Program-made: the position numbers and the translations under genes
Origin: Puniceibacterium antarcticum
GTDB lineage: Bacteria; Pseudomonadota; Alphaproteobacteria; Rhodobacterales; Rhodobacteraceae
Assembly: GCF_002760615.1 (NCBI RefSeq)
Contig: NZ_AWWI01000040.1
Coordinates: 1-64,000 of the forward strand
Direction: 5' to 3'
Length of the DNA stretch: 64,000 nucleotides
The notes under the pieces: generated by a model
The model's input: only the letters and a program-made list of their open reading frames with translations
Told to the model about the DNA's origin: nothing
Database searches by the model: none
Shown here: positions 1 through 64,000 of the stretch, piece after piece
Position numbering within the stretch: the stretch's first letter is position 1
Layout: every line of letters starts with the position of its first letter

Positions 1-1186
1 CCGCCGCCACGGCCACAGGTGCCACGCGCGGGGGGGCGGTGATCGGCGGTTCCGGCTTCAGCGCCACGCCGCGCGGCGTGTGCGACACGATCAGCGGCTC
101 GGGACGGCGCCCGCGCCCCTTGGTCAGCGGCATTTCCTCGGCAATGCGCACCTCGGGTGAGGCGCGCAGGCGCGACTTGATCACATCGGCGATCTTTGCA
201 CGGATACGATCGTCGCCCGGCTCTTCCTGCAGCTCAGGCGACTCGACCTCGGCCAGCTCGGGTTCGGGCACCGGATCATTGCGCTTGATCAGCTGCGGCA
301 TGCGCGACAGAAAGCTCGGCTTTTCCACAACCGGCTCCATCACATCCTCGTCCTGCGTGTAATCGTCGTGCATGTACATGTCCGGGCCTCGGCGGCGTAC
401 CGAGGGTGTGGGCACATACTGCGGCACATCATCCTGTGCGGCGGCCCAGGCGACGGTGTCGGCCTCTTCCTCGCGGCGGCGGATCCGGCGTTCCACATGC
501 GCCATCTGCATGGCCTGCGCCCCCTGCACCGCCCCGCTGGCACTCCGGCCCAGCAGCGTCAGCAGATTGGCATAGGCCATCACCAGGCTCATCGCAAGGA
601 AACGAGTGATGCCGCGCAGCTCGGGCATGGTAAAGCCCATGACAAAGGCGCCCATCGCCACAATCACCCCACCCAGTACCAGCATCAGCAGCTTGAGCCC
701 GAGGCTCGCCCCCACCGGCAGGACGTTCAGCATCGTGCCCATCATCATGTCGCCGAACATGCCGCCCAGACCAAAATTATGGCTCCACTCGGCGCCCACC
801 GGCTGACCGGCGGCATAGACCGAACAGATCGCAACCCAGATCGGCGCAAAGATCAGACAGGACACAGCGCGCTCTTCGCCCCGGTGGCTGACCATGCGCA
901 CCCCCCAGGCCAGCAGAGTCAGCGCCAGCGCCCAGCTGCCCCAGCCCACGATCATGAACAGCGGCGCGGCGATTGATGCCCCGATCCGCCCCATCGCGTT
1001 CTGCACGGGTGCATCCGTTGCGGACATGAAACTGGGGTCATCGGGCGTGTAGGACGTGATCATCGCCGCCGCCATGATCCCCAGCACCACGAGCAGAAGG
1101 CCCACAAGTTCCTTACCGCGCTTTTCAATCGCGGCCTGCATATCGCTGTCGAAAAGGGGGTCGCGCCCGCGTGCATGATACGCCAT
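1..1186 (-). CDS. ftsK: DNA translocase FtsK, N-terminal part (runs off the left edge)
   Basis: Septal DNA pump that links chromosome segregation to division; only the membrane and linker part is present. The frame is open from an ATG at 1186 to base 1. It begins MAYHARGRDPLFDSDMQ and has several hydrophobic segments in the first ~190 residues (for example LVGLLLVVLGIMAAAM, then a Trp-rich helix and LKLLMLVLGGVIVAMGAF). A charged, Pro/Glu-rich linker follows from about residue 220, as expected of FtsK. The motor domain with its Walker motifs would lie outside the window. A GAGG about 11 bases upstream could be the ribosome site. The dapC-like gene lies 46 bases upstream on the same strand, separated by a T-rich spacer, so co-transcription is likely. 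The family call is firm; the C-terminal part is unseen. Confidence 0.88.
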   Translation of the reverse strand, partial: MAYHARGRDPLFDSDMQAAIEKRGKELVGLLLVVLGIMAAAMITSYTPDDPSFMSATDAPVQNAMGRIGASIAAPLFMIVGWGSWALALTLLAWGVRMVSHRGEERAVSCLIFAPIWVAICSVYAAGQPVGAEWSHNFGLGGMFGDMMMGTMLNVLPVGASLGLKLLMLVLGGVIVAMGAFVMGFTMPELRGITRFLAMSLVMAYANLLTLLGRSASGAVQGAQAMQMAHVERRIRRREEEADTVAWAAAQDDVPQYVPTPSVRRRGPDMYMHDDYTQDEDVMEPVVEKPSFLSRMPQLIKRNDPVPEPELAEVESPELQEEPGDDRIRAKIADVIKSRLRASPEVRIAEEMPLTKGRGRRPEPLIVSHTPRGVALKPEPPITAPPRVAPVAVAA

Positions 1187-1232
1187 GTTCTGCTTTGCCT
1201 CTTTTTTTGGTTTTTTTACTCTTGTTGCGGCA

Positions 1233-2414
1233 CTAGTCGCCATACAGACAATCCCGAAGCCGCCCGAGCCCGTCCTTCAAATCTTCCAGCGGCGCCACCA
1301 TCGCAACGCGGATGAATCCCGCGCCGGGGTTGCCGTCCTGTGTATCGCGCGACAGATAGGCGCCGGGCAGAACCCGCACGCCGGTTTCCTGCCACAGCTT
1401 CAGCGCTGCCGCCTCGCCATCCTCGACCGGCAGCCACAGGAAAAATCCGCCCTGTGGCGGCAGATAGCCCGGCACATTGCCGAACATCCGGTCCGCCACG
1501 GCGAACTTTTCCTGATACAGACGCCGGTTCTCGATCACATGCGCCTCGTCCGCCCAGACCTTTTCGGCCACGCGCTGCAGCGGCAGCGGCAGCGGCGCCC
1601 CGGAATAGGCCCGCAGCTGACGCAGGCGCGCAATGCTTTCCGCGCCGCCCGCCACAAAACCAGACCGCAATCCCGGCAGGTTCGACCGCTTTGACAGCGA
1701 ATGAAAGATCACCACACGTTCAGGGTCCGCCCCCATGTCGCGCGCCACCTGCAACGCGCCCACAGGCGGCGTGTCACGGTAGATCTCGCAGTAACACTCA
1801 TCGGCCAGGATCTGGAAATCGTACTTTTCGCCCAGCGCGATCAGCGCTTCCCAATAGGCGCGGTCAGCCACCGCCCCCTGCGGATTCGCAGGCGAGCAGA
1901 TATAGGCCAGCGCGGTGCGCTCCAGCACATCGGCGGGCAGGCCCGCATAATCCGGCAGGTGCCCGGTTTCAGCCGTGGCAGGAACGAACACCGGCTCGGC
2001 CCCCACCGAAATCGCCGCCACCATGTAGACCTGATAAAACGGATTCGGGGTCAGAACCACGGGCTGCTTGCCATGCTTGGTCTCAGGGCACAACGCCATC
2101 GCGGCATTGTACAGCCCCTCGCGCGTGCCATTCACCGGCATCACATCCGTGTCCGGGTTCACCGTGACGCCGTAACGCTGCTCGATCCAGGCCGCAATGG
2201 CGGCGCGCAACTCGGGCGTGCCCTCGTTCGGGGGATACTTGCCAAACTCATGGGCGTGTTCGGCGATGATGCCGCTCACCCAGTCGGGAAAGGCGTGCTT
2301 AGGCTCGCCAATGGTCATATGCGCAACGGGGCCGCCCGGGGCATGGGCGTCCAAAAGGCTCCGCAGGCGCGGAAACGCATAGGCCGGAAGGTTCGAGAAC
2401 CGCTCGGGAAACAT
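1233..2414 (-). CDS. dapC: Class I/II PLP aminotransferase, DapC-like
   Basis: A 393-residue fold-type I aminotransferase, likely N-succinyldiaminopimelate aminotransferase of lysine and peptidoglycan precursor synthesis. Sequence signs are the opening FPERFSNLPAYAFPRLRSLL typical of DapC, the substrate/PLP region PVNGTREGLYNAA, the conserved NPFYQVY and SPANPQG, the PLP-binding lysine in SLSKRSNLPGLRSGF, and the C-terminal arginine region GFIRVAMV. The ATG at 2414 has GAGGCAG 7-8 bases upstream and is preferred over an in-frame TTG two codons earlier. It lies just upstream of ftsK on the same strand. Other class I aminotransferases of the same subgroup cannot be excluded, so the exact substrate is inferred. 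Confidence 0.8.
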   Translation of the reverse strand: MFPERFSNLPAYAFPRLRSLLDAHAPGGPVAHMTIGEPKHAFPDWVSGIIAEHAHEFGKYPPNEGTPELRAAIAAWIEQRYGVTVNPDTDVMPVNGTREGLYNAAMALCPETKHGKQPVVLTPNPFYQVYMVAAISVGAEPVFVPATAETGHLPDYAGLPADVLERTALAYICSPANPQGAVADRAYWEALIALGEKYDFQILADECYCEIYRDTPPVGALQVARDMGADPERVVIFHSLSKRSNLPGLRSGFVAGGAESIARLRQLRAYSGAPLPLPLQRVAEKVWADEAHVIENRRLYQEKFAVADRMFGNVPGYLPPQGGFFLWLPVEDGEAAALKLWQETGVRVLPGAYLSRDTQDGNPGAGFIRVAMVAPLEDLKDGLGRLRDCLYGD

Positions 2415-2707
2415 ATTCAACTGCCTCTGAACGCGGGATCATGGGTGCCCCGCTTTGCGACAGGATACGGAATGCAGCGGCCTTCGTCCAGAAAAAGCCG
2501 GGGGTTATCCCGGCCTGTGGCAGGAAAATCGCATCCCTCTGGCATAGCGGGACAACTTGACGCCCGCCGCACGCGTGTGCAGCACCCCCTCTCCCCTCCC
2601 CTGCCGTGCAGGATTCGCAAAATCGCCCCCTTGCGCGCCGCGACCCCCCGGCAGGATCTCGTGCAATTCACGTCAAAGATAAATGAAATCAAAGGCCTTG
2701 AACCGCG

Positions 2708-2725
2708 TGCAAGATATGCCTTGCA
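2708..2725. promoter_or_regulatory. Upstream palindrome, possible second MarR operator
   Basis: TGCAAG at 2708-2713 and CTTGCA at 2720-2725 form a perfect 6-base inverted repeat with a 6-base spacer (TGCAAGATATGCCTTGCA). Its size fits a MarR-type winged-helix dimer site. It lies nine bases before the larger palindrome. Confidence 0.4.
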
Positions 2726-2733
2726 ATCTTGCC

Positions 2734-2764
2734 ACAATATAATAAGTCAGCCTTATAATATTGT
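2734..2764. promoter_or_regulatory. Operator-like palindrome upstream of marR
   Basis: ACAATATAATAAG (2734-2746) and CTTATAATATTGT (2752-2764) match as an inverted repeat at 12 of 13 positions around a 5-base spacer. It is an AT-rich island in GC-rich surroundings, ends 20 bases before the marR start, and contains TATAAT-like text, so it may overlap the -10 region. An autoregulatory MarR site is the natural reading (inference). Confidence 0.6.
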
Positions 2765-2784
2765 ACCCTTAGTGAAAAATCCCC

Positions 2785-3264
2785 ATGCCCCGCGCCATCG
2801 ACCCCGACACCCTCGGCTTTGTGATCAACGATCTGGCCCGCCTGATGCGCGCCACCTTCGAGGAAGAGATCGAAGCCGCCGCCATCCACATCACCCCGTC
2901 AGAGGCGCGCGTACTCGCCCATATGTCGCGCTGTGACGCGCTGCAGCAGACCCGGCTCGCCTGCCTCCTTGGCCTGTCCCCGATGAGCCTGAGCACCTTT
3001 ATCGACAAACTCGAAGCCCTCGGCCTTGTCGAACGCGCCCCAGACCCCGAGGACCGCCGCGCCAAACTGGTCAGCCTGACCGACGCCGCCACCCCCGTCC
3101 TCGCCGAAATCGCACAGGCTGGCGTGCGTGCGCGCAGCCGCGCCACCCGTGGGCTGGACGCCGCGACGCTGGATCAGTTTCGCAAGACCGCCCGCCAGAT
3201 CCGCGACACCCTGGATGCAGACCGCCGCGCCCGCGCCGGGACCGACAGAAAGCACAGCACATGA
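2785..3264 (+). CDS. MarR-family transcriptional regulator
   Basis: A 159-residue winged-helix repressor, the usual MarR length. The core reads TPSEARVLAHMSRCDALQQTRLACLLGLSPMSLSTFIDKLEALGLV. This contains the recognition helix, followed by the wing with the conserved ERAPDPEDRRAKLVSLT (the D-x-R-D-R-R-x-K-x-V-x-L-T type). N- and C-terminal helices would form the dimer. Its stop overlaps the start of the efflux gene by four bases (ATGA), so it almost certainly controls that pump and itself through the palindromes just upstream. The inducing ligand is unknown. The ATG at 2785 has no strong ribosome site. Confidence 0.9.
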   Translation: MPRAIDPDTLGFVINDLARLMRATFEEEIEAAAIHITPSEARVLAHMSRCDALQQTRLACLLGLSPMSLSTFIDKLEALGLVERAPDPEDRRAKLVSLTDAATPVLAEIAQAGVRARSRATRGLDAATLDQFRKTARQIRDTLDADRRARAGTDRKHST

Positions 3265-4505
3265 CCGCCCCCGCCTCCTCCACCACACCGCTGATGTCCG
3301 AACGCCGCGTCAGCCTGATCGGCGCGCTGCTGGTCGCCATCGGCCCGGTCTCCATGGCGATCTACACCCCCGCCATGACCGAACTGGTGCAGGCCTTCGG
3401 GGTCAGCCCGTCCTCGGTCAAGATGACCCTGACGCTCTATTTCGGCGGCTTCGCCCTGGCTCAGCTGGTCGCAGGCCCGCTGTCCGACGCACTCGGACGC
3501 CGCCCGATCATCATCGCCTTCATGGGCATCTACTGCGCCGCCAGCCTGCTGGCCCTCGTGGCGCCCGACATCGAAACCCTGATGACCGCCCGCTTCCTGC
3601 AGGGCGTCGGCGCCTCTGCCGGCGTCGCCATCTCCCGCGCCCTGGTCCGTGACCTCTTCAAGGGCGAGGAATCCAGCCGTATCATGAACCTGATCGGCAT
3701 CATCCTCGCGCTCGGCCCGGCACTGGCGCCCAGCATCGGCGGCGCGCTTCTGGGCCTGTTCGGCTGGCGTTCGACCTTCGTTGTGATGCTTGCCATGGGT
3801 CTCGGGATCATTTCGGTTGCGATCTTCGCCCTGCGCGAAACCGTCACCCCCGACCGCAGCCGCCTCAACATCCGCAAGCTTGCCGGAACCTATGTCATGC
3901 TGCTCGGGCACCGGCATTTCATGGCAACGGCGCTGGTCATGTCCGGCGCCCTCGGCGCGCTCTACGCACAGGCGACCTTCCTGCCCTTCATCCTGATGGA
4001 CCGGGTCGGCCTGAGCCCGGCGCAGTTCGGCCTCGGCATGCTCATGCAATCGGGCTTCTTCTTCGCAAGCTCGCTTGCGGTGCGCTATCTGATGGCCCGC
4101 ACCTCGGCCTACAACCTCGTGGCCCCTGGCCTCGGCTTCATCCTGCTCGGCAGCCTCGGCACCCTGTCCCTCACCCTCGGCGCGCTCAGCTTCCTGCATG
4201 TGATGATCCCCGTTGCGATCTACGCCGTGGGCATCGCCTTCATCATGCCCGCCATGTCCACCGCCGCCCTGGCGCCATTCGGGCGCGAGGCCGGCGCCGC
4301 CGCCTCGATGCTGGGCTTTTTGCAGATGGGCTCAGGCCTGCTGATTGGCTCGCTCGGCGCATTGATGGGCGACACGGTGCAGGCCATGGCCTTGCTGATC
4401 CCGCTGATGGGGCTCACCGCCTGCATCGCCTACCTGGTCTACCGCAGCCACCCGCATCTGGCAGAACCGGAACCCCGCGCCGTCATGCCCGCCCCCCGCG
4501 GCTGA
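3261..4505 (+). CDS. bcr: MFS drug-resistance transporter, Bcr/CflA family
   Basis: A 414-residue major facilitator with about 12 membrane segments, the usual length for Bcr/CflA (DHA1) proton-driven exporters. Family marks are the opening SLIGALLVAIGPVSMAIYTPAM, the loop 2-3 motif AGPLSDALGRRPIII, and motif C in helix 5, LGPALAPSIGGALLGLFGW. The start overlaps the marR stop (ATGA), indicating translational coupling. The gene ends facing the amidase, with a palindromic repeat in between. Exporting a toxic small molecule under MarR control is the likely role; the substrate cannot be read from the sequence. Confidence 0.88.
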   Translation: MTAPASSTTPLMSERRVSLIGALLVAIGPVSMAIYTPAMTELVQAFGVSPSSVKMTLTLYFGGFALAQLVAGPLSDALGRRPIIIAFMGIYCAASLLALVAPDIETLMTARFLQGVGASAGVAISRALVRDLFKGEESSRIMNLIGIILALGPALAPSIGGALLGLFGWRSTFVVMLAMGLGIISVAIFALRETVTPDRSRLNIRKLAGTYVMLLGHRHFMATALVMSGALGALYAQATFLPFILMDRVGLSPAQFGLGMLMQSGFFFASSLAVRYLMARTSAYNLVAPGLGFILLGSLGTLSLTLGALSFLHVMIPVAIYAVGIAFIMPAMSTAALAPFGREAGAAASMLGFLQMGSGLLIGSLGALMGDTVQAMALLIPLMGLTACIAYLVYRSHPHLAEPEPRAVMPAPRG

Positions 4506-4515
4506 CCCCCGGCGT

Positions 4516-4580
4516 CATCTGCCCAAAAATATCCCGGGGGAGTCGCCCGTAAGGGCGACGGGGGCAGCGCCCCCTCCCCC
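4516..4580. repeat. Palindromic dispersed repeat, copy 1
   Basis: Lies between convergent bcr and the amidase. It carries two hairpins (GTCGCCC-GTAA-GGGCGAC and GGGGGC-AGC-GCCCCC) next to the core CCCAAAAATATCCCGGGGG. Its reverse complement recurs almost unchanged at 7312-7370. Position at two facing 3' ends suggests a bidirectional terminator or REP-like element. Confidence 0.8.
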
Positions 4581-4588
4581 GCTCACAA

Positions 4589-5920
4589 TCAGCGCAGCGC
4601 CGCTTCGACCGACAGCGCCAGCCGCAACAATTGCGCCTCGCCCCCGACCTGCCCCAACAGCTGCAGACCGCAGCTCGGCACGCCCGTGGGCAGGGTCATC
4701 GCCGCGCCGCCCATCAGGTTGCCCACCCGGGTGTTGCGCAGGGTCAGCAGGTTCTCGGTCACGTAATACTCGCCCTGCTCCATCAGCCGGTCGACCTTGG
4801 GCGGCAGGTTGGGCGCGGTCGGGCACAGAACCGCGTCATATCCCGCCATATGCCCAGCCCAGACCGCGCGCGCCGCATCCAGCCGTTGCCAGGCCGCCAC
4901 GTAATCCGCGCCAGAAAAGGCGCGCCCCCCCTCAAACCGCTCGCGGATCGGCGCAAACATCCGCTCGGGATGCGCCTCGATCACATCGCGCCAGGTGCCC
5001 CAGGCCTCCGCAGTATAAAGCACCGGCGCATCGCCCATCGGCCCCACAATCTCGGGCGCCTCCACCGGCTCGATCACCGCCCCCGCCGCGCGCAACCGCT
5101 CCAAAGCGCCTTCATAGGCCGCCGCAGGCCCCTCGCGCAGATCCTCCATCACGATGGTCTGCAGCGCCCCGAACCGCCGTCCGCGCAGATCGGGCACACC
5201 ACCCGTATCCATCGCACCAATGCCCAGCAGCGCCGCAAGCATCTGCGCCGAATCCTCAACCGTCCGGGTCAGCGGCCCCACCGTGTCGAACTTGGCCGCC
5301 AGCGGCACGACACCGCTCAGCGACAACAGCCCCGATGTGGTCTTCAGCCCCACAAGGTCGTTCCACCCCGCTGGAATCCGCACCGACCCGCCGGTGTCCG
5401 ATCCCACAGCCGCCGCCGCCAGACCAAACGCCACAGACGCCGCAGCGCCCGAGGACGATCCCCCCGACACCGCCTCAGGATCATTCACACAAGGCGCGGA
5501 TGCCGTGACCGGGTTCAGCCCCAGCCCCGAAAACGCCAGCTCTGACATATGCGTCTTGCCCAGACACACCAGCCCCATGGCCGACGCCGTGCGCAACACG
5601 TCGGCATCCCGCTCCGGCACCCGGCCTTTCAACAACGCCGACCCCGCCTCGGTCGCAACACCTGCCGTGTCGAACAGATCCTTCCAGCTGACCGGCACCC
5701 CGTCCAGCAGCGACAACCGCCGCCCCACCTTGGCGCGCAGACCAGCGGCCCGCGCCTCGGCCAAGGCCCGCTCGGGCGTCACCCGCGCATAAATCCGGTC
5801 CCTGTCGGGATGCGCCGCAATCGCGTCCAGAAACACCTGCGCCAGCGCCTCGGGGTCAATCTCGCCCCGCCCGATGCCGCGCCCCAGATCCGATGCGCTC
5901 CAAGACGTCCAACCCATCAT
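4589..5920 (-). CDS. Amidase signature (AS) family hydrolase
   Basis: A 443-residue amidase of the Ser-Ser-Lys class. The triad is visible: lysine in PVSWKDLFD (about residue 77), the first serine in SGGSSSGAAASVAFG, and the nucleophile in GSDTGGSVRIPA. The length equals that of GatA-like and aryl-amidases. No GatB or GatC neighbour is present, so a catabolic amidase is more likely than the tRNA amidotransferase subunit. The start at 5920 has AGGAG seven bases upstream; a second ATG follows directly. The gene is divergent from ubiH with an 88-base spacer. The substrate is not determinable. Confidence 0.87.
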   Translation of the reverse strand: MMGWTSWSASDLGRGIGRGEIDPEALAQVFLDAIAAHPDRDRIYARVTPERALAEARAAGLRAKVGRRLSLLDGVPVSWKDLFDTAGVATEAGSALLKGRVPERDADVLRTASAMGLVCLGKTHMSELAFSGLGLNPVTASAPCVNDPEAVSGGSSSGAAASVAFGLAAAAVGSDTGGSVRIPAGWNDLVGLKTTSGLLSLSGVVPLAAKFDTVGPLTRTVEDSAQMLAALLGIGAMDTGGVPDLRGRRFGALQTIVMEDLREGPAAAYEGALERLRAAGAVIEPVEAPEIVGPMGDAPVLYTAEAWGTWRDVIEAHPERMFAPIRERFEGGRAFSGADYVAAWQRLDAARAVWAGHMAGYDAVLCPTAPNLPPKVDRLMEQGEYYVTENLLTLRNTRVGNLMGGAAMTLPTGVPSCGLQLLGQVGGEAQLLRLALSVEAALR

Positions 5921-6008
5921 GCCGTCACTCCTGATTTCCGTGTTTCACCTGACGGTAGCGGCAGTGCGGCGCATGGACAATCCCGCCCGCACGGCCATAT
6001 TGCAGGGC

Positions 6009-7238
6009 ATGAGCACAGACATGACATATCACAGCGACATCCTTGTCATCGGGGGCGGCCTCAACGGCGCCTGCATGGCGCTCGCTGCCGCACAGACCGG
6101 CCTCAGCGTCACCGTGATCGACACACTGGCAGGCGGCGTTCAGTCCGATCCGGCCTTTGATGGGCGCTCCTACGCCCTTGCCCTCACCTCGCAGCGGATG
6201 CTGGCCGCCCTCGGGCTCTGGACCGCGCTCGAACACCACGCCCAGCCGATGTTGCAGATCAAGGTCAGCGACAGCCGCGTCGGCGACAGTGCCGCATTCC
6301 TCGGGCTGTCGTTCGACGCCGCCGAAATGGGCGACGGCCCCATGGGCTACATGGTCGAAGACCGCCACCTGCGCGCGTCCCTGCTGAGCGCACTGACCGA
6401 AACCGACGGCATCACCCACCGCACCGGCGCAACCGTGGTGGCCCAGAACGCCGATGCCACCGGCGCCTCCGTCACCCTCAGCGATGGAGAGATCCTGCGC
6501 GCCCGCCTGCTGATCGGCGCCGATGGCCGCCAAAGCGGCACGGCAACCCGCGCCGGCATACGCCGCACCGGCTGGACTTATCGCCAGAACGCCCTCGTCT
6601 GCGCCATCGCCCATGAAAAGCCGCACCATGGCATTGCCCACCAGCTGTTTCTGCCCCCCGGTCCGCTGGCGATCCTGCCGCTCACCGAAAACCGCAGCTC
6701 GATCGTCTGGACCGAAACCGCCGACATGGCCCGGCGCATCACCGCCCTGTCGGACGAGGATTACCTCAAGGTCCTGCGCCCCCGCTTCGGCGACTTTCTG
6801 GGACAGATCAGCCTTGCGGGCGCGCGCTACACCTATCCGCTGGGCCTGACGCTGGCCAATGCGCTGACCGCGCCGCGTCTGGTGCTGGTCGGCGACGCCG
6901 CCCACGGCATGCACCCCATCGCGGGTCAGGGCCTGAACGCCGGGCTGCGTGACATCGCGGCGCTGGCGCATGTGATCACACATGCCATCCAGCGCGGCGA
7001 GGATTTCGCCAGCCCGCAGGTGCTGGACCGCTACGCCGAATGGCGCCGGTTCGACACGGCCACGCTGGCGCTGGCGACGGATGTGTTCAACAGACTGTTT
7101 TCCAATGACAATCCCATTCTGCGCGGATTGCGCGATCTGGGGATGAAGATGGTCAATGCCGCCCCCGACCTGCGCCGCGGCTTCATGCGCGAGGCAGCAG
7201 GACTGTCGGGCGACCTGCCCGACCTCATGCGCCGCTAG
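6009..7238 (+). CDS. ubiH: UbiH/UbiF/COQ6-family FAD monooxygenase
   Basis: A 409-residue flavoprotein hydroxylase, likely for ring hydroxylation in ubiquinone synthesis. The N-terminal dinucleotide fold reads DILVIGGGLNGACMALAAA. The central family DG motif is IGADGRQSGTATRAGI, and the C-terminal FAD motif is LVGDAAHGMHPIAGQGLNAG. I chose the ATG at 6009 because it sits 14 residues before the GxGxxG-type motif; in-frame ATGs at 5973 and 6021 are alternatives, and the frame is open further upstream. UbiH versus UbiF versus UbiI specificity cannot be decided by eye. A dispersed repeat follows its 3' end. Confidence 0.85.
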   Translation: MSTDMTYHSDILVIGGGLNGACMALAAAQTGLSVTVIDTLAGGVQSDPAFDGRSYALALTSQRMLAALGLWTALEHHAQPMLQIKVSDSRVGDSAAFLGLSFDAAEMGDGPMGYMVEDRHLRASLLSALTETDGITHRTGATVVAQNADATGASVTLSDGEILRARLLIGADGRQSGTATRAGIRRTGWTYRQNALVCAIAHEKPHHGIAHQLFLPPGPLAILPLTENRSSIVWTETADMARRITALSDEDYLKVLRPRFGDFLGQISLAGARYTYPLGLTLANALTAPRLVLVGDAAHGMHPIAGQGLNAGLRDIAALAHVITHAIQRGEDFASPQVLDRYAEWRRFDTATLALATDVFNRLFSNDNPILRGLRDLGMKMVNAAPDLRRGFMREAAGLSGDLPDLMRR

Positions 7239-7311
7239 GCTGCGGGGTCCCGCAGTTGCGATCCCCGGCTTTCCAATCACCGGGCGGTTCTTCTTGGATG
7301 CGCCGATCAAA

Positions 7312-7370
7312 GGGGGCGCTGCCCCCGTCGCCCATACGGGCGACTCCCCCGGGATATTTTGGGGCAGATG
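7312..7370. repeat. Palindromic dispersed repeat, copy 2 (inverted relative to copy 1)
   Basis: Matches the reverse complement of copy 1 at about 57 of 59 positions; it has CATAC instead of CTTAC in one loop and one shifted base in the T/G run. Both hairpins and the CCCGGGATATTTT core are kept. It again lies between two convergent genes. Confidence 0.8.
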
Positions 7371-7445
7371 AAACAGGGGCTTCTGCCCCCCTGCAGCCTC
7401 TTGATCCGTCACAGCAGCTTGTCACATCTGCAAAGCTCACCGAGG

Positions 7446-7467
7446 CAGCGGGCCGCACGGCCCGCTG
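7446..7467. terminator. Strong hairpin, possible terminator or processing site
   Basis: CAGCGGGCC and GGCCCGCTG pair perfectly over nine bases around a GCAC loop. No T-run follows on either strand, so classic intrinsic termination is uncertain. Confidence 0.4.
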
Positions 7468-7623
7468 TCGAGAGGTCTGTGCGCGCGGCAGGCGCGCGCC
7501 GCAGGATCCATTAGGGCGTCCCGCCTTTCACCTGAAGCACCTCATCGCTTTTCGCGTTACAGGCGCAGCCGACATGCCACGAACAGGTGATGAAAGATTA
7601 AGGCGGCACGCTTTAGAGCCGCA

Positions 7624-9150
7624 TCACTTGATGCGCTGACCGTTCGCCAGGATCTGGCCGTTGCTCTTGACCTCGATCTTCGACTTCAGGCTGTCCTCAC
7701 CACTGCCGGGAACCGAGAACATGCTCATCATCATACGCGCGCCCATGGCGTCCTGCTGCGCCACAACGCCCATCGCGATCAACCGGTCGATCAGCGCATT
7801 GGCGCCCTGCAGGGTCAGATCCAGCGTTCCCTCGGGCGCAGGCATGCCGTCAAAGGTCACAAGGTCGCTGTTGTCAAAGCTGAAATCGCCGCTGCCCTTC
7901 AGCTGAGCGCCAACTGCATCCACCGTCAGATCGTTCAGCGTCAGCGTGTTCAGCTCTCCCGGCACACCGTCGGTCTGCTCGCGCAGGGCAATGGCGTCGG
8001 GGTCGAACAGATCCACGAATGGCGTCACCGTGCCGGTCAGATCGACAGACACCGTCGCCGGATCGCGCGGCAGCGTCTTGGCCGGATCAAACAGATTCCA
8101 CAGCATGTCCGACATGGTGAAGTCGCCGAAGGTCAAACCAAAGGCCATATCCTGCGGTTCGTCTGCAGCTGCCACCGGGATGGTCATGTTAAAGCTGCTC
8201 TCGGCCATGTTCACCGCCAGCGGAAAGGGCAGGTCCGGCGTGGTCATGCCGAGCGCCAGATCCTCCGTGCTGCCCTCATAGCTGACCGCATCACCCGACA
8301 GGGAAACGCGCAGCTGCGATTCGCCATTGCTCGACTCACCGGTGGTGGTCTTGCCCGCCTCGGTCGCAGAGAACTGCATCGATCCACCGGCAATCGCGAT
8401 CGTGCCTTCACCTTCCAGCCCCTCGGCAAACATCGCCGCCGGATCTTCGCTGTTCAGATCCAGCGGCAGCGACGTCGTCCCCTCAGACGTCAGATCGTCC
8501 ATGCGCCCCGAAAACACGCCGCTGCTGGCGGCATCCGGTGTGTTGAAGGCCAAATCATAGGTGACCTCGGCCACGCTCAGCTCTTGTGCAATCTCGCGCA
8601 TCTCGCCAAGGGCGACGCTCGACTTGCCCTCTACCGTGTTCATCGCGATGTCGAACCGGGCCTCATCACGCCCGACCGGAGCGCCGTCCACCACCAGTTC
8701 CGACAGCACAAAGCCCATCACATCAGCGGAATACTCATAAACCATGTCCTCGGGCGTGCCCGACACGATCATCTCCAGTCCGGTTTGCGTGGTGTCCACC
8801 ACCATATCGACCGGCTCGGACTCTGCCGGGGTCAGGGCCATCGTGATCGGCATTTTCGCAGGAAAGGTCACAGAGACCGATCCGTCGCCAAGATCGCTCA
8901 GCACGATCTGATCCGCGGCAAAACGTATGTTGCCCTCTCCTTCGGGCAGATCCATGCTCAGCAGGACATCACTGACGGTCAGCGTCTCGTCCTGAGTGGT
9001 CTCATCTGCCGAAACGTCAAAACCGGTGCTGCCCAGATAGGCCGCAAGATCGTCCCAGACCTGCTGGGGCGTCACATCGGCGCAGGCAGGCGCGGCCATA
9101 AGAAGTGCGGCAAAGGCACTGCTGCCCAAAAGCTGTGTGGTGCGGTTCAT
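7624..9150 (-). CDS. DUF2125-type secreted protein
   Basis: A 508-residue exported protein without catalytic motifs. It begins with a signal peptide (NRTTQLLGSSAFAALLMAA, likely cleaved after PACA) and continues as acidic, beta-rich sequence with repeated T/S-V-D-L patterns. I recognise it as the long DUF2125 type common in Rhodobacteraceae; the function of that family is not established. The ATG at 9150 follows GAGAGGG and is preferred to the in-frame TTG immediately before it. It is transcribed away from the SDR gene across a 126-base spacer and faces ubiH. The domain call is from memory of the family and should be confirmed by profile search. Confidence 0.7.
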   Translation of the reverse strand: MNRTTQLLGSSAFAALLMAAPACADVTPQQVWDDLAAYLGSTGFDVSADETTQDETLTVSDVLLSMDLPEGEGNIRFAADQIVLSDLGDGSVSVTFPAKMPITMALTPAESEPVDMVVDTTQTGLEMIVSGTPEDMVYEYSADVMGFVLSELVVDGAPVGRDEARFDIAMNTVEGKSSVALGEMREIAQELSVAEVTYDLAFNTPDAASSGVFSGRMDDLTSEGTTSLPLDLNSEDPAAMFAEGLEGEGTIAIAGGSMQFSATEAGKTTTGESSNGESQLRVSLSGDAVSYEGSTEDLALGMTTPDLPFPLAVNMAESSFNMTIPVAAADEPQDMAFGLTFGDFTMSDMLWNLFDPAKTLPRDPATVSVDLTGTVTPFVDLFDPDAIALREQTDGVPGELNTLTLNDLTVDAVGAQLKGSGDFSFDNSDLVTFDGMPAPEGTLDLTLQGANALIDRLIAMGVVAQQDAMGARMMMSMFSVPGSGEDSLKSKIEVKSNGQILANGQRIK

Positions 9151-9276
9151 CAAAGGACCCTCTCCGTTCGCAAATCAATCCCCGCAACGTCGGCCACGGG
9201 TCATCCCCGGTCAAGGGGCTGGACCCTGACATAAGCTGCCTTTACCAAAGTTGCGAGACGGCAAGAGGAGCAGCCC

Positions 9277-10026
9277 ATGGATATGACAGGTAAAACCGTG
9301 ATGATCACCGGCGCAAGCCGCGGAATCGGCGCCGAAACTGCGCGGATTTTCGCCGCCGCCGGGGCCAATATCGCGCTGGTGGCGCGCAGTGCCGACGCCA
9401 TCGCCGAGATCGCGGGCGAAATCGGGCCAAAGGCCGTCGCCATTCCCTGCGACATCTCGCGCTACTGGGAATTGGCGAAAGCGGTCGAAAATTGCCAGAC
9501 GGCCTTTGGCCGGCTCGACGTACTGATCAACAATGCCGGGGTGATCGACCCCATCGCGCACCTGACCGCCGCCGAACCCGACGCCTGGGATCAGGCCATC
9601 GACATCAACCTCAAGGGCGTCTTTCACGGCATGCGCGCCGCAGTCCCGCTGATGAAGGCCGGTGGCGGTGGCACAGTTCTGACCATCAGCTCCGGTGCCG
9701 CCCATAGCCCGATCGAGGCCTGGTCGGCCTATTGCGCCTCAAAGGCGGCGGTGAACATGCTGACCCGCTGTCTGGACAAGGAAGAGCGTGAAAATGGTAT
9801 CCGCGCCATCGGCCTCTCCCCCGGCACCGTCGCCACCCAGATGCAGCGCGAAATCAAGGCATCTGGCATCAACCCGGTCAGTCAACTTGACTGGGATGTG
9901 CACATCCCCGCCGACTGGCCAGCGCGCGCTTTGCTCTGGATGTGTTCCGACGCCGCCAACGACTGGCTGGGGGATGAGATTTCCCTGCGTGACGAGGATA
10001 TCCGCCGCACGGTCGGCCTCATATGA
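9277..10026 (+). CDS. Short-chain dehydrogenase/reductase (SDR)
   Basis: A 249-residue classical SDR. It shows the cofactor motif TGASRGIG near residue 11, the structural motif NNAG near residue 85, a catalytic serine in LTISSGAAHS, and the YxxxK pair in YCASK. Lack of an acidic residue directly after the glycine motif leaves NAD versus NADP preference open. GAGGAG precedes the start. Its stop overlaps the crotonase start (ATGA), so the two proteins probably act on the same acyl-CoA or similar substrate. The family is certain, the substrate unknown. Confidence 0.88.
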   Translation: MDMTGKTVMITGASRGIGAETARIFAAAGANIALVARSADAIAEIAGEIGPKAVAIPCDISRYWELAKAVENCQTAFGRLDVLINNAGVIDPIAHLTAAEPDAWDQAIDINLKGVFHGMRAAVPLMKAGGGGTVLTISSGAAHSPIEAWSAYCASKAAVNMLTRCLDKEERENGIRAIGLSPGTVATQMQREIKASGINPVSQLDWDVHIPADWPARALLWMCSDAANDWLGDEISLRDEDIRRTVGLI

Positions 10027-10631
10027 TCAACCTCGCACAGGACGGCGGGCTCTGGACGGTCACGATCAACCGTCCGGACAAGGCCAATTCGCTGACACCA
10101 GAGATGTTGGAGGAGCTGTGCCGCATCGTCGAATCCGCGCGCGAGGCGCGTGCCCTGATCCTGACCGGTGCGGGCAAGGTGTTCAGCGCCGGCGCTGATC
10201 TGGATGCGGCGCGGGCTGGCCTTGCCGTCTCACCCCTCTGGGAACGTCTTTCCGGGGCGCTGCTGCGGCTGAACGGGCTGACCATCGCCGCGCTGAACGG
10301 CACCGCCGCTGGTGGCGCGCTTGGCATGGTGCTCGCCTGCGATCTGCGCATCGCCGTGCCCTCGGCAAAAATCTTCTATCCGGTGATGAAACTCGGCTTT
10401 TTGCCACAGCCCTCAGACCCCGCGCGCCTGACCACACTGGTCGGGCCGTCCCGGGCCAAGCTGATCCTGATGGCAGGTCAAAAGATCCCGGCCGAAGAGG
10501 CGCTGATATGGGGCCTGATCGACCGCATCACCCCACCGGAAACGCTCCTGACCGAGGCTGCGACCCTCGCCGCCGACACGATGGGCGCGACCACGGACCA
10601 TGCGGCGGCGATCAAGGCGCTGATCCGCTAG
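10023..10631 (+). CDS. Short crotonase-superfamily protein
   Basis: A 202-residue enoyl-CoA hydratase/isomerase homologue, shorter than the usual ~255-260 residues because the C-terminal helices are cut back. The acyl-CoA oxyanion-hole regions are present (GKVFSAGADLDAA and NGTAAGGALGMVLACDLRIA). By eye the two catalytic glutamates of classical hydratases are missing: the PEI-type position reads YPVMKLG, and the second falls in SRAKLILMAG. A hydratase function is therefore doubtful; isomerase, thioesterase or lyase chemistry is possible. It is translationally coupled to the SDR gene upstream. Confidence 0.82.
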   Translation: MINLAQDGGLWTVTINRPDKANSLTPEMLEELCRIVESAREARALILTGAGKVFSAGADLDAARAGLAVSPLWERLSGALLRLNGLTIAALNGTAAGGALGMVLACDLRIAVPSAKIFYPVMKLGFLPQPSDPARLTTLVGPSRAKLILMAGQKIPAEEALIWGLIDRITPPETLLTEAATLAADTMGATTDHAAAIKALIR

Positions 10632-10643
10632 GCCGTATCCCAG

Positions 10644-10683
10644 CCATACGCTTTCCATACGCACTCCATACGGGTTCCATATG
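10644..10683. repeat. Four heptamers CCATAYG at exact 11-base spacing
   Basis: CCATACG starts at 10644, 10655 and 10666, with a variant CCATATG at 10677. The four-base spacers differ in sequence, so only the heptamer is conserved and all copies lie on one helix face. It is located between the 3' ends of the crotonase gene and ccoS. Confidence 0.75.
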
Positions 10684-10721
10684 CCCCTTTTCGGGCAATC
10701 CGCCCCGTTTCCCCGCCCCCC

Positions 10722-10880
10722 TCAGGGCCGGGGAACATCGTCCCAGCGGTCATCCAGAATCCGCGCCTTGTCACCTTCGGGGTCGTCATACTGACGGTGA
10801 CGCAGGGTCCAGACAAAGCATCCCAGCCCCAAAAGGCCCAGCGTCACCGACACCGGAATCAGAAAAACCAGCACGTTCAT
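10722..10880 (-). CDS. ccoS: cbb3 oxidase maturation protein CcoS
   Basis: A 52-residue single-span membrane protein needed for cofactor insertion into cbb3 oxidase. It starts MNVLVFLIPVSVTLGLLGL, continues through one membrane helix to the conserved FVWTLRHRQYDDPEGDKARIL, and ends in the acidic DDRWDDVP. That is the canonical CcoS layout and length. Its start overlaps the ccoI stop by four bases (10877-10880), so it is the last gene of ccoGHIS. Confidence 0.92.
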   Translation of the reverse strand: MNVLVFLIPVSVTLGLLGLGCFVWTLRHRQYDDPEGDKARILDDRWDDVPRP

Positions 10881-13030
10881 GATGTGGACCTCATCGCATT
10901 GGCAGAGACGGTCAGCGACGAAACCGACATGGCAATTGCCGCAATCAGGGGCGATGCAAACCCCGCCATCGCCAGCGGCACCGACACCACGTTATAGGCC
11001 AGCGCAAGGCCCATGTTCTGTCCCATCCGGCTGCGTGCCTTGCGCGATTGCGCCAGTGCGGCGCGGATCGGCATCAGGCTGTCCGCCAGTAAAACCACAT
11101 CCGCCAGCGTGCGCGCCGCATCCAATGCGGACGCCGGGGCAAGCGAGGCATGCGCCACCGCCAGCGCCCCAGTGTCGTTCAATCCGTCGCCGACCATCAG
11201 CACCTTATGCCCCTGATCGGCCCGCGCCTGCAGCCAGGCCGCCTTGCCCTCAGGTGTCACACGCGCCTGCGCCTCGCTCAGATTCAGCGCCTTGGCGATC
11301 CGCGCCACAGCGGCAGGCGCATCACCCGAAAGCAGCGCAACGCTGATGCCATCGGCCCGCAAGGCGGCAATGCAGGCCGCCGCATCCGGGCGCAGATTTT
11401 CGGCAAAGGTAAAGACCACTGGCGCCTTGCCCCCCTGCTGCAACCACACTTCGGACGCCTCCGGTGATGCCTCTTGCGGGGCAACCCACTCGGGCCGACC
11501 CAGCCGCAACACCTCGCCATTGCAGCGCGCAGAAACGCCGCTGCCCGCCGTTTCCACCGCATCCTGCACCACAACAGGGGTCAGCCCATGCGCCACAGCT
11601 GCCGCACAGATCGCCCGTGACAGCGGATGCGACGATCCCTTGGCCAGACCTGCCGCCAGCGCAAGCGCCTGATCCGACGGTCTATTTTCCAACACCGGCA
11701 CACCGGTGGTCAGCGTGCCGGTCTTGTCGAACACCACCTCGTCAATCTCGGACAGGCGTTCCAGCGCGGTGCGCGACTTCACCAGCAGCCCCATACGGAA
11801 CAGCCGTGCGGTCGTCACCGTGGACACCGCCGGCACGGCCAGGCCCAGCGCGCAGGGGCATGTGATCACAAGAACAGAAATGGCCACCTCAAGCGCGCGG
11901 CCCACCTCGCCCGTAGCCCACCACCAGCCGATAAAGGCGGCAAGCCCCAGCACGTGAACCGCAGGCGCATAGATCCGCGCCGCACGATCCGCAAGGCCCG
12001 CATAACGCGACTTCTGCATCTCGGCCTGCGCAATCAGATCAGCCAGCCGGCCCAGCGTCGTATCCGTCCCCGCCCGGGTGCAGCGCACCAGCAGCGGCGC
12101 GGTCAGGTTCATCTCGCCTGCCGCCACCAGCTCTCCGACGTTGCGCAGATCGGGGGCGGTCTCACCGGTCAGGGCGGCGCAATCCAGCTCGGTCCGCCCC
12201 TCAAGGATGATCCCGTCCGCCGGGACGCGGCTGCCCGGGGTGACGCGGATCACATCGCCGGGCACCAGCGCATCCGCCCGCACCACATGGTCCAGATCGC
12301 CCCGCACCAGCACCGCCTGCGGCGAGGCAAGCGCCGCCAGATCCGCCGCCGCCGATTTCGCCGCATGTCGCCCCAGGTGGTCCAAATAGCGACCCACCAG
12401 CAGGAAAAAGGTCAGCGCCAGCGCCGCATCGAACCAGCTGGCACGTTCTGACAGGCCCAAGGCCCCGGCCAGCGACACCGCCGCCGACAGCCCGATGGCC
12501 AGCGCAATCGGCACATCCATGTTCAGCCGCCCGACGGACAGCGCCCGAAACGCCGAGGCGAAAAATGGTCGCGCCGCAAACACCACCGCTGGCAAGGCAA
12601 TCGCCGCCGAAATCAAGTGAAACACCTCCCGCGTCGCATCCGCCGCCCCCGACCACACCGCCACCGACAGCAGCATGACATTCATCATGGCAAAGCCCGC
12701 AACGCCGATCCGAATAAGCAGATCCTGCCCCACCGCGCTCTGCCCCGCCAGCGGGCCGGTGTCCAGCATCTGCGCACGATGTCCCAGCCGCGCCAGCGCG
12801 TCGATCAGCGTATCCGCGTCCACATCTGGCAGGGCCGAGACATAGGCGCGTTTCTGGGTCAGGTTCACCCGCACATCCTTGACCCCGTGCAACGCGCCCA
12901 GGCCATCCTCAACCGAGGCGATGCAGACCGCACAGTGGATATCGGGCAGGTGCAGGGTGATATCGCTCGCCACCGGCACGCTGTCCCGCGCATCGGGCGC
13001 CGCCAGACATCCCGGGCAGGCCATGGTCAT
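10877..13030 (-). CDS. ccoI: Copper P1B-type ATPase CcoI (FixI)
   Basis: A 717-residue heavy-metal transporting ATPase that supplies copper for cbb3 oxidase assembly. It has an N-terminal CPGC patch, then a metal-binding domain with CAVC (DIHCAVCIASVEDG). Further on are the TGE actuator motif (ALTGETAPD), the membrane CPC motif (ITCPCALGLAVP), the phosphorylation site DKTGTLT, the SSHPLS nucleotide-site histidine, and GDGLND. Order and length are as in FixI/CcoI. It overlaps ccoH upstream and ccoS downstream (ATGA both sides). Regulation is likely from the FNR box before ccoG. Confidence 0.95.
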   Translation of the reverse strand: MTMACPGCLAAPDARDSVPVASDITLHLPDIHCAVCIASVEDGLGALHGVKDVRVNLTQKRAYVSALPDVDADTLIDALARLGHRAQMLDTGPLAGQSAVGQDLLIRIGVAGFAMMNVMLLSVAVWSGAADATREVFHLISAAIALPAVVFAARPFFASAFRALSVGRLNMDVPIALAIGLSAAVSLAGALGLSERASWFDAALALTFFLLVGRYLDHLGRHAAKSAAADLAALASPQAVLVRGDLDHVVRADALVPGDVIRVTPGSRVPADGIILEGRTELDCAALTGETAPDLRNVGELVAAGEMNLTAPLLVRCTRAGTDTTLGRLADLIAQAEMQKSRYAGLADRAARIYAPAVHVLGLAAFIGWWWATGEVGRALEVAISVLVITCPCALGLAVPAVSTVTTARLFRMGLLVKSRTALERLSEIDEVVFDKTGTLTTGVPVLENRPSDQALALAAGLAKGSSHPLSRAICAAAVAHGLTPVVVQDAVETAGSGVSARCNGEVLRLGRPEWVAPQEASPEASEVWLQQGGKAPVVFTFAENLRPDAAACIAALRADGISVALLSGDAPAAVARIAKALNLSEAQARVTPEGKAAWLQARADQGHKVLMVGDGLNDTGALAVAHASLAPASALDAARTLADVVLLADSLMPIRAALAQSRKARSRMGQNMGLALAYNVVSVPLAMAGFASPLIAAIAMSVSSLTVSANAMRSTS

Positions 13031-13488
13031 TTGGCGACACTCACGATCAGATGCTGCTCAAACAGGGTGCCGTCAGTCGCGTGGCCCAGCACATCGACCC
13101 GCCACAGGCCCGGCGCCAGATCCAGCGCAGCACTTTGCGCAGTGTCGAAATGCGGCGAAATATCCTCGGCCGATTCCGTCGGGCGACCGACGGTCACGGT
13201 CAGATCCTCTGGACGTTGCAGCTGGCCCGCACGATCGGTGATCGTCACGTGCAGATGCCCGTCGCGATACTCGGCTGAAGCGCGCCACCCCAGCGCCTCT
13301 TGCGCGTTGCGACGGGCATCGAAGGACTGGCTCGCCACATAGCTGTTGGGCACTTCGAGGCCCGGGAAGGTGCGCACCGCATTATAGGCAAGGGTCAGGT
13401 TGACCGCGATGATGATGCCAAAGCCGCCAACGAACATCGCCAGCACATGCCACCCTGTCAGCGGGCGGCCTTCAGTCAGTCCGGTCAT
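13027..13488 (-). CDS. ccoH: cbb3 oxidase assembly protein CcoH (FixH)
   Basis: A 153-residue membrane-anchored periplasmic protein required for stable cbb3 oxidase assembly. One N-terminal helix (HVLAMFVGGFGIIIAVNLTLA) is followed by the conserved stretch TFPGLEVPNSYVASQSF and a beta-rich domain ending RVDVLGHATDGTLFEQHLIV, as in FixH. The start overlaps the ccoG stop and the stop overlaps the ccoI start, so the three are coupled. Confidence 0.92.
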   Translation of the reverse strand: MTGLTEGRPLTGWHVLAMFVGGFGIIIAVNLTLAYNAVRTFPGLEVPNSYVASQSFDARRNAQEALGWRASAEYRDGHLHVTITDRAGQLQRPEDLTVTVGRPTESAEDISPHFDTAQSAALDLAPGLWRVDVLGHATDGTLFEQHLIVSVAK

Positions 13489-15017
13489 TCGTCATCCTTT
13501 CCGGTAAAGTTGGTGTCCACCGCCGCGCGTTCGCCCGTTTCCTGGTCCGTGACCCAAAGCCGCAGATCACTGCGCGCATGTGTTGCAAGGTGCGATCCTG
13601 CCGGTGCGTCCACATAGACACGCGCCTGTCCCTGACTGTCGGCCGGAATGGCTATCTTGTCGCTGGTGCTGCCTTCGACCGTGATGATCAGATCGGCGTG
13701 GTCCAGCGACACATGAAAGATCTGCTCTGTGCCCTGCTTGTTGCGCACGCGCACATCATAGGCGTTGCGGATCGTGCCATCGGCCAGCACCACATGGGTG
13801 GGGTTGCGGATCGGCGCGACGGTCATCTCGACATCAGGGCGCAGGAAAAGCGCAAAGATCAGCGCGATGCCTATGCCCGACCAGAGGCCCGCATAGATCA
13901 GATTACGGGCCCGCAGAACATGCCGCCAAACCGATTTCGGTTGATCTCCGGCAGCTTCTTTAGGGGCGTCCGACAGGGCGATATAGTCGATCAACCCGCG
14001 TGGCTGGCCGGTCTTTTCCATCACCTCGTCACAGGCGTCGATGCACAGGGCACAGGTGATGCAGGCCATCTGCTGCCCGTCGCGGATGTCGATGCCCATC
14101 GGGCAGACGTTGACGCAGGCGTTGCAATCAATGCAGTCGCCCTTGTGCTCGGTCAGTACCGGCGCGCTCGGCATTGCAGGCCGACCCGGCATCGGAATCA
14201 CCGGTGAACGCGGTCCGATCTGCGGCCCGGCCGCCCGGATCGACGCCTCTGCCGCCTCAGCAGCAGCCCGGCGGCGCAGGCCCTTGCCACGCGGCTCTCC
14301 GCGCCAGTCGCGATAGGCGACGGTTAGCGTGTCCTCGTCCATCATCGCGGCCTGAATACGCGGCCAGGGGCACATATAGATGCAGACCTGTTCGCGCATG
14401 AACCCGCCAAAGACAAAGGTCGTCGCGGTCAGGATGGCAATGGTCATATAGGCGACTGGGGGCGCGCTGAAACTCGCAAGATCCCGCAGCAGGGTCGGCG
14501 CGTCGGTGAAATAGAACACCCAAGCCCCGCCAGTCAGCAGGCCAATGATCAGCCAGACCACCCATTTGCTGATCCGCAGCCGCCATTTATGCAGGCTCCA
14601 CGGCGCCTCATGCAGACGGACACGGGCGTTGCGGTCCCCCTCGATCCAGCGTTCGACCAGGATGAAAAGATCGGTCCAGACCGTCTGCGGGCAGGCATAG
14701 CCGCACCAGACCCGGCCCAGGGCAGCAGTGAACAGGAACAGCGCAAGGCCGGCCATGACCAGCATCCCGGCGACGAAATAGAATTCGTGTGGCCAGATTT
14801 CGATCATGAAGAAATAAAAGCGGCGGTTGGCCAGATCGATCAGAACCGCCTGATCCGGCATGTCCGGTCCCCGTTCCCAGCGCAGCCAGGGCGTCAGGTA
14901 ATAGATGCCCAGCGTCACCAGCATCAGCGCCCATTTCAGGCGGCGGAAATAGCCGGACACCCGCCGCGGAAAGATCGGCAGACGGGCGGCATACAACGAT
15001 TGAGTCGGGTTGGTCAT
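13485..15017 (-). CDS. ccoG: Polyferredoxin-type assembly protein CcoG (FixG/RdxB)
   Basis: A 510-residue membrane Fe-S protein linked to copper handling for cbb3 oxidase. It has a membrane helix after RRLKWALMLVTLGIYYLTPW, the FixG motifs WCGYACPQTVWTD and EQVCIYMCPWPRIQ, then two 4Fe-4S clusters (CIDCNACVNVCPMGID and CITCALCIDAC), a further helix, and a C-terminal Ig-like FixG domain. I chose the ATG at 15017, whose product opens MTNPTQSLYAARLPIFPRR, the usual start region; the frame is open upstream but that sequence is not FixG-like. A perfect FNR box lies 56 bases upstream. Confidence 0.93.
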   Translation of the reverse strand: MTNPTQSLYAARLPIFPRRVSGYFRRLKWALMLVTLGIYYLTPWLRWERGPDMPDQAVLIDLANRRFYFFMIEIWPHEFYFVAGMLVMAGLALFLFTAALGRVWCGYACPQTVWTDLFILVERWIEGDRNARVRLHEAPWSLHKWRLRISKWVVWLIIGLLTGGAWVFYFTDAPTLLRDLASFSAPPVAYMTIAILTATTFVFGGFMREQVCIYMCPWPRIQAAMMDEDTLTVAYRDWRGEPRGKGLRRRAAAEAAEASIRAAGPQIGPRSPVIPMPGRPAMPSAPVLTEHKGDCIDCNACVNVCPMGIDIRDGQQMACITCALCIDACDEVMEKTGQPRGLIDYIALSDAPKEAAGDQPKSVWRHVLRARNLIYAGLWSGIGIALIFALFLRPDVEMTVAPIRNPTHVVLADGTIRNAYDVRVRNKQGTEQIFHVSLDHADLIITVEGSTSDKIAIPADSQGQARVYVDAPAGSHLATHARSDLRLWVTDQETGERAAVDTNFTGKDDE

Positions 15018-15072
15018 GGTGCGATTCCCATAGAGTTCTGCTGCCTTGTGCCCCATGCAGCGCCGACCGCCA

Positions 15073-15086
15073 TTGACCTTGGTCAA
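15073..15086. promoter_or_regulatory. FNR/FnrL box upstream of ccoG
   Basis: TTGACCTTGGTCAA, a perfect TTGAC-N4-GTCAA dyad, close to the FNR consensus TTGAT-N4-ATCAA. It is in the gap between ccoP and ccoG, 56 bases before the ccoG start, and fits anaerobic activation of ccoGHIS by FnrL. Confidence 0.85.
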
Positions 15087-15213
15087 AGCGGCCGGAATTT
15101 CAGTGGTGGTTCGGGACTGGACAGCGTGCGTCTTACGCCGCCTTAGAGTTTCGGGAAAGCGGCAAACCGCCCACCGGCCAGCCTCTTTCCTCTGTCGCGC
15201 TCTCGGTGGGGGC

Positions 15214-16080
15214 TTACTCCTCCGTGGTCGCCTCGCCACCGCCCAGCTGGTGCACATAAGCCGCCAGCGCGCGTACTTCTGCCTCGTCCAGCCGCAGGCC
15301 CCAGGCGGGCATGACACCGAAACGGGCCTTGCTGATCGTCGTGGTCAGCGTGGCCGTATCGCTGCCATAAAGCCAGATCGCATCCGTCAGGTTGGGCGCA
15401 CCCATGTCACGGTTGCCCTTGGCATCTTCGCCATGGCAAGCGACACAATTGGCGGAAAACATCTCTCCTCCTGCGCCGGCCAGCGGATCGGCCCCGCTGG
15501 ACAAGGACTGTACATGCGCCACCAGCGTGTCGATCTCCGGTCGGGTCAGGATCTCGCCAAAAGCGGGCATCTGGCTGTATCGGGCATCGGGATCGTCTTC
15601 GTTGCGAATGCCGTGGCGGATCGTGTAGGCAACCTGTTCGATCTGCCCACCCCAAAGCCAGTCATCATCCAGCAGGTTGGGATAGCCCTTGGCCCCCGCG
15701 GCCCCTGCGCCATGACACTGCGCGCAGTTGTTGGCGAACAGAGATCCCCCGGCCTGAACCGCAAAGCGGTGCAACGGTTCATTCGCGGCCAGCGTGTTGA
15801 GGTCGGTCGCCTCAAGCTCAGCGCGCAAACCCGATTGAGCCTCATCCACCGCAGCGATCTCTTCGGCCACAGCCCCTCGGGTGGACCAGCCCAGCACGCC
15901 AGACGTCGCCCCACTGACCATGGGCCAGGCCGGATATAGGATCGTGTAGACCACGGCCCAGACGATGCAGCCGTAAAGCGTCCAGAGCCACCAGCGCGGC
16001 AGCGGGTTGTTCAGCTCTTCGATACCATCCCAGCTGTGGCCGGTGGTGCCGATGTCCTTGTCATCCTTATGCGTTGTCAT
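15214..16080 (-). CDS. ccoP: cbb3 oxidase di-haem cytochrome c subunit CcoP
   Basis: A 288-residue membrane-anchored cytochrome that passes electrons to CcoO and CcoN. The N-terminal signature DGIEELNNPLPRWWLWT is followed by one membrane helix and the PAWPM motif, then two haem c sites, CAQCHG near residue 137 and CVACHG near residue 224, each with a downstream methionine ligand region (YSQMPAF, GVMPAWG). The length is normal. The start at 16080 overlaps the end of ccoQ by 14 bases; TTTGGA precedes it by eight bases. It is the last gene of ccoNOQP. Confidence 0.95.
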   Translation of the reverse strand: MTTHKDDKDIGTTGHSWDGIEELNNPLPRWWLWTLYGCIVWAVVYTILYPAWPMVSGATSGVLGWSTRGAVAEEIAAVDEAQSGLRAELEATDLNTLAANEPLHRFAVQAGGSLFANNCAQCHGAGAAGAKGYPNLLDDDWLWGGQIEQVAYTIRHGIRNEDDPDARYSQMPAFGEILTRPEIDTLVAHVQSLSSGADPLAGAGGEMFSANCVACHGEDAKGNRDMGAPNLTDAIWLYGSDTATLTTTISKARFGVMPAWGLRLDEAEVRALAAYVHQLGGGEATTEE

Positions 16081-16291
16081 GGGGCACATCCAAACTGGTT
16101 TTACAGGCACAGGTGGCACAGTTCTTTGTGCAGGTTACCTTGTCCTCGTTGAAGATTGACCCTGCGGCCTCGGCGTATTGCGTCCGTGCCCCGGGGCGAT
16201 AGACCCAGAAGATACAGCTGACGAAAAACACGAACATGGCAAGCAGCACCCAGCTGTCGGCGATCTGGCGAAAGATAGAATAGGTTTCCAT
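16067..16291 (-). CDS. ccoQ: cbb3 oxidase subunit CcoQ with cysteine-rich tail
   Basis: A 74-residue single-helix subunit that stabilises the cbb3 core. The start METYSIFRQIADSWVLLAMF and the motif WVYRPGAR are typical CcoQ. AAAGGAG eight bases upstream fixes the ATG at 16291. The odd part is the last ~20 residues, KVTCTKNCATCACKTSLDV, with four cysteines in a C-x3-C-x2-C-x-C pattern not expected in textbook CcoQ. Part of the tail is encoded where the gene overlaps ccoP, but the cysteines lie before the overlap. Metal binding is a guess. Confidence 0.9.
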   Translation of the reverse strand: METYSIFRQIADSWVLLAMFVFFVSCIFWVYRPGARTQYAEAAGSIFNEDKVTCTKNCATCACKTSLDVPHDNA

Positions 16292-16310
16292 CAGAAATCT
16301 CCTTTGTGCC

Positions 16311-17054
16311 TCAGCGGCTTGCATCAGGCTGGAAGGTCGAGAAATCGACCAGCGTACCGAGCATCTGCAAATAGGCGACCAGCGCGTCCATTTCGGAAAT
16401 GCCAGGCTGCCCGTCGAAACTGCGCACCTGGGCGCCGGGATAGCGTTCCAGCAGGCCGTCGTAATCCCCGTCCGGGTTTACCTGCACATTGGCATCCGCC
16501 ACCGCGTTTTCGATCATCTCATCCGTGTAGGGCACACCGACAAAGCGGTGCGTTTTCATCAGCGCGGTCAAGGTTTCAGGTTCAAAGCGTGTCCGGGTGA
16601 GATAATCGTATTTCGGCATCACACTTTCGGGGACCAGCGATTGCGGGTTCGACAAATGCGCCACGTGCCAGTCATCTGAATAGCGCCCGCCAACCCGGGC
16701 CAGATCCGGCCCTGTGCGTTTGCTGCCCCACTGGAACGGATGGTCATACATCGACTCTGCCGCCAGCGAGTAATGGCCATAGCGTTCGTTTTCATCCCGC
16801 ATGGGCCGTATCATCTGGCTGTGGCAGACATAGCAGCCTTCGCGCACATAGATGTCGCGCCCGGCCAGTTCGAGCGGAGAGTAAGGGCGCACGCCCTCCA
16901 CCTCTTCAATCGTGTTCTCCAGCCAGAACAGTGGTGCGATTTCGACAATCCCGCCAATGGTCACCACTAGGAAGGAAAACACCATCAGCAGGGTCGCATT
17001 GCGCTCGATCTTGCTGTGCCGGTCCAGCCATGTTGGTTTTTGTGTCTCGCTCAT
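16311..17054 (-). CDS. ccoO: cbb3 oxidase mono-haem cytochrome c subunit CcoO
   Basis: A 247-residue membrane cytochrome c. It has an N-terminal helix ([21 protein letters not shown]), the family block [18 protein letters not shown], one haem c site CYVCHS near residue 73 followed by QMIRPMRDE, and the conserved [15 protein letters not shown] and PESVMPKYD (methionine ligand). The start at 17054 is eight bases after GGAG; an in-frame ATG two codons earlier overlaps the ccoN stop but is too close to the ribosome site. Confidence 0.95.
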
Positions 17055-17059
17055 CGTCA

Positions 17060-18661
17060 TTACTCCGCGGGAATGGCGTTGTTGGGGGCACCCAGATGGG
17101 CAGGCGCTTTGCGGACGGTCATCCACATGTTCCACACCATGATCAGCCCACCGATGAGATAGAGACCCCCACCCGCGGCACGAACCACATACATCGGGAA
17201 CTTGGCGGCAACTGTGTCGGCAAAGGAATTCACGAGGAACCCGTTGGCATCGACTTCACGCCACATCAGGCCTTCCATGATGCCGGTCACCCACATGGAC
17301 GAGGCATAGAGAACGATGCCGATTGTCGCGAGCCAGAAGTGCCAGTTGATTGCCGAGATCGAATACATCCGTTCGCGACCCCAAAGCTTGGGCGTCAGGA
17401 AGTAAAGGCAGCCAAAGGTGATCAGCCCATTCCAGCCAAGCGCGCCGGAATGCACGTGACCAATGGTCCAGTCGGTATAGTGGCTCAGAGAGTTGACCGC
17501 GCGGATTGACATCATCGGACCTTCGAAGGTGGACATGCCGTAGAAGGCAAGCGAGGCCACGAACATACGGATGATCGGGTCGGTGCGGATCTTGTCCCAG
17601 GCACCTTCCAGCGTCATGAGGCCGTTGATCATCCCGCCCCAGCTTGGCATCCACAGCACGATCGAGAACACCATGCCCAGCGTACCGGCCCAGTCAGGCA
17701 GCGCGGTGTAATGCAGGTGGTGCGGACCGGCCCAGATATAAAGGAAGATCAGCGCCCAGAAGTGGATGATCGACAGCTTGTAGGAATAGATCGGGCGTCC
17801 TGCCTGTTTCGGCACAAAATAGTACATCATCCCGAGGAAACCAGCGGTCAGGAAAAAGCCGACGGCATTGTGCCCGTACCACCACTGCACCATGGCATCC
17901 TGCACGCCGGAAAAGACCTGCACGGATTTGGAGCCGAAGATCGACACGGGGACCGAAAGGTTGTTGACCACGTGCAGCATTGCCACGGTGATGATGAAAG
18001 CCAGGTAGAACCAGTTGGCCACATAGATGTGCGGCTCGCGGCGTTTCAGGATCGTGCCGACAAACACGGCAAGGTAGCATAGCCAGACAATGGTCAGCCA
18101 GATGTCGATATACCATTCGGGTTCGGCATATTCCTTGGACTGGGTCGAACCAAGCAGATAGCCCGTTGCGGCCAGCACGATGAACAGCTGATAGCCCCAG
18201 AACACGAACCATGCGAGGTTCCCACCCCAGAGCCGCGCGGCTGAGGTGCGCTGCACCACATAGAACGACGTGGCAATCAGCGCGTTGCCGCCAAAGGCAA
18301 AGATCACCGCAGAGGTGTGCAACGGACGCAGACGGCCAAAGTTCATATAACCTTCGGACCAGTCAAAGTTCAGAACCGGAAAGGCCAACTGAAGCGCGAT
18401 GAACACGCCCACCAGAAACCCGGTCACGCCCCAGAAGGCGGTCGCCACCACGCCGAACCGCACGGGTCCGTCCATATAGCCGCTGGTGTCCACAACTGGT
18501 TTTTCTTCGTCGATCTGCCGCAGCTGCCAGAGGAACATGCCCCCGGCGATCAGCATGATGATGATCGCATGGACCGAATAGGCCAGATCATGCCCGAAAT
18601 TGGCCGCGATCGCCGCCAACAGCGCGATTACCGCGAACATGGCAAGCTTTAGGTAATCCAT
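17060..18661 (-). CDS. ccoN: cbb3 oxidase catalytic subunit I CcoN
   Basis: The 533-residue haem-copper core of the high-affinity cbb3 terminal oxidase, with 12 or more membrane helices. Characteristic stretches are [19 protein letters not shown] (haem b ligand His), [20 protein letters not shown] with the Cu_B His and cross-linked Tyr region, [13 protein letters not shown], and [20 protein letters not shown] with the haem ligands. GGGGAC ten bases upstream supports the ATG at 18661. The promoter region holds a perfect FNR box. It heads the ccoNOQP operon; expression is expected to rise at low oxygen. Confidence 0.97.
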
Positions 18662-18753
18662 GTCAACTGTCCCCAAATGGTTATCTCGGCCGCCTGACAA
18701 AATTCAGAGGGCCGCGTCTTGGGCTGAGTATCTTGAGCGCGCGTCGGGTCGCG

Positions 18754-18767
18754 TTGATCTGAATCAA
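18754..18767. promoter_or_regulatory. Perfect FNR/FnrL box between ccoN and the usp gene
   Basis: TTGATCTGAATCAA matches TTGAT-N4-ATCAA exactly. It lies 92 bases before the ccoN start (minus strand) and 65 bases before the usp start (plus strand), so one site may serve both divergent transcripts. Confidence 0.92.
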
Positions 18768-18832
18768 GGTGAGGGAAGAAAAATAGGATCAGTCTGCCTG
18801 CATAAACCGCACCTCCATGAAGGATTGCTGCA

Positions 18833-19663
18833 ATGGACTTTCCGACCCTCTGCACCCTGCTGCCCGAAAGTGGCGCAGCGCAAACCCTTGAAATGGCAAT
18901 CGCCTGTGCGCGCCGGTTCGAATCGCATCTTGATGTTGTCAGCACAGCAGCGCCTGCGATTGTGACCAGCGACTTTGGCGCCGGATTTGGCGTCAGTGGC
19001 GCCATCATCGCCGACACAATCGAGGAAACCCGCGTCCGGCTGCGCGACAGCGACAGTACAGCCCGCACACGTTTATCCCGCGAAGACATAACCTGGACAA
19101 GTCAGGCGCTGATGGCCGGAGCAGACGGACTGACGCAGACCGTGAAAGAGGCCTGCCGCTTTGCCGATCTGGCCGTCCTGGCCCGCCCGACCAGCGACAA
19201 TTTCGAATCCGAAGTCCTTTTTGATGCGGTGCTGTTCGGCAGCGACCTTCCAATCCTGCTGTGCGACGGTTCGGATCTGCCGAATTTTGACAGCATCACC
19301 ATAGCTTGGGACAGTTCCGATCAGGCATTGGCCGCAACCCGCGCAGCACTGCCCTTGCTGCGGCAGGCCAAGGTCGTGACGATCCTCATGGTGGATCCGC
19401 CGCAGTCGACAGAAGGCCGCTTTGCCCCTGGGGAATGCCTTGCAACCTTCCTGTCGCGGCATGACATAGAGTGCAAAATCGAGCTGCTGCCTCGCATGAA
19501 GGCTCGGATTGCGGATGTCATGAAACAGCACATCCGCGAAACTCAGGCCGATCTGCTGATCATGGGCGCCTATGGTCATTCAAAGCTGCGCGAACAGCTT
19601 CTGGGCGGCGTGACCCGCGAGATGGTCCAGAACTCTGGGGTGTCGTTGTTTCTTGCCCGCTAA
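18833..19663 (+). CDS. Universal stress protein (UspA family)
   Basis: A 276-residue protein in which a clear Usp domain occupies the C-terminal half: VTILMVDPP, then DLLIMGAYGHSKLREQLLGGVTREM, which is the ATP-site G-x2-G-x9-G-[ST]-like region, ending SGVSLFLAR. The N-terminal half (LCTLLPESGAAQTLEMAIACARRF) looks like a degenerate second Usp domain, so the protein is probably a tandem Usp. It is divergent from ccoN and shares the FNR box, and its 3' end meets fnrL with only three bases between. This suggests an oxygen-limitation stress role (inference). Confidence 0.85.
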   Translation: MDFPTLCTLLPESGAAQTLEMAIACARRFESHLDVVSTAAPAIVTSDFGAGFGVSGAIIADTIEETRVRLRDSDSTARTRLSREDITWTSQALMAGADGLTQTVKEACRFADLAVLARPTSDNFESEVLFDAVLFGSDLPILLCDGSDLPNFDSITIAWDSSDQALAATRAALPLLRQAKVVTILMVDPPQSTEGRFAPGECLATFLSRHDIECKIELLPRMKARIADVMKQHIRETQADLLIMGAYGHSKLREQLLGGVTREMVQNSGVSLFLAR

Positions 19664-19666
19664 GGC

Positions 19667-20398
19667 TCAGATAACAGGGGTGAAATCATCTTCACCGGCT
19701 TCGACCTGCAAACGCTCAAAGTCGGGAATGGAGATATCGCGGCTGTCCGTCAGCGCGATCAGTCCCGCCTTGCGCAGCTGTGTGAGCTGCCGACTGACGG
19801 TTTCAATCGTCAACCCAAGGTGGTCGGCAATCGCCTGGCGAGACAGTGGCAGATGCAGCGCGACCGGGGATTTCGGCCCGGAATGCCGCGTGACTGTCGC
19901 CTGCCGCCGCGCCAGCGAAACAAGAAACGACGCGATCTTTTCACGCGCGGTCATCCGGCCCAGCGTCACAGCCATCTCGCGGGCCACGTCAAGTTCGTCC
20001 AGTGTCATGGACAACAGACGCGTCGCGATATGCGGGGTGTCCCGGACCATCCGTTCGAACTGCATGCGTTCGAACCTGCAAAGCGTAACTTCGCTTACCG
20101 CTTCGATGTCGAACAAGGATGTCGCTCGGCCTGGACGTCCGATGAAATCCGCCGGCAGCAGCAGCCCGACGGCCTGCCTGCGCCCATCTTCGAGCGTACG
20201 TGACATCGTGGCACAGCCGCTGACAAGCGATGAAAGATGCGCGAGGGATTCACCGGCCGACGCAATCGTGGCCCCCGGCGCATAGGTCCGATAGCTCTTT
20301 AGCTGTTCAAGAATTGCAAGCTCATGAGGTTCACAATCTGCACAGACTGCAGAGTGACGGATGGGGCAATTCTGGCAGCTTTCGTTGCGGGGTGCCAT
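19667..20398 (-). CDS. fnrL: Anaerobic regulator FnrL (Crp/FNR family)
   Basis: A 243-residue oxygen-sensing transcription factor. Cysteines C8, C11, C19 and C22 in CQNCPIRHSAVCADC, plus C107 in TLCRFER, supply the 4Fe-4S ligands of FNR-type proteins. A cyclic-nucleotide-like beta barrel follows, and the helix-turn-helix LSRQAIADHLGLTIETVSRQL contains the E-x-x-S-R that reads TTGAT. AAGGG seven bases before the ATG at 20398 supports MAPRNES as the start; the frame stays open upstream. Boxes matching its site precede ccoN and ccoG in this window, so it is the probable local activator. Confidence 0.93.
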   Translation of the reverse strand: MAPRNESCQNCPIRHSAVCADCEPHELAILEQLKSYRTYAPGATIASAGESLAHLSSLVSGCATMSRTLEDGRRQAVGLLLPADFIGRPGRATSLFDIEAVSEVTLCRFERMQFERMVRDTPHIATRLLSMTLDELDVAREMAVTLGRMTAREKIASFLVSLARRQATVTRHSGPKSPVALHLPLSRQAIADHLGLTIETVSRQLTQLRKAGLIALTDSRDISIPDFERLQVEAGEDDFTPVI

Positions 20399-20607
20399 GT
20401 TCATACCCTTTGTATGACAATATACGCAGGGCTTTACAATCTGCACGTGTTGCATAGCAGGATCTCTTCTGGCGACCCTGTGCCTCCGCACGCCCATGAT
20501 GTGCTCCCCAATTTGCACTCAGCAGCCCGTGGCCTTTTTCAGGCGGTTCTTTTCACCTCGTGACCTGCTTCCTATATGATCAGAGGTAGGCGAACAGAGG
20601 TTCGGAA

Positions 20608-21540
20608 ATGGGATACTTCAAGACAGCAATTTTGATGGCGGCGATGACCGCGCTCTTCATGGGACTGGGTTATCTGCTGGGCGGCGCGGGCGGCGCGATT
20701 ATTGCGCTGATTTTTGCGGCGGGCATGAACGTCTTCACTTGGTGGTCGTCGGACAAGATGGTGCTGAAAATGCACAATGCCCGCCCCGTCGGCGCGCGGG
20801 ATCCTAGCGGGCTGTCCCAGCTGGTACGCGAGCTGGCCGACAATGCGCGCCTGCCGATGCCCGCCGTCTATGTCATCGACACGCCCCAGCCAAACGCCTT
20901 TGCCACCGGACGCAACCCCGCCAATGCCGCCGTCGCGGTGACCACGGGGCTGATGCAGAGTTTGAGCCGAGAGGAGCTGGCCGGTGTTGTCGCCCACGAG
21001 CTCGCCCATATCCGCAACCATGACACGGCGATCATGACCGTGACCGCAACCTTTGCCGGTGCCATTTCGATGCTGGCGAACTTTGCGCTGTTCTTTGGCG
21101 GCAGCCGCGAACGGATGGGATTTATCGGCACGCTGGCGATGATGTTCTTTGCCCCGATGGCAGCAGCCCTTGTGCAGATGGCAATCAGCCGCACCCGCGA
21201 ATATGCCGCCGACAAGGCGGGTGCGGAAATCTGCGGTCATCCGCTCTGGCTCGCCTCGGCTCTGGAGCGGATTCAGGCGGGCGCCTTACGTATCGACAAT
21301 GTCTCCGCTCAGCGTAACCCCGCAACGGCGCATATGTTCATCATCAACCCGCTGCACGGTGGCAAGCGTGACAACCTGTTTGCCACCCACCCGGCGACCG
21401 AGAACCGCGTCGCCGCGCTGCGGCAGATGGCCGGATCAGCACCCGCCGCCCGTGCTCCGCAGAGCGAGACACTTACCGGAACCTCACATATTCCCAACGT
21501 GCGCCGTGGCGGCAACAGATCGCAGGGCCCATGGAGCTGA
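20608..21540 (+). CDS. htpX: Membrane metalloprotease HtpX
   Basis: A 310-residue M48 zinc protease of membrane protein quality control. N-terminal helices ([20 protein letters not shown] and [19 protein letters not shown]) precede the catalytic motif [13 protein letters not shown] (HExxH near residue 130). Two more helices and the downstream zinc-ligand region [12 protein letters not shown] follow. A Pro/Ser-rich tail ends the protein. Length and order match HtpX. Its last ten bases overlap the CIA30-family gene. Confidence 0.95.
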
Positions 21541-22034
21541 ACACGCCCGACAAGCAATTGATGAAACTGTCTCCAGTCTGGGAATATATCGCAGACGGTG
21601 TCATGGGCGGCATATCGAAGGGACAGCTGAAGCCCCAGAATCTGAACGGGCGCAATGCGATGCGCCTGACCGGCCAGGTGTCGCTCGACAACAATGGTGG
21701 CTTTGTGCAGATGGCCTTTGATCTACGCCCTGACGGATGCGCCTTTGACGCAAGCACTTGGAGCGGCATTGAACTCGATGTGCTGGGCAATAGCGAAACT
21801 TATGACCTGCGCCTGCGCACAGATCAACTGAACCGCCCTTGGCAGTCATTCCGAACAGATTTCACCGCACCGTCCAACTGGATAACCCGCCGCGTTGCCT
21901 TTGCCGACATGCAACCGCACCGAACCGAACAGCGCTTTAATCCGGCGCATCTGCGTCGGATCGGTGTGCTGGGGATCGGTCGGGAATTTGCTGCGGATGT
22001 CGCTGTTTCTGCGGTCCGGCTTTACCGCGACTGA
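21531..22034 (+). CDS. CIA30-family protein (NADH:ubiquinone oxidoreductase intermediate-associated type)
   Basis: A 167-residue protein of the CIA30 family, a galactose-binding-like beta fold known from a mitochondrial complex I assembly factor; bacterial roles are unclear. Typical stretches are [17 protein letters not shown], the pattern [40 protein letters not shown] and the closing [20 protein letters not shown]. It overlaps the htpX 3' end by ten bases, so the two are co-translated. No signal peptide is seen, so it is probably cytoplasmic. Confidence 0.8.
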
Positions 22035-22228
22035 AGCAAGAGCCGAAGACACAGCAGCACCTGCCGCCACAAAGCCGCTCATTGCACGAAACCTGACCAC
22101 TGCACGTTGTCTGCGGGCATCCTTGGACATCAGATCGCCCAACGGTGTGCCTTACGGGCGCGCGCACCTTGTAGCCCAACCGATGCCGACGCATGCTGAA
22201 CCCGGAACCGCAAAAGGGAATGTCTAAC

Positions 22229-23485
22229 ATGAAAGTCGTCGTAATGGGTGCCGGGGTCATCGGCGTGACCACAGCGTATTACCTTGCCAAAGGTGGGGCA
22301 CAGGTCACGGTGCTGGACCGTCAGGCCGGCCCGGGACTTGAGACAAGCTATGCCAATGCGGGCGAACTCAGCTATGGCATGACATCGCCTTGGGCGGCGC
22401 CCGGCATTCCGGTGAAGGCGCTGAAATGGCTGTTCATGAAACGCCGCCCGCTGTTCATCTGGCCCCTCATCAGCCCCACCATGTGGAAGTGGAGCCTGCA
22501 GATGATCGGCAACTGCAACGACGAAAGCTATCGCATCAACAAGGGCAGAATGGTGCGTATTTCGAACTATTCGCGCGATGTGATGCCGGATCTGATCGCC
22601 GAAACGGGCATCGAATACGACGGTCGCGCGCAGGGCACGTTGCAGCTGTTCCGCACCGCCAAGCAGATGAAGGGGTCCAAGGCCGATCAGGAGATTCTGG
22701 CGGAATACGGCAGCCCTTACGAGGTGTTGGGCCGCGACGCCTGCATCGCCGCCGAACCGGCGCTGGCCGAGGTGCGCGACAAATTCGTCGGTGGCTTGCA
22801 GCTGACCGCCGACCGCACCGGGGATTGCAGGATGTTCACCATCGCACTGGCAAAGAAATGTGCCGAAATGGGTGTCGAATTCCAGTATGGCCAGTCCATC
22901 CGCGCCATTGCGATCGAGAACGGAAAGGTGGCCGGCGTTGATACCGAAGTCGCCGGGCGCATCACCGGGGATGCCTATGTCTGCGCCTTGGGCAGCTACG
23001 GCCCGCGCGTTCTGAACCCCATCGGGGTCAGGCTTCCCGTCTACCCGATCAAAGGCTATTCGGTCACCCTGCCTGTCACCGACGACGCCTATGCGCCGCA
23101 ATCCACGCTTATGGATGAAACCCACAAGGTTGCGATTACCCGGTTGGGTGACCGCATCCGTGTCGCGGGCACAGCAGAGATTGCAGGCTATTCCAACCGC
23201 CTTGGCCCGCATGCGACCGATACGGTCAAACACGTGATCAACGACCTGTTCCCCAAGGGCGGCGATATTTCCAAGGCTGAAGGCTGGACCGGCCTGCGCC
23301 CGATGACGCCCGACGGCACACCGGTTCTGGGTGGGTCCAGATATGAAAACCTGTTCCTGAACACCGGTCACGGCACGTTGGGCTGGACGATGGCCGCAGG
23401 CTCTGCCCGGGCAGTGGCCGATGTGGTGCTGGGCAAGATGCCCGAAATTTCGATGGAGGGACTGACCGCGGATCGCTACAGTTGA
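22229..23485 (+). CDS. dadA: D-amino acid dehydrogenase, small subunit type
   Basis: A 418-residue FAD enzyme that oxidises D-amino acids to 2-oxo acids and passes electrons to the respiratory chain. It follows E. coli DadA closely: MKVVVMGAGVIGVTTAYYL (FAD fold), LETSYANAGELSYG, SPWAAPGIPVKALKWLF, NKGRMVRISNYSRD, LQLFRTAKQM, YPIKGYSVTLPV, and WTGLRPMTPDGTPVLG near the end with NTGHGTLGWTMA. The ATG at 22229 lies eight bases after AGGGAA; an ATG three codons earlier is too close. No alanine racemase or Lrp regulator is adjacent. Confidence 0.93.
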   Translation: MKVVVMGAGVIGVTTAYYLAKGGAQVTVLDRQAGPGLETSYANAGELSYGMTSPWAAPGIPVKALKWLFMKRRPLFIWPLISPTMWKWSLQMIGNCNDESYRINKGRMVRISNYSRDVMPDLIAETGIEYDGRAQGTLQLFRTAKQMKGSKADQEILAEYGSPYEVLGRDACIAAEPALAEVRDKFVGGLQLTADRTGDCRMFTIALAKKCAEMGVEFQYGQSIRAIAIENGKVAGVDTEVAGRITGDAYVCALGSYGPRVLNPIGVRLPVYPIKGYSVTLPVTDDAYAPQSTLMDETHKVAITRLGDRIRVAGTAEIAGYSNRLGPHATDTVKHVINDLFPKGGDISKAEGWTGLRPMTPDGTPVLGGSRYENLFLNTGHGTLGWTMAAGSARAVADVVLGKMPEISMEGLTADRYS

Positions 23486-23553
23486 TCGCCCAGTGATCCC
23501 TTGCGCGTCCCACATTGTCCCGACAGTATTGGACGAGGCACTAGGAGGAAGTC

Positions 23554-24873
23554 ATGCAAAAGGAGATCTTGGCGGTTTTGGTCTATCTCGCCGCCGCAAT
23601 GTCGGCTGTAGCCGCTGACCTTCCAGCACTGGCGACCGACGCGGCCTATGCGCCGGTTGACCCGGCCGAGGCTGCGCTGGGGCAGGTGCTGTTCTACGAT
23701 CCGATCCTCTCGGGCAATCGCGAGGTATCCTGCGCCACCTGCCACCATCCCCGCTTTGGCACCAGCGACGGGCTGTCCCTGTCGCTGGGCGATGGCGGCA
23801 TCGGACTTGGTCCTGACCGCGTTGCGGACCCCAAAAACATGCCAGAGGCACGTGTGCCCCGCAACGCCCCCGCCCTGTTCAACCTTGGCGCGCTTGAGTT
23901 CACCCACCTGTTTGACGATGGACGGATCGAAGTCGATCTTGCCCGGCCCAGCGGGTTTCGCACCCCGCTGGACGACGACATGGTGGCGGGTTTTGCCTCG
24001 CTTCTATCTGCGCAGACCATGTTCCCCGTGCTCAGCGCGGATGAGATGGCTGGCCATGTGCAGGAAAACGAGATTGCCCGCGCGGTGCGCCAAGGCATTC
24101 TGACAGGTAAGGGCGGCGCCTGGGATCTGATCGCGCGCCGGGTTGCTACAGTGCCAGGCTATGCTGCGCGGTTTCCACAGGTCTATCCTCATATAAGCGG
24201 ACCAGAGGACATCGCCTTCACAGACATCTCGAACGCCATCGCGGCCTTCATGGCGCTGGAATGGCGGTCGGACACATCGCCGTTCGATGCCTATCTGCGG
24301 GGCACGTCTGCCCTGCCCGCACCGGCCATGACCGGCCTGAACCTGTTCTATGGGCGCGCAGGTTGCAGCACCTGCCATTCCGGCATGTTCCAGACCGATC
24401 ACGGCTTTCACGCAATGGGTGCGCCACAGATCGGCCCCGGCAAGGCTGCGAAATTCGAATTTCATTCCCGAGATGAGGGCCGTTTTCGCGTGACAGGCAG
24501 AAATGAGGATTTTTTTGCCTTTCGAACCCCGTCTCTGCGCAACGTCGCCCTGACTGCGCCCTATGGTCATGCCGGTGCACATGCCGATCTGGCGGGGTTT
24601 ATTGCCGCCCATGCCGATCCGTTTGCAGGGCTGCACAACTATGACCTTACTCAGGCCATCCTGCCAAAACTGCCGTTTGACGATGCAATCATCATGCAGG
24701 ATACGGAAGAAGTCGCCGCGATTGCTGCGGCCGCCAAATGGTCCGTCGCTTTATCCGACGCTGAAATCACCGCCCTCGTGGCGTTTCTCGACACGCTCAC
24801 CGACCCCGCTGCCCTGAAAGGTCGCCTAGGGATTCCGGCCACAGTTCCAAGTGGGCTGCCGGTGGCACGCTGA
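23554..24873 (+). CDS. Di-haem cytochrome c peroxidase / MauG-like protein
   Basis: A 439-residue periplasmic cytochrome c peroxidase-family protein. A signal peptide (LAVLVYLAAAMSAVAA) is followed by LGQVLFYDPILSGNREVSCATCHHP with the first haem site (CATCH, near residue 64), then RNAPALFNLG. The second haem site is CSTCHS, near residue 271. After it come the ligand region FRTPSLRNVALTAPYGHAG and YDL/LSDAEITALVAFLDTL, as in the family. AGGAGG precedes the start. The gene faces a CRTAC1-like gene with two bases between stops. Whether it is a true H2O2 peroxidase or a MauG/MbnH-type protein modifier cannot be settled by eye. Confidence 0.88.
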   Translation: MQKEILAVLVYLAAAMSAVAADLPALATDAAYAPVDPAEAALGQVLFYDPILSGNREVSCATCHHPRFGTSDGLSLSLGDGGIGLGPDRVADPKNMPEARVPRNAPALFNLGALEFTHLFDDGRIEVDLARPSGFRTPLDDDMVAGFASLLSAQTMFPVLSADEMAGHVQENEIARAVRQGILTGKGGAWDLIARRVATVPGYAARFPQVYPHISGPEDIAFTDISNAIAAFMALEWRSDTSPFDAYLRGTSALPAPAMTGLNLFYGRAGCSTCHSGMFQTDHGFHAMGAPQIGPGKAAKFEFHSRDEGRFRVTGRNEDFFAFRTPSLRNVALTAPYGHAGAHADLAGFIAAHADPFAGLHNYDLTQAILPKLPFDDAIIMQDTEEVAAIAAAAKWSVALSDAEITALVAFLDTLTDPAALKGRLGIPATVPSGLPVAR

Positions 24874-24875
24874 CA

Positions 24876-26342
24876 TCAGGGGCGGGTCAGAAACAGGACT
24901 TTGTCGGCCCGACTGTAACCGGTGGTTTTTATTCCATCCGGCCAGATTACCGACACTTCGGCCTCGGACACCTCCCCCAGACCGAAATGTAATGGCAGCG
25001 CCTGCCCACCCGCATGGCCACCGCCCACAGTGACTTCCTGCACCTGACCGTTCACTGTGACCAGCGCCCCAACGGCGTTGCGGTTACCGCCCGGTTGGGT
25101 CAGCGCCACCTGCAGCCAGTGACCGGTGTCTGCGGTCACATTGCGATACAGTTCCAGCGGTGCGCGGCGGTTCGACACCAGCAGATCCAGCCGCCCGTCG
25201 CCGTCGAAATCCGCAAGGGCCGCGCCACGGGACCGGTCGGTTGTGGCAACCCCTGCCTCGGCAGCCGCCTCAACAAAGGTACCGTCCGCTTGCTGCATCA
25301 GCAAATTGTTGGGATCGTGTATCGCCATGCCCGGCATCTGATCCACATTTCCCTTGGCAATGAAAAGATCGGCGCGCCCGTCGTTGTCCACATCTCCGAA
25401 CTGCGCATGCCACCCGGTCGAGGGGCGCCCGTCATCACCCACATGGGGCCGCGTCGCATAGGTGCCGATGGCATAGGGCGCCCCGGCATAGGTTCCATCC
25501 GCCTGTGCGATCTGCAACAACTGATCCCCCATCGAGGTCATCATAACTTCGTCCCGGCCGTCCCCCGTCAGGTCGCGGCTGGCAATACCCATCCCCCAGA
25601 GCGAGACCTTTGCCCAGCCGTCCTCCGCATCTAGGAACCTGCCCAGCTTGATGTCCCACATCTGCTCATACCCCCCCTTCACGTAATAATGCCGGTCATT
25701 CGAGATGCGCAGGCTGAGGAGCCCCCGGGCATCCCGCGCGGCCAGCATCGACAAGCTGCAAAATCCCGGCGCGAGCGTTTCGTCGCGAAAGCCACTGGCG
25801 TCAGGGATCAGCAGGGTGTTTGTGTCACAGGCATAAAACGGGCCATCGGGATTGGCACGGTCGACATAGTGGCCCACGGCCATCTGCGGTCGCCCCTCAT
25901 CCGTCCACCAGGCGGTAAAGGCCGTGCTCCATTGATCGCTTTTCCGCAGGCCCCAGTTGTCGGTCGCGTCGGAAAAGGCACAGTCAGGCGCGCCGCGCAA
26001 CATCACATCCGGACCGACACGCAGCACATACAAATCCATCCATCCGTCGCTATCCAAATCCAGCGGATAGGCACCGGTCATCCCTGTAAGCGGCATCAGC
26101 GGCACCTCGGCAAACGTAAAAGCCCGGGTATTGCGCAGCAGGATAGCTGGGGCATCTCCGCCTGCGGCAAAGATATCCGGCCGCTGGTCCCCATCACAAT
26201 CGAAAACCGCAACACCGCCGCGGACAAAATGCTCCCAGCCACCGGAATAGATATGCTTGGGCAAGGAATCGGAATGATCCTCAAACAGCGGGGCGGCCCC
26301 TGCAGTTGTTGCAAGAAGGCAATACAACAGAATGCGGATCAT
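24876..26342 (-). CDS. Secreted FG-GAP repeat / ASPIC-UnbV (CRTAC1-like) protein
   Basis: A 488-residue exported beta-propeller protein. After a signal peptide (IRILLYCLLATTAGA) come repeated calcium-type motifs of the VCBS/FG-GAP kind: FDCDGDQRPDIFAAGGD, LDSDGWMDLYV, LTGDGRDEVMM, GDVDNDGRADLFIAKG, ADFDGDGRLDLLVSNRR. The C-terminus is an ASPIC/UnbV domain (VGGGHAGGQALPLHFGLGE, VSVIWPDG). The ATG at 26342 overlaps the stop of the ROK regulator gene (ATGA), and an in-frame TTG slightly upstream is less likely. It converges with the di-haem peroxidase. Bacterial CRTAC1-like proteins have no settled function. Confidence 0.85.
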   Translation of the reverse strand: MIRILLYCLLATTAGAAPLFEDHSDSLPKHIYSGGWEHFVRGGVAVFDCDGDQRPDIFAAGGDAPAILLRNTRAFTFAEVPLMPLTGMTGAYPLDLDSDGWMDLYVLRVGPDVMLRGAPDCAFSDATDNWGLRKSDQWSTAFTAWWTDEGRPQMAVGHYVDRANPDGPFYACDTNTLLIPDASGFRDETLAPGFCSLSMLAARDARGLLSLRISNDRHYYVKGGYEQMWDIKLGRFLDAEDGWAKVSLWGMGIASRDLTGDGRDEVMMTSMGDQLLQIAQADGTYAGAPYAIGTYATRPHVGDDGRPSTGWHAQFGDVDNDGRADLFIAKGNVDQMPGMAIHDPNNLLMQQADGTFVEAAAEAGVATTDRSRGAALADFDGDGRLDLLVSNRRAPLELYRNVTADTGHWLQVALTQPGGNRNAVGALVTVNGQVQEVTVGGGHAGGQALPLHFGLGEVSEAEVSVIWPDGIKTTGYSRADKVLFLTRP

Positions 26343-27607
26343 CCCGCCCAACCTTCACCCAGCGCCATATCTGTCACAGCGCTGAGCGCGAGCGCGGAGG
26401 CCCCCCTCGCCCAGACCAGATCACCCCAAGCATGAATTTCGACCGGGCAGGGTTCGCGACCATCGGCCAGAATAAGCGCACGCATTTCGGCCATCACCTC
26501 GTCCGCGTAAAGATAGTCATATTGCATTCGCTCCCCCGACAAGATGATCAGTTCGGGATCGAATAGTTGCACCACATTGGCCAGCCCCAGCGACAGATAG
26601 CGCCCTGCGCGGCGAAATATCGTGCGCGCCGCTACATTGCCCCCTTTGGCCTGGGCAAAAAGCGTGTCCAGCATGACACTGGCGCTTTGCAGGTTGCGGG
26701 CATTGCGGCCCAGCGCTGTCGCCGCCTCGCGTGCGAGAGCGTAATCCGCCACATAAGCCTCAAGACAGCCGCGCTGGCCACAGCGACACAGGGCTCCATC
26801 CAGCTGCACCTTGGTATGCCCGAGCTCAAGCCCGATGCCCCGGCTGCCCCGAAACAGCCGGTTGCCCAACACAACGCCCATACCGACGCCTTCTTCGATC
26901 GTGACAACGGCAAAGTCAGATCGGGCGCGCCCTGCGCCAAACCACAGCTCGGCCAAGGTCAGCACATTCGCGTCATTGTCGAGAAACACAGGCAGGTCGA
27001 AGCGCTGCGCCATTGCTGGACCCAGCGGCAGGTCGCGCTGATCCAGCAGGGGTGACCACAGAACCATCCCTGTGTCATGTTCGACCAGCCCGGGCAGCCC
27101 GACGCCGATGGCGCTGACCTCGGACAGGCGGCGATCGGCATTGGAAAGAACAGCGGCGATCAGATCGCTCACCTCGGACAGGGTCTCCTCAACCGATTTG
27201 CGGTGGGGCGGCGTAGGCTGAGAGACGTCGGCCAGCACCGTGCCCGCAAAATCGGTCAGCACTGCCGTGTGCAAGGCATCCGACAGCTTGATTCCGATGA
27301 CCAGCCGCGCGTCCGGCACCACCTCCAACGCCACGGGCGGGCGACCCCGCCCAACCTCGCGTGGGAGACCTTCAACTTCGCGCAGGAAGCCTGCGGCAAT
27401 CAACTCGGCACTGAGTGTGGTAGCTGAGCCCGCGCTGATACCTAGAGAACGTGTCACATCCGCACGCGCACTGCGCCCTGCCGCGCGAACTGATTCGAAA
27501 ATCTGCTGACGCAGCGGACGCGCCGGTGCGGCCGAGGCCGACAGAATCGGACCGCAGCCGCTGCTCTGCGGCTCGGACCCTGCACTGCCGCCCGGGACAT
27601 CACACAT
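26339..27607 (-). CDS. xylR: ROK-family transcriptional regulator, XylR-like
   Basis: A 422-residue repressor-type ROK protein. An N-terminal winged helix (RQQIFESVRAAGRSARADVTRSLGISAGSATTLSAELIAAGFL) precedes a sugar-kinase-like domain with IGIKLSDALHTAVLTDFAG, VGLPGLVEHDTG, and the ROK zinc site (LGHTKVQLDGALCRCGQRGCLEAY, with the CxCGxxGCxE pattern). It is divergent from xylF, so xylose control is the obvious role. The ATG at 27607 gives a 422-residue protein; the frame extends upstream through non-conserved sequence. The ribosome site is weak. Its stop overlaps the CRTAC1-like start. Confidence 0.85.
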   Translation of the reverse strand: MCDVPGGSAGSEPQSSGCGPILSASAAPARPLRQQIFESVRAAGRSARADVTRSLGISAGSATTLSAELIAAGFLREVEGLPREVGRGRPPVALEVVPDARLVIGIKLSDALHTAVLTDFAGTVLADVSQPTPPHRKSVEETLSEVSDLIAAVLSNADRRLSEVSAIGVGLPGLVEHDTGMVLWSPLLDQRDLPLGPAMAQRFDLPVFLDNDANVLTLAELWFGAGRARSDFAVVTIEEGVGMGVVLGNRLFRGSRGIGLELGHTKVQLDGALCRCGQRGCLEAYVADYALAREAATALGRNARNLQSASVMLDTLFAQAKGGNVAARTIFRRAGRYLSLGLANVVQLFDPELIILSGERMQYDYLYADEVMAEMRALILADGREPCPVEIHAWGDLVWARGASALALSAVTDMALGEGWAG

Positions 27608-27736
27608 TGTTTTCAACTCAAACAAATTTCTGCACCTGCAAAGGCAAAAAGGCGTTCCTCGCTGGATTCTGGCGCAATCGGCTGCAATTGAATAGTAACA
27701 AATTGAAGTATTGAGCGATTGCATGTTAGTTTTATT

Positions 27737-27813
27737 TTGACAGATGAATTAAATATGGCATTTTGCGCCTGTCGGGTCACAAGACCCACGCCCCGTATCA
27801 AAGCGGGGATACG
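27737..27813 (+). promoter_or_regulatory. xylF promoter region and leader hairpins
   Basis: TTGACA at 27737-27742 is a plausible -35 in an AT-rich stretch. Downstream, GGGTC/GACCC (27774-27787) forms a hairpin. Two mutually exclusive hairpins follow: CCCCG (27791-27795) with CGGGG (27804-27808), or CGTATC (27794-27799) with GATACG (27808-27813). They end seven bases before the GGGAGGA ribosome site. No clear ROK operator dyad was identified. Confidence 0.45.
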
Positions 27814-27828
27814 TCTCGGGAGGACAGT

Positions 27829-28863
27829 ATGCACAAATCCATTATAGCGGCGGCCATTGCGGTCGTCGGCTTCAACTCGGCCGCTTTGGCCGAAAGCCAC
27901 GGCATGACCGTTGGCGTGAGCTGGTCGAACTTTCAGGAAGAGCGCTGGAAAACCGACGAAGCCGCGATCAAAGAGGCTCTGGATGCCGCAGGCGCGACCT
28001 ATGTGTCTGCCGACGCACAGTCTTCTTCTTCCAAGCAGCTGTCGGATGTAGAAAGCCTGATCGCGCAGGGCGTCGACGCTCTGATCATTCTGGCGCAGGA
28101 CACCGATGCGATCGGCCCGGCTGTTGATGCCGCAGCAAACGAAGGCATTCCAGTTGTCGCCTATGACCGCCTGATCGAAGACCCCCGCGCGTTTTACCTG
28201 ACCTTTGACAATGTCGAAGTGGGGCGCATGCAGGCTCGGGCCGTTCTGGCCGCGCAGCCCGAAGGTAACTACGTGATGATCAAGGGCTCGCCTACCGATC
28301 CGAATGCGGATTTCCTGCGCGGCGGCCAGCAGGAAGTCCTGCAATCGGCCATCGACTCTGGCGCGATCGTCATCGTGGACGAGGCCTACACAGACGGCTG
28401 GCTGCCCGCGAACGCACAGCGCAACATGGAGCAGATCCTGACGGCGAATGACAACAAGGTCGACGCGGTTGTCGCCTCCAACGACGGCACGGCCGGCGGC
28501 GCAGTCGCTGCGCTGACGGCACAGGGGATGGAGGGCATTCCAGTTTCCGGTCAGGACGGCGATCACGCGGCGCTGAACCGCGTGGCTCTGGGCACGCAGA
28601 CCGTTTCGGTTTGGAAGGACGCGCGCGATCTGGGCCGCTCTGCAGCTGAAATCGCTGTTGCGATGGCCAGTGGCGACGGTGACATGGCCACAATCGACGG
28701 CGCGCAGAGCTGGACCTCTCCCTCGGGCACCGAGATGGAAGCTAAGTTCCTGACGCCCGTGCCGATCACCAAGGACAACCTGTCCGTCGTGGTCGATGCC
28801 GGCTGGATCACCAAGGACGCGCTTTGCCAAGGTGTGACCGACGGTCCCGCGCCCTGTAACTAA
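27829..28863 (+). CDS. xylF: D-xylose ABC transporter, periplasmic binding protein
   Basis: A 344-residue periplasmic sugar-binding protein. Signal peptide KSIIAAAIAVVGFNSAALAE, then GVSWSNFQEERWKTDEAAIKEAL and VSADAQSSSSKQLSDVESLIAQG. The sugar-site stretches are PVVAYDRLI, GSPTDPNADFLRGGQQEVL and VVASNDGTAGGAVAAL, all as in XylF. GGGAGGA precedes the ATG at 27829. It is first in xylFHG-xylBA and divergent from the ROK regulator. A strong hairpin-plus-T terminator just after it would let the binding protein be made in excess over the permease. Confidence 0.95.
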   Translation: MHKSIIAAAIAVVGFNSAALAESHGMTVGVSWSNFQEERWKTDEAAIKEALDAAGATYVSADAQSSSSKQLSDVESLIAQGVDALIILAQDTDAIGPAVDAAANEGIPVVAYDRLIEDPRAFYLTFDNVEVGRMQARAVLAAQPEGNYVMIKGSPTDPNADFLRGGQQEVLQSAIDSGAIVIVDEAYTDGWLPANAQRNMEQILTANDNKVDAVVASNDGTAGGAVAALTAQGMEGIPVSGQDGDHAALNRVALGTQTVSVWKDARDLGRSAAEIAVAMASGDGDMATIDGAQSWTSPSGTEMEAKFLTPVPITKDNLSVVVDAGWITKDALCQGVTDGPAPCN

Positions 28864-28872
28864 GCTGACATG

Positions 28873-28908
28873 CCCCGGCCTGCGTACACGCTGGCCGGGG
28901 TTTTCTTT
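28873..28908 (+). terminator. Intercistronic rho-independent terminator between xylF and xylH
   Basis: CCCCGGCC (28873-28880) pairs with GGCCGGGG (28893-28900), with a second inner GCGT/ACGC stem, followed by TTTTCTTTT. It probably gives partial termination within the operon. Confidence 0.85.
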
Positions 28909-28974
28909 TCCCGCAGCCGCCCATTGCGCCGCCGCGATGCCCTGCAGACCACCCCCCTGCATCTTGGAGCCAGA

Positions 28975-30273
28975 ATGTCTGATCAGACAGAATCGACCCC
29001 CGTGCCCGCGCAAAAGCGCAGCCTCTTCAAACAGCTCGAACTTGATACACGCCTTCTGGGCATGATCGGTGCGTTCTTTGTTATCTGTCTCGTGTTCAAT
29101 TTCTGGACCGACGGACGCTTCCTCACTCCGCGCAACATTTTCAACCTGACGATCCAGACGGTCAGCGTGGCCATCATGGCGACCGGCATGGTCTTTGTGA
29201 TTGTCACCCGCCACATAGACCTGTCCGTCGGTGCCCTGCTTGCGACCTGTACCGCCGTGATGGGCATGCTGCAGACCCGATGGCTGCCCAACATGATGGG
29301 GATCGAGATTGGATCGCCGCTGATCCCTTGGATCACCATCGGCCTCGGCCTGCTTACCGGTGCAGTCATCGGCGGCATGCAGGGCTGGCTCGTGGGCTAT
29401 CGCGGCATTCCGGCCTTTATCGTGACGCTGGGTGGCCTTCTGGTCTGGCGCAACGTCGGCTGGTATCTGACCAGCGGACAGACGATTGGTCCCCTCGACG
29501 ACACCTATATCCTGTTCGGCGGCATCACCGGCACGCTCGGCTGGTTCTGGAGCTGGGTCATCGGCATTGCCGCTGCCGTGGCCGCCGCCGTGGGTCTCTG
29601 GTCGGGGCGCCGCACAAAGGTCCGCCATGGCTTTCCGGTCAAACCCGCCTGGGCTGAAATGGTCGTGATCGCCATCACCATCGGCGCGATCCTGGGCTTT
29701 GTCGCAGTGCTGAACGCCTATGAACTGCCCGAACGCGTCGTGGCACGGGACTTTGCAGCATATGGCTGCGTCCAGGCCGAGGGCTGCACAGTTGCCTACG
29801 GCATCCCCTATTCTGTGCTGCTGCTGATCTTTGTCGCCGTTGTCATGACGGTGATCGCAACACGTACACGTCTGGGCCGCTACATCTTTGCCACCGGCGG
29901 CAATCCCGATGCGGCAAGTCTTTCGGGCATCAACACACGGTTCCTGACGGTCAAGATCTTTGCCATCGTCGGCGTGCTCTGCGCGCTTGGGGGCGTCGTC
30001 GCTTCGGCCCGACTGGGATACCACACCAACGACATCGGCACGCTGGACGAACTGCGTGTCATCGCGGCAGCCGTCATCGGCGGCACCGCCCTGTCCGGCG
30101 GGATCGGCACAATCTACGGCGCAATCTTTGGCGCTCTGATCATGCAATCGCTGCAATCGGGCATGGCGATGGTCGGGGTTGATGCGCCCTATCAGAATAT
30201 CGTCGTCGGTGCGGTCCTGGTCTTTGCCGTCTGGGTCGACATCGAATACCGCAAGCGGACGGGAGCCAAGTAA
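28975..30273 (+). CDS. xylH: Xylose ABC transporter, permease
   Basis: A 432-residue membrane protein with about ten helices, as in XylH. The start MSDQTESTPVPAQKRSLFKQ follows TTGGAG. Family stretches are FNLTIQTVSVAIMATGMVFVI, RHIDLSVGALLATC, GYRGIPAFIVTLGGLLVWR, YIFATGGNPDAASLSGIN and AAAVIGGTALSGGIGTIYGA, the latter two being the permease-ATPase coupling region. It lies directly upstream of xylG with no gap to speak of (stop at 30273, ATG at 30274). Confidence 0.94.
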   Translation: MSDQTESTPVPAQKRSLFKQLELDTRLLGMIGAFFVICLVFNFWTDGRFLTPRNIFNLTIQTVSVAIMATGMVFVIVTRHIDLSVGALLATCTAVMGMLQTRWLPNMMGIEIGSPLIPWITIGLGLLTGAVIGGMQGWLVGYRGIPAFIVTLGGLLVWRNVGWYLTSGQTIGPLDDTYILFGGITGTLGWFWSWVIGIAAAVAAAVGLWSGRRTKVRHGFPVKPAWAEMVVIAITIGAILGFVAVLNAYELPERVVARDFAAYGCVQAEGCTVAYGIPYSVLLLIFVAVVMTVIATRTRLGRYIFATGGNPDAASLSGINTRFLTVKIFAIVGVLCALGGVVASARLGYHTNDIGTLDELRVIAAAVIGGTALSGGIGTIYGAIFGALIMQSLQSGMAMVGVDAPYQNIVVGAVLVFAVWVDIEYRKRTGAK

Positions 30274-31023
30274 ATGACCACACCCCTTGTTCAAATGAAG
30301 AATATCTCGATTGCCTTTGGTGGTGTGCATGCCGTCGATAACGTCAGCCTTGATTTGTATCCGGGTGAGGTTGTTGGCCTGCTGGGCCACAACGGTGCCG
30401 GTAAATCCACGCTGATCAAGATCCTGTCCGGTGCCTACAAAGCGGATTCAGGCGAGATCTGGATCAATGGCAAAAAGGTCGACATCCAGTCGCCCCGCGA
30501 CGCCCGCGCCAACAGCATTGAAACGATCTACCAGACGCTGGCTCTGGCCGATAACCTCGACGCCGCATCTAACCTGTTCCTGGGGCGCGAGCTGACCACG
30601 CCCTTTGGCTTTGTCGATGATTCCCGGCAAGAGGCCGAAACGCGCAAGATCATGGCGCGGCTCAACCCCAACTTCAAAAAGCTGAAAGAACCGGTTTCGG
30701 CGCTGTCAGGCGGTCAACGTCAGTCGGTCGCTATTGCCCGCGCCGTCTATTTCAAGGCGCGCATCCTGATCATGGACGAACCGACGGCAGCCTTGGGCGT
30801 ACATGAGACCAAGATGGTCGCGGATCTGATCACCGAGCTTAAGAAACAAGGCCTCGGCATCTTCCTGATCAGCCACGACACCCGTGAAATGATGGATCTG
30901 TGCGACCGTGTTTCCGTGATGAAAAACGGTCAGGTTGTCGGCACCGAACGGGTCGAGGACGTAACAGAGGATGACATCCTGTCGATGATCATCCTGGGCA
31001 AAAACCCAAAGGCGGCAGCATGA
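30274..31023 (+). CDS. xylG: Sugar ABC transporter ATPase, single-domain form
   Basis: A 249-residue ATP-binding subunit with one full nucleotide-binding domain: Walker [11 protein letters not shown]-loop region YQTLALADN, signature [17 protein letters not shown], Walker [12 protein letters not shown], and switch histidine ISHDTREM. Enteric XylG has two fused domains (about 510 residues); this one has only the first, as in fructose/ribose FrcA-type importers, so it presumably acts as a homodimer. Its last bases overlap the xylB start (ATGA). Confidence 0.92.
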
Positions 31024-32465
31024 GCCTTTATATCGGTCTGGATCTGGGCACATCTTCGCTCAAAGGCATCGTCATGGACGAGTCGCAGGCGATCATCGCC
31101 GAAGCGTCCTCTGCCCTCACAGTGCAGCGCCTGCACGACAGCTGGTCCGAGCAGGACCCGGCCAGCTGGCTGACAGCAGCAGATGCGGTCATGACGGCGC
31201 TGGCCTCTCAGGTATCGCTCGACGGCGTGGCAGGGATCGGCCTGTCGGGTCATATGCATGGCGCGACACTACTGGGCGCGGATGATGCGGTGCTGCGGCC
31301 CTGCATCCTGTGGAACGACACGCGATCAGCAAAACAGGCGGCGGCGTTGGACGCTGACCCCCAATTTCGCGCGCTGACCGGCAACATCGTCTTTCCCGGC
31401 TTCACCGCACCGAAACTGGTCTGGGTGCAGGAAAATGAGCCCGAGACCTTTGCCAAAGTCGCCAAGGTGCTGCTGCCCAAGGATTACCTGCGCCTCTGGC
31501 TGGCGGGCGATCATGTGGCCGAAATGTCGGACGCTGCGGGAACAAGCTGGCTCGACACCGGGGCGCGGGACTGGTCGGACGATCTGCTGGCCGCCACGCA
31601 ACTCAGCCGGGACCACATGCCGCGTCTGGTCGAAGGGTCCGAAGTTTCCGGCACTCTGCGCGATGAGCTGGCCGCCAAATGGGGCCTGCCCAAGGGCATT
31701 GTGATCGCTGGCGGCGGTGGCGACAATGCCGCCAGCGCGGTCGGCGTCGGCGTGGTGAAACCGGGGGAGGCGTTTGTGTCGCTCGGGACCTCTGGCGTAC
31801 TCTTCGCTTCTTCCGCCGCATATCAGCCGGAGGCGGCGAGTGCTGTGCACACCTTCTGCCACGCGCTGCCCGAGACATGGCACCAGATGGGCGTCATCCT
31901 TGCCGCTGCGGATGCCATGAACTGGTTCGCCGGAACCGTGGGGCAAAAGTCCGACGCCCTGACCGGAGCGCTTGGCGATCTGCAAGCTCCCGGGCGCACG
32001 CTCTTCCTGCCCTATCTGGGCGGAGAGCGGACGCCGCACAACAATGCCGCTATCAGGGGCGCCTTTCTCCACCTCGACCACAGCAACGACACCGCCGCTC
32101 TGACCCGCGCCGTGCTTGAGGGCGTCACCCATGCCTTCCGCGACAGCTTTGACGCACTTTGCGGCACCGGCACCCAAATCACCCGCCTGATCGGCGTCGG
32201 CGGTGGCACAAAATCCGACTACTGGGTCAAGGCCATCGCCACCTCGCTTGGCATGCCCATAGATCTGCCCGTGTCCGGCGACTTTGGCGGAGCCTTTGGC
32301 GCCGCTCGTCTGGGCATGATGGCCGCCACCGGAGCTGGCGCCGAAATCGCCACCGCCCCCCCGATTGCGCGCAGCATCGATCCAGATGTCGCCCTGACAC
32401 CTGCGTTTGCCGAGGCACATGCCCGCTACCGCGAAAGCTATACGGCCCTGAAAAGCCTGACCTAA
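31020..32465 (+). CDS. xylB: Xylulokinase
   Basis: A 481-residue FGGY sugar kinase that phosphorylates D-xylulose. It opens with the phosphate-binding [19 protein letters not shown], has the sugar-site stretch [15 protein letters not shown] and [12 protein letters not shown], then [30 protein letters not shown] (FGGY signature region) and the ATP-site [12 protein letters not shown]. Length and order match XylB. It overlaps xylG at its start and is followed by xylA after 11 bases. Confidence 0.95.
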
Positions 32466-32476
32466 AGGACCCCAAA

Positions 32477-33778
32477 ATGACCGACTTTTTCCAAGGCATC
32501 CAGAAAATCAAATTCGAGGGCGCTGACAGCGACAACGATTTCGCCTTCCGCCACTACAACCCGGACGAGGTGGTGATGGGCAAGACGCTCAAGGACCATT
32601 TGCGCTTTGCTGCCGCCTATTGGCACAGCTTTGCCTGGCCGGGTGGCGACCCCTTCGGCGGGCAGACGTTCGAACGCCCGTGGTTTGGCGACACCATGGC
32701 ACTCGCCAAACTCAAGGCCGATGTCGCCTTCGAGATGTTTGAGATCCTTGATGTGCCCTACTACTGCTTCCACGATGCGGACGTCCGCCCCGAAGGCGCA
32801 GATTTTGCCGAGAACACCAAAAACCTGCGTGAGATCGTTGACTACTTCGAAGAAAAGCAGGCCGCAACAGGCGTCAAACTGCTCTGGGGCACGGCGAACC
32901 TGTTCTCGAACCGTCGGTTCATGTCAGGTGCTGCCACCAACCCCGACCCCGATGTCTTTGCCTTTTCCGCCGCGACCGTGAAAACCTGCATGGATGCCAC
33001 GCTGCAGCTGGGCGGTGAAAACTACGTCCTCTGGGGCGGGCGCGAGGGGTATGAGACCCTGCTGAACACCGATCTGGCCAAGGAACGCACCCATGCCGGG
33101 CGGTTCTTGCAGATGGTCGTCGACTACAAGCACAAGATCGGCTTCAAAGGTGCGATCCTGATCGAGCCCAAACCGCAGGAACCGATGAAGCACCAGTACG
33201 ACTATGATGTCTCTACAGTCTACGGGTTCCTCAAGGAATTCGGGCTTGAGAAAGAGGTTCAGGTGAACGTCGAACAGGGCCATGCGATCCTTGCCGGTCA
33301 TTCGTTCGAGCATGAGCTGGCAATGGCACGCTCGCTGGGAATCTTCGGCTCCATCGACATGAACCGCAACGATTATCAGTCCGGATGGGACACCGACCAG
33401 TTCCCCAACAACGTCCCCGAAATGACGCTGGCCTATTACGAGGTGCTGCGCGCGGGTGGCTTCACCACCGGCGGCACCAACTTTGACGCCAAGCTGCGCC
33501 GTCAGTCGCTGGATGCCGAGGATCTGATCCTTGCCCATGTCGGCGGTATGGATGCCTGCGCGGCGGGCCTCAAGGCGGCGGCTGCAATGCTGGAGGATGG
33601 CAAGCTGGAGGCGGCGCGGGATGCCCGCTATTCTGGATGGGAGACGACAGCGGCAAAGGCCATGCTGGACAGCGATCTGGACAGCATCGCGACACGCGTT
33701 CAGTCCGAGGGAATCAATCCGCAGCCCAGTTCTGGTCGGCAGGAACGTCTGGAAAATCTCGTGAACCGCTATCTCTAA
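32477..33778 (+). CDS. xylA: Xylose isomerase
   Basis: A 433-residue metal-dependent isomerase converting D-xylose to D-xylulose. Active-site text is visible: [13 protein letters not shown] with the catalytic histidine, [18 protein letters not shown] with the base pair, [18 protein letters not shown] (metal-binding Glu and the following Lys), [18 protein letters not shown] (metal ligands), and [19 protein letters not shown]. The start [15 protein letters not shown] follows AAGGAC. It is the last gene of the operon, with a GC hairpin directly after the stop. Confidence 0.97.
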
Positions 33779-33785
33779 TGCTCTG

Positions 33786-33807
33786 CGCCCCGGGGTGACC
33801 CGGGGCG
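33786..33807 (+). terminator. GC hairpin after xylA
   Basis: CGCCCCGG (33786-33793) pairs with CCGGGGCG (33800-33807) around a six-base loop, eight bases after the xylA stop. There is no T-run, so termination may be rho-assisted. Confidence 0.5.
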
Positions 33808-34099
33808 TCTGAGGGTCTGAACAGGGGGACTTTGGACCTTCTGGATAAAGCACCTCAGTTTTTCGGCCGATAAGTAACGCCCCACCTTTACGAGGTACAA
33901 GGCGGTAAGAAGTGGCAGCGCAGCCGACGCGATCTTTACCACCTTCTGGTGAGAGATCTGAAACAGGGAGTCACCGACGCCTCCGATCAAACTCAACCAC
34001 CCTCACCTTAACAACCATTTTAAAACAATATCTTGAGAAAGTCTGGCCATTTTCTGCCAGCATGCAGGTCATTTTTTGCACGCGATTTCCACCAGAACC

Positions 34100-34114
34100 T
34101 GGCCGAAAACTTGC
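34100..34114 (+). promoter_or_regulatory. Sigma-54-type promoter candidate
   Basis: TGGCCGAAAACTTGC has the invariant GG and GC dinucleotides at exact -24/-12 spacing and the TGGC/TTGC ends of the consensus TGGCAC-N5-TTGC. It is 81 bases before the TAXI binding protein start, with no stronger sigma-70-like site noticed nearby. Confidence 0.5.
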
Positions 34115-34195
34115 GCCGCGAAGACCGCCCACCATAGCGTCACCATCACCGGTCTGCCCCATGGCGCAGGCTCGTCATATTTCTGGGAGGAAACC

Positions 34196-35152
34196 ATGTT
34201 CAATCTGAAATCCGCACTGCGCGGTTGCGCGCTTGTATCCACTCTGGCGACAGTGCCCTTTGCCGCACAGGCAAGCGAGTTCATCAACGTTCTGACCGGC
34301 GGCACCTCCGGTGTTTATTACCCGCTGGGCGCGGGTCTAGCGAACATATATGGTGAAAAGATCGAAGGCGCGCGCACGCAGGTGCAGTCCACCAAGGCCA
34401 GCGTCGAAAACCTGAACCTGCTGCAAGACGGTCGGGGTGAACTGGGCTTTGCCCTAGGTGACAGCGTGGCGATGGCCTGGGAAGGCAATGCCGATGCAGG
34501 CTTCCCGGCAAAACTCGACCGCCTGCGGGGGATTGCCGCGATCTATCCGAACTACATTCAGGTTGTCGCGACAAAAGAAAGCGGCATCACCGAATTTGCA
34601 GACCTCAAGGGCAAGAGCCTGTCGGTCGGTGCACCCGCTTCGGGGACAGAACTGAACGCACGGGCAATCTTTGGCGCGATGGACATGTCCTATGACGATC
34701 TGGGTAAGGTCGAATATCTTCCCTTCGCGGAATCGGTCGAGCTGATCAAGAACCGCCAGCTGGACGGCACTCTGCAATCGGCCGGCCTTGGCGTCGCGTC
34801 GATCCGCGATCTTGCCTCGTCCCTGCCGATCAACGTGGTGGCGATTCCGGCAAACGTGGCGGAGACACTGGGTGCGCCCTATATCGCCGCGACAATCCCG
34901 GCGAACACTTATGACGGCCAGAGCGAAGATGTGCCCACTGTCGCCGTGTCAAACTTTCTGGTCACCCACGAAGGTGTCAGCGACGAAGTTGCCTATCAGA
35001 TGACAAAGCTGCTGTTCGAAAACCTCGAAACGCTGAAAGCATCGCATCAGGCGGCGGCACAGATTGACATCGCTAACGCGCTGAACGGCATGCCCATTCC
35101 CCTGCACCCGGGCGCGGAGCGGTATTACCGTGAACAAGGCCTTCTGCAGTAA
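34196..35152 (+). CDS. TAXI-family TRAP transporter, periplasmic binding protein
   Basis: A 318-residue substrate-binding protein of the TAXI subtype of TRAP transporters. Signal peptide (LRGCALVSTLATVPFAAQA), then the diagnostic FINVLTGGTSGVYYPLGAGL, followed by STKASVENLNLLQDGRGELGFALGD and the TAXI stretch LRGIAAIYPNYIQVVATKESG, LKGKSLSVGAPASGTELNA. GGGAGG precedes the start. The fused permease follows after 75 bases. TAXI systems often carry C4-dicarboxylates or glutamate-like acids; the substrate here is not known. Confidence 0.9.
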   Translation: MFNLKSALRGCALVSTLATVPFAAQASEFINVLTGGTSGVYYPLGAGLANIYGEKIEGARTQVQSTKASVENLNLLQDGRGELGFALGDSVAMAWEGNADAGFPAKLDRLRGIAAIYPNYIQVVATKESGITEFADLKGKSLSVGAPASGTELNARAIFGAMDMSYDDLGKVEYLPFAESVELIKNRQLDGTLQSAGLGVASIRDLASSLPINVVAIPANVAETLGAPYIAATIPANTYDGQSEDVPTVAVSNFLVTHEGVSDEVAYQMTKLLFENLETLKASHQAAAQIDIANALNGMPIPLHPGAERYYREQGLLQ

Positions 35153-35227
35153 GCACTGCCCCTTTCCAAAGGCGGGCGCACCTATTGCGGTGCGCCCTTC
35201 ACCGCCGTTCCCGGTTCGAGGTTCCCC

Positions 35228-37300
35228 ATGTCCAATCCCGCCACGCCCCCTGATCCCCAAGAGGGTCAAGAGGTCGCATTCAACGCTGATGCAACCGGTC
35301 GCCTTCTGTTCTGGATCGCCGTCATCTTTTCGGTGTTTCAGATCCTGACGGCGGCACATATCGTCGATCTTTCCAGTCAGGTCACGCGCGCCTTTCACGT
35401 CGGTTTCCTGACCCTGCTGGCCTTTCCTCTGGTCGCTTATGGCCGCAAGGCAACAGGATCGCTCAAGGCACTTGCCTGGGCGTTTGCCTTTGCAGGGGTC
35501 GCTGTCGCGTTTTATCAATGGTGGGAATACCAGCCGCTGATTCTGCGGGCGGGCCGTCCGCTGACGCAGGACATTGTCGTGGGTGTCATCGCGCTGACCG
35601 TCGTCTTTGCCGCCGCATGGACCATGATGGGGCCGGCGCTGCCATTGATTGCCGGCATGTTCCTTGCCTACTGCTTTCTTGGCCAGTATCTGCCATCACC
35701 GTTGAACCATCGCGGCTACAGTTTTTCCCAGGTGGTCGACCACATGGCCTTTGGGACTGAGGGGCTCTACGGTATTCCAACATACGTTTCTTCGACCTAT
35801 ATTTTTCTGTTCATCTTATTCGGCTCTTTTCTGGAACGCGCCGGCATGATCCGGCTGTTCACCGACGTGGCCATGGGCATGTTCGGGCACCGCCAGGGGG
35901 GCGCGGCCAAGGTTGCTGTTGTTTCTTCCGGGCTGATGGGCACGATCTCGGGCTCGGGCGTGGCCAATGTGGTCACAACTGGTCAGTTCACCATCCCACT
36001 GATGAAAAAATTTGGCTATCGTCCAGCCTTTGCCGGCGGGGTCGAGGCGACAGCGTCGATGGGCGGTCAGATCATGCCGCCCGTCATGGGGGCAGTTGCC
36101 TTCATCATGGCCGAAACGCTGGACGTGCCATATATTGAGGTGGTCAAGGCAGCGCTGATCCCGGCCATCCTCTATTTCGCCTCTGCGTTCTGGATGGTGC
36201 ATCTTGAGGCAGGACGGTATGGCCTGCGCGGTCTCAGCAAGGCAGAACTCCCCTCAGCTCGCAAGGCAATCTCAGAAAACTGGATGCTGCTGGTCCCGCT
36301 TGGCGTGCTCGTCTACCTGCTGTTCGGCGGTTATACGCCGCTGTTTGCCGGCACGATTGGTCTGGGCCTGACGGTTCTGCTGATCCTGGGCGGTTCGGTC
36401 GTGCTGCAGCTTCCGGCTGGGGTGATCCGCATCGTGTTCTGGGTGTGTCTTGGCCTTGTTGCCGCCGGGTTTCTGGAGTTCGGCATCAACGTCCTGATTG
36501 CAGCCCTTGCCGCGCTGATCCTGTGGTGCGCCCTGACCAAAGGTGGGCGCGAGACGCTGATCCTCTGCCGGGATTCTCTGGCCGAAGGTGCCAAAACCGC
36601 GCTACCAGTGGGTGTCGCCTGTGCGCTGGTCGGCGTAATCATCGGCACCATGACCCTGACTGGCGCGGCCAACACCTTTGGCCAATTCATCGTGTCGGTG
36701 GGGCAGCAAAGTCTGCTTCTGAGTCTGATCCTGACGATGTTCACCTGTATCCTGCTGGGTATGGGGATCCCGACGATCCCGAACTACATCATCACATCGT
36801 CGATTGCCGGACCGGCCCTGCTGGCGCTGGGTGTGCCGCTGATTGTCAGCCATATGTTCGTCTTTTACTTTGGCATACTGGCGGACCTTACTCCGCCAGT
36901 GGCGCTGGCGTGCTTCGCGGCGGCGCCCATCGCCAAGGAAAGCGGGCTGAAAATCTCGTTCGAGGCCATCAAGGTGGCCGCTGCAGGGTTCGTCATTCCG
37001 TTCATGGCGGTCTACACGCCAGCGCTTATGTTGCAGGCAGGTGGTCCGCTGGCCGATGCCATTGGCTACTGGCCCGCAGTTGCTTACATCGTGTTCAAGA
37101 CAGTGCTATGCATCGGCCTTTGGGGCGTGGCGGTGATCGGATGGCTGGGTCGTCCGCTGGGTTGGCCTTTGCGCATACTTGCGGTTGTCACCGCCGCCGT
37201 GCTGATCGCGGCACTGCCAATAACGGACGAGATCGGTTTTGCCCTGGCAGCGATCTTTGCAGTCGCATTGGTGTTGGCCCGGCGGCGTGCCAAGGCATGA
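35228..37300 (+). CDS. TRAP transporter fused 4TM/12TM permease
   Basis: A 690-residue permease in which the small (DctQ-like) and large (DctM-like) TRAP subunits are one protein, the form usually paired with TAXI binding proteins. N-terminal helices are followed by the large-subunit signatures FGSFLERAGMIRLFTDVAMG, AKVAVVSSGLMGTISGSGVANVV, GGVEATASMGGQIMPPVMGA and GMGIPTIPNYIITSSIAGPAL. The stop overlaps the DUF1850 gene start (ATGA). Substrate import would use the sodium gradient, as known for the family. Confidence 0.93.
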   Translation: MSNPATPPDPQEGQEVAFNADATGRLLFWIAVIFSVFQILTAAHIVDLSSQVTRAFHVGFLTLLAFPLVAYGRKATGSLKALAWAFAFAGVAVAFYQWWEYQPLILRAGRPLTQDIVVGVIALTVVFAAAWTMMGPALPLIAGMFLAYCFLGQYLPSPLNHRGYSFSQVVDHMAFGTEGLYGIPTYVSSTYIFLFILFGSFLERAGMIRLFTDVAMGMFGHRQGGAAKVAVVSSGLMGTISGSGVANVVTTGQFTIPLMKKFGYRPAFAGGVEATASMGGQIMPPVMGAVAFIMAETLDVPYIEVVKAALIPAILYFASAFWMVHLEAGRYGLRGLSKAELPSARKAISENWMLLVPLGVLVYLLFGGYTPLFAGTIGLGLTVLLILGGSVVLQLPAGVIRIVFWVCLGLVAAGFLEFGINVLIAALAALILWCALTKGGRETLILCRDSLAEGAKTALPVGVACALVGVIIGTMTLTGAANTFGQFIVSVGQQSLLLSLILTMFTCILLGMGIPTIPNYIITSSIAGPALLALGVPLIVSHMFVFYFGILADLTPPVALACFAAAPIAKESGLKISFEAIKVAAAGFVIPFMAVYTPALMLQAGGPLADAIGYWPAVAYIVFKTVLCIGLWGVAVIGWLGRPLGWPLRILAVVTAAVLIAALPITDEIGFALAAIFAVALVLARRRAKA

Positions 37301-37662
37301 GCGCATGCCTCGCCATAGGCGCGCTTGCGCTACATCTCAGCAATCCGGCTTTCACGCTCAGTTGGCGCCACTCGGTTGAAAAGACCGAGTGGGAGGAAAG
37401 CTGGACTACCGCTCCAGATGGCCTGACCCTGACCCAATCCCGGATCAAGGGATCGGGCGCGGGGATGGAGCCGGGGCCAGATGCCATACTGAAAGACGGC
37501 TGGTGGATCTCTTCTGGGCATCTGCGGGTGCCCCGTATGGTACTCGCCGCCTCCGGCTCGACAGGGGTGGGCTGGACACTTTGCGCTGACGGGACCTGCC
37601 ATACGATCGGTGCGGCGGAAGGTGATCCGATCATCGTCGCGCCCTGCAATATGCCGCTTTAA
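37297..37662 (+). CDS. DUF1850 protein of the TAXI-TRAP operon
   Basis: A 121-residue protein translationally coupled to the TRAP permease (ATGA at 37297-37300). The text FTLSWRHSVEKTEWEESW, SRIKGSGAGMEPGPDA, DGWWISSG and a C-terminal CADGTCHTIG match DUF1850, a small family found beside TAXI-TRAP transporters. A short hydrophobic N-terminus (LAIGALALHLSNPAF) suggests export or anchoring. The role is unknown; a substrate-handling accessory is a guess from position. Confidence 0.82.
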   Translation: MSACLAIGALALHLSNPAFTLSWRHSVEKTEWEESWTTAPDGLTLTQSRIKGSGAGMEPGPDAILKDGWWISSGHLRVPRMVLAASGSTGVGWTLCADGTCHTIGAAEGDPIIVAPCNMPL

Positions 37663-37669
37663 ATCTGGC

Positions 37670-39493
37670 ATGGGCGGTGCCAAACTGATCCAGGCCATGA
37701 CCCGGATCCTCAAACCCCGCTCCTTGCCCCTGTTGCTCTGCTTGACCGCTCTGATGGCGATGTCAGGGGGCATGGCGGCCTATCGGATGACCCTTTCGCG
37801 CATCTCGACGACGCTGGATCAATCCCTGATCCTGACCCGGCGGTCCATCGAAACCGAAATTGACCGCTTTCGCTACCTGCCACAGGTCACCGCTCAGGAT
37901 ATCCGCATCCGCCGCGCCATCGCCGAACCCTTTGACGCCGATGTTGTGTACACTGCCAACCACTATCTTGAGACGGTGGCAGGCGTATCTGGCGCAGATC
38001 AGCTTTATCTGCTGGACCGCGGCGGTATAACGATTGCTGCAAGCAACTGGAACACTGACAGCAGCTTTCTAGGTTTCGACTACAGCTTTCGGCCCTATTT
38101 TCTTGACGCGATCACCGAGGGAACCGGGCGATTCTATGCCATTGGAGTCACAACCGGGCAGCCTGGATATTTTCTGTCGTCCCGTGTCGATCTTGCCGGC
38201 GGGCAACGCGGCGTTCTTGTGGTCAAAATCGACCTCGCCCCGCTGCAACAGGCCTGGCGATCCGCGGCGGTCGACACGGCCATCGCCGATGCGGACGGCA
38301 TCGTTTTTCTGTCGGGTCAGTCCTCCTGGCTATACCGGCCGCTTTTTGCGCTTGGAGCCGGGACGCTAGACCACATCGCCACAACCCGCCGCTACGAAGG
38401 CGCAGCGCTGGACACTGCGGCACCTTTGCTTGGTGCGGAAAAATCCGCTCTGCAATCTGCGCAGCCGATCAAAGTCGCGGGCCGATCCCTCCTGATGCGC
38501 CGCTTACCCATGGCGCCCGACGATTGGCAGGTTATCATGGCGGCATCTGTAGCAGGCGCCTGGCGCACGGCGCTTGCCGTCGCTGCGATCTCTGCCCTCA
38601 CGACCATCGCAGCGGCGCTTCTGGTACAGACCTTTCTGCAGCGCCGACGACTTGTGCGCATGCGCCTGCAGCAAAGTCGGCTTCTGGAAAAGCAGGTTGA
38701 CCGGCGCACACGCGAACTGGCAGACGAGATTGAAATCCGCATGACTGCGGAAACCGATTTGCGCGCGGCGCATGAGGCGCTGATCCACGCTGAAAAGATG
38801 GCCGCACTTGGCCGGATGTCCACCGCCATCGTGCATGAGATCAGTCAGCCACTTGCCGCGATGGAGGCGACTCTGGCCGCAGCCGTGATCGGCGCTCGCA
38901 AGATGGATCCCGCAACAACCACCCGTATCGAAACGGCCCGCGGGCATATCCGGCGCATGCTGCGCACAATCAAGCACCTGAAAAGCTTTGGCCGTAAAGA
39001 AAACGGGGCACTGTCGCGCGTCGATCTGGATCTGGCGGTGGACAATGCACTAGACCTCGTGCGGCACCGGGCTGACGGCATGGGGGTTACGCTGACCTTG
39101 GAGCGGATCGGCAATGCGCCCGCCGTGACCGGTAGTCAGGTGCGGCTGGAACAGGTGCTGGTCAACCTGCTGCTGAACGCGCTTGACGCGGTCGCGCCGA
39201 ACACCTCCACCGGCCATGTTACAGTGTTACGCGAAACCCTGCGGGACGCGGTAATCGTGCAGGTGAAAGACAATGGTGTTGGCATCGACGCAGACTCGCT
39301 GCCTAAGATCAAAGAGCCGTTCTACAGCCACAAGCAGGGCGGCGACAGGCTGGGCCTTGGCCTTTCGATATGTCAGACGATTGTCGAGGATGCCAAAGGC
39401 ACGCTGACCTTTAACTCCGCTCCCGGCAATGGCACAAATGCTGTTCTCACCCTTCCGCTGGCCATCCCCAAAGTGAAGGTCGATGCCGCATGA
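37670..39493 (+). CDS. dctB: DctB-like sensor histidine kinase
   Basis: A 607-residue membrane kinase. An N-terminal helix (LPLLLCLTALMAMSGGMAAY) and a second helix near residue 300 (ALAVAAISALTTIAAALLVQ) flank a periplasmic double-Cache-like sensor with YFLSSRVDLAGGQRGVLVVKID, as in DctB. A coiled linker precedes the H-box IVHEISQPLAAMEATL; N-box LVNLLLNALDAV, G1 DNGVGID and G2 LGLGLSICQ follow. The start is uncertain: ATGs at 37670 and 37697 both have poor ribosome sites. It overlaps the regulator gene by four bases, and both lie in the transporter operon, so it likely senses the imported acid. Confidence 0.88.
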   Translation: MGGAKLIQAMTRILKPRSLPLLLCLTALMAMSGGMAAYRMTLSRISTTLDQSLILTRRSIETEIDRFRYLPQVTAQDIRIRRAIAEPFDADVVYTANHYLETVAGVSGADQLYLLDRGGITIAASNWNTDSSFLGFDYSFRPYFLDAITEGTGRFYAIGVTTGQPGYFLSSRVDLAGGQRGVLVVKIDLAPLQQAWRSAAVDTAIADADGIVFLSGQSSWLYRPLFALGAGTLDHIATTRRYEGAALDTAAPLLGAEKSALQSAQPIKVAGRSLLMRRLPMAPDDWQVIMAASVAGAWRTALAVAAISALTTIAAALLVQTFLQRRRLVRMRLQQSRLLEKQVDRRTRELADEIEIRMTAETDLRAAHEALIHAEKMAALGRMSTAIVHEISQPLAAMEATLAAAVIGARKMDPATTTRIETARGHIRRMLRTIKHLKSFGRKENGALSRVDLDLAVDNALDLVRHRADGMGVTLTLERIGNAPAVTGSQVRLEQVLVNLLLNALDAVAPNTSTGHVTVLRETLRDAVIVQVKDNGVGIDADSLPKIKEPFYSHKQGGDRLGLGLSICQTIVEDAKGTLTFNSAPGNGTNAVLTLPLAIPKVKVDAA

Positions 39494-40788
39494 TCAAAGC
39501 AGTGATCTGGATCGTGGATGACGATGACGACCACCGAGAGGGGCTTTGTGACCTCATCGCGGCGGCAGGCCATGGCCCCATCGGATTTGGCTCCGCCGCC
39601 GACGCGCTGGACGCGATGAAGAGGGGGCTGCCCGACCTGATCCTCAGCGATTTGCGGATGCCCGGTATGGACGGACTCGCCTTTCTGCGCACGATTCGGG
39701 ACCGTGGGGCCGAGGTGCCGCTGATCCTGCTGACCGGGCATGGTGACGTTGGTCAGGCCGTGCGCGCCATGCAGCTGGGCGCACAGGATTTCCTTGAAAA
39801 GCCCTATGACGCCGATCACTTGCTGTCAGTTATTGATCGAACCCTGCAATCGAGCAGGCTGTCGATCGAAAACGCTGCGCTGCGCCAATCTCTGCAGGCG
39901 CTACAGCCCCGGTTGCTGGGCAATACCACCGCGCTCACAGCCCTGCGCAACCGGTTGATCCAGATTGCGCCGCTGGATGTCGATGTAATCTTGCAAGGAG
40001 AAACCGGCACGGGCAAGGAGCTGGCAGCCCGCATTCTGCACCAGTCTGGGCCTCGCCAAACAGGCCCCTTTGTCACCATCAACTGCGCCGCCCTGAACGC
40101 CACTGGGTTCGAGACAGATCTGTTTGGTCAGCTGAACGAAGATTGCAGCATGCGTCCAGGGCGAATTGCGGCGGCGGATGGCGGCACACTGTTTCTGGAT
40201 CAGATTGATGTGATGCCTCTTTCGCTGCAACCCCGCCTGCTTCGCTTTATCCAGACCCGCTGTATCGAACTGGGCGGCACCACGACTCCGATCAACATCC
40301 GCATCATCGCCGCTGCCAGCGCGGACCTGCGCGAACTGATTGCCCGGGACATGTTCCGGCAGGACATGTTCTATCGCCTATCGGATGTGGAAATCTCGCT
40401 TCCGCCACTGCGGGAAATTCCGGCGGATATCCCTGTGCTCTTTGCACATTTCGTGAAAGAGGCCGCAGCGCGCCACGGCCTGCCAGCGACAGAGATCACC
40501 TTTGCCGACCGAAAGACGCTGATGCGCCACCACTGGCCAGGGAATGGTCATGAGCTGAGACAGGCGGCGCTGCGGCGCGTGATTGGGCTGGAGGGTAGCG
40601 TGGCTGAAACCATACGCGCGCCGGGAAGCACCCTCAAGGACAGGGTCCTGCACTTCGAGGCGATGGAGATCGCCCGCGTGCTGGATCAGTGCAAGGGAAA
40701 TACGGCAAGGGCTGCTCAGGAGCTTGGTATTCCGCGCCGAACCCTGACTGCCAAGATAAGCAGAAGCCCGCTAAGGGATCCGGACTGA
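39490..40788 (+). CDS. dctD: DctD-like AAA+ response regulator lacking the GAFTGA loop
   Basis: A 432-residue regulator with receiver (DDDDDH acidic pocket, phosphorylated Asp in LILSDLRMPGMDGL, Lys in FLEKPYD), AAA+ and Fis-type DNA-binding domains (NTARAAQELGIPRRTLTAKI). Walker A is GETGTGKELAARIL and Walker B GGTLFLDQID. Between them, where activators of sigma-54 have FGHEKGAFTGA, the sequence is DLFGQLNEDCSMRPGRI, about four residues shorter and without GAFTGA. Such proteins usually cannot open sigma-54 promoters, so the mode of action is unclear. It overlaps the kinase gene (ATGA). Confidence 0.88.
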   Translation: MIKAVIWIVDDDDDHREGLCDLIAAAGHGPIGFGSAADALDAMKRGLPDLILSDLRMPGMDGLAFLRTIRDRGAEVPLILLTGHGDVGQAVRAMQLGAQDFLEKPYDADHLLSVIDRTLQSSRLSIENAALRQSLQALQPRLLGNTTALTALRNRLIQIAPLDVDVILQGETGTGKELAARILHQSGPRQTGPFVTINCAALNATGFETDLFGQLNEDCSMRPGRIAAADGGTLFLDQIDVMPLSLQPRLLRFIQTRCIELGGTTTPINIRIIAAASADLRELIARDMFRQDMFYRLSDVEISLPPLREIPADIPVLFAHFVKEAAARHGLPATEITFADRKTLMRHHWPGNGHELRQAALRRVIGLEGSVAETIRAPGSTLKDRVLHFEAMEIARVLDQCKGNTARAAQELGIPRRTLTAKISRSPLRDPD

Positions 40789-40826
40789 ACCCAAAACGGA
40801 TCAGCCCGGGTGAATACGTTTGAAGT

Positions 40827-41852
40827 TCAGGACGCCATTTTTCGCGCCGTGGCGAAGGACACCAGACGGCGGCTTTTCTCATCCCAAAGGTCTAGGCTCG
40901 CACACTTGAAGCTTTGCAGAAGCGTGAGGCGGCTGCATTCCACCAGTTCCTTGTGATCACGCAGCACTTCGGACAGGCGGTAGAACGGAATACGGCTGTA
41001 AAGATGGTGCACGTGGTGGATGCCAATGTTCGCCGTAAACCAAGCCAGAATCGGCGGCAGATCATAGTGCGAACTGCCGTGCAGAGCTGCCTCGTGAAGC
41101 TGCCAGTCTGCCGCCTGCTCCCAATGGGTCGTTTCAAACTGGTGCTGAACATAGAACAGCCACACACCGATGGAGGCCGCGATCAGAGAGGTGGGCAGAA
41201 ACACCAGAAACAATGCCTGCAACCCGCCGAAATAGATGATCGTAGTGACCACGGCAGCGATGCCAAGGTTGGTGCCCATTGCCGAAATCCAGTACTTGCG
41301 TCCTTGGTTCATCAAGCCCAGTGGAATGCGGTTCTGGAGGAAGAACAGATAGGTCGGCCCGACACCGAACATCACCAGCGGATGCCGGTAAGCACGATAC
41401 AGCCAACGGCCAAATGGGGTGCGCTGATGATATTCTTCGGTGGTCAGGGTCATCACATCGCCGATGCCACGATGATCAAGATCGCCGGCGTGGCTGTGGT
41501 GGATCGAATGGGTGCGCCGCCAGACATCATAAGGTGTCAGCGTGACCACCCCGAGTGCGCGGCCGATCCAGTCGCTGAGCGTGCGATTTCCGTAAAACGA
41601 CCCATGCCCGCAATCATGCTGGATACAGAACAACCGTAACAGGAAGCAGCCGTTGACTGCGGAAATCAGCAGCGCTCCCACATAGGATGTCTGCGCCACC
41701 CAACACGCAAGCACCCAGAGTGCCACGAACGGAATTAGACTGACCCCCAGCTCAAAGCTGCTGCGCATGGCATTCGGTTCGCGGTACCGAGCGAGAATGC
41801 GCACCCAATCGCTTGGTGCACGCGTCGAGCCGTCAAAGGTTTGATGTATCAT
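40827..41852 (-). CDS. Membrane fatty acid desaturase
   Basis: A 341-residue acyl-lipid desaturase-type protein. All three di-iron histidine boxes are present: HDCGH (in CIQHDCGHGSFYGN), HSIHHSH (in RRTHSIHHSHAGD) and HVHH (in NIGIHHVHHLYSRIP). Several membrane helices surround them. Box spacing and length fit the delta-12/omega-6-like bacterial group, though regioselectivity cannot be read. It converges with the dctD-like gene (38-base gap) and is divergent from the alpha/beta hydrolase across 299 bases in which I see no gene. Confidence 0.9.
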   Translation of the reverse strand: MIHQTFDGSTRAPSDWVRILARYREPNAMRSSFELGVSLIPFVALWVLACWVAQTSYVGALLISAVNGCFLLRLFCIQHDCGHGSFYGNRTLSDWIGRALGVVTLTPYDVWRRTHSIHHSHAGDLDHRGIGDVMTLTTEEYHQRTPFGRWLYRAYRHPLVMFGVGPTYLFFLQNRIPLGLMNQGRKYWISAMGTNLGIAAVVTTIIYFGGLQALFLVFLPTSLIAASIGVWLFYVQHQFETTHWEQAADWQLHEAALHGSSHYDLPPILAWFTANIGIHHVHHLYSRIPFYRLSEVLRDHKELVECSRLTLLQSFKCASLDLWDEKSRRLVSFATARKMAS

Positions 41853-42151
41853 GGCCTGCTTCGAGTTGTTTCCTGCATTCGGATACGCGAACGCCGTTGC
41901 ATAGCAAGCAAAAACGAGCAGCCAGATGAAAACGAGAGAATATAACGCACAATCGGACCAATTGTTTCAGTTAAAACGGCCGGTATCCAACAGTCATCAG
42001 GACAACTGTGATCTGCAAAGGGCGGTCAGCCGCGCTCAGGAATAGGTCCGAGATGAGCTCTCGCCGCAAAAACGTCCTTTATCGCGTTCGAGGTCTCGGA
42101 GCCGCGCGTTGTCTGGCAGGAACTGGGCATCAAACACCAAAGGAGTTCCCA

Positions 42152-43156
42152 ATGCGCACCCTAACCTTAGCCTTTTTCTTCACCTTTCACATCACCACAG
42201 CGACGGCAAATCCGGTCGGTTTTGCCGCCCTCACTACTCCGGGGATCGACTCCGTGGTCTGGTATCCGACGTCAGAGACAACCCCCGTGACCATAGTCGC
42301 CGAAAATCCCGTCTTTGTCGGTGTGCCGGTGGTCCAGAATGCATCCGTCGCGGGCGGGCTGCACCCCGTTGCTGTGCTGTCGCATGGCTATAGCGGGATG
42401 TGGCGCAATCAGGCCTGGCTGGCAGAGCGGCTGGCCAGCGCCGGGTATATCGTCGCCTCCCTCAACCATCCGGGCACAACCTATGGCGATATGGATCCGC
42501 TCTGGGCAAGCGAACCCTCAAATCGTCCAAAGCAGCTGTCTAGGGTTCTCGATGCCCTGCTCGCGGACAAAAGCCTTGCCCCTCAGATCGACAGAAATCG
42601 CATTTCGGTGATCGGTCACTCGCTGGGCGGATCAACGGCGCTGATGCTTGCGGGCGGTGCGTTTTCGACCGCGCGGCTGCTTGAGGCCTGCGGCGACAGC
42701 ACTGACAAGATGGTCTGCACCGTCTATCGCAAGGATGGCGCGGAAGCGGATGCCCCTTTGGCGACGACCCGCGATTCTCGCATCATTGCAGCTGTGCTGT
42801 TGGACATGGAAGGCATCCGCGGCTTTACGCCCGAAAGCCTGAACAGTCTGCCGATACCGGTTCTCGCTCTGGCAGCCGGGATCGAGGACCCTGCCCTTCC
42901 CCTTGGCTGGGAAAGCCGTGAACAGGGTGCCCGTCTGCCGACAGCAACCTCGCGTTATGCGGAAATCATCGGGGCGACGCATTTTAGCTTTATGAGTGCC
43001 TGCAAGCCCGGCGCAGAAGATTTGCTGGGCGAGGATGCCTATGTCTGCCGAGGGGAAACCGCGCCCCGGGTCGAGCTGCACGCCGAGATTGCGAACACAA
43101 TCATCCGCTTTCTGAACGCCGGTACACAGTTGGTGTCTGCCCTGCAAACGCCCTGA
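42152..43156 (+). CDS. Secreted alpha/beta hydrolase
   Basis: A 334-residue exported esterase-like enzyme. Signal peptide LTLAFFFTFHITTATA, then VVWYPTSE, a conserved VLSHGYSGMWRNQAWLAERLASAGYIV (oxyanion region), the nucleophile elbow GHSLGGST, and an acid/histidine region LAAGIEDP ... GATHFSF. The layout resembles dienelactone-hydrolase or PAF-acetylhydrolase-like lipases. AAAGGAG precedes the ATG at 42152. Its last 56 bases overlap the end of the convergent AraC-type gene, which points to close linkage of the two genes. Substrate unknown. Confidence 0.85.
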   Translation: MRTLTLAFFFTFHITTATANPVGFAALTTPGIDSVVWYPTSETTPVTIVAENPVFVGVPVVQNASVAGGLHPVAVLSHGYSGMWRNQAWLAERLASAGYIVASLNHPGTTYGDMDPLWASEPSNRPKQLSRVLDALLADKSLAPQIDRNRISVIGHSLGGSTALMLAGGAFSTARLLEACGDSTDKMVCTVYRKDGAEADAPLATTRDSRIIAAVLLDMEGIRGFTPESLNSLPIPVLALAAGIEDPALPLGWESREQGARLPTATSRYAEIIGATHFSFMSACKPGAEDLLGEDAYVCRGETAPRVELHAEIANTIIRFLNAGTQLVSALQTP

Positions 43157-44096
43157 AGGCACGGTTGAAGTTGGACTTGGTCTGGAAACCGGCATCCAGC
43201 ATCACCTGCGTGACGGTTTGATCGCTTTCCTTCAACAGGCGCATCGCCTCGCGTACGCGATAGCCGTTGACCAGATCGCTGACGCTGCAGCCCCGCGCCT
43301 GATTCACGGCCTGCGAAATCTTGCGGGCCGTGAGCCCCGTCCGGCGCGCCAGCCGCTGAAGGGTCAGGTCGGGATCCCGGTACAGACCCTTAGCCAGCGC
43401 CGCCTCGACACTTGCCAGAATAGCCTGCGCTTCTTTTGGGTCGGGGAAGACAACGGGCTCCTTTATCTGTGCCGCTTGATAATGTTCCTGTGGCACCGTG
43501 TCGGCGGTGCGCATCAAAAGCGCCCCGGACAGGCCAATCAGCATGACGCTCATCATGGCAGCAACGACCGGGGCCGCGCCACCACTTCCCCCCTCGCTCA
43601 CGACACTCCAAACAGCGGCATCTACACAGGCACTGAGCACAAGCAGCCCCGCAACCCCATGACGCGCCTGCGAAACAGCCCATTCATCGCCGATCCGGAC
43701 CTGCGCCAGCACATCATCCGGCAGGCGCAGCCGCAAGATCCAGAACCCGTACAAAAGGAACTCTACTATAAGGAGTGGATCAATCGCAGCGGGGCGCAGA
43801 AACCACGCAAGGATAAGGACAAGCGGCCAAAGCATGTGCCACCACGCAGCTTTTTCACCGCGCAGCGAGCTGAATGCGGCCCAGGCAAGGGGCGGCAGGC
43901 ACGCTGCCAGAACGGGCTGAAGGATGCGCAGAGCACCAAGGTCAACGCTCCAGCGCAGGCCGACAAGCGCTGTCTGAACCGCGCAACCCGCGACAAACAT
44001 CAGAAACAAGGGCTGCGACTGCCGCGTCCGGAGCATCCGTACGAGCACCAATAGCAGGCAACCGCTGACGATGAACGGCAAAGGAATCGCTGGCAT
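43101..44096 (-). CDS. Membrane-anchored AraC-family regulator
   Basis: A 331-residue regulator. The first ~200 residues are hydrophobic, with about six or seven helices (for example PFIVSGCLLLVLVRML, ILQPVLAACLPPLAWAAF, LWPLVLILAWFL). The C-terminal ~100 residues form the double helix-turn-helix of AraC proteins (TLQRLARRTGLTARKISQAVN and VTQVMLDAGFQTKSNFNRAF, closing QTPTVYRR). Such membrane-AraC proteins are known as a class, but the signal here is unknown. It ends inside the 3' end of the alpha/beta hydrolase gene and is divergent from hisS. Confidence 0.88.
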   Translation of the reverse strand: MPAIPLPFIVSGCLLLVLVRMLRTRQSQPLFLMFVAGCAVQTALVGLRWSVDLGALRILQPVLAACLPPLAWAAFSSLRGEKAAWWHMLWPLVLILAWFLRPAAIDPLLIVEFLLYGFWILRLRLPDDVLAQVRIGDEWAVSQARHGVAGLLVLSACVDAAVWSVVSEGGSGGAAPVVAAMMSVMLIGLSGALLMRTADTVPQEHYQAAQIKEPVVFPDPKEAQAILASVEAALAKGLYRDPDLTLQRLARRTGLTARKISQAVNQARGCSVSDLVNGYRVREAMRLLKESDQTVTQVMLDAGFQTKSNFNRAFRAFAGQTPTVYRRSESG

Positions 44097-44336
44097 CGTT
44101 CAAATTCTCCCTGCCTTTACACAAACGGTCGAACGCTGCCGTTGTCATATCAGTTCTGCGGTTATCCGACACCGTGCCTGTGCTCTTGGCGAGATCAAAG
44201 CCAATCACCCAATCGCGCCCACCTGCGCCAAAGCATTTAGAGTTGTTGTTCACAGGGATTGCCCGTAAACCCGCCCTGTCAAAATGCCGGGTCTGTCACG
44301 GACTCTGGCCGGTGATGGATCAAAGGGAACGACTCG

Positions 44337-45659
44337 ATGGCAGGCGTCAAGACCAAGCTCAACTTCGCGATCAGCGGCTTTCCTGAATTCACCCCTGAAG
44401 TCCGCGATGTGGAGCGGCGCTGGCTGAGCCTCCTCGCGGATGTGTTTGAAAGCTATGGCTACGCCAACATCGAAACGCCCTCGGTCGAGACGGTTCAGAC
44501 CCTCGCGTCCAAGGGCGAGGATGTGGACAAGGAAATCTACGCCCTGACCCGCCTTGCCGCCATTGGCGAGACGACAAGCGCAAAGCTTGCCCTGCACTAT
44601 GACCTGACCGTGCCAACCGCGCGGTATGTGGCCAAGCAGCACGGCAATCTCACCTTTCCTTTCAAGCGATTCCAGATGCAACGCTGCTGGCGCGGCGAAC
44701 GTCCGCAAGAGGGACGCTACCGCGAATTCACCCAGTGCGACATCGACGTGATTGATCAGGATACGGTGTCTCTGTCCTATGATGCCGAAATGCTGGAAAT
44801 GGCGGTTGTCGCCCTGACCCGCCTGAATGTCGGACCTGTCAAGTTCCAGGTGTCCAACCGCAAGATCATGGATGGGCTTGCAACTCACCTTGGCCTGCCC
44901 GATGGTACTTTGCTCGCGCGGATCCTGGACAAGGTCGAAAAGCTGAGCACAGAAAAGCTGTCTGAACGCCTGACCACCGAACTGGGACTCGATGCGGCAG
45001 GAATCGACACCTGCATCTCCTTTTGCAAGATCAAGGGCGGCCCCGATGCGATTGCAACTGGTCTGGACGCGCTGGGAATTTCAAACCCTGATGTCGATGC
45101 GGGGCGTGATGCGCTGTGCAACCTCCTGGCGAGGGTCGAGAAGAGTCGTCCCAAGGGGTTCATCATCGACGGCGATCTCGCGATCTCGCGCGGCTTCGAC
45201 TATTATACCGGCGTCGTCTACGAGGCGAGGTTCATCGACTTCCCCGACTATCCGTCGATCTGCGCAGGCGGACGATATGAAAACCTTGTCGGGCAATTCA
45301 TGAAGCGCAAGCTGCCAGGCGTCGGCATTTCGATCGGTCTGACTCGGATATTTACCAAACTGCTCAGCGAAAGCTTGCTTGAGACAGGCCGACGCACCCC
45401 GACCGAGGTTCTTGTGGCAGGAGACGAGTCGCTGACCGCAGCCGAGGCCGAGGCGCTGGCTGCTGAGATCCGCGCAACCGGCGCGAATGTTGAGATTTTG
45501 CCGGACGTGCCACGGCTGGACAAACAGCTGAAATATGCGAATGACAAGGGGATCCCATACGTCTGGATCATCCGCGACGGCGTGCATCAGTTAAAGGACA
45601 TGACTTCAGGCGTTCAGCAGGCCATTACGGTCGAGGCATTCGCTGCATCCCGCGCCTGA
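44337..45659 (+). CDS. hisS: Histidyl-tRNA synthetase, non-standard type for this group
   Basis: A 440-residue class II synthetase charging tRNA-His. Visible are motif 2 in RCWRGERPQEGRYREFTQCD, the histidine-binding loop RGFDYYTGVVYEA, CAGGRYENLVG, and the C-terminal anticodon-binding fold (TEVLVAGDES ... YVWIIRD). Its opening (AISGFPEFTPEVRDVERRWL) and LHYDLTVPTARYVA are unlike the E. coli-type enzyme. They are also unlike the long alphaproteobacterial HisRS, which usually sits with hisZ and hisG; none is here. From memory it resembles HisRS of actinobacteria and some scattered proteobacteria. A tRNA-His gene follows 189 bases downstream. AAAGGGA precedes the start. Confidence 0.9.
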   Translation: MAGVKTKLNFAISGFPEFTPEVRDVERRWLSLLADVFESYGYANIETPSVETVQTLASKGEDVDKEIYALTRLAAIGETTSAKLALHYDLTVPTARYVAKQHGNLTFPFKRFQMQRCWRGERPQEGRYREFTQCDIDVIDQDTVSLSYDAEMLEMAVVALTRLNVGPVKFQVSNRKIMDGLATHLGLPDGTLLARILDKVEKLSTEKLSERLTTELGLDAAGIDTCISFCKIKGGPDAIATGLDALGISNPDVDAGRDALCNLLARVEKSRPKGFIIDGDLAISRGFDYYTGVVYEARFIDFPDYPSICAGGRYENLVGQFMKRKLPGVGISIGLTRIFTKLLSESLLETGRRTPTEVLVAGDESLTAAEAEALAAEIRATGANVEILPDVPRLDKQLKYANDKGIPYVWIIRDGVHQLKDMTSGVQQAITVEAFAASRA

Positions 45660-45694
45660 CAATTCCGGTCAGCCAACCACCTAAAACACCAGAA

Positions 45695-45719
45695 ACTGAG
45701 CGTCCTAGGGTCGCTCAGT
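45695..45719 (+). terminator. Hairpin after hisS
   Basis: ACTGAGCG (45695-45702) pairs with CGCTCAGT (45712-45719) around a nine-base loop, about 35 bases after the hisS stop; only a short T-run (CTTTTG) follows ten bases on. Probable terminator separating hisS from the tRNA gene. Confidence 0.55.
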
Positions 45720-45848
45720 GTACTTAGCTTTTGACAAGACCTTGTTCTCGCGTGGCTTTGCACGGAAATGCCTGAACGGAACAGTGCGGAAAATTAGCCA
45801 AAAGCCTATGGACAAGCTGGAAAGCACAGGCTAAGTGCAAGCCACTGC

Positions 45849-45924
45849 GGCGACTGTAGCTCAGCGGTAGAGCTCTCGGTTGTGGTCCGAGTGGTCGCGG
45901 GTTCGAACCCCGTCAGTCGCCCCA
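45849..45924 (+). tRNA. tRNA-His (anticodon GTG)
   Basis: The cloverleaf folds cleanly: acceptor GCGACTG (45850-45856) with CAGTCGC (45914-45920), D-stem GCTC/GAGC, anticodon stem CTCGG/CCGAG with loop TTGTGGT, and T-arm GCGGG-TTCGAAC-CCCGT. The extra 5' G-1 is encoded at 45849 and faces C73 at 45921; CCA (45922-45924) is encoded. G-1:C73 is the standard bacterial tRNA-His identity pair. It is the only tRNA in the window and sits directly after hisS. Confidence 0.95.
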
Positions 45925-46340
45925 TTATCTTTATCAAGCCTAAGGCTTTGCATAGCTTTATTCAGCGCATCTGCCAAATGAATGGTGGTTGGACTCTGAC
46001 TACCGAAAGCTGGTGATTCGCTTTTAGCGTTTACTGTTGTAAAAAAATGCTGACGCAAACACTAAAGTAGTGCGAAAATCACAGCTTTAGCGAGAGAGTT
46101 TCCCCCGCTTACATTTTCTTAGTGTGCAAACATATTCATCTTTGGCGACCCGCTAGCAACAACCAGCCTTAAAAACGAACATGTTTGAAAAATATCGCGC
46201 CCGCGTTTCAGATGGCGATTTTTCGCTCAAGACTATAAATCTCACCTGCCGACAAACTTTTAACATTCATTGCCAAACAGTTAACATGCCCTTCATCCGG
46301 CTGACTTACGCGATTGATTAGATTTCTTTGAGATTTCGGC

Positions 46341-46358
46341 CAAAAAGTGCACTTTTTG
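46341..46358. promoter_or_regulatory. Perfect 18-base palindrome
   Basis: CAAAAAGTGCACTTTTTG is its own reverse complement over all 18 bases. It has no T-run tail beyond the arm, so an operator is more likely than a terminator. It is 225 bases before the exoY-like start. Confidence 0.6.
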
Positions 46359-46376
46359 TGCTGTTGGTAATGATCT

Positions 46377-46393
46377 ATTAATGAGTCATTAAT
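46377..46393. promoter_or_regulatory. CtrA-like box within a 17-base palindrome
   Basis: ATTAATGAGTCATTAAT is a perfect dyad and contains TTAA-N7-TTAA (46378-46392), the core of the alphaproteobacterial CtrA recognition site. It is about 190 bases before the exoY-like gene. Confidence 0.5.
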
Positions 46394-46582
46394 CTTCACA
46401 TCCGGACGCATGTTAGCTACAGACGGATCAAGTCAAGAACTTGGCGGCCTTGCAGCCAAATAATGTCGTTTTTATAACAGTTATTTTTAAAATGTTCCGA
46501 TGGCGTACCCATCAAACCACGTCCAATACCACCAAATACCTAAAGCGAACCCCCAATATTATCCGAAGCTGGAGCGCTCCTT

Positions 46583-47287
46583 ATGAACATGAAACAATCC
46601 TTTGTTGGCAATTGGAGCGGCGCGCTCAACGCTTCGTCCGAAGCCAACGGCCAGGAGAGCATCACCAAGGTCGAAGGGCTTTATGCTCGGCGTGGCAAGC
46701 GTATTTTTGACTTGATACTCGCTGTCTTGCTTTTGCCGGTGATTGCTCCCGTGATTTTGGTGCTTTGCATTCTGGTGCGCCGTGACGGTGGTCCTAGCTT
46801 TTTTGCTCACCGCCGCGTCGGCAGGAACGGAAAGGTCTTCCCTTGCTGGAAGGTCAGATCCATGGTCTTCGACGCCGAACGCAAGCTGCGTGACTATCTG
46901 GCAGAAAACCCGGAAGCTGCAGCAGAATGGGCTCGTGATCACAAGCTGACCAACGACCCGCGGATCACTGCTCTTGGAAATTTCATTCGCAAGAGTAGTC
47001 TAGATGAACTTCCCCAGATCTGGAACGTGCTCAGGGGCGAGATGAGCTTTGTAGGCCCCCGCCCGATCGTGCGCGAAGAGTTGAAGAAGTACGGCCCTTA
47101 CAAGCGGATATACATGATGATGGCACCCGGAATAACCGGACAGTGGCAGGTTTCGGGCCGCAACGATGTGTCGTACGACGAACGCGTGAATATGGATGTA
47201 GAATATCTATCGTCCATCTCGCTTAAAACCGACGTAAAGATCATCCTTGCGACTGCGAGCTCGGTGATTAACCGTACAGGCAAGTAA
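46583..47287 (+). CDS. exoY: ExoY-like undecaprenyl-phosphate sugar phosphotransferase
   Basis: A 234-residue initiating transferase of exopolysaccharide synthesis that moves a sugar-1-phosphate onto the lipid carrier. A single hydrophobic segment (RIFDLILAVLLLPVIAPVILVLCILV) precedes the catalytic text: SFFAHRRVGRNGKVFPCWKVRSMV, LTNDPRITALGNFIRKSSLDELPQ, WNVLRGEMSFVGPRP and APGITGQWQVSGR. These are the signatures of the short (ExoY/WbaP C-terminal) form. GGAG eight bases before the ATG supports the start. Length fits ExoY. The sugar is not certain. Confidence 0.92.
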   Translation: MNMKQSFVGNWSGALNASSEANGQESITKVEGLYARRGKRIFDLILAVLLLPVIAPVILVLCILVRRDGGPSFFAHRRVGRNGKVFPCWKVRSMVFDAERKLRDYLAENPEAAAEWARDHKLTNDPRITALGNFIRKSSLDELPQIWNVLRGEMSFVGPRPIVREELKKYGPYKRIYMMMAPGITGQWQVSGRNDVSYDERVNMDVEYLSSISLKTDVKIILATASSVINRTGK

Positions 47288-47293
47288 CACCAC

Positions 47294-47327
47294 CGTTTCG
47301 GAGCGCACTCATAGGCGTTCCGAAACG
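47294..47327. terminator. Bidirectional terminator-like hairpin
   Basis: CGTTTCGGA (47294-47302) pairs with TCCGAAACG (47319-47327); the stem extends four more pairs inward with one G-T. It lies between the converging exoY-like and phosphatase genes. Confidence 0.7.
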
Positions 47328-47355
47328 ACTAGACCGCATTTGCACACGTGTCGAT

Positions 47356-48099
47356 CTAGAGAAAGCGAAGTGATCCCTGCTCGACAAGAGCTGCCGTAAG
47401 TAGACCGGTCGCATACCCCCCAGTATCAACAGAAATACGTCCATTAATTGCTTTCGGATGGTCTACGATTGTGTGACCGTGCACCACCCAAATGCCGTCC
47501 TGTCGTGAAGTACGCCCAAAATCCTTGTGTCCCCATAACAATGTCTTTTCGGTCTGCTTATCTATCGGTAGCGCAGGATCAGCTGCCGCATGCACGACGG
47601 CCACGTTGCCAGTCTGCCAGACACGCGGCAGCCCACGCAGCCAACCTTCAGTATTCCCAAGCACTTCACGAAACTTGTTCCGCGCGATTTCCCACTCTTC
47701 ACGTGGCGCTGTTTGCGACAGCGGCGAAATACCATAGCTTGCGAATGTCTGCAGCCCACCATGAAGAAGCCAACGCGGGCCAGACCGAGCAGGGTCCTCA
47801 AGGAAATCAAGAAGCATCTGCTCGTGGTTTCCTAAGAGACAAACCAATGAGCCTGGATCGTCCGCCTGAAGAGACTGCAGCAGGTTCAAAACTTCCCGGC
47901 TTTGATCACCACGGTCGATATAATCACCCACACAAACCAGTTTGACTTCGGCATGTCCGGCCTTCTCCAGTCGGCGCAACAGGTCCTGAAGCAAATCGAG
48001 CCGACCGTGAATGTCTCCTACAGCGAAAAACGGCTGATCGGGCGCAAGAAGTGCGTCGAATGTGGGCTTGGGGGCACGTTTCCAAAAAAAAATACTCAT
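47356..48099 (-). CDS. Calcineurin-like metallophosphatase (PrpA/serine-threonine phosphatase type)
   Basis: A 247-residue PPP-family phosphatase. The metal-site motifs occur in order: FAVGDIHGRLDLL, CVGDYIDRGDQSREV, CLLGNHEQMLL, then AVVHAAADP and WVVHGHTIVD. No signal peptide is seen, so it is cytoplasmic. A run of nine A on the plus strand (48084-48092) falls in codons 3-6 and could allow slippage at the start. It sits among exopolysaccharide genes on the opposite strand; similar phosphatases occur in roseobacter capsule/EPS loci, but a role in polymer synthesis is inference only. Confidence 0.88.
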   Translation of the reverse strand: MSIFFWKRAPKPTFDALLAPDQPFFAVGDIHGRLDLLQDLLRRLEKAGHAEVKLVCVGDYIDRGDQSREVLNLLQSLQADDPGSLVCLLGNHEQMLLDFLEDPARSGPRWLLHGGLQTFASYGISPLSQTAPREEWEIARNKFREVLGNTEGWLRGLPRVWQTGNVAVVHAAADPALPIDKQTEKTLLWGHKDFGRTSRQDGIWVVHGHTIVDHPKAINGRISVDTGGYATGLLTAALVEQGSLRFL

Positions 48100-48243
48100 T
48101 GCGGCAACATAAGCTGTTTATTCCCGACGTCCAAGACGTCATCAATCATTGAGTTATAGTTCCGTTCCATCGCGAGACAAATAAGTTCGGCAGGCCCACA
48201 CGGGAACCTAGTCTACACAAAATGCCTGCGAAAAAGGGTGTTC

Positions 48244-50388
48244 ATGAAGATCGATCGTTTCAAACGTTGCACCCGATGCGCAAGTATCATGGCAACCCTG
48301 ATTGCAAGTACCGCCAGCCTGGCCCATGCGGAGCAGTCGGCGCAAGAGCCATGGAGCCGCCCTACTCTGAGTTTCATGGGCGTGCCTGGTCTCATTGACA
48401 TGCCATCAGGCAATGCCATGTCTGATGCAGACCTCGCCTTTACCGTCGGAAGTTTTGACGGAACGGTTCGAAACACCGCCTACTTCCAGATCACGCCGCG
48501 CATTTCGGGTGTATTTCGATACAGCTACATCAAAGACTTCTCCGTCACACAACCAAAATACTATGACCGTAGCTTCGACTTGCGGTACTTACTGACGCCG
48601 GAAACATCGAGTATTCCGGCTGTAACGATCGGCCTTCAGGATTTCGGCGGTACTGGCATCTATGCTGGTGAATACATTGTCGCGACCAAGACATTCGGTC
48701 GGCTGCGGGCAACTGGTGGCATCGGTTGGGGCCGCTTCGGTAGCTATAATGGGTTTGATAACCCACTTGGAGCGCTGAGCGACAAGCTTAAGACACGGCC
48801 GACCAAAACCGGAGATACCGGCCAACTGGAGACAGGGCAATGGTTTCGTGGTGATGCAGCACTATTCGGCGGGTTACAGTATCAGCTGGGCGACCAGATC
48901 GTCCTTACGGCAGAATATTCCTCGGACGCGTATGACGCCGAAACCGCCCGTGGGCTGATCGACCAAAAATCTCCGCTCAACTTTGGCGCCAGCTACCGTT
49001 TTCGCAACGGTTTGGATGTGAGCGCCGCCTATCTTTACGGGTCCGAAGCTGCGGTGAGAGTGACCTATACCTTCAATCCGAAGAATCCAACGAACCGCCC
49101 CGGCGGTGTGGATCCAGCCCCGCCGCTGGTCGCGATGCGGGCGCCCGGCGCCGCTGCTGACCTCGGCTGGACACAACGGGCAAACAGCGCAGAAATTCTG
49201 CGCGGCAACGTTGCGGAAGCTTTTTCCAAAAATGGCCTGCGGCTTGACGCTATGGCCGTGGATGGTCGCTCGGTACAGGTTCGCTTTCGCAATACGCAGT
49301 ACACCAATTCCGCTCAGGCCATCGGTCGCGCGACCCGTATCCTGACCAACGTCATGCCCGCCTCTGTGGAAACGTTTGTACTGACCCCAGTGACAGCCAA
49401 TGGTCTCTCCGCATCGCGAATTACTCTGGCGCGCAGCGACGTCGAAGAACTGGTTCACGCGCCAGATGGTGCTTGGCAGAGCTTGGCTCGCGCCGATGTC
49501 TCGGACGCCTATCCGCCGGACGGCATTGCTCCTTCGCAGCGTGCTTTTCCAGACTTCAACTGGGGTATAGGCCCTTACCTTAGCGCCACCTACTTTGATC
49601 CAAGCCAGCCGGTACGGCTAGATCTCGGGGTAGAGGTAACTGCCAGCTATGAACCCCAGCCCGGCCTTCTGTTCGAGGGTAGCCTGCGCCGGCGCGTTTT
49701 GGGAAACCGCGGCGAACTTCGTTCTTACAGTTCGAAACTCCAACGCGTGCGCACGGACAGCAACCTTTATGCAAGAGACGGAGAAACTGCGCTGACGACT
49801 CTTTTCGCAGCCAAATACTTCCGTCCCGGAGAGGATCTCTATGGTCGCCTGACCGTTGGATATCTGGAATCAATGTATGGCGGCGTTTCAGGCGAGCTGC
49901 TCTGGAAACCAGTCGCAAGCCGCCTCGCCCTTGGGGTCGAAGCGAACTATGCGCGTCAGCGCGATTTCGATCAGGACTTCGGCTTTCAAGACTATGACGT
50001 CGTAATGGGCCATGTTTCGACCTATTACGACGCTGGAAACGGATTTAACTACCAGCTTGACGTTGGTCGCTACCTGGCGGGCGACTGGGGCGCAACTGTT
50101 TCTATTGATCGCGAATTTGATAACGGAATCCGCATTGGTGCATTTGCCACCCTTACCGAGGTCCCCTTCGACGACTTTGGCGAAGGATCCTTTGACAAGG
50201 GCATAACTTTCAGCGTTCCGCTATCTGCTCTGACCGGGACCCTGACGCAGTTCGGAATTGGTCGCACTGTGCGTCCCGTTCTTCGCGATGGTGGCGCGGG
50301 TCTGTCCGTTCCCGGGCGACTTTACGAAGGCGTGCGCGCCTACCACCAGCCGGCGCTGCAATCGAAATGGGGACGGGTTTGGAGATGA
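48244..50388 (+). CDS. yjbH: YjbH-type exopolysaccharide outer-membrane protein
   Basis: A 714-residue secreted beta-rich protein of the YjbH family (E. coli yjbEFGH, exopolysaccharide production). A signal peptide (SIMATLIASTASLAHA) is followed by the N-terminal text TLSFMGVPGLIDMPSGNAMSDADL and PRISGVFRYS, then many amphipathic strands such as GFNYQLDVGRYLAGDWGATV, ending in YQPALQSKWGRVWR. A lipid-free outer-membrane barrel is likely. AAAAAGGG precedes the ATG at 48244; a GTG two codons earlier is a weaker start. Its stop overlaps the yjbF start (ATGA). Confidence 0.85.
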   Translation: MKIDRFKRCTRCASIMATLIASTASLAHAEQSAQEPWSRPTLSFMGVPGLIDMPSGNAMSDADLAFTVGSFDGTVRNTAYFQITPRISGVFRYSYIKDFSVTQPKYYDRSFDLRYLLTPETSSIPAVTIGLQDFGGTGIYAGEYIVATKTFGRLRATGGIGWGRFGSYNGFDNPLGALSDKLKTRPTKTGDTGQLETGQWFRGDAALFGGLQYQLGDQIVLTAEYSSDAYDAETARGLIDQKSPLNFGASYRFRNGLDVSAAYLYGSEAAVRVTYTFNPKNPTNRPGGVDPAPPLVAMRAPGAAADLGWTQRANSAEILRGNVAEAFSKNGLRLDAMAVDGRSVQVRFRNTQYTNSAQAIGRATRILTNVMPASVETFVLTPVTANGLSASRITLARSDVEELVHAPDGAWQSLARADVSDAYPPDGIAPSQRAFPDFNWGIGPYLSATYFDPSQPVRLDLGVEVTASYEPQPGLLFEGSLRRRVLGNRGELRSYSSKLQRVRTDSNLYARDGETALTTLFAAKYFRPGEDLYGRLTVGYLESMYGGVSGELLWKPVASRLALGVEANYARQRDFDQDFGFQDYDVVMGHVSTYYDAGNGFNYQLDVGRYLAGDWGATVSIDREFDNGIRIGAFATLTEVPFDDFGEGSFDKGITFSVPLSALTGTLTQFGIGRTVRPVLRDGGAGLSVPGRLYEGVRAYHQPALQSKWGRVWR

Positions 50389-51032
50389 AAAAGACATTTT
50401 TCGCCCTTTGCACAGCTTTGACGCTTGGTGCTTGCGGCAGCAATTCCTCCCCTGCCTTGATCGGACAACAATTGTCACGTGCTCTCGCGCGTCCACCTTC
50501 GGTAGACCTGCGAACCACTCTTACACCTGAGTTTCTGGCTCAGGTTGGCCAGCCGGTACTTTTTGTGGAGCTTCCCCAACGGCGCGCACAGGCGGGAACA
50601 CTTCTTTCGCAACAGGATGGGACCCGGCAAATCTGGACCAGTCTGGACGGCATCGCAGTCACGCTCCAAAGCGGTATTCTCACGGAGACAAGAGGCTTGG
50701 GTGGGGACCTCATGACGACTGATCTGGGGAATGTGACTGCTGCAATGCGGGGTGAAACCGACAGTGCGGTGCGGATCCACCGATATTTGAATGGTGAGGA
50801 CGGCATAGATGCCCTGGCTTTTGTCTGCACCTATTCGCGCCAGAATGATGTAGCAGTCGCGACACTGGCAGGCAACTTCCGGACATTGCGCCTGACAGAG
50901 AACTGCACAGGACCCACGATCACGTTTGAGAATCACTATTGGCTGGGTCGCTCCGGACTTCCGATAAAATCGGTACAGTGGGTCGGTCCAAACGTCGGAT
51001 ATGCAGAAATTGAGCAGACTACCGCTCAATAG
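50385..51032 (+). CDS. yjbF: YjbF-type lipoprotein (GfcB family)
   Basis: A 215-residue lipoprotein of the YjbF/GfcB family. KKTFFALCTALTLGAC ends in a lipobox with the acylated Cys near residue 16, followed by RPPSVDLRTTLTPEFLAQ, GTRQIWTSLDGIAVTLQSGILTETRGLGGDLM (the most conserved YjbF stretch), and FENHYWLG. GGAG overlaps the end of yjbH and fixes the ATG at 50385. It is coupled to yjbH; the pair probably forms part of the polymer export path at the outer membrane. Confidence 0.85.
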   Translation: MKKTFFALCTALTLGACGSNSSPALIGQQLSRALARPPSVDLRTTLTPEFLAQVGQPVLFVELPQRRAQAGTLLSQQDGTRQIWTSLDGIAVTLQSGILTETRGLGGDLMTTDLGNVTAAMRGETDSAVRIHRYLNGEDGIDALAFVCTYSRQNDVAVATLAGNFRTLRLTENCTGPTITFENHYWLGRSGLPIKSVQWVGPNVGYAEIEQTTAQ

Positions 51033-51144
51033 AGACCCATAGAACAATTTAGCTTAACCAAACAGAAGTAATCGCGCGTTAAGAATTGTAGGAGTCTGCC
51101 GGATGAGGTATCGTAGGTAGACAAGTCTTGTCAGGAGATATGTA

Positions 51145-51441
51145 ATGAAAAATACTCTTTTTGGAATTATTGCTTGCGGTTCGCTCCTTCTTGGGGCCGC
51201 AGCAAATGCACAGCCAGTAATTGGTGCTGGTGCTGGTGCTGGTGGTGCTGGTGTTGGTGTTGGTGCTGGTGCTGGTGCCCTCGGCGGTCTGGGCCTTGGT
51301 GCTATCGGACTCGCCGCTGGAATCACAGCAGTGGTCGGCGGCGTTGTTGCCGCATCATCCAACGGCAGCTCATCGAATGGCGACAGCCCCTTCGGCACAG
51401 GTGGAACGACTGGCGGCACGACTGGCGGTACCACCAACTAG
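51145..51441 (+). CDS. yjbE: YjbE-like small Gly/Ala-rich secreted protein
   Basis: A 98-residue secreted protein. A signal peptide (NTLFGIIACGSLLLGAAANA) is followed by a Gly/Ala/Val tract coded by near-identical GGTGCT units, a hydrophobic segment (GLGAIGLAAGITAVVGGVVA), a Ser/Asn-rich part and three GGTT repeats at the end. This composition matches YjbE of the yjbEFGH system. AGGAG seven bases before the ATG is strong. A 13-base palindrome (GACAAGTCTTGTC, 51120-51132) abuts the ribosome site. Sequence is too simple for a firm homology call. Confidence 0.7.
   Translation: MKNTLFGIIACGSLLLGAAANAQPVIGAGAGAGGAGVGVGAGAGALGGLGLGAIGLAAGITAVVGGVVAASSNGSSSNGDSPFGTGGTTGGTTGGTTN
51223..51278 (+). 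repeat. GGTGCT simple-sequence tract in yjbE
   Basis: About nine six-base units of GGTGCT with GGTGGT and GGTGTT variants. Loss or gain of whole units keeps the frame and would change the Gly-Ala tract length. Confidence 0.85.
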
Positions 51442-51473
51442 GTGGCTCAGTCTGCGCAAGTTTAAGTATATGG

Positions 51474-51498
51474 AACGAGCCCGTTATTCGGGCTCGTT
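51474..51498 (+). terminator. Hairpin after yjbE
   Basis: AACGAGCCCG (51474-51483) pairs perfectly with CGGGCTCGTT (51489-51498) around TTATT, 33 bases after the yjbE stop. There is only a weak T tail. It may set separate levels for yjbE and the export gene. Confidence 0.7.
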
Positions 51499-51576
51499 CT
51501 GTCATAGAAAACACATTTTGATACTGCATCCTAATGTATGACCATCAAAAGATTCGACACGAAGGATGCCGTCCGA

Positions 51577-52938
51577 ATGGTAAGGCGTAAACTGATTGCA
51601 GCGGTCCTTTTGGGCCTTAGTGGATGTGGTGTTGCCTACAATTCTCCGTCTGTAACGTCATTTGCACAGACAGATTCAAAGGTCCGTGTACTTCCCATCA
51701 CGCCCGGGTCCGTGCTCGTTGCCAACAGTTCAACCTACAGTCCAAAGACACTACCGGCAGCCTTTTTTCAGACAGCCGGAATCGGCAGTGGCATGCGTGG
51801 AGCAGAAAATGTTCCGAATTCTGTCCTGGACCAACGTGTCAAACCTGTTTCGATGGAAACGCGCTTGCCTCCTAGCGCCCCGGTGCGGCCCTATACGATC
51901 GGTATAGGCGATGTGATACTTCTTGCCACGCCGCAGACCGGATCAACGGTAGAACAACTGAGTGGTCTGCTTGCTGCATCCAATTCGCGCCAAGGTTACA
52001 CAGTGCAGGATGACGGCTCTATATCGATCCCCAATGTTGGGCGTGTGGTTGTCGCCAACTTGACGCTTGAAGCTGCCGAGGCCGAGCTTTTTCAACGTCT
52101 TGTTGAGAATCAGATTGATCCGACATTCAGCTTGGAAATCGCAGAATTCAATTCCAAGAAAGTGTCGATCGGCGGTGCCGTATCAAGTCCCACTGTGGCA
52201 CCGATTTCGCTGACACCTCTCTACTTGGACGAAGCGTTGGCCGCTGCAGGTGGGATTACGGTGACCGATCAGGATTATGCGTCGGTCCGCATCTATCGCG
52301 ACGGAAACCTGTATCAGATCCCTTTGAACGAGCTTTATTCAAACCGCGGCCTTCAACGGATTCCGCTCATCGACGGTGACAGCGTTTTCGTAGACACAAC
52401 GTATGAGTTGGATCTTGCACAGGCCTATTTTGCCGAACAAATCCAGATTGCCCAGTTTCGCCAACAATCGCGCATTGCGGCCCTGAATGAGCTGAATGCA
52501 GAAGTGACGATCCGCCGCGGCGCGCTGGACGAAGAGCGCGAAAACTTCAAAACCCAATTCGATCTTGGCTCAGCTGATCGCGATTACGTATACTTGGCTG
52601 GCGAAGTCGGCAAGCAAAGCCGCTTTCCCCTGCCCTTTGGTGCCAAAGCCTCGCTTGCGGACGCAATTTATGCCCAAGGTGGAATTCCAACGATAACGGG
52701 CAACGTTCGCAAAATTTACGTGCTGCGCGGTTCGCCGGATCCGCGTGAATTCTCAGCGTTGACGGCTTGGCAGCTGGACGGCGGTAACGCTACCAACCTT
52801 CTGTTGGCAACGCGGTTTGAACTGCGCCCCAACGATGTGATCTTTGTTGCCGAACAGCCAGTCACTCGATGGAATCGCGTGATCAACCAGATCACACCTA
52901 CAATCATCAATACGACGGTTGCTGCCGCGAGCAACTGA
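51577..52938 (+). CDS. Wza-like polysaccharide export lipoprotein
   Basis: A 453-residue outer-membrane polysaccharide export protein. KLIAAVLLGLSGCG is a lipobox (Cys about residue 17). The Poly_export domain starts at YTIGIGDVILLATP, with DDGSISIPNVGRVVVANLTLEAAEAEL. SLBB-type segments follow (VSIGGAVSSPTVAPISLTPLYLDEALAAAGG and YLAGEVGKQSRFPLPFGAKASLADAIYAQGG), and the C-terminus has an amphipathic helix. The ATG at 51577 is preceded by AAGGA; another ATG at 51538 has no ribosome site. No Wzc-like kinase is adjacent. Confidence 0.88.
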   Translation: MVRRKLIAAVLLGLSGCGVAYNSPSVTSFAQTDSKVRVLPITPGSVLVANSSTYSPKTLPAAFFQTAGIGSGMRGAENVPNSVLDQRVKPVSMETRLPPSAPVRPYTIGIGDVILLATPQTGSTVEQLSGLLAASNSRQGYTVQDDGSISIPNVGRVVVANLTLEAAEAELFQRLVENQIDPTFSLEIAEFNSKKVSIGGAVSSPTVAPISLTPLYLDEALAAAGGITVTDQDYASVRIYRDGNLYQIPLNELYSNRGLQRIPLIDGDSVFVDTTYELDLAQAYFAEQIQIAQFRQQSRIAALNELNAEVTIRRGALDEERENFKTQFDLGSADRDYVYLAGEVGKQSRFPLPFGAKASLADAIYAQGGIPTITGNVRKIYVLRGSPDPREFSALTAWQLDGGNATNLLLATRFELRPNDVIFVAEQPVTRWNRVINQITPTIINTTVAAASN

Positions 52939-53589
52939 TCAAACGGAAAGGTTGGCAGTCGCCAACCTTTCAACCGGACCGCCTGCAGCCTCGGCATCTT
53001 CAAGATCGTGGGTGACCATAAGCACAGGCAGGGCCATGCGGCGCGCCCAATCAAACACAAGCGTCCGAATATGATGCCGTAAAGATGCGTCCAGGCCTGA
53101 AAAGGCTTCATCCAGTAGCAAGGCACGGGGTTGCGAAAGCAGCATACGCATCAGCGCAACGCGCGCCTTTTGCCCCCCTGAGAGCGTCGCCGGATCCCGG
53201 TTCGCATAGCCTTTGAGGCCGATTTCACAAAGCGCGTCATCAATGCGTCTACGCCGATCAGCCCTTGTCCCGCCCGAACCTAGTCCGAAGGCCAAGTTCG
53301 AACCTACGGATAGATGCGGGAACAGCAAATCATCCTGAAACAAAATGCCAATGCCGCGCCGTGCAGGCGGCAAGGCCGTGATGTCTGTTGCTCCAAGGCA
53401 AACCATGCCACTCGCTTCGAAATCGGGCGCGAGGGTACCCGCCACATAGGACAATAGCGTGGACTTGCCCACACCCGAAGGCCCCATAACTGTCAGAACC
53501 TCACCCGCGGCGATGGAGTGGTTGATAGCCACCAGCAACGCTTCATTTCTGGTGATGCGGACGTTTTGCAGGATCAGGGCATCAGCCAT
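52939..53589 (-). CDS. ynjD: ABC transporter ATPase, YnjD-like
   Basis: A 216-residue ABC ATPase: Walker A GPSGVGKST, Q-loop LFQDDLLFPHLSVGSNL, signature LSGGQKARVALMRMLL, Walker B ALLLDEAFSGLD, switch VTHDLEDA. The short length and the ATP-site text are of the ThiQ/YnjD kind. The ATG at 53589 overlaps the permease gene by eight bases. It is the last gene of a four-gene minus-strand operon that has the same parts as E. coli ynjBCD with ynjF. The transported solute of that system is not established. Confidence 0.87.
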   Translation of the reverse strand: MADALILQNVRITRNEALLVAINHSIAAGEVLTVMGPSGVGKSTLLSYVAGTLAPDFEASGMVCLGATDITALPPARRGIGILFQDDLLFPHLSVGSNLAFGLGSGGTRADRRRRIDDALCEIGLKGYANRDPATLSGGQKARVALMRMLLSQPRALLLDEAFSGLDASLRHHIRTLVFDWARRMALPVLMVTHDLEDAEAAGGPVERLATANLSV

Positions 53590-55324
53590 GCAGACCTCTT
53601 CTGTTGCGCCAGATGATTGCGGGCAAGGAAAGCGCGAGAATGAAAGGCAGCAGCACCGCCAGCGTCTGCGCGACGGCATAGACCCCAATCGCACGCCTGT
53701 CACCTCCCGAGGCCAGCGCTACAGCCTCGGTCGTCAGGGTCTGAACCCGCCCGCCGCCAACCAGCAATGTCGGAAGGTATTGCCCGACCGAAACCGCAAA
53801 GGCGACGGCCGCAGTTGTCACGATGGGGCGCAGCAGCATCGGCAGACGAACCCGCCACATCACCCCCCAAAACGAAGCGCCAAGCACCGCCGCGACGGTT
53901 CCATTGCGTCGGTCCCAGGCGCGCCAGGGATCGCCCAGTGATAGAAAGACATAGGGCAGTACGAAAACCAGATGGACCAGCACCACGGCCCATAACGCCT
54001 TGTCCGCGCCGAGGCTAAGGAGCAGGGTTTGCAGACCTGGCAGAAAGGCCGTCTGCGGGACCAGCAGCGGCAGATAGATCAGCCAGAGGCCCCGCTGGGT
54101 CAGGCCCCGTCCGCTGCGGTATTCCGATTCGAGACAGCCGAGAACCAGGACCAAAGCCAAGCCCGTTGCCAGAATTGCGATCAGGGCTGTGGTCCCACTC
54201 GCTGTCAGGATACCCGGCAAGTAACGGTTCCAGTTCCGAAAAGAGAGTTCTTGTGGCATGGCGTCTGGAAAGGCCCAAAATCCAGCGAAAGACCAGACCG
54301 CTAGACCAAGAAGCCCGGCGAGAATAGCCAAAGCGGAGAGTAGGCCAAGAACCAGACCAAGCGGGCGCAGGACAGGGTCGGCGACGCCGCGATTTCCCCG
54401 CTCTACCCAAAGACAACCCAATCTCGCGACCACAAATTCCATCGCTCGCCAAAGCGCGAGCGCTGCGAACACCAGCGCACCTTGCAGCAATGCAGCAGCA
54501 GCTGCGGTCAAGCGTCTAGATAGGTCTGGGTCGCTCATCCACTGGACAATCTGCACCGATAATGAGGGTGGCGTAGAGGGGCCAAGGATTATCGCGACAT
54601 CCACAACCGACATAGAATAGGCCAGCACCACATAGACCGGCAGACGGATCTGCGCGTAAACAGCGGGGAACACCGTCTTAAGCCACCCGGTGATGCGCCC
54701 ATATCCTAAGGCCTGCGCCACGCGCATCCGGCGCGGTGCATCGGCCTGACCAAGGGCCGAGAGCGTCATGAGCAGCAGGAACGGTACCTCTTTTGCAACC
54801 ATCCCCGCGGTCAGCGTCAGCCCCCAACGGTCCTGCACGATCAGCAAATCTGGCGGCCGGTCCCAGCCGGTCAGTGGAGAGGCGAGTCGAGACAGCCAGC
54901 CCGACGGCGCGACAAGAAAGGCAAGGCCAAAGGCCGTCGCTGCATGGGGTACGGACAACAGCGGCGACAAGAGACGCTCCAACATCCGGAACGGTCGGGT
55001 GCCGTGCCATCCTGCCAGCGTCAGAGTGACAATGCCAAGTGAAAGAGAGGTCGCGACCAGGCCGGTTGTCGCCGACAGGCGCACTGCCGCAGTCAGGCCC
55101 GGCCAATCGAAGAGAGCTATGATGGGATCAAATGAAAGGGTCGAAAGGCCTGCCGCCGGCAGATAGCCGAATGCAGGCAGCACTGTGCCCAAAACCCCTG
55201 CCCCGACCGGTCCTAGCATTGCCAAGAGTGTCAGCGCCGGAATCAACCCCAGCGCTGAAGGCGCCGACAGCCCGCTGACCCGCGCCGCCCCAAAGGCAAC
55301 AATGCGTTGGGCCAGCGGGTGCAT
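53582..55324 (-). CDS. ynjC: Fused ABC permease, YnjC-like
   Basis: A 580-residue permease made of two repeated permease halves, as in ThiP and YnjC. Each half carries a cytoplasmic coupling loop: RMRVAQALGYGRITGWLKTVFP in the first and AVLGASFWGVMWRVRLPMLL in the second. About 12 helices are visible, with the EAA-type loops near residues 200 and 510. It begins four bases after the binding-protein stop and overlaps the ATPase start. Both halves being present explains why there is no second permease gene. Confidence 0.87.
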   Translation of the reverse strand: MHPLAQRIVAFGAARVSGLSAPSALGLIPALTLLAMLGPVGAGVLGTVLPAFGYLPAAGLSTLSFDPIIALFDWPGLTAAVRLSATTGLVATSLSLGIVTLTLAGWHGTRPFRMLERLLSPLLSVPHAATAFGLAFLVAPSGWLSRLASPLTGWDRPPDLLIVQDRWGLTLTAGMVAKEVPFLLLMTLSALGQADAPRRMRVAQALGYGRITGWLKTVFPAVYAQIRLPVYVVLAYSMSVVDVAIILGPSTPPSLSVQIVQWMSDPDLSRRLTAAAAALLQGALVFAALALWRAMEFVVARLGCLWVERGNRGVADPVLRPLGLVLGLLSALAILAGLLGLAVWSFAGFWAFPDAMPQELSFRNWNRYLPGILTASGTTALIAILATGLALVLVLGCLESEYRSGRGLTQRGLWLIYLPLLVPQTAFLPGLQTLLLSLGADKALWAVVLVHLVFVLPYVFLSLGDPWRAWDRRNGTVAAVLGASFWGVMWRVRLPMLLRPIVTTAAVAFAVSVGQYLPTLLVGGGRVQTLTTEAVALASGGDRRAIGVYAVAQTLAVLLPFILALSLPAIIWRNRRGLHG

Positions 55325-55327
55325 ATT

Positions 55328-56536
55328 TTACTGACCGGCGCCGTAGCGACGGGTCCAGTCGTCAGTGATGAGTGTCATCCAGCTGGGGTTTGGTTCCGGC
55401 AGCGCGGTGCCGAGTTCAGCCGGCGACAAAGTCGCGATGCCAAGGTCGAGAGCTGCAAACGTGGCGCGATCTTCGTCCGAGAGCTTGTCCATCGCCAGCA
55501 CGGTGCCGTAACCTAGTATCGCGGGATCCTGCGCGCGCGCCTGTGCCTGTGGCGACAGCAGGGCGTTGGCGACGACCAAAGCTCCGGCCTTAGAGCCTGA
55601 ATTATAGGGGATTGCCACGTAAGAGGCATTTCCCAGGGTACCCTTTTCCAGCACAAAAGTGCGCACCGTATCGGGCAGCTGGAAGTTGGCTATCGCTGTA
55701 GATGCCTCGCCCGGGCTGAAGGAAATCGCCAAGTCGATCTCATTATCCGCCATCAGCTGTAGTTGCGCGGGTCCGGATGCGGGATAGGCCGAACCAGAGC
55801 GCCAGAGCACCGGGGTCAGCGCATCAAGATAGTCCCACAACGGTGCCGTAACGGCCGCGTAATCCGCCTGATCTGCAGGTCTCAAGAGCACTTCGGTGTT
55901 ATCCGTCAGCTCAATCAGCGTCTGCTTGAGGAAGGTCGAGCCAAGGAAATCCGGTGGCTGCGGATAGGTGAACCGGCCCGGGTTTGCCTTGGCCCACTCA
56001 AGAATCGCTTCGGCAGAGTGCTGCGGCACCATATCCGCCGAATCGTACATGTAGACGACCTGCGCCATGGCCCAGGGTGATTCATAGCCTTCGGTCGCAA
56101 CAGTGAAATCGGATTGGACGGACTTGCCTGTCGTATCCACATATTGCCAGTTTGGAAGCTGTTCCGCGAAGGGGCCATACAGCAGCCCGGCATCCTTCAT
56201 TGCAGCAAAATTCGGACCGTTGATCCAGATCATGTCGACAGCGCTGTCTTCATCCTGCCCTGCCTGCTTTTCGTTCAGCACCCGGGACACGGCATCGGCA
56301 GTGTCAGACAGTTTCACATGTTCCAGCGTGACGCCCTGCTCTGCCACCTGTTGCCCGATCCAGGTGATAAAATCGTTGGTGGCGGTAGACCCGCCCCAGG
56401 CATGCCAGTAGACAGTCTGACCCTGCGCCTGTTCCAGCACGGCGTCCCAATCGGAGGGATCAAGATCAGCGGACAGCGCCGGCAAGGGGGCCATAAGAGC
56501 GGCAATCAGTGGAAGCGTGTTCGAGAGGCGGATCAT
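55328..56536 (-). CDS. ynjB: ABC substrate-binding protein, YnjB-like
   Basis: A 402-residue periplasmic binding protein. Signal peptide LPLIAALMAPLPALSA, then QGQTVYWHAWGGSTATNDFI, VKLSDTADAVSRVLNEKQAG, VDMIWINGPNFAAMKDAGLLYGPF and PQPPDFLGSTF, which follow E. coli YnjB closely. It lies between the phosphatidyltransferase gene (12 bases upstream) and the permease. Ligand unknown; thiamine is only suggested by the ThiBPQ-like fold. Confidence 0.9.
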   Translation of the reverse strand: MIRLSNTLPLIAALMAPLPALSADLDPSDWDAVLEQAQGQTVYWHAWGGSTATNDFITWIGQQVAEQGVTLEHVKLSDTADAVSRVLNEKQAGQDEDSAVDMIWINGPNFAAMKDAGLLYGPFAEQLPNWQYVDTTGKSVQSDFTVATEGYESPWAMAQVVYMYDSADMVPQHSAEAILEWAKANPGRFTYPQPPDFLGSTFLKQTLIELTDNTEVLLRPADQADYAAVTAPLWDYLDALTPVLWRSGSAYPASGPAQLQLMADNEIDLAISFSPGEASTAIANFQLPDTVRTFVLEKGTLGNASYVAIPYNSGSKAGALVVANALLSPQAQARAQDPAILGYGTVLAMDKLSDEDRATFAALDLGIATLSPAELGTALPEPNPSWMTLITDDWTRRYGAGQ

Positions 56537-56548
56537 GTGGTCTCCGGT

Positions 56549-57157
56549 TCAGTCGTTGAAGATCTGGCGCGCGGCAAGGATACGTAAAATTGCAGTTGCA
56601 TAACACAGCGCGCCAAATATCCAGGCAAGCGGTGCAAAAAACTGTGGAAATAGGCAGAGAAGAACGAAGAAACCAATGGTCTCGGATCCCTCAAGCAGGC
56701 CGTTGGAAAAGTAGAGCGATTTCGACCCCTGGGCCGAGGTCTCCATTCCGCGCTTTTCAGCAAGTATGGCATAGCCGAGGAAGCTGGTGCCGTTGAAGTA
56801 GAAGGACGCGAGCAGAAAGGCGCCCGCGATGGCATTCGCAGCCGGGTCCAGCAGAACAAAGGCAAGCGGCACCGCACCGTAGAACAGAAAATCGCAGGCG
56901 ATATCAACGAAGCCGCCGAAATCGGTCTTTCTCGTAGAGCGGGCAACGGCCCCGTCCAACCCGTCCGCCACACGCGATAAAAGCAGCGGAATTAGAGCTG
57001 CAACAGGCACCCCGCCCCAGATCATCGCCGCGGAGATAAGCCCCAAAGCAAGTCCCAGCAGGGTGATCTGATTGGCCGAGACACCCAGTGCCGCAACCCA
57101 TCGCCCTACCGCGTTCAGCGGCGGGTCAATCAGCTTGCGGGCTGTGGCATCGAACAT
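56549..57157 (-). CDS. ynjF: CDP-alcohol phosphatidyltransferase, YnjF-like
   Basis: A 202-residue membrane enzyme of the CDP-alcohol phosphatidyltransferase family. The signature D-G-x2-A-R-x8-G-x3-D-x3-D is present as DGLDGAVARSTRKTDFGGFVDIACD near residue 65-85, with five or six helices around it. The opening FDATARKLIDPPLNAVGRWV matches YnjF-type proteins. AAGGAG seven bases before the ATG at 57157 is strong. It is first in the operon with the YnjBCD-like importer, implying that the imported solute may be the alcohol acceptor (inference). Confidence 0.88.
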   Translation of the reverse strand: MFDATARKLIDPPLNAVGRWVAALGVSANQITLLGLALGLISAAMIWGGVPVAALIPLLLSRVADGLDGAVARSTRKTDFGGFVDIACDFLFYGAVPLAFVLLDPAANAIAGAFLLASFYFNGTSFLGYAILAEKRGMETSAQGSKSLYFSNGLLEGSETIGFFVLLCLFPQFFAPLAWIFGALCYATAILRILAARQIFND

Positions 57158-57361
57158 GCGCGGCTCCTTTAGGGTCGGGGATATAAAGCCACGGCAACGC
57201 CCGCCGGGCAATGCCTTTACAGAAACGTGAGACCAAGTGACAGGGTGCTGTGCAAAGTGACCGGTTTGCATCTGACCGCGAAAGTGGCTTTGGTGGCGAC
57301 GGATCGTGCGATGGTCCTGCAACACACTCTGCGCCTCGATCCAATAAAGGAGCCTCCCCCC

Positions 57362-57433
57362 ATGACGCCCCGCAATCTGCCCCTGCCACCTTTCGCGACA
57401 GTGAACTGCCCACCCCCAAGGCCGGGCGCATGA
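57362..57433 (+). CDS. Possible 23-residue leader peptide before the oxidase gene
   Basis: ATG at 57362 lies eight bases after AAAGGAG, the best ribosome site in this region, and encodes MTPRNLPLPPFATVNC followed by PPPRPGA. Its stop overlaps the start of the downstream oxidase (ATGA at 57430), which itself has no good ribosome site. This arrangement suggests translational coupling. The Pro-rich peptide may be a regulatory leader or only a coupling device; no homologue is known to me. Confidence 0.45.
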   Translation: MTPRNLPLPPFATVNCPPPRPGA

Positions 57434-58641
57434 GTGACGTCCTCATCCTTGGCGCGGGTATGGCCGGCCTCGGGGCCGCGCTGGCGCTACAGAAACACGG
57501 GCTGGACTGCGTGATACTCGACCGAGGCGCGCCGGGGCAGGAAACCAGCTATGGCAACGCCGGCATCCTGCAATCTGAAGCCTCCGAACCCTATGCCCTA
57601 CCCCGCTCCCCTCTCAGCCTGTTTCAACTCGCGCTGGGACGGGGGAATTCTGTTGCTCTGGATCCGTTCGCTCTGCCAGCTCAGGCGGCGGCGCTGCTGC
57701 GCTACTGGCTGGCATCAAGTCCCAGCCGGTATGCCCTGACAGCAAAGCTTTACAGCACGCTGATCTCCGAGGCGATTCCGACCCATGCGCCGCTGATCAC
57801 CGCCGCAGGAGCGGACAACCTGATCCAGCGCGACGGATATTGGGAGGTCTACCGCACCGAACGCGCCTTTGACGCTGCAGAGGTGGCGGCGCGCCGGATG
57901 GCCCGGCTTTACGCTCAACCTTATGAAATATTCACGAAAGAAGCCCTGCAACGGGCTGAACCGGGGCTGAAAGGCAATCTTGCAGGCGCGGTGCTCTGGT
58001 CCGGGCCTTGGCGGGCAAGCGATCCGGGTGGGCTTGTGCAGGCCTATGCCAGATTGTTCGAACAGCGTGGCGGGCGGATCGTCGCGGGCGACGCGGCGAC
58101 GCTGGAACAGCACGGCTCAGGGTGGCGCGCCTCAGGCGTCGCGGCGGCGCGAGTTGTGGTCGCGCTTGGCCCTTGGTCGCCCCAGCTGCTGCGCCGGTTC
58201 GGATATCGTATCCCTATGGTGTCAAAGCGCGGCTATCACATGCATTTCGACGGCCCGCACGGACTGCAGCGCGCCATCGTCGATGCCGAGCGTGGCATCG
58301 TCCTCTCCCCGATGCGGCAGGGACTGCGACTTGCCACCGGGGCCGAACTTTCCCGCAGGGCTGCCCCACAGCCCCGCCAGCTGCTGCGCGGAGAGCGGGC
58401 AGCACGCGAACTTGTCGAAATCGGCCAGGCGGTAGAGCCAAAGCCATGGTCCGGCACACGCCCCTGCCTGCCGGGGATGCTGCCGCTGGTTACTCAGGCA
58501 CCTCGGCATAAAGGGCTGTGGCTGCATTTCGGACACGGACATCAGGGGTTCACTCTGGGTCCCGCCACCGGCGAACGCCTTGCCCGCGCGATGACCGGTG
58601 AACGAGAGGCTGTGGCGGGGCTTGATCGCGGAATACTCTGA
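57430..58641 (+). CDS. DadA/glycine-oxidase-like FAD oxidoreductase
   Basis: A 403-residue FAD-dependent amine oxidoreductase (DAO fold). The N-terminal fold is DVLILGAGMAGLGAALALQ, followed by ILDRGAPGQETSYGNAGILQ as in DadA-type enzymes; later text includes VSKRGYHMHFDGP, PMRQGLRLATGAELS, WSGTRPCLPGMLPLV and FGHGHQGFTLGPATGERLA. It is clearly distinct from dadA at 22.2 kb. The start at 57430 overlaps a small upstream frame. A RidA gene lies 100 bases downstream, fitting a reaction that yields reactive imines. Confidence 0.85.
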   Translation: MSDVLILGAGMAGLGAALALQKHGLDCVILDRGAPGQETSYGNAGILQSEASEPYALPRSPLSLFQLALGRGNSVALDPFALPAQAAALLRYWLASSPSRYALTAKLYSTLISEAIPTHAPLITAAGADNLIQRDGYWEVYRTERAFDAAEVAARRMARLYAQPYEIFTKEALQRAEPGLKGNLAGAVLWSGPWRASDPGGLVQAYARLFEQRGGRIVAGDAATLEQHGSGWRASGVAAARVVVALGPWSPQLLRRFGYRIPMVSKRGYHMHFDGPHGLQRAIVDAERGIVLSPMRQGLRLATGAELSRRAAPQPRQLLRGERAARELVEIGQAVEPKPWSGTRPCLPGMLPLVTQAPRHKGLWLHFGHGHQGFTLGPATGERLARAMTGEREAVAGLDRGIL

Positions 58642-58741
58642 CGCTGGGAATTGTTCCGCATGCGACATTGTCCCAAAAGGGGATGGGTTTCCGGTCTGCA
58701 GTGGCGTAACCCAAAACCACATCACAAAACAGGAGCGTTCC

Positions 58742-59092
58742 ATGACCCAGATCACCCGCCACCACACCGGCCCGCGTATGAGCCAGATCGTCGAGCACGG
58801 CCAGACAATTTACCTTGCCGGTCAGGTCGGGGACCCCGGCGAAGACGTGGCCTCGCAGACAAAGACCTGCCTTGAAAAGGTTGACGCGCTGCTTGCCGAA
58901 GTCGGTTCAGACAAAACGCATCTGCTTCAGGTCACTATCTGGTTGGCAGATATGGCAGATTTCCCGGCGATGAACGCTGTATGGGATGCTTGGGTCGCTC
59001 AAGGACACACACCTGCACGCGCCTGCGGCGAGGCAAAGCTTGCCACACCGGACTATCTGGTCGAGTTTCTGGTGACTGCCGCCAAGGCCTGA
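58742..59092 (+). CDS. ridA: RidA-family enamine/imine deaminase
   Basis: A 116-residue YjgF/YER057c/UK114-family protein. It shows TIYLAGQVGDPGEDVASQTKTCLEKVDALLAEVG, then DKTHLLQVTIWLADMADFPAMNAVWDAWV and the conserved RACGEAKLATPDYLVEFLVTA with the arginine that binds the substrate carboxylate. AGGAG precedes the ATG at 58742. It probably hydrolyses the imine made by the oxidase upstream. Length and residues are as in active RidA subfamilies. Confidence 0.92.
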   Translation: MTQITRHHTGPRMSQIVEHGQTIYLAGQVGDPGEDVASQTKTCLEKVDALLAEVGSDKTHLLQVTIWLADMADFPAMNAVWDAWVAQGHTPARACGEAKLATPDYLVEFLVTAAKA

Positions 59093-59113
59093 ACACGACG
59101 CGGCGGTGTCGGT

Positions 59114-60655
59114 TCAGACACCGCCATCGCGGGCGCGGGTCCAGCGGTGCAGCCAGACCGGAGCCAGAGCGACGTTCTCGGCATTGCGCATCACAAGTCG
59201 CAGATCCACCTGTTCAACCTTTCCGGGCCGCAACCGAAATGCGACGCGCGTAGGCTTGGCCGCTGCATCATTACTGGCATATGCCCCGGCAGGCAGAGCC
59301 AACAGCACTGGCTCTGACAGCTCTGCGCCATCCGTGGCCTTGAGTTCAGGCCAAGCATCTTTGGGAAGATTTTCGAAATCGACCACAAACTGCAACACTT
59401 CCTGATCAATCGGATCGATGCCACTGCGTGTCTGCATGATATGCGTGCCTTTTACGGACGCTGGGGCCAGCGTCCAGACAAGATCATAGTCGAAGCGATG
59501 CTCTGAACCTTTTTCAAGCGGGTCTTCCGGACGCCAGAACGCGACGATATTGTCCATGAATTCGTCCGCAGTAGGGATCTCAATCAACGTGACGGCGCCT
59601 TTGCCCCATTCGCCACGGGGTTCCACCCGGGCAGAGGGTCGATGGTTGTAGTGCGCCTCGGTGTCCTGAAACGCGGCAAAGCTACGGTCGGACTGGTACA
59701 GGCCAAAACTGTGCGGATTGCTGTCGCTGAAGGCCGAAGCCTGCACAGTGGCTGGATTGGAGATCGGCCGCCAAAGGGTTTCGCCCACGCCATTTTCCAC
59801 GACCAGCACGTCACTGTCATGCACAGCCGGGCGGAAATCATCCCCGACAGAAGAGCGTAGAGGCCCCTTGAAATACATCGTAGTCAAAGGTGCAACGCCG
59901 ATTGTGTCCAGCGTTTCACGTGGGAAAAGCGTGACCGATATTGCCTGACGCGTATCGTCACCCGGGGTTGTCGTCATGTCAATATGCGCAGTCAGCGATG
60001 GGCTGTCGATCAGACCTTCGACCCGCACGCTTGCGTCGACGGGGGGATACAGGCGCAGATGGCGAATTTCGGGGAATTCCTCTGCACCCTGACCACCTGT
60101 GCCCAGAGCGACAGAGCGCGCGGACAGACCGTAGACCATATCTCGCCCGATGGCGCGGAAATAGCTCGCGCCTTGAATCACGAGGAATTCGTTCATGTCC
60201 TCCGGGGAATTCAAGGGGGTACGCAACCGTAGGCCAGAGAAGCCGGCTCCAGGAGAAACGGATGGAATCTCGTCGAAATAACGAAGATCGAACGAGAAGA
60301 GATCCGGTGAAAACGCAAAAGGCTCTATTCCGGTGTCGCTGACCAGATCAATGGTCACAGGGGTCTGAAAGAACAACCCGGGAGGCAAAAGATCGACGGC
60401 ATAGTCCTTGCCCAGTTCCAGCATGGACGCGCGGCCCGGCAGCGGGCGAATGCCGCGATAAGCGTCATAATTCAAATTGGCAAAGGGCGCGGGCAGTTCC
60501 CGATCCGGCGCTTCGTAAGGTTGTAGCGCAAGATTTCGGGCGCGCTCCAGCAAACTGACGCCGGACTCCTCAGTGGTTTGCGCCAGACCGCCACGCGCAG
60601 TCAACAGGGTTGCGGCGGCGGCTGAGGAGTAAAGAAAACTGCGTCTGTGCATCAT
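59114..60655 (-). CDS. opgG: Periplasmic glucan biosynthesis protein OpgG/OpgD
   Basis: A 513-residue periplasmic protein for osmoregulated periplasmic glucans. The N-terminus MMHRRSFLYSSAAAATLLTA has a twin-arginine motif (RRSFL), as in OpgD. Family text includes ANLNYDAYRGIRPLPGRAS, PFAFSPDLFSFDLRYFDEIP, GFSGLRLRTPLNSPEDMNEFLVIQGASYFRAIGR, YGLSARSVALGT and FRPAVHDSDVLVVENGVGETLWRPISNP, ending with a C-terminal Ig-like domain. It is directly downstream of opgH. The ATGs at 60655 and 60652 are equally good. Confidence 0.92.
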   Translation of the reverse strand: MMHRRSFLYSSAAAATLLTARGGLAQTTEESGVSLLERARNLALQPYEAPDRELPAPFANLNYDAYRGIRPLPGRASMLELGKDYAVDLLPPGLFFQTPVTIDLVSDTGIEPFAFSPDLFSFDLRYFDEIPSVSPGAGFSGLRLRTPLNSPEDMNEFLVIQGASYFRAIGRDMVYGLSARSVALGTGGQGAEEFPEIRHLRLYPPVDASVRVEGLIDSPSLTAHIDMTTTPGDDTRQAISVTLFPRETLDTIGVAPLTTMYFKGPLRSSVGDDFRPAVHDSDVLVVENGVGETLWRPISNPATVQASAFSDSNPHSFGLYQSDRSFAAFQDTEAHYNHRPSARVEPRGEWGKGAVTLIEIPTADEFMDNIVAFWRPEDPLEKGSEHRFDYDLVWTLAPASVKGTHIMQTRSGIDPIDQEVLQFVVDFENLPKDAWPELKATDGAELSEPVLLALPAGAYASNDAAAKPTRVAFRLRPGKVEQVDLRLVMRNAENVALAPVWLHRWTRARDGGV

Positions 60656-60663
60656 ATTACCGA

Positions 60664-62321
60664 TCAAGTTTGAATATCCTTTTGATAATCAAGATAGGGC
60701 ACAAGAAGCGGTGCCGCCAGTAGCGGTCCTGCCACGGGCAGAACAAAAGGCAGCGCAACCGGGTTCATCGCCGCAACCAAAGCCACAAGAGCGGCCCCGG
60801 CGAGGGCCTCCAGCATTCCGGAGGGCAGGCTTAGTTGCTGCGCAACCGGGTTTTTCCAACCGCAGTCATGTCCGGTCACGACAGAACTGACAGCCAGCAC
60901 GTCCCGTATCATCACGATTGGCGCGATCAGTGAGGACATCATCAGTTCGGCCCCCGCTGCGCGCAGCATGATCTTGCGTGCACGCGGACTGCGCGTGGCG
61001 CGAAGATTGCGAAGCAAACCGCAAAGCTTGGGCATCAGCAAAAGGGTCGCTACCGCCAGCATTGGCCAAAACGTTGCAATGGGCACCGCCCCTGCTGACA
61101 GCAGCACGACCAGAGCAAGCCAGATCGGACCGGCGACATAGCCCATGATCCCCACGGCCATGTGCAGGCGGCTGATCGGGTGCAGCCTGGGCGCCGTGAT
61201 CAAGCGGCTATGCTGCAGGTTGCCCTGACACCAGCGGCGGTCGCGCTTGTGAAACTCGTTAAGGGTCTGAGGGCCGTCTTCAGCGCTGGCGTGGGTATCG
61301 GCATCAATCTCGATCTTCCAGCCTGCGCGGCGCATCAGCGCTGCCTCGACAAAGTCATGGCTGAGGATATCCCCGCCGAACGGCGCCTGCCCGCTGAGCT
61401 TAGGCAGATGGCCCGCCTCACGAAAAGCCTTGATCCGGATCAGAGCGTTGTGCCCCCAGTAATTGCCCGCATCCCCGGTCCACAGGGCGAAGCCCTTAAG
61501 AAAGGTCGGCCCCATTAGCCGCGACGACAGGCGCTGCAGCTTGCCAAAGCGCGACTTTGCTGGGATCAGGCGCATACCCGCCTGCAAAAGACCCGTCTGA
61601 GGTGAACGTTCCATGCGCGCCACCATATTGGCGATTCGCGACGCCCCCATACGACTGTCCGCATCAAGCGTCATCATATAGTCGAAGCAGTCCCCATGAG
61701 ACCGCAGCCAGTCCGCGATGTTGCCAGGCTTTCGCCCGGTGTTTTCTGTCCGGCGGCGATACTGAATACGTCCAGCATTGATAAGGGGGGCAAACGTCTC
61801 TTCCTCGATCCTGATCTTGTCGGCATCGCGCGTGTCAGACAAAACAAACGGTGTGGTTGAGTGATGGATGCCTTTACGTTGCAGATCAGTCGCGAGCTCT
61901 GACAGCATGCGCGTGGGGCCAGCCGGAGTTTCACCGCACATCGTCAGCAGCATGGCTGTACGCCCGGTGGGCTGCGAACCGGGCATTGCGCGAAACGGCA
62001 CCTGTGGGGGGCCATGAGGCCGATCAGCGCTGTGGTGGCTCCCAGCGACAAGCTTGCCGTGGTCAGCGTAATCAGCCCAAAGGTAACACCGCTGACGGCG
62101 CTCCAATCCTCGATCTCGACTGCAAAGCCCGTGGCGACAAGCGCTGTGAGGGTAAGTGTCAGCGCCGCCTGAAGCCAGGCGAGGGAATGTGGTGATCCCG
62201 GCTGCGGCATAGCAGCAGGGAAGAGATCCGGGCGCGCGATGTAGCGACGCACAGGCGCCGGACGCAGTATGCCCCGGACAGGGGCGAGGGCAGTCCGGTC
62301 TTGTGGGGCATTCATGGACAT
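60664..62321 (-). pseudogene. opgH: opgH glucosyltransferase, split by a one-base frameshift
   Basis: A membrane beta-glucosyltransferase for periplasmic glucan backbones, normally one reading frame. The N-terminal part starts at an ATG at 62321 after AAGG, has a cytoplasmic segment and two helices, and runs to GLMAPH. At a run of six C on this strand (62006-62011) the coding signal moves one base, and the rest continues in another frame as GPPQVPFRAMPGSQPTGRTAMLLTMCGETP through YMMTLDADSRMG, NYWGHNALIR, GGDILSHDFVEAALMRRAGW and DRRWCQGNLQH to 60664. One extra C would restore a 552-residue protein. True mutation, phase variation or a sequencing error are all possible. Confidence 0.85.
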
Positions 62322-62668
62322 GATGAACCTTCGTGAATTCAGAATGTGAGCTGTGTTGGACCTCGAACGCTCCAATTCATGCTTGGTTGCGCCGCCGCAA
62401 TGGCGATAGCGCGAAGATAGGCGCGATCTGCCTATTGGGCCGATTCGTATGGGCGAAAAATCGCCACAGAATTAAAATCACTCAAAAAACGCCCGCACTG
62501 CAGGGAACCTTTCCGCCGTTTGCTGCGCGTGCGCGCCATCCGCTGCTTGCGGGCTGTGCCGACCTGTGGTTTTTGCCCCCCAGACAAAATGGTCAGGCAC
62601 GGAAAAATGATAACACAGTGCCGCGGAGCGGCGGCGATGATCGGTCGCGTTACATGGCTGAGATCTGA
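62322..62668. other. Divergent intergenic region between opgH and flippase-like gene
   Basis: 347 bases with no supportable gene; local AT-rich patches near 62460-62500 could hold promoters. Nothing specific was identified. Confidence 0.4.
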
Positions 62669-63607
62669 ATGAGGCCGCTTCCACGCCTCAAAGTGCGTAG
62701 CCTGCGGATCCTGCAGTTTATGGTCAGCATAGCGCTGCTTGCGATCCTTTGGCGGGCCGTCGGTGGCGGCGATGCACTTGGCAGCCTTGCCGGGGCAGAT
62801 CCGGTCTGGCTGACGCTCGCCTTAGTGATGCTATCCCTGCAGACGCTGCTGTCGGCCCTGCGCTGGAAAGTAACAGCCAAGGCCTTGGGCCAGCGCTTTA
62901 CCGTCTGGCAGGCAGTACGGGAATATTATCTTGCACAGTTTATCAACCAGTCCCTGCCCGGCGGCATGGTCGGGGATGCGGGGCGCGCCGTGCGCGCGCG
63001 GCATCAGGCGGGATTGCTTCGGGCCTCGCAGGGTGTTGTGTTTGAACGACTGTCTGGTCAGGTGGTCGTCTTTGCAGTGATGACGGTCACCTTTGCCGTG
63101 ACGGCTCTGGCCCCTGGTGGGCTGAACTGGCCAGTCTGGGTGCGTTCCTTCATAGTGCCGCTGATCATTGTCGGAATGACCGCGCCGCTGGTGTTCTGGC
63201 TGGGCGGGATGTTGCCCGGACCACAGCGACGCGCGCTCGACAATCTTTGGGACGCGCTGCACCGCTCGCTTCTGGCACCCAAGGTCTTGGGCTGGCAGGT
63301 GTTGCTAGGCTTGGGAACAACAGCCTGCACCCTGTCGGCTTTTGCCTTTTGCGCACGTGCAACCGGGACAGAGTTGTCGCTGGTCGAACTACTGGGGATC
63401 GTGCCGCTGATCCTGTTCACAATGCTGATCCCCATTTCTGTTTCTGGCTGGGGCCTGCGCGAAGGCGCGGCTGCGGCCCTGTTCCCGCTTGCAGGCGAAA
63501 GCGCGTCTGACGGGCTGGCGGCCAGCATCGCCTTTGGTCTGGTCTTCGTCGTCGCCGTCTTGCCCGGGATGATGCCCCTACTCAAAAACCGCCGGAACAA
63601 ACGCTGA
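62669..63607 (+). CDS. Flippase-like / lysylphosphatidylglycerol synthase TM-domain protein
   Basis: A 312-residue membrane protein with about eight helices (UPF0104/AglD-like flippase domain). Conserved text is YYLAQFINQSLPGGMVGDAGRAVRARHQ with the G-x-x-G-D-x-x-R motif, then ASQGVVFERLSGQVV and VPLILFTMLIPISVSGWGLREGAAAALF. It has no soluble aminoacyl transferase domain, so lipid-linked substrate transport is more likely than lysyl transfer. Its closeness to glucan genes hints at an envelope role (inference). No strong ribosome site precedes the ATG. Confidence 0.82.
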   Translation: MRPLPRLKVRSLRILQFMVSIALLAILWRAVGGGDALGSLAGADPVWLTLALVMLSLQTLLSALRWKVTAKALGQRFTVWQAVREYYLAQFINQSLPGGMVGDAGRAVRARHQAGLLRASQGVVFERLSGQVVVFAVMTVTFAVTALAPGGLNWPVWVRSFIVPLIIVGMTAPLVFWLGGMLPGPQRRALDNLWDALHRSLLAPKVLGWQVLLGLGTTACTLSAFAFCARATGTELSLVELLGIVPLILFTMLIPISVSGWGLREGAAAALFPLAGESASDGLAASIAFGLVFVVAVLPGMMPLLKNRRNKR

Positions 63608-63715
63608 AAAACACTCATGTCGCAAAAATCGACACCTGTGACGCTTTCAGATCGGACTTACCCACGGATTTGCACGCATGCTGGCTTCATACCCATCATC
63701 CAGCAGAGGCGCGCC

Positions 63716-64000
63716 ATGTCCCGGGATCCCCTTCTTCAGCCCTATCAGCTGGGTCACCTGACCCTGAAAAACCGGATCATGACCACGAGCCATGAACCGG
63801 CCTATCCCGAAGACGGCATGCCCAAGGACCGCTATCGCGCCTATCATGCCGCCCGCGCCAAGGCCGGCGTGGCGCTGACTATGACTGCCGGATCGGCCGC
63901 GGTGTCGCGCAATTCGCCGCCCGTATTCAACAATGTGCTGGCTTACAAGGACGAGGTCGTCCCGTGGATGAAGGCGCTGGCCGATGAGTGCCATGGCCAT
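63716..64000 (+). CDS. Old Yellow Enzyme-family NADH:flavin oxidoreductase, 5' part
   Basis: First 95 codons of an FMN oxidoreductase; the gene runs off the right edge. It reads DPLLQPYQLGHLTLKNRIMTTSHEPAYPEDGMPKDRYRAYHAARAKAGVALTMT, the N-terminal TIM-barrel start of the OYE/trimethylamine dehydrogenase/2,4-dienoyl-CoA reductase family. The HEPAYPEDG variant and lack of a standard SR(M) after KNR resemble proteins annotated in roseobacters as N-methylproline or related demethylases; that is recollection, not proof. Whether a C-terminal Fe-S/NADH domain is fused cannot be seen. Confidence 0.82.
   Translation, partial: MSRDPLLQPYQLGHLTLKNRIMTTSHEPAYPEDGMPKDRYRAYHAARAKAGVALTMTAGSAAVSRNSPPVFNNVLAYKDEVVPWMKALADECHGH

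Follow-up and report, generated by a model that had tools for sequence, protein, structure and literature searches.

Why should a genome of the Rhodobacteraceae encode a HisRS and a tRNA-His of the canonical type? In the RRCH clade, to which this family belongs, tRNA-His carries A73, G-1 is not encoded, and a derived Gly replaces the Gln in motif 2 of HisRS (PMC3937112; PMC9976931; PMC4284800); the Gln is the ancestral residue, paired with G-1:C73 (PMC3937112). The two systems are orthogonal, since in Caulobacter E. coli HisRS or tRNA-His(CUA) alone gave no amber suppression, whereas the pair did suppress (PMC3875453). The stretch of Puniceibacterium antarcticum DNA analysed here (64,000 nt, referred to as the window) carries a canonical hisS followed by a tRNA-His gene (Table 1). 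The initial annotation had read them as a canonical-type pair transferred into a clade whose usual pair is divergent and lacks G-1, which our results bear out, and had offered three roles: a second, independent charging pair, a replacement of the original pair, or resistance to a HisRS inhibitor. As detailed below, only the replacement has held up.

By membership in the TIGR00442 family, the product of the window hisS is classed as a HisRS: it scored 315.9 bits, above the curated cut-off of 286.75, over residues 12-431 and thus at full length, and it stayed far under the cut-offs of the HisZ models. Its motif 2 tRNA-binding loop reads ERPQEGRYREF and so contains the Gln (Q124) of canonical His identity. 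In a PDB search the best match was 3net (E 4e-76), E. coli HisRS following at E~2e-17, and the enzyme is indeed not of the E. coli type, as had been claimed. Together with its tRNA it shares the encoded G-1:C73, the ERPQ loop and the RGxDYY and GGRY motifs with canonical bacterial pairs, from which it differs in being linked, in lying inside the RRCH clade, in occupying a long branch within its subtype and in being nearer to 3net than to E. coli HisRS. The tRNA-His(gtg) was the sole tRNA that ARAGORN detected in the window. Its acceptor stem is GCGACTG/CAGTCGC, and G-1 follows the hisS stop codon after 189 nt on the same strand, in agreement with the initial annotation. The tRNA gene has a probable promoter of its own, so that the tRNA need not depend on transcription of hisS. 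With a GC content of 0.586, hisS is close to the window as a whole (0.608), which suggests that its entry was not very recent or that the donor had a similar composition.

Table 1. Features of the hisS and tRNA-His cassette in the window.
Feature	Position	Strand	Description	Basis
hisS	44337..45659	+	HisRS, 440 aa, canonical-identity type; the genome's sole complete HisRS gene	TIGR00442; genome searches
Motif 2 loop codons	44697..44717	+	E121-R-P-Q124-E-G-R127	Alignment, motif comparison
Probable tRNA-gene promoter	45809..45837	+	TATGGACAA-N15-GCTA; kept in 4/4 cassette carriers; putative function	Intergenic alignment
G-1 of tRNA-His	45849..45849	+	Genome-encoded	Sequence
tRNA-His(GTG)	45850..45924	+	C73 at 45921, CCA encoded; the genome's only tRNA-His	ARAGORN, RF00005 search

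The genome from which the window derives (G000) is a draft of 5.55 Mb in 189 contigs, estimated to be 100% complete. In the TIGR00442 search the window gene was its sole full HisRS match. Two weaker matches came from hisZ, which is split over contigs C104 and C66; hisZ and hisG lie there, away from the window, and the annotation was right that they are not neighbours of hisS. Weak partial matches were found on contigs C182 and C121. When the RRCH HisRS of a congener (G001) was used as query, only the window gene was retrieved, at 32% identity. A genome-wide listing of tRNA-His genes (RF00005 search and ARAGORN) yielded a single one, with G-1 and C73, among 42 tRNA genes. Thirty of these loci and one Cys tRNA were typed by ARAGORN, inspection by eye showed two others not to be tRNA-His, and the rest of the RF00005 matches measured 81-87 nt, the size of tRNAs with a long variable arm. 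Matches to a loose anticodon-loop pattern (92, most of them due to chance) were left out of the analysis.

Five congeneric genomes were compared (G000 to G004, G003 being only 78% complete), and each encoded exactly one HisRS, of the cassette type in G000, G003 and G004 (the carriers) and of the RRCH type in G001 and G002. Among the carriers the HisRS proteins are 86-90% and the tRNA-His genes 99% identical, and the order of hisS and tRNA-His is kept; its conservation in two congeners argues that the pairing is not due to chance. The RRCH enzymes of G001 and G002 are 83% identical to each other and 32-34% identical to the window HisRS, which therefore is not of the long RRCH type, again as annotated. 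In motif 2 the carriers read ERPQEGRYREF and the non-carriers EKPGPGRFRQF (RRCH loop EKPGPGR). The tRNAs differ accordingly: G-1, G1:C72 and C73 in the carriers, with encoded G-1 and C73 also present in Phaeobacter sp. CECT 5382, against T-1, T72 and A73 in the non-carriers. Measured against the RRCH pair (no G-1, U72, A73 and Gly), the window pair thus has G-1, C72, C73 and the motif 2 Gln, and its genome has hisZ-hisG without hisS instead of hisS-hisZ-hisG. In a tree of hisG and part of hisZ the carriers were monophyletic (support 99/99). They also share the neighbourhood of the insertion, with a desaturase gene upstream and sugar transferase/YjbH genes downstream; two-component genes accompany the desaturase in G000 and G004. 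Contamination was rejected, the cassette having the same neighbours in three separate assemblies. In the window, hisS is flanked by two-component genes, a desaturase, a hydrolase, an AraC-type regulator and exopolysaccharide genes, none of which supports inhibitor resistance; with nothing else in its favour, this role was dropped. In G000 the desaturase and hisS are separated by the alpha/beta hydrolase and AraC-type regulator genes (42008-44096), and no counterparts were found at the matching place in G003 and G004.

What became of the native genes can be read from their former loci. The native order, seen in G001, is a lipoprotein gene, a small gene, hisS, hisZ and hisG. Between the small gene and hisZ there are ~1650 nt in G001 versus about 370-420 nt in the carriers, with unchanged neighbours. 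The annotation had envisaged a second hisS near hisZ/hisG, and the search found only a scar there: the hisS leader and the intact start, ATG GCC AAG, survive in all three carriers, and the sequence from there to hisZ is unrelated. Within the scar of G003, 78 nt match the hisS 5' end at 73% identity (E 2e-5). The native tRNA-His of G001 and G002 sits between two conserved genes, which in G003 and G004 are separated by only ~12-14 nt, compared with 229 nt in G001; in G000 the left flank of this locus runs on without a tRNA. Judged from these sequences, both native genes, hisS and tRNA-His, have been deleted in the carriers and hisZ-hisG has been retained. Histidine synthesis requires hisZ-hisG, the short HisG being HisZ-dependent. 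Within the hisS scar of G000 (L069, about 10090-10140) and of G003, a GC-rich palindrome followed by GAGGATATTT was observed. This REP-like palindrome might have contributed to the loss of hisS. Related motifs occur three times in the window (4527, 7346 and 13158), compared with 0.27 expected.

We consider it very likely that a linked canonical hisS and tRNA-His entered the ancestor of a sub-clade within a single genus of the Rhodobacteraceae and took over from the native RRCH pair, which was then deleted. Gene content, identity bases, scars and phylogenetic distribution are direct observations. A cassette consisting of a G-1:C73 tRNA and a HisRS with Gln in motif 2 would have arrived in this ancestor. 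Because RRCH and canonical pairs would not cross-charge, a foreign HisRS or a foreign tRNA alone would have been useless, and only enzyme and tRNA together would have worked at once. With both pairs present, His codons could have been read by either tRNA, and the native pair would have turned dispensable and been lost, restoring the ancestral identity rule; such redundancy predicts that the two native genes are lost together. RNase P retains G-1 on the mature tRNA where the extra G-1:C73 pair exists, and the Gln of the window enzyme would be matched to this pair in the window tRNA. Charging specificity, the order of events and transfer in a single piece are what we infer. Against the last of these, the linkage could post-date entry: among the best 80 HisRS loci a linked tRNA-His (within about 4 kb) was found only at the Phaeobacter locus, the other 79 having none, so that no linked donor pair was among them.

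Replacement of a synthetase by transfer is well known. The divergent RRCH pair (Caulobacter; PMC9976931, PMC4284800; as a synapomorphy, PMC3937112) serves the same essential function as the window pair and is used by the window's relatives, but is displaced here. E. coli HisRS/tRNA-His(CUA) in Caulobacter (PMC3875453) is likewise a canonical pair in an RRCH host; it is, however, an engineered suppressor working beside the native pair, whereas the window pair is natural and the native pair is lost. A synthetase and tRNA identity changed together after lateral transfer in CPR bacteria, where archaeal-type TyrRS and TrpRS occur with matching tRNA identity, so that for Tyr and Trp a coupled identity change is already on record (PMC5370408). 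That case involves other amino acids and another lineage, while the present one is confined to one genus and comes with linked genes, scars and native-type congeners. No report was found, in the open-access literature searched, that a linked HisRS/tRNA-His pair had reversed the RRCH His identity. In the RRCH, the A73, G-1-less tRNA-His has counted as uniquely derived and as defining the clade; here a lineage appears to have returned to the earlier state through joint import of enzyme and tRNA, and treating the trait as an irreversible marker calls for caution. Scars and native-type congeners make a natural exchange of an essential synthetase/tRNA identity rule testable, and such closely related hosts would supply naturally compatible orthogonal HisRS/tRNA pairs.

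The other readings differ in what they make of the native pair and of the source of the cassette. A canonical-type pair inside an RRCH-clade genome could be a second, orthogonal pair coexisting with the native one, as the initial annotation supposed. This is very hard to credit: with one HisRS and one tRNA-His in the genome it is refuted for the assembled sequence by the TIGR00442, RRCH HisRS protein, RF00005 and RRCH tRNA DNA searches. The protein query found no RRCH HisRS in the three carriers, the RRCH tRNA-His DNA query matched in G001 and G002 and in none of the carriers, and both native loci are deletion scars. The annotation had also associated a vertical history with a single hisS and a single tRNA-His that both group with vertical Rhodobacteraceae sequences; the single copies were found, but neither groups in this way. 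Still less credible is that only the enzyme was foreign and that, once it had arrived, mutations gave G-1 and C73 back to the native tRNA-His. Since tRNA identity can shift through few base changes, this route is open in principle, yet the window tRNA-His is only 61-66% identical to RRCH tRNA-His, has a shorter D loop (75 vs 77 nt) and occupies another locus, the old one being deleted. With the C73 tRNA-His of the Phaeobacter cassette, and with those of two other alphaproteobacterial families, it shares 85-89% identity, and this greater proximity points to import rather than back-mutation. As for the source, the HisRS tree united the four cassette enzymes in a clade (100/100) whose branch is long (1.53) and which groups with Magnetovibrio/Tagaea-type alphaproteobacterial HisRS (99/92). 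The AU test rejected a grouping with RRCH HisRS (p=0.0005); a grouping with the Nocardiopsis/Streptomyces type was worse than the best tree and, at p=0.061, above rejection level. This value and the 46-49% identity to Nocardiopsis/Streptomyces-type HisRS speak for a pair from Actinobacteria, a grouping that the initial annotation had raised as a question, but given the placement in the best tree we regard it as improbable. From the tree, the donor was probably an unsampled lineage near the Magnetovibrio/Tagaea-type alphaproteobacteria, the long branch making it uncertain. A plasmid- or phage-borne cassette was rejected, as no close relative was found on plasmids (best 48%, an Embleya megaplasmid) or viral contigs (best 39%), nor any plasmid counterpart of the window region. 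HisRS sequences 47-48% identical to that of the window do occur on large Embleya replicons listed as plasmids in PLSDB (NZ_CP108777.1, 1733230-1734492, and NZ_CP108785.1), where no gene is listed at these sites. More distant relatives (31-39% identity) lie on eleven contigs of the viral collection IMG/VR (L277-L287), which may be phage genes or host contamination.

How often displacement took place depends on the distribution of the cassette. Among 394 family genomes from 393 genera, a HisRS match at E<=1e-70 was obtained in the window's genus only (0/392 other genera). A family-wide tRNA-His pattern, which missed sequence variants and hence gives a partial survey, matched in 29/248 genomes, 27 of them with A73, and C73 was seen only in G000 and G004. 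One further Rhodobacterales carrier was present in the named genome collection, namely Phaeobacter sp. CECT 5382 (L140), with a HisRS 68% identical to the window's and a G-1:C73 tRNA-His ~390 nt downstream of hisS. Its hisZ-hisG are present with hisS not adjacent, neither native hisS nor RRCH tRNA-His gave a DNA-level match in its genome, and its cassette neighbourhood is unlike that of the window. Between G000 and this strain, the cassette HisRS (68% identity) has diverged to a degree similar to that of the resident hisG (74%) and hisZ (68%). Two histories are compatible with this: separate transfers, the donors being related, or one old acquisition in a common ancestor, after which both pairs coexisted for long and were lost differentially, the cassette in most lineages and the native pair in a few. 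The similar divergence and the single, exclusive clade of cassette HisRS favour the old acquisition, which would, however, require that almost every other genus has lost the cassette and that both pairs still coexisted in one genus. The intermediate to be expected, a genome carrying both pairs, was not found, and the genomic neighbourhoods differ; we therefore think an old acquisition unlikely. Repeated displacement would make the cassette a self-sufficient, horizontally mobile identity unit that took the place of the native pair in two or more Rhodobacteraceae lineages independently (the sub-clade and Phaeobacter sp. CECT 5382), mutual orthogonality making only the linked pair transferable; we put this forward tentatively, as a serious possibility. 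In Phaeobacter sp. CECT 5382 an enoyl-CoA hydratase-like ORF (named by eye; L274, 3188-4090) lies upstream of hisZ, at the place where the window's congeners have hisS or the hisS scar.
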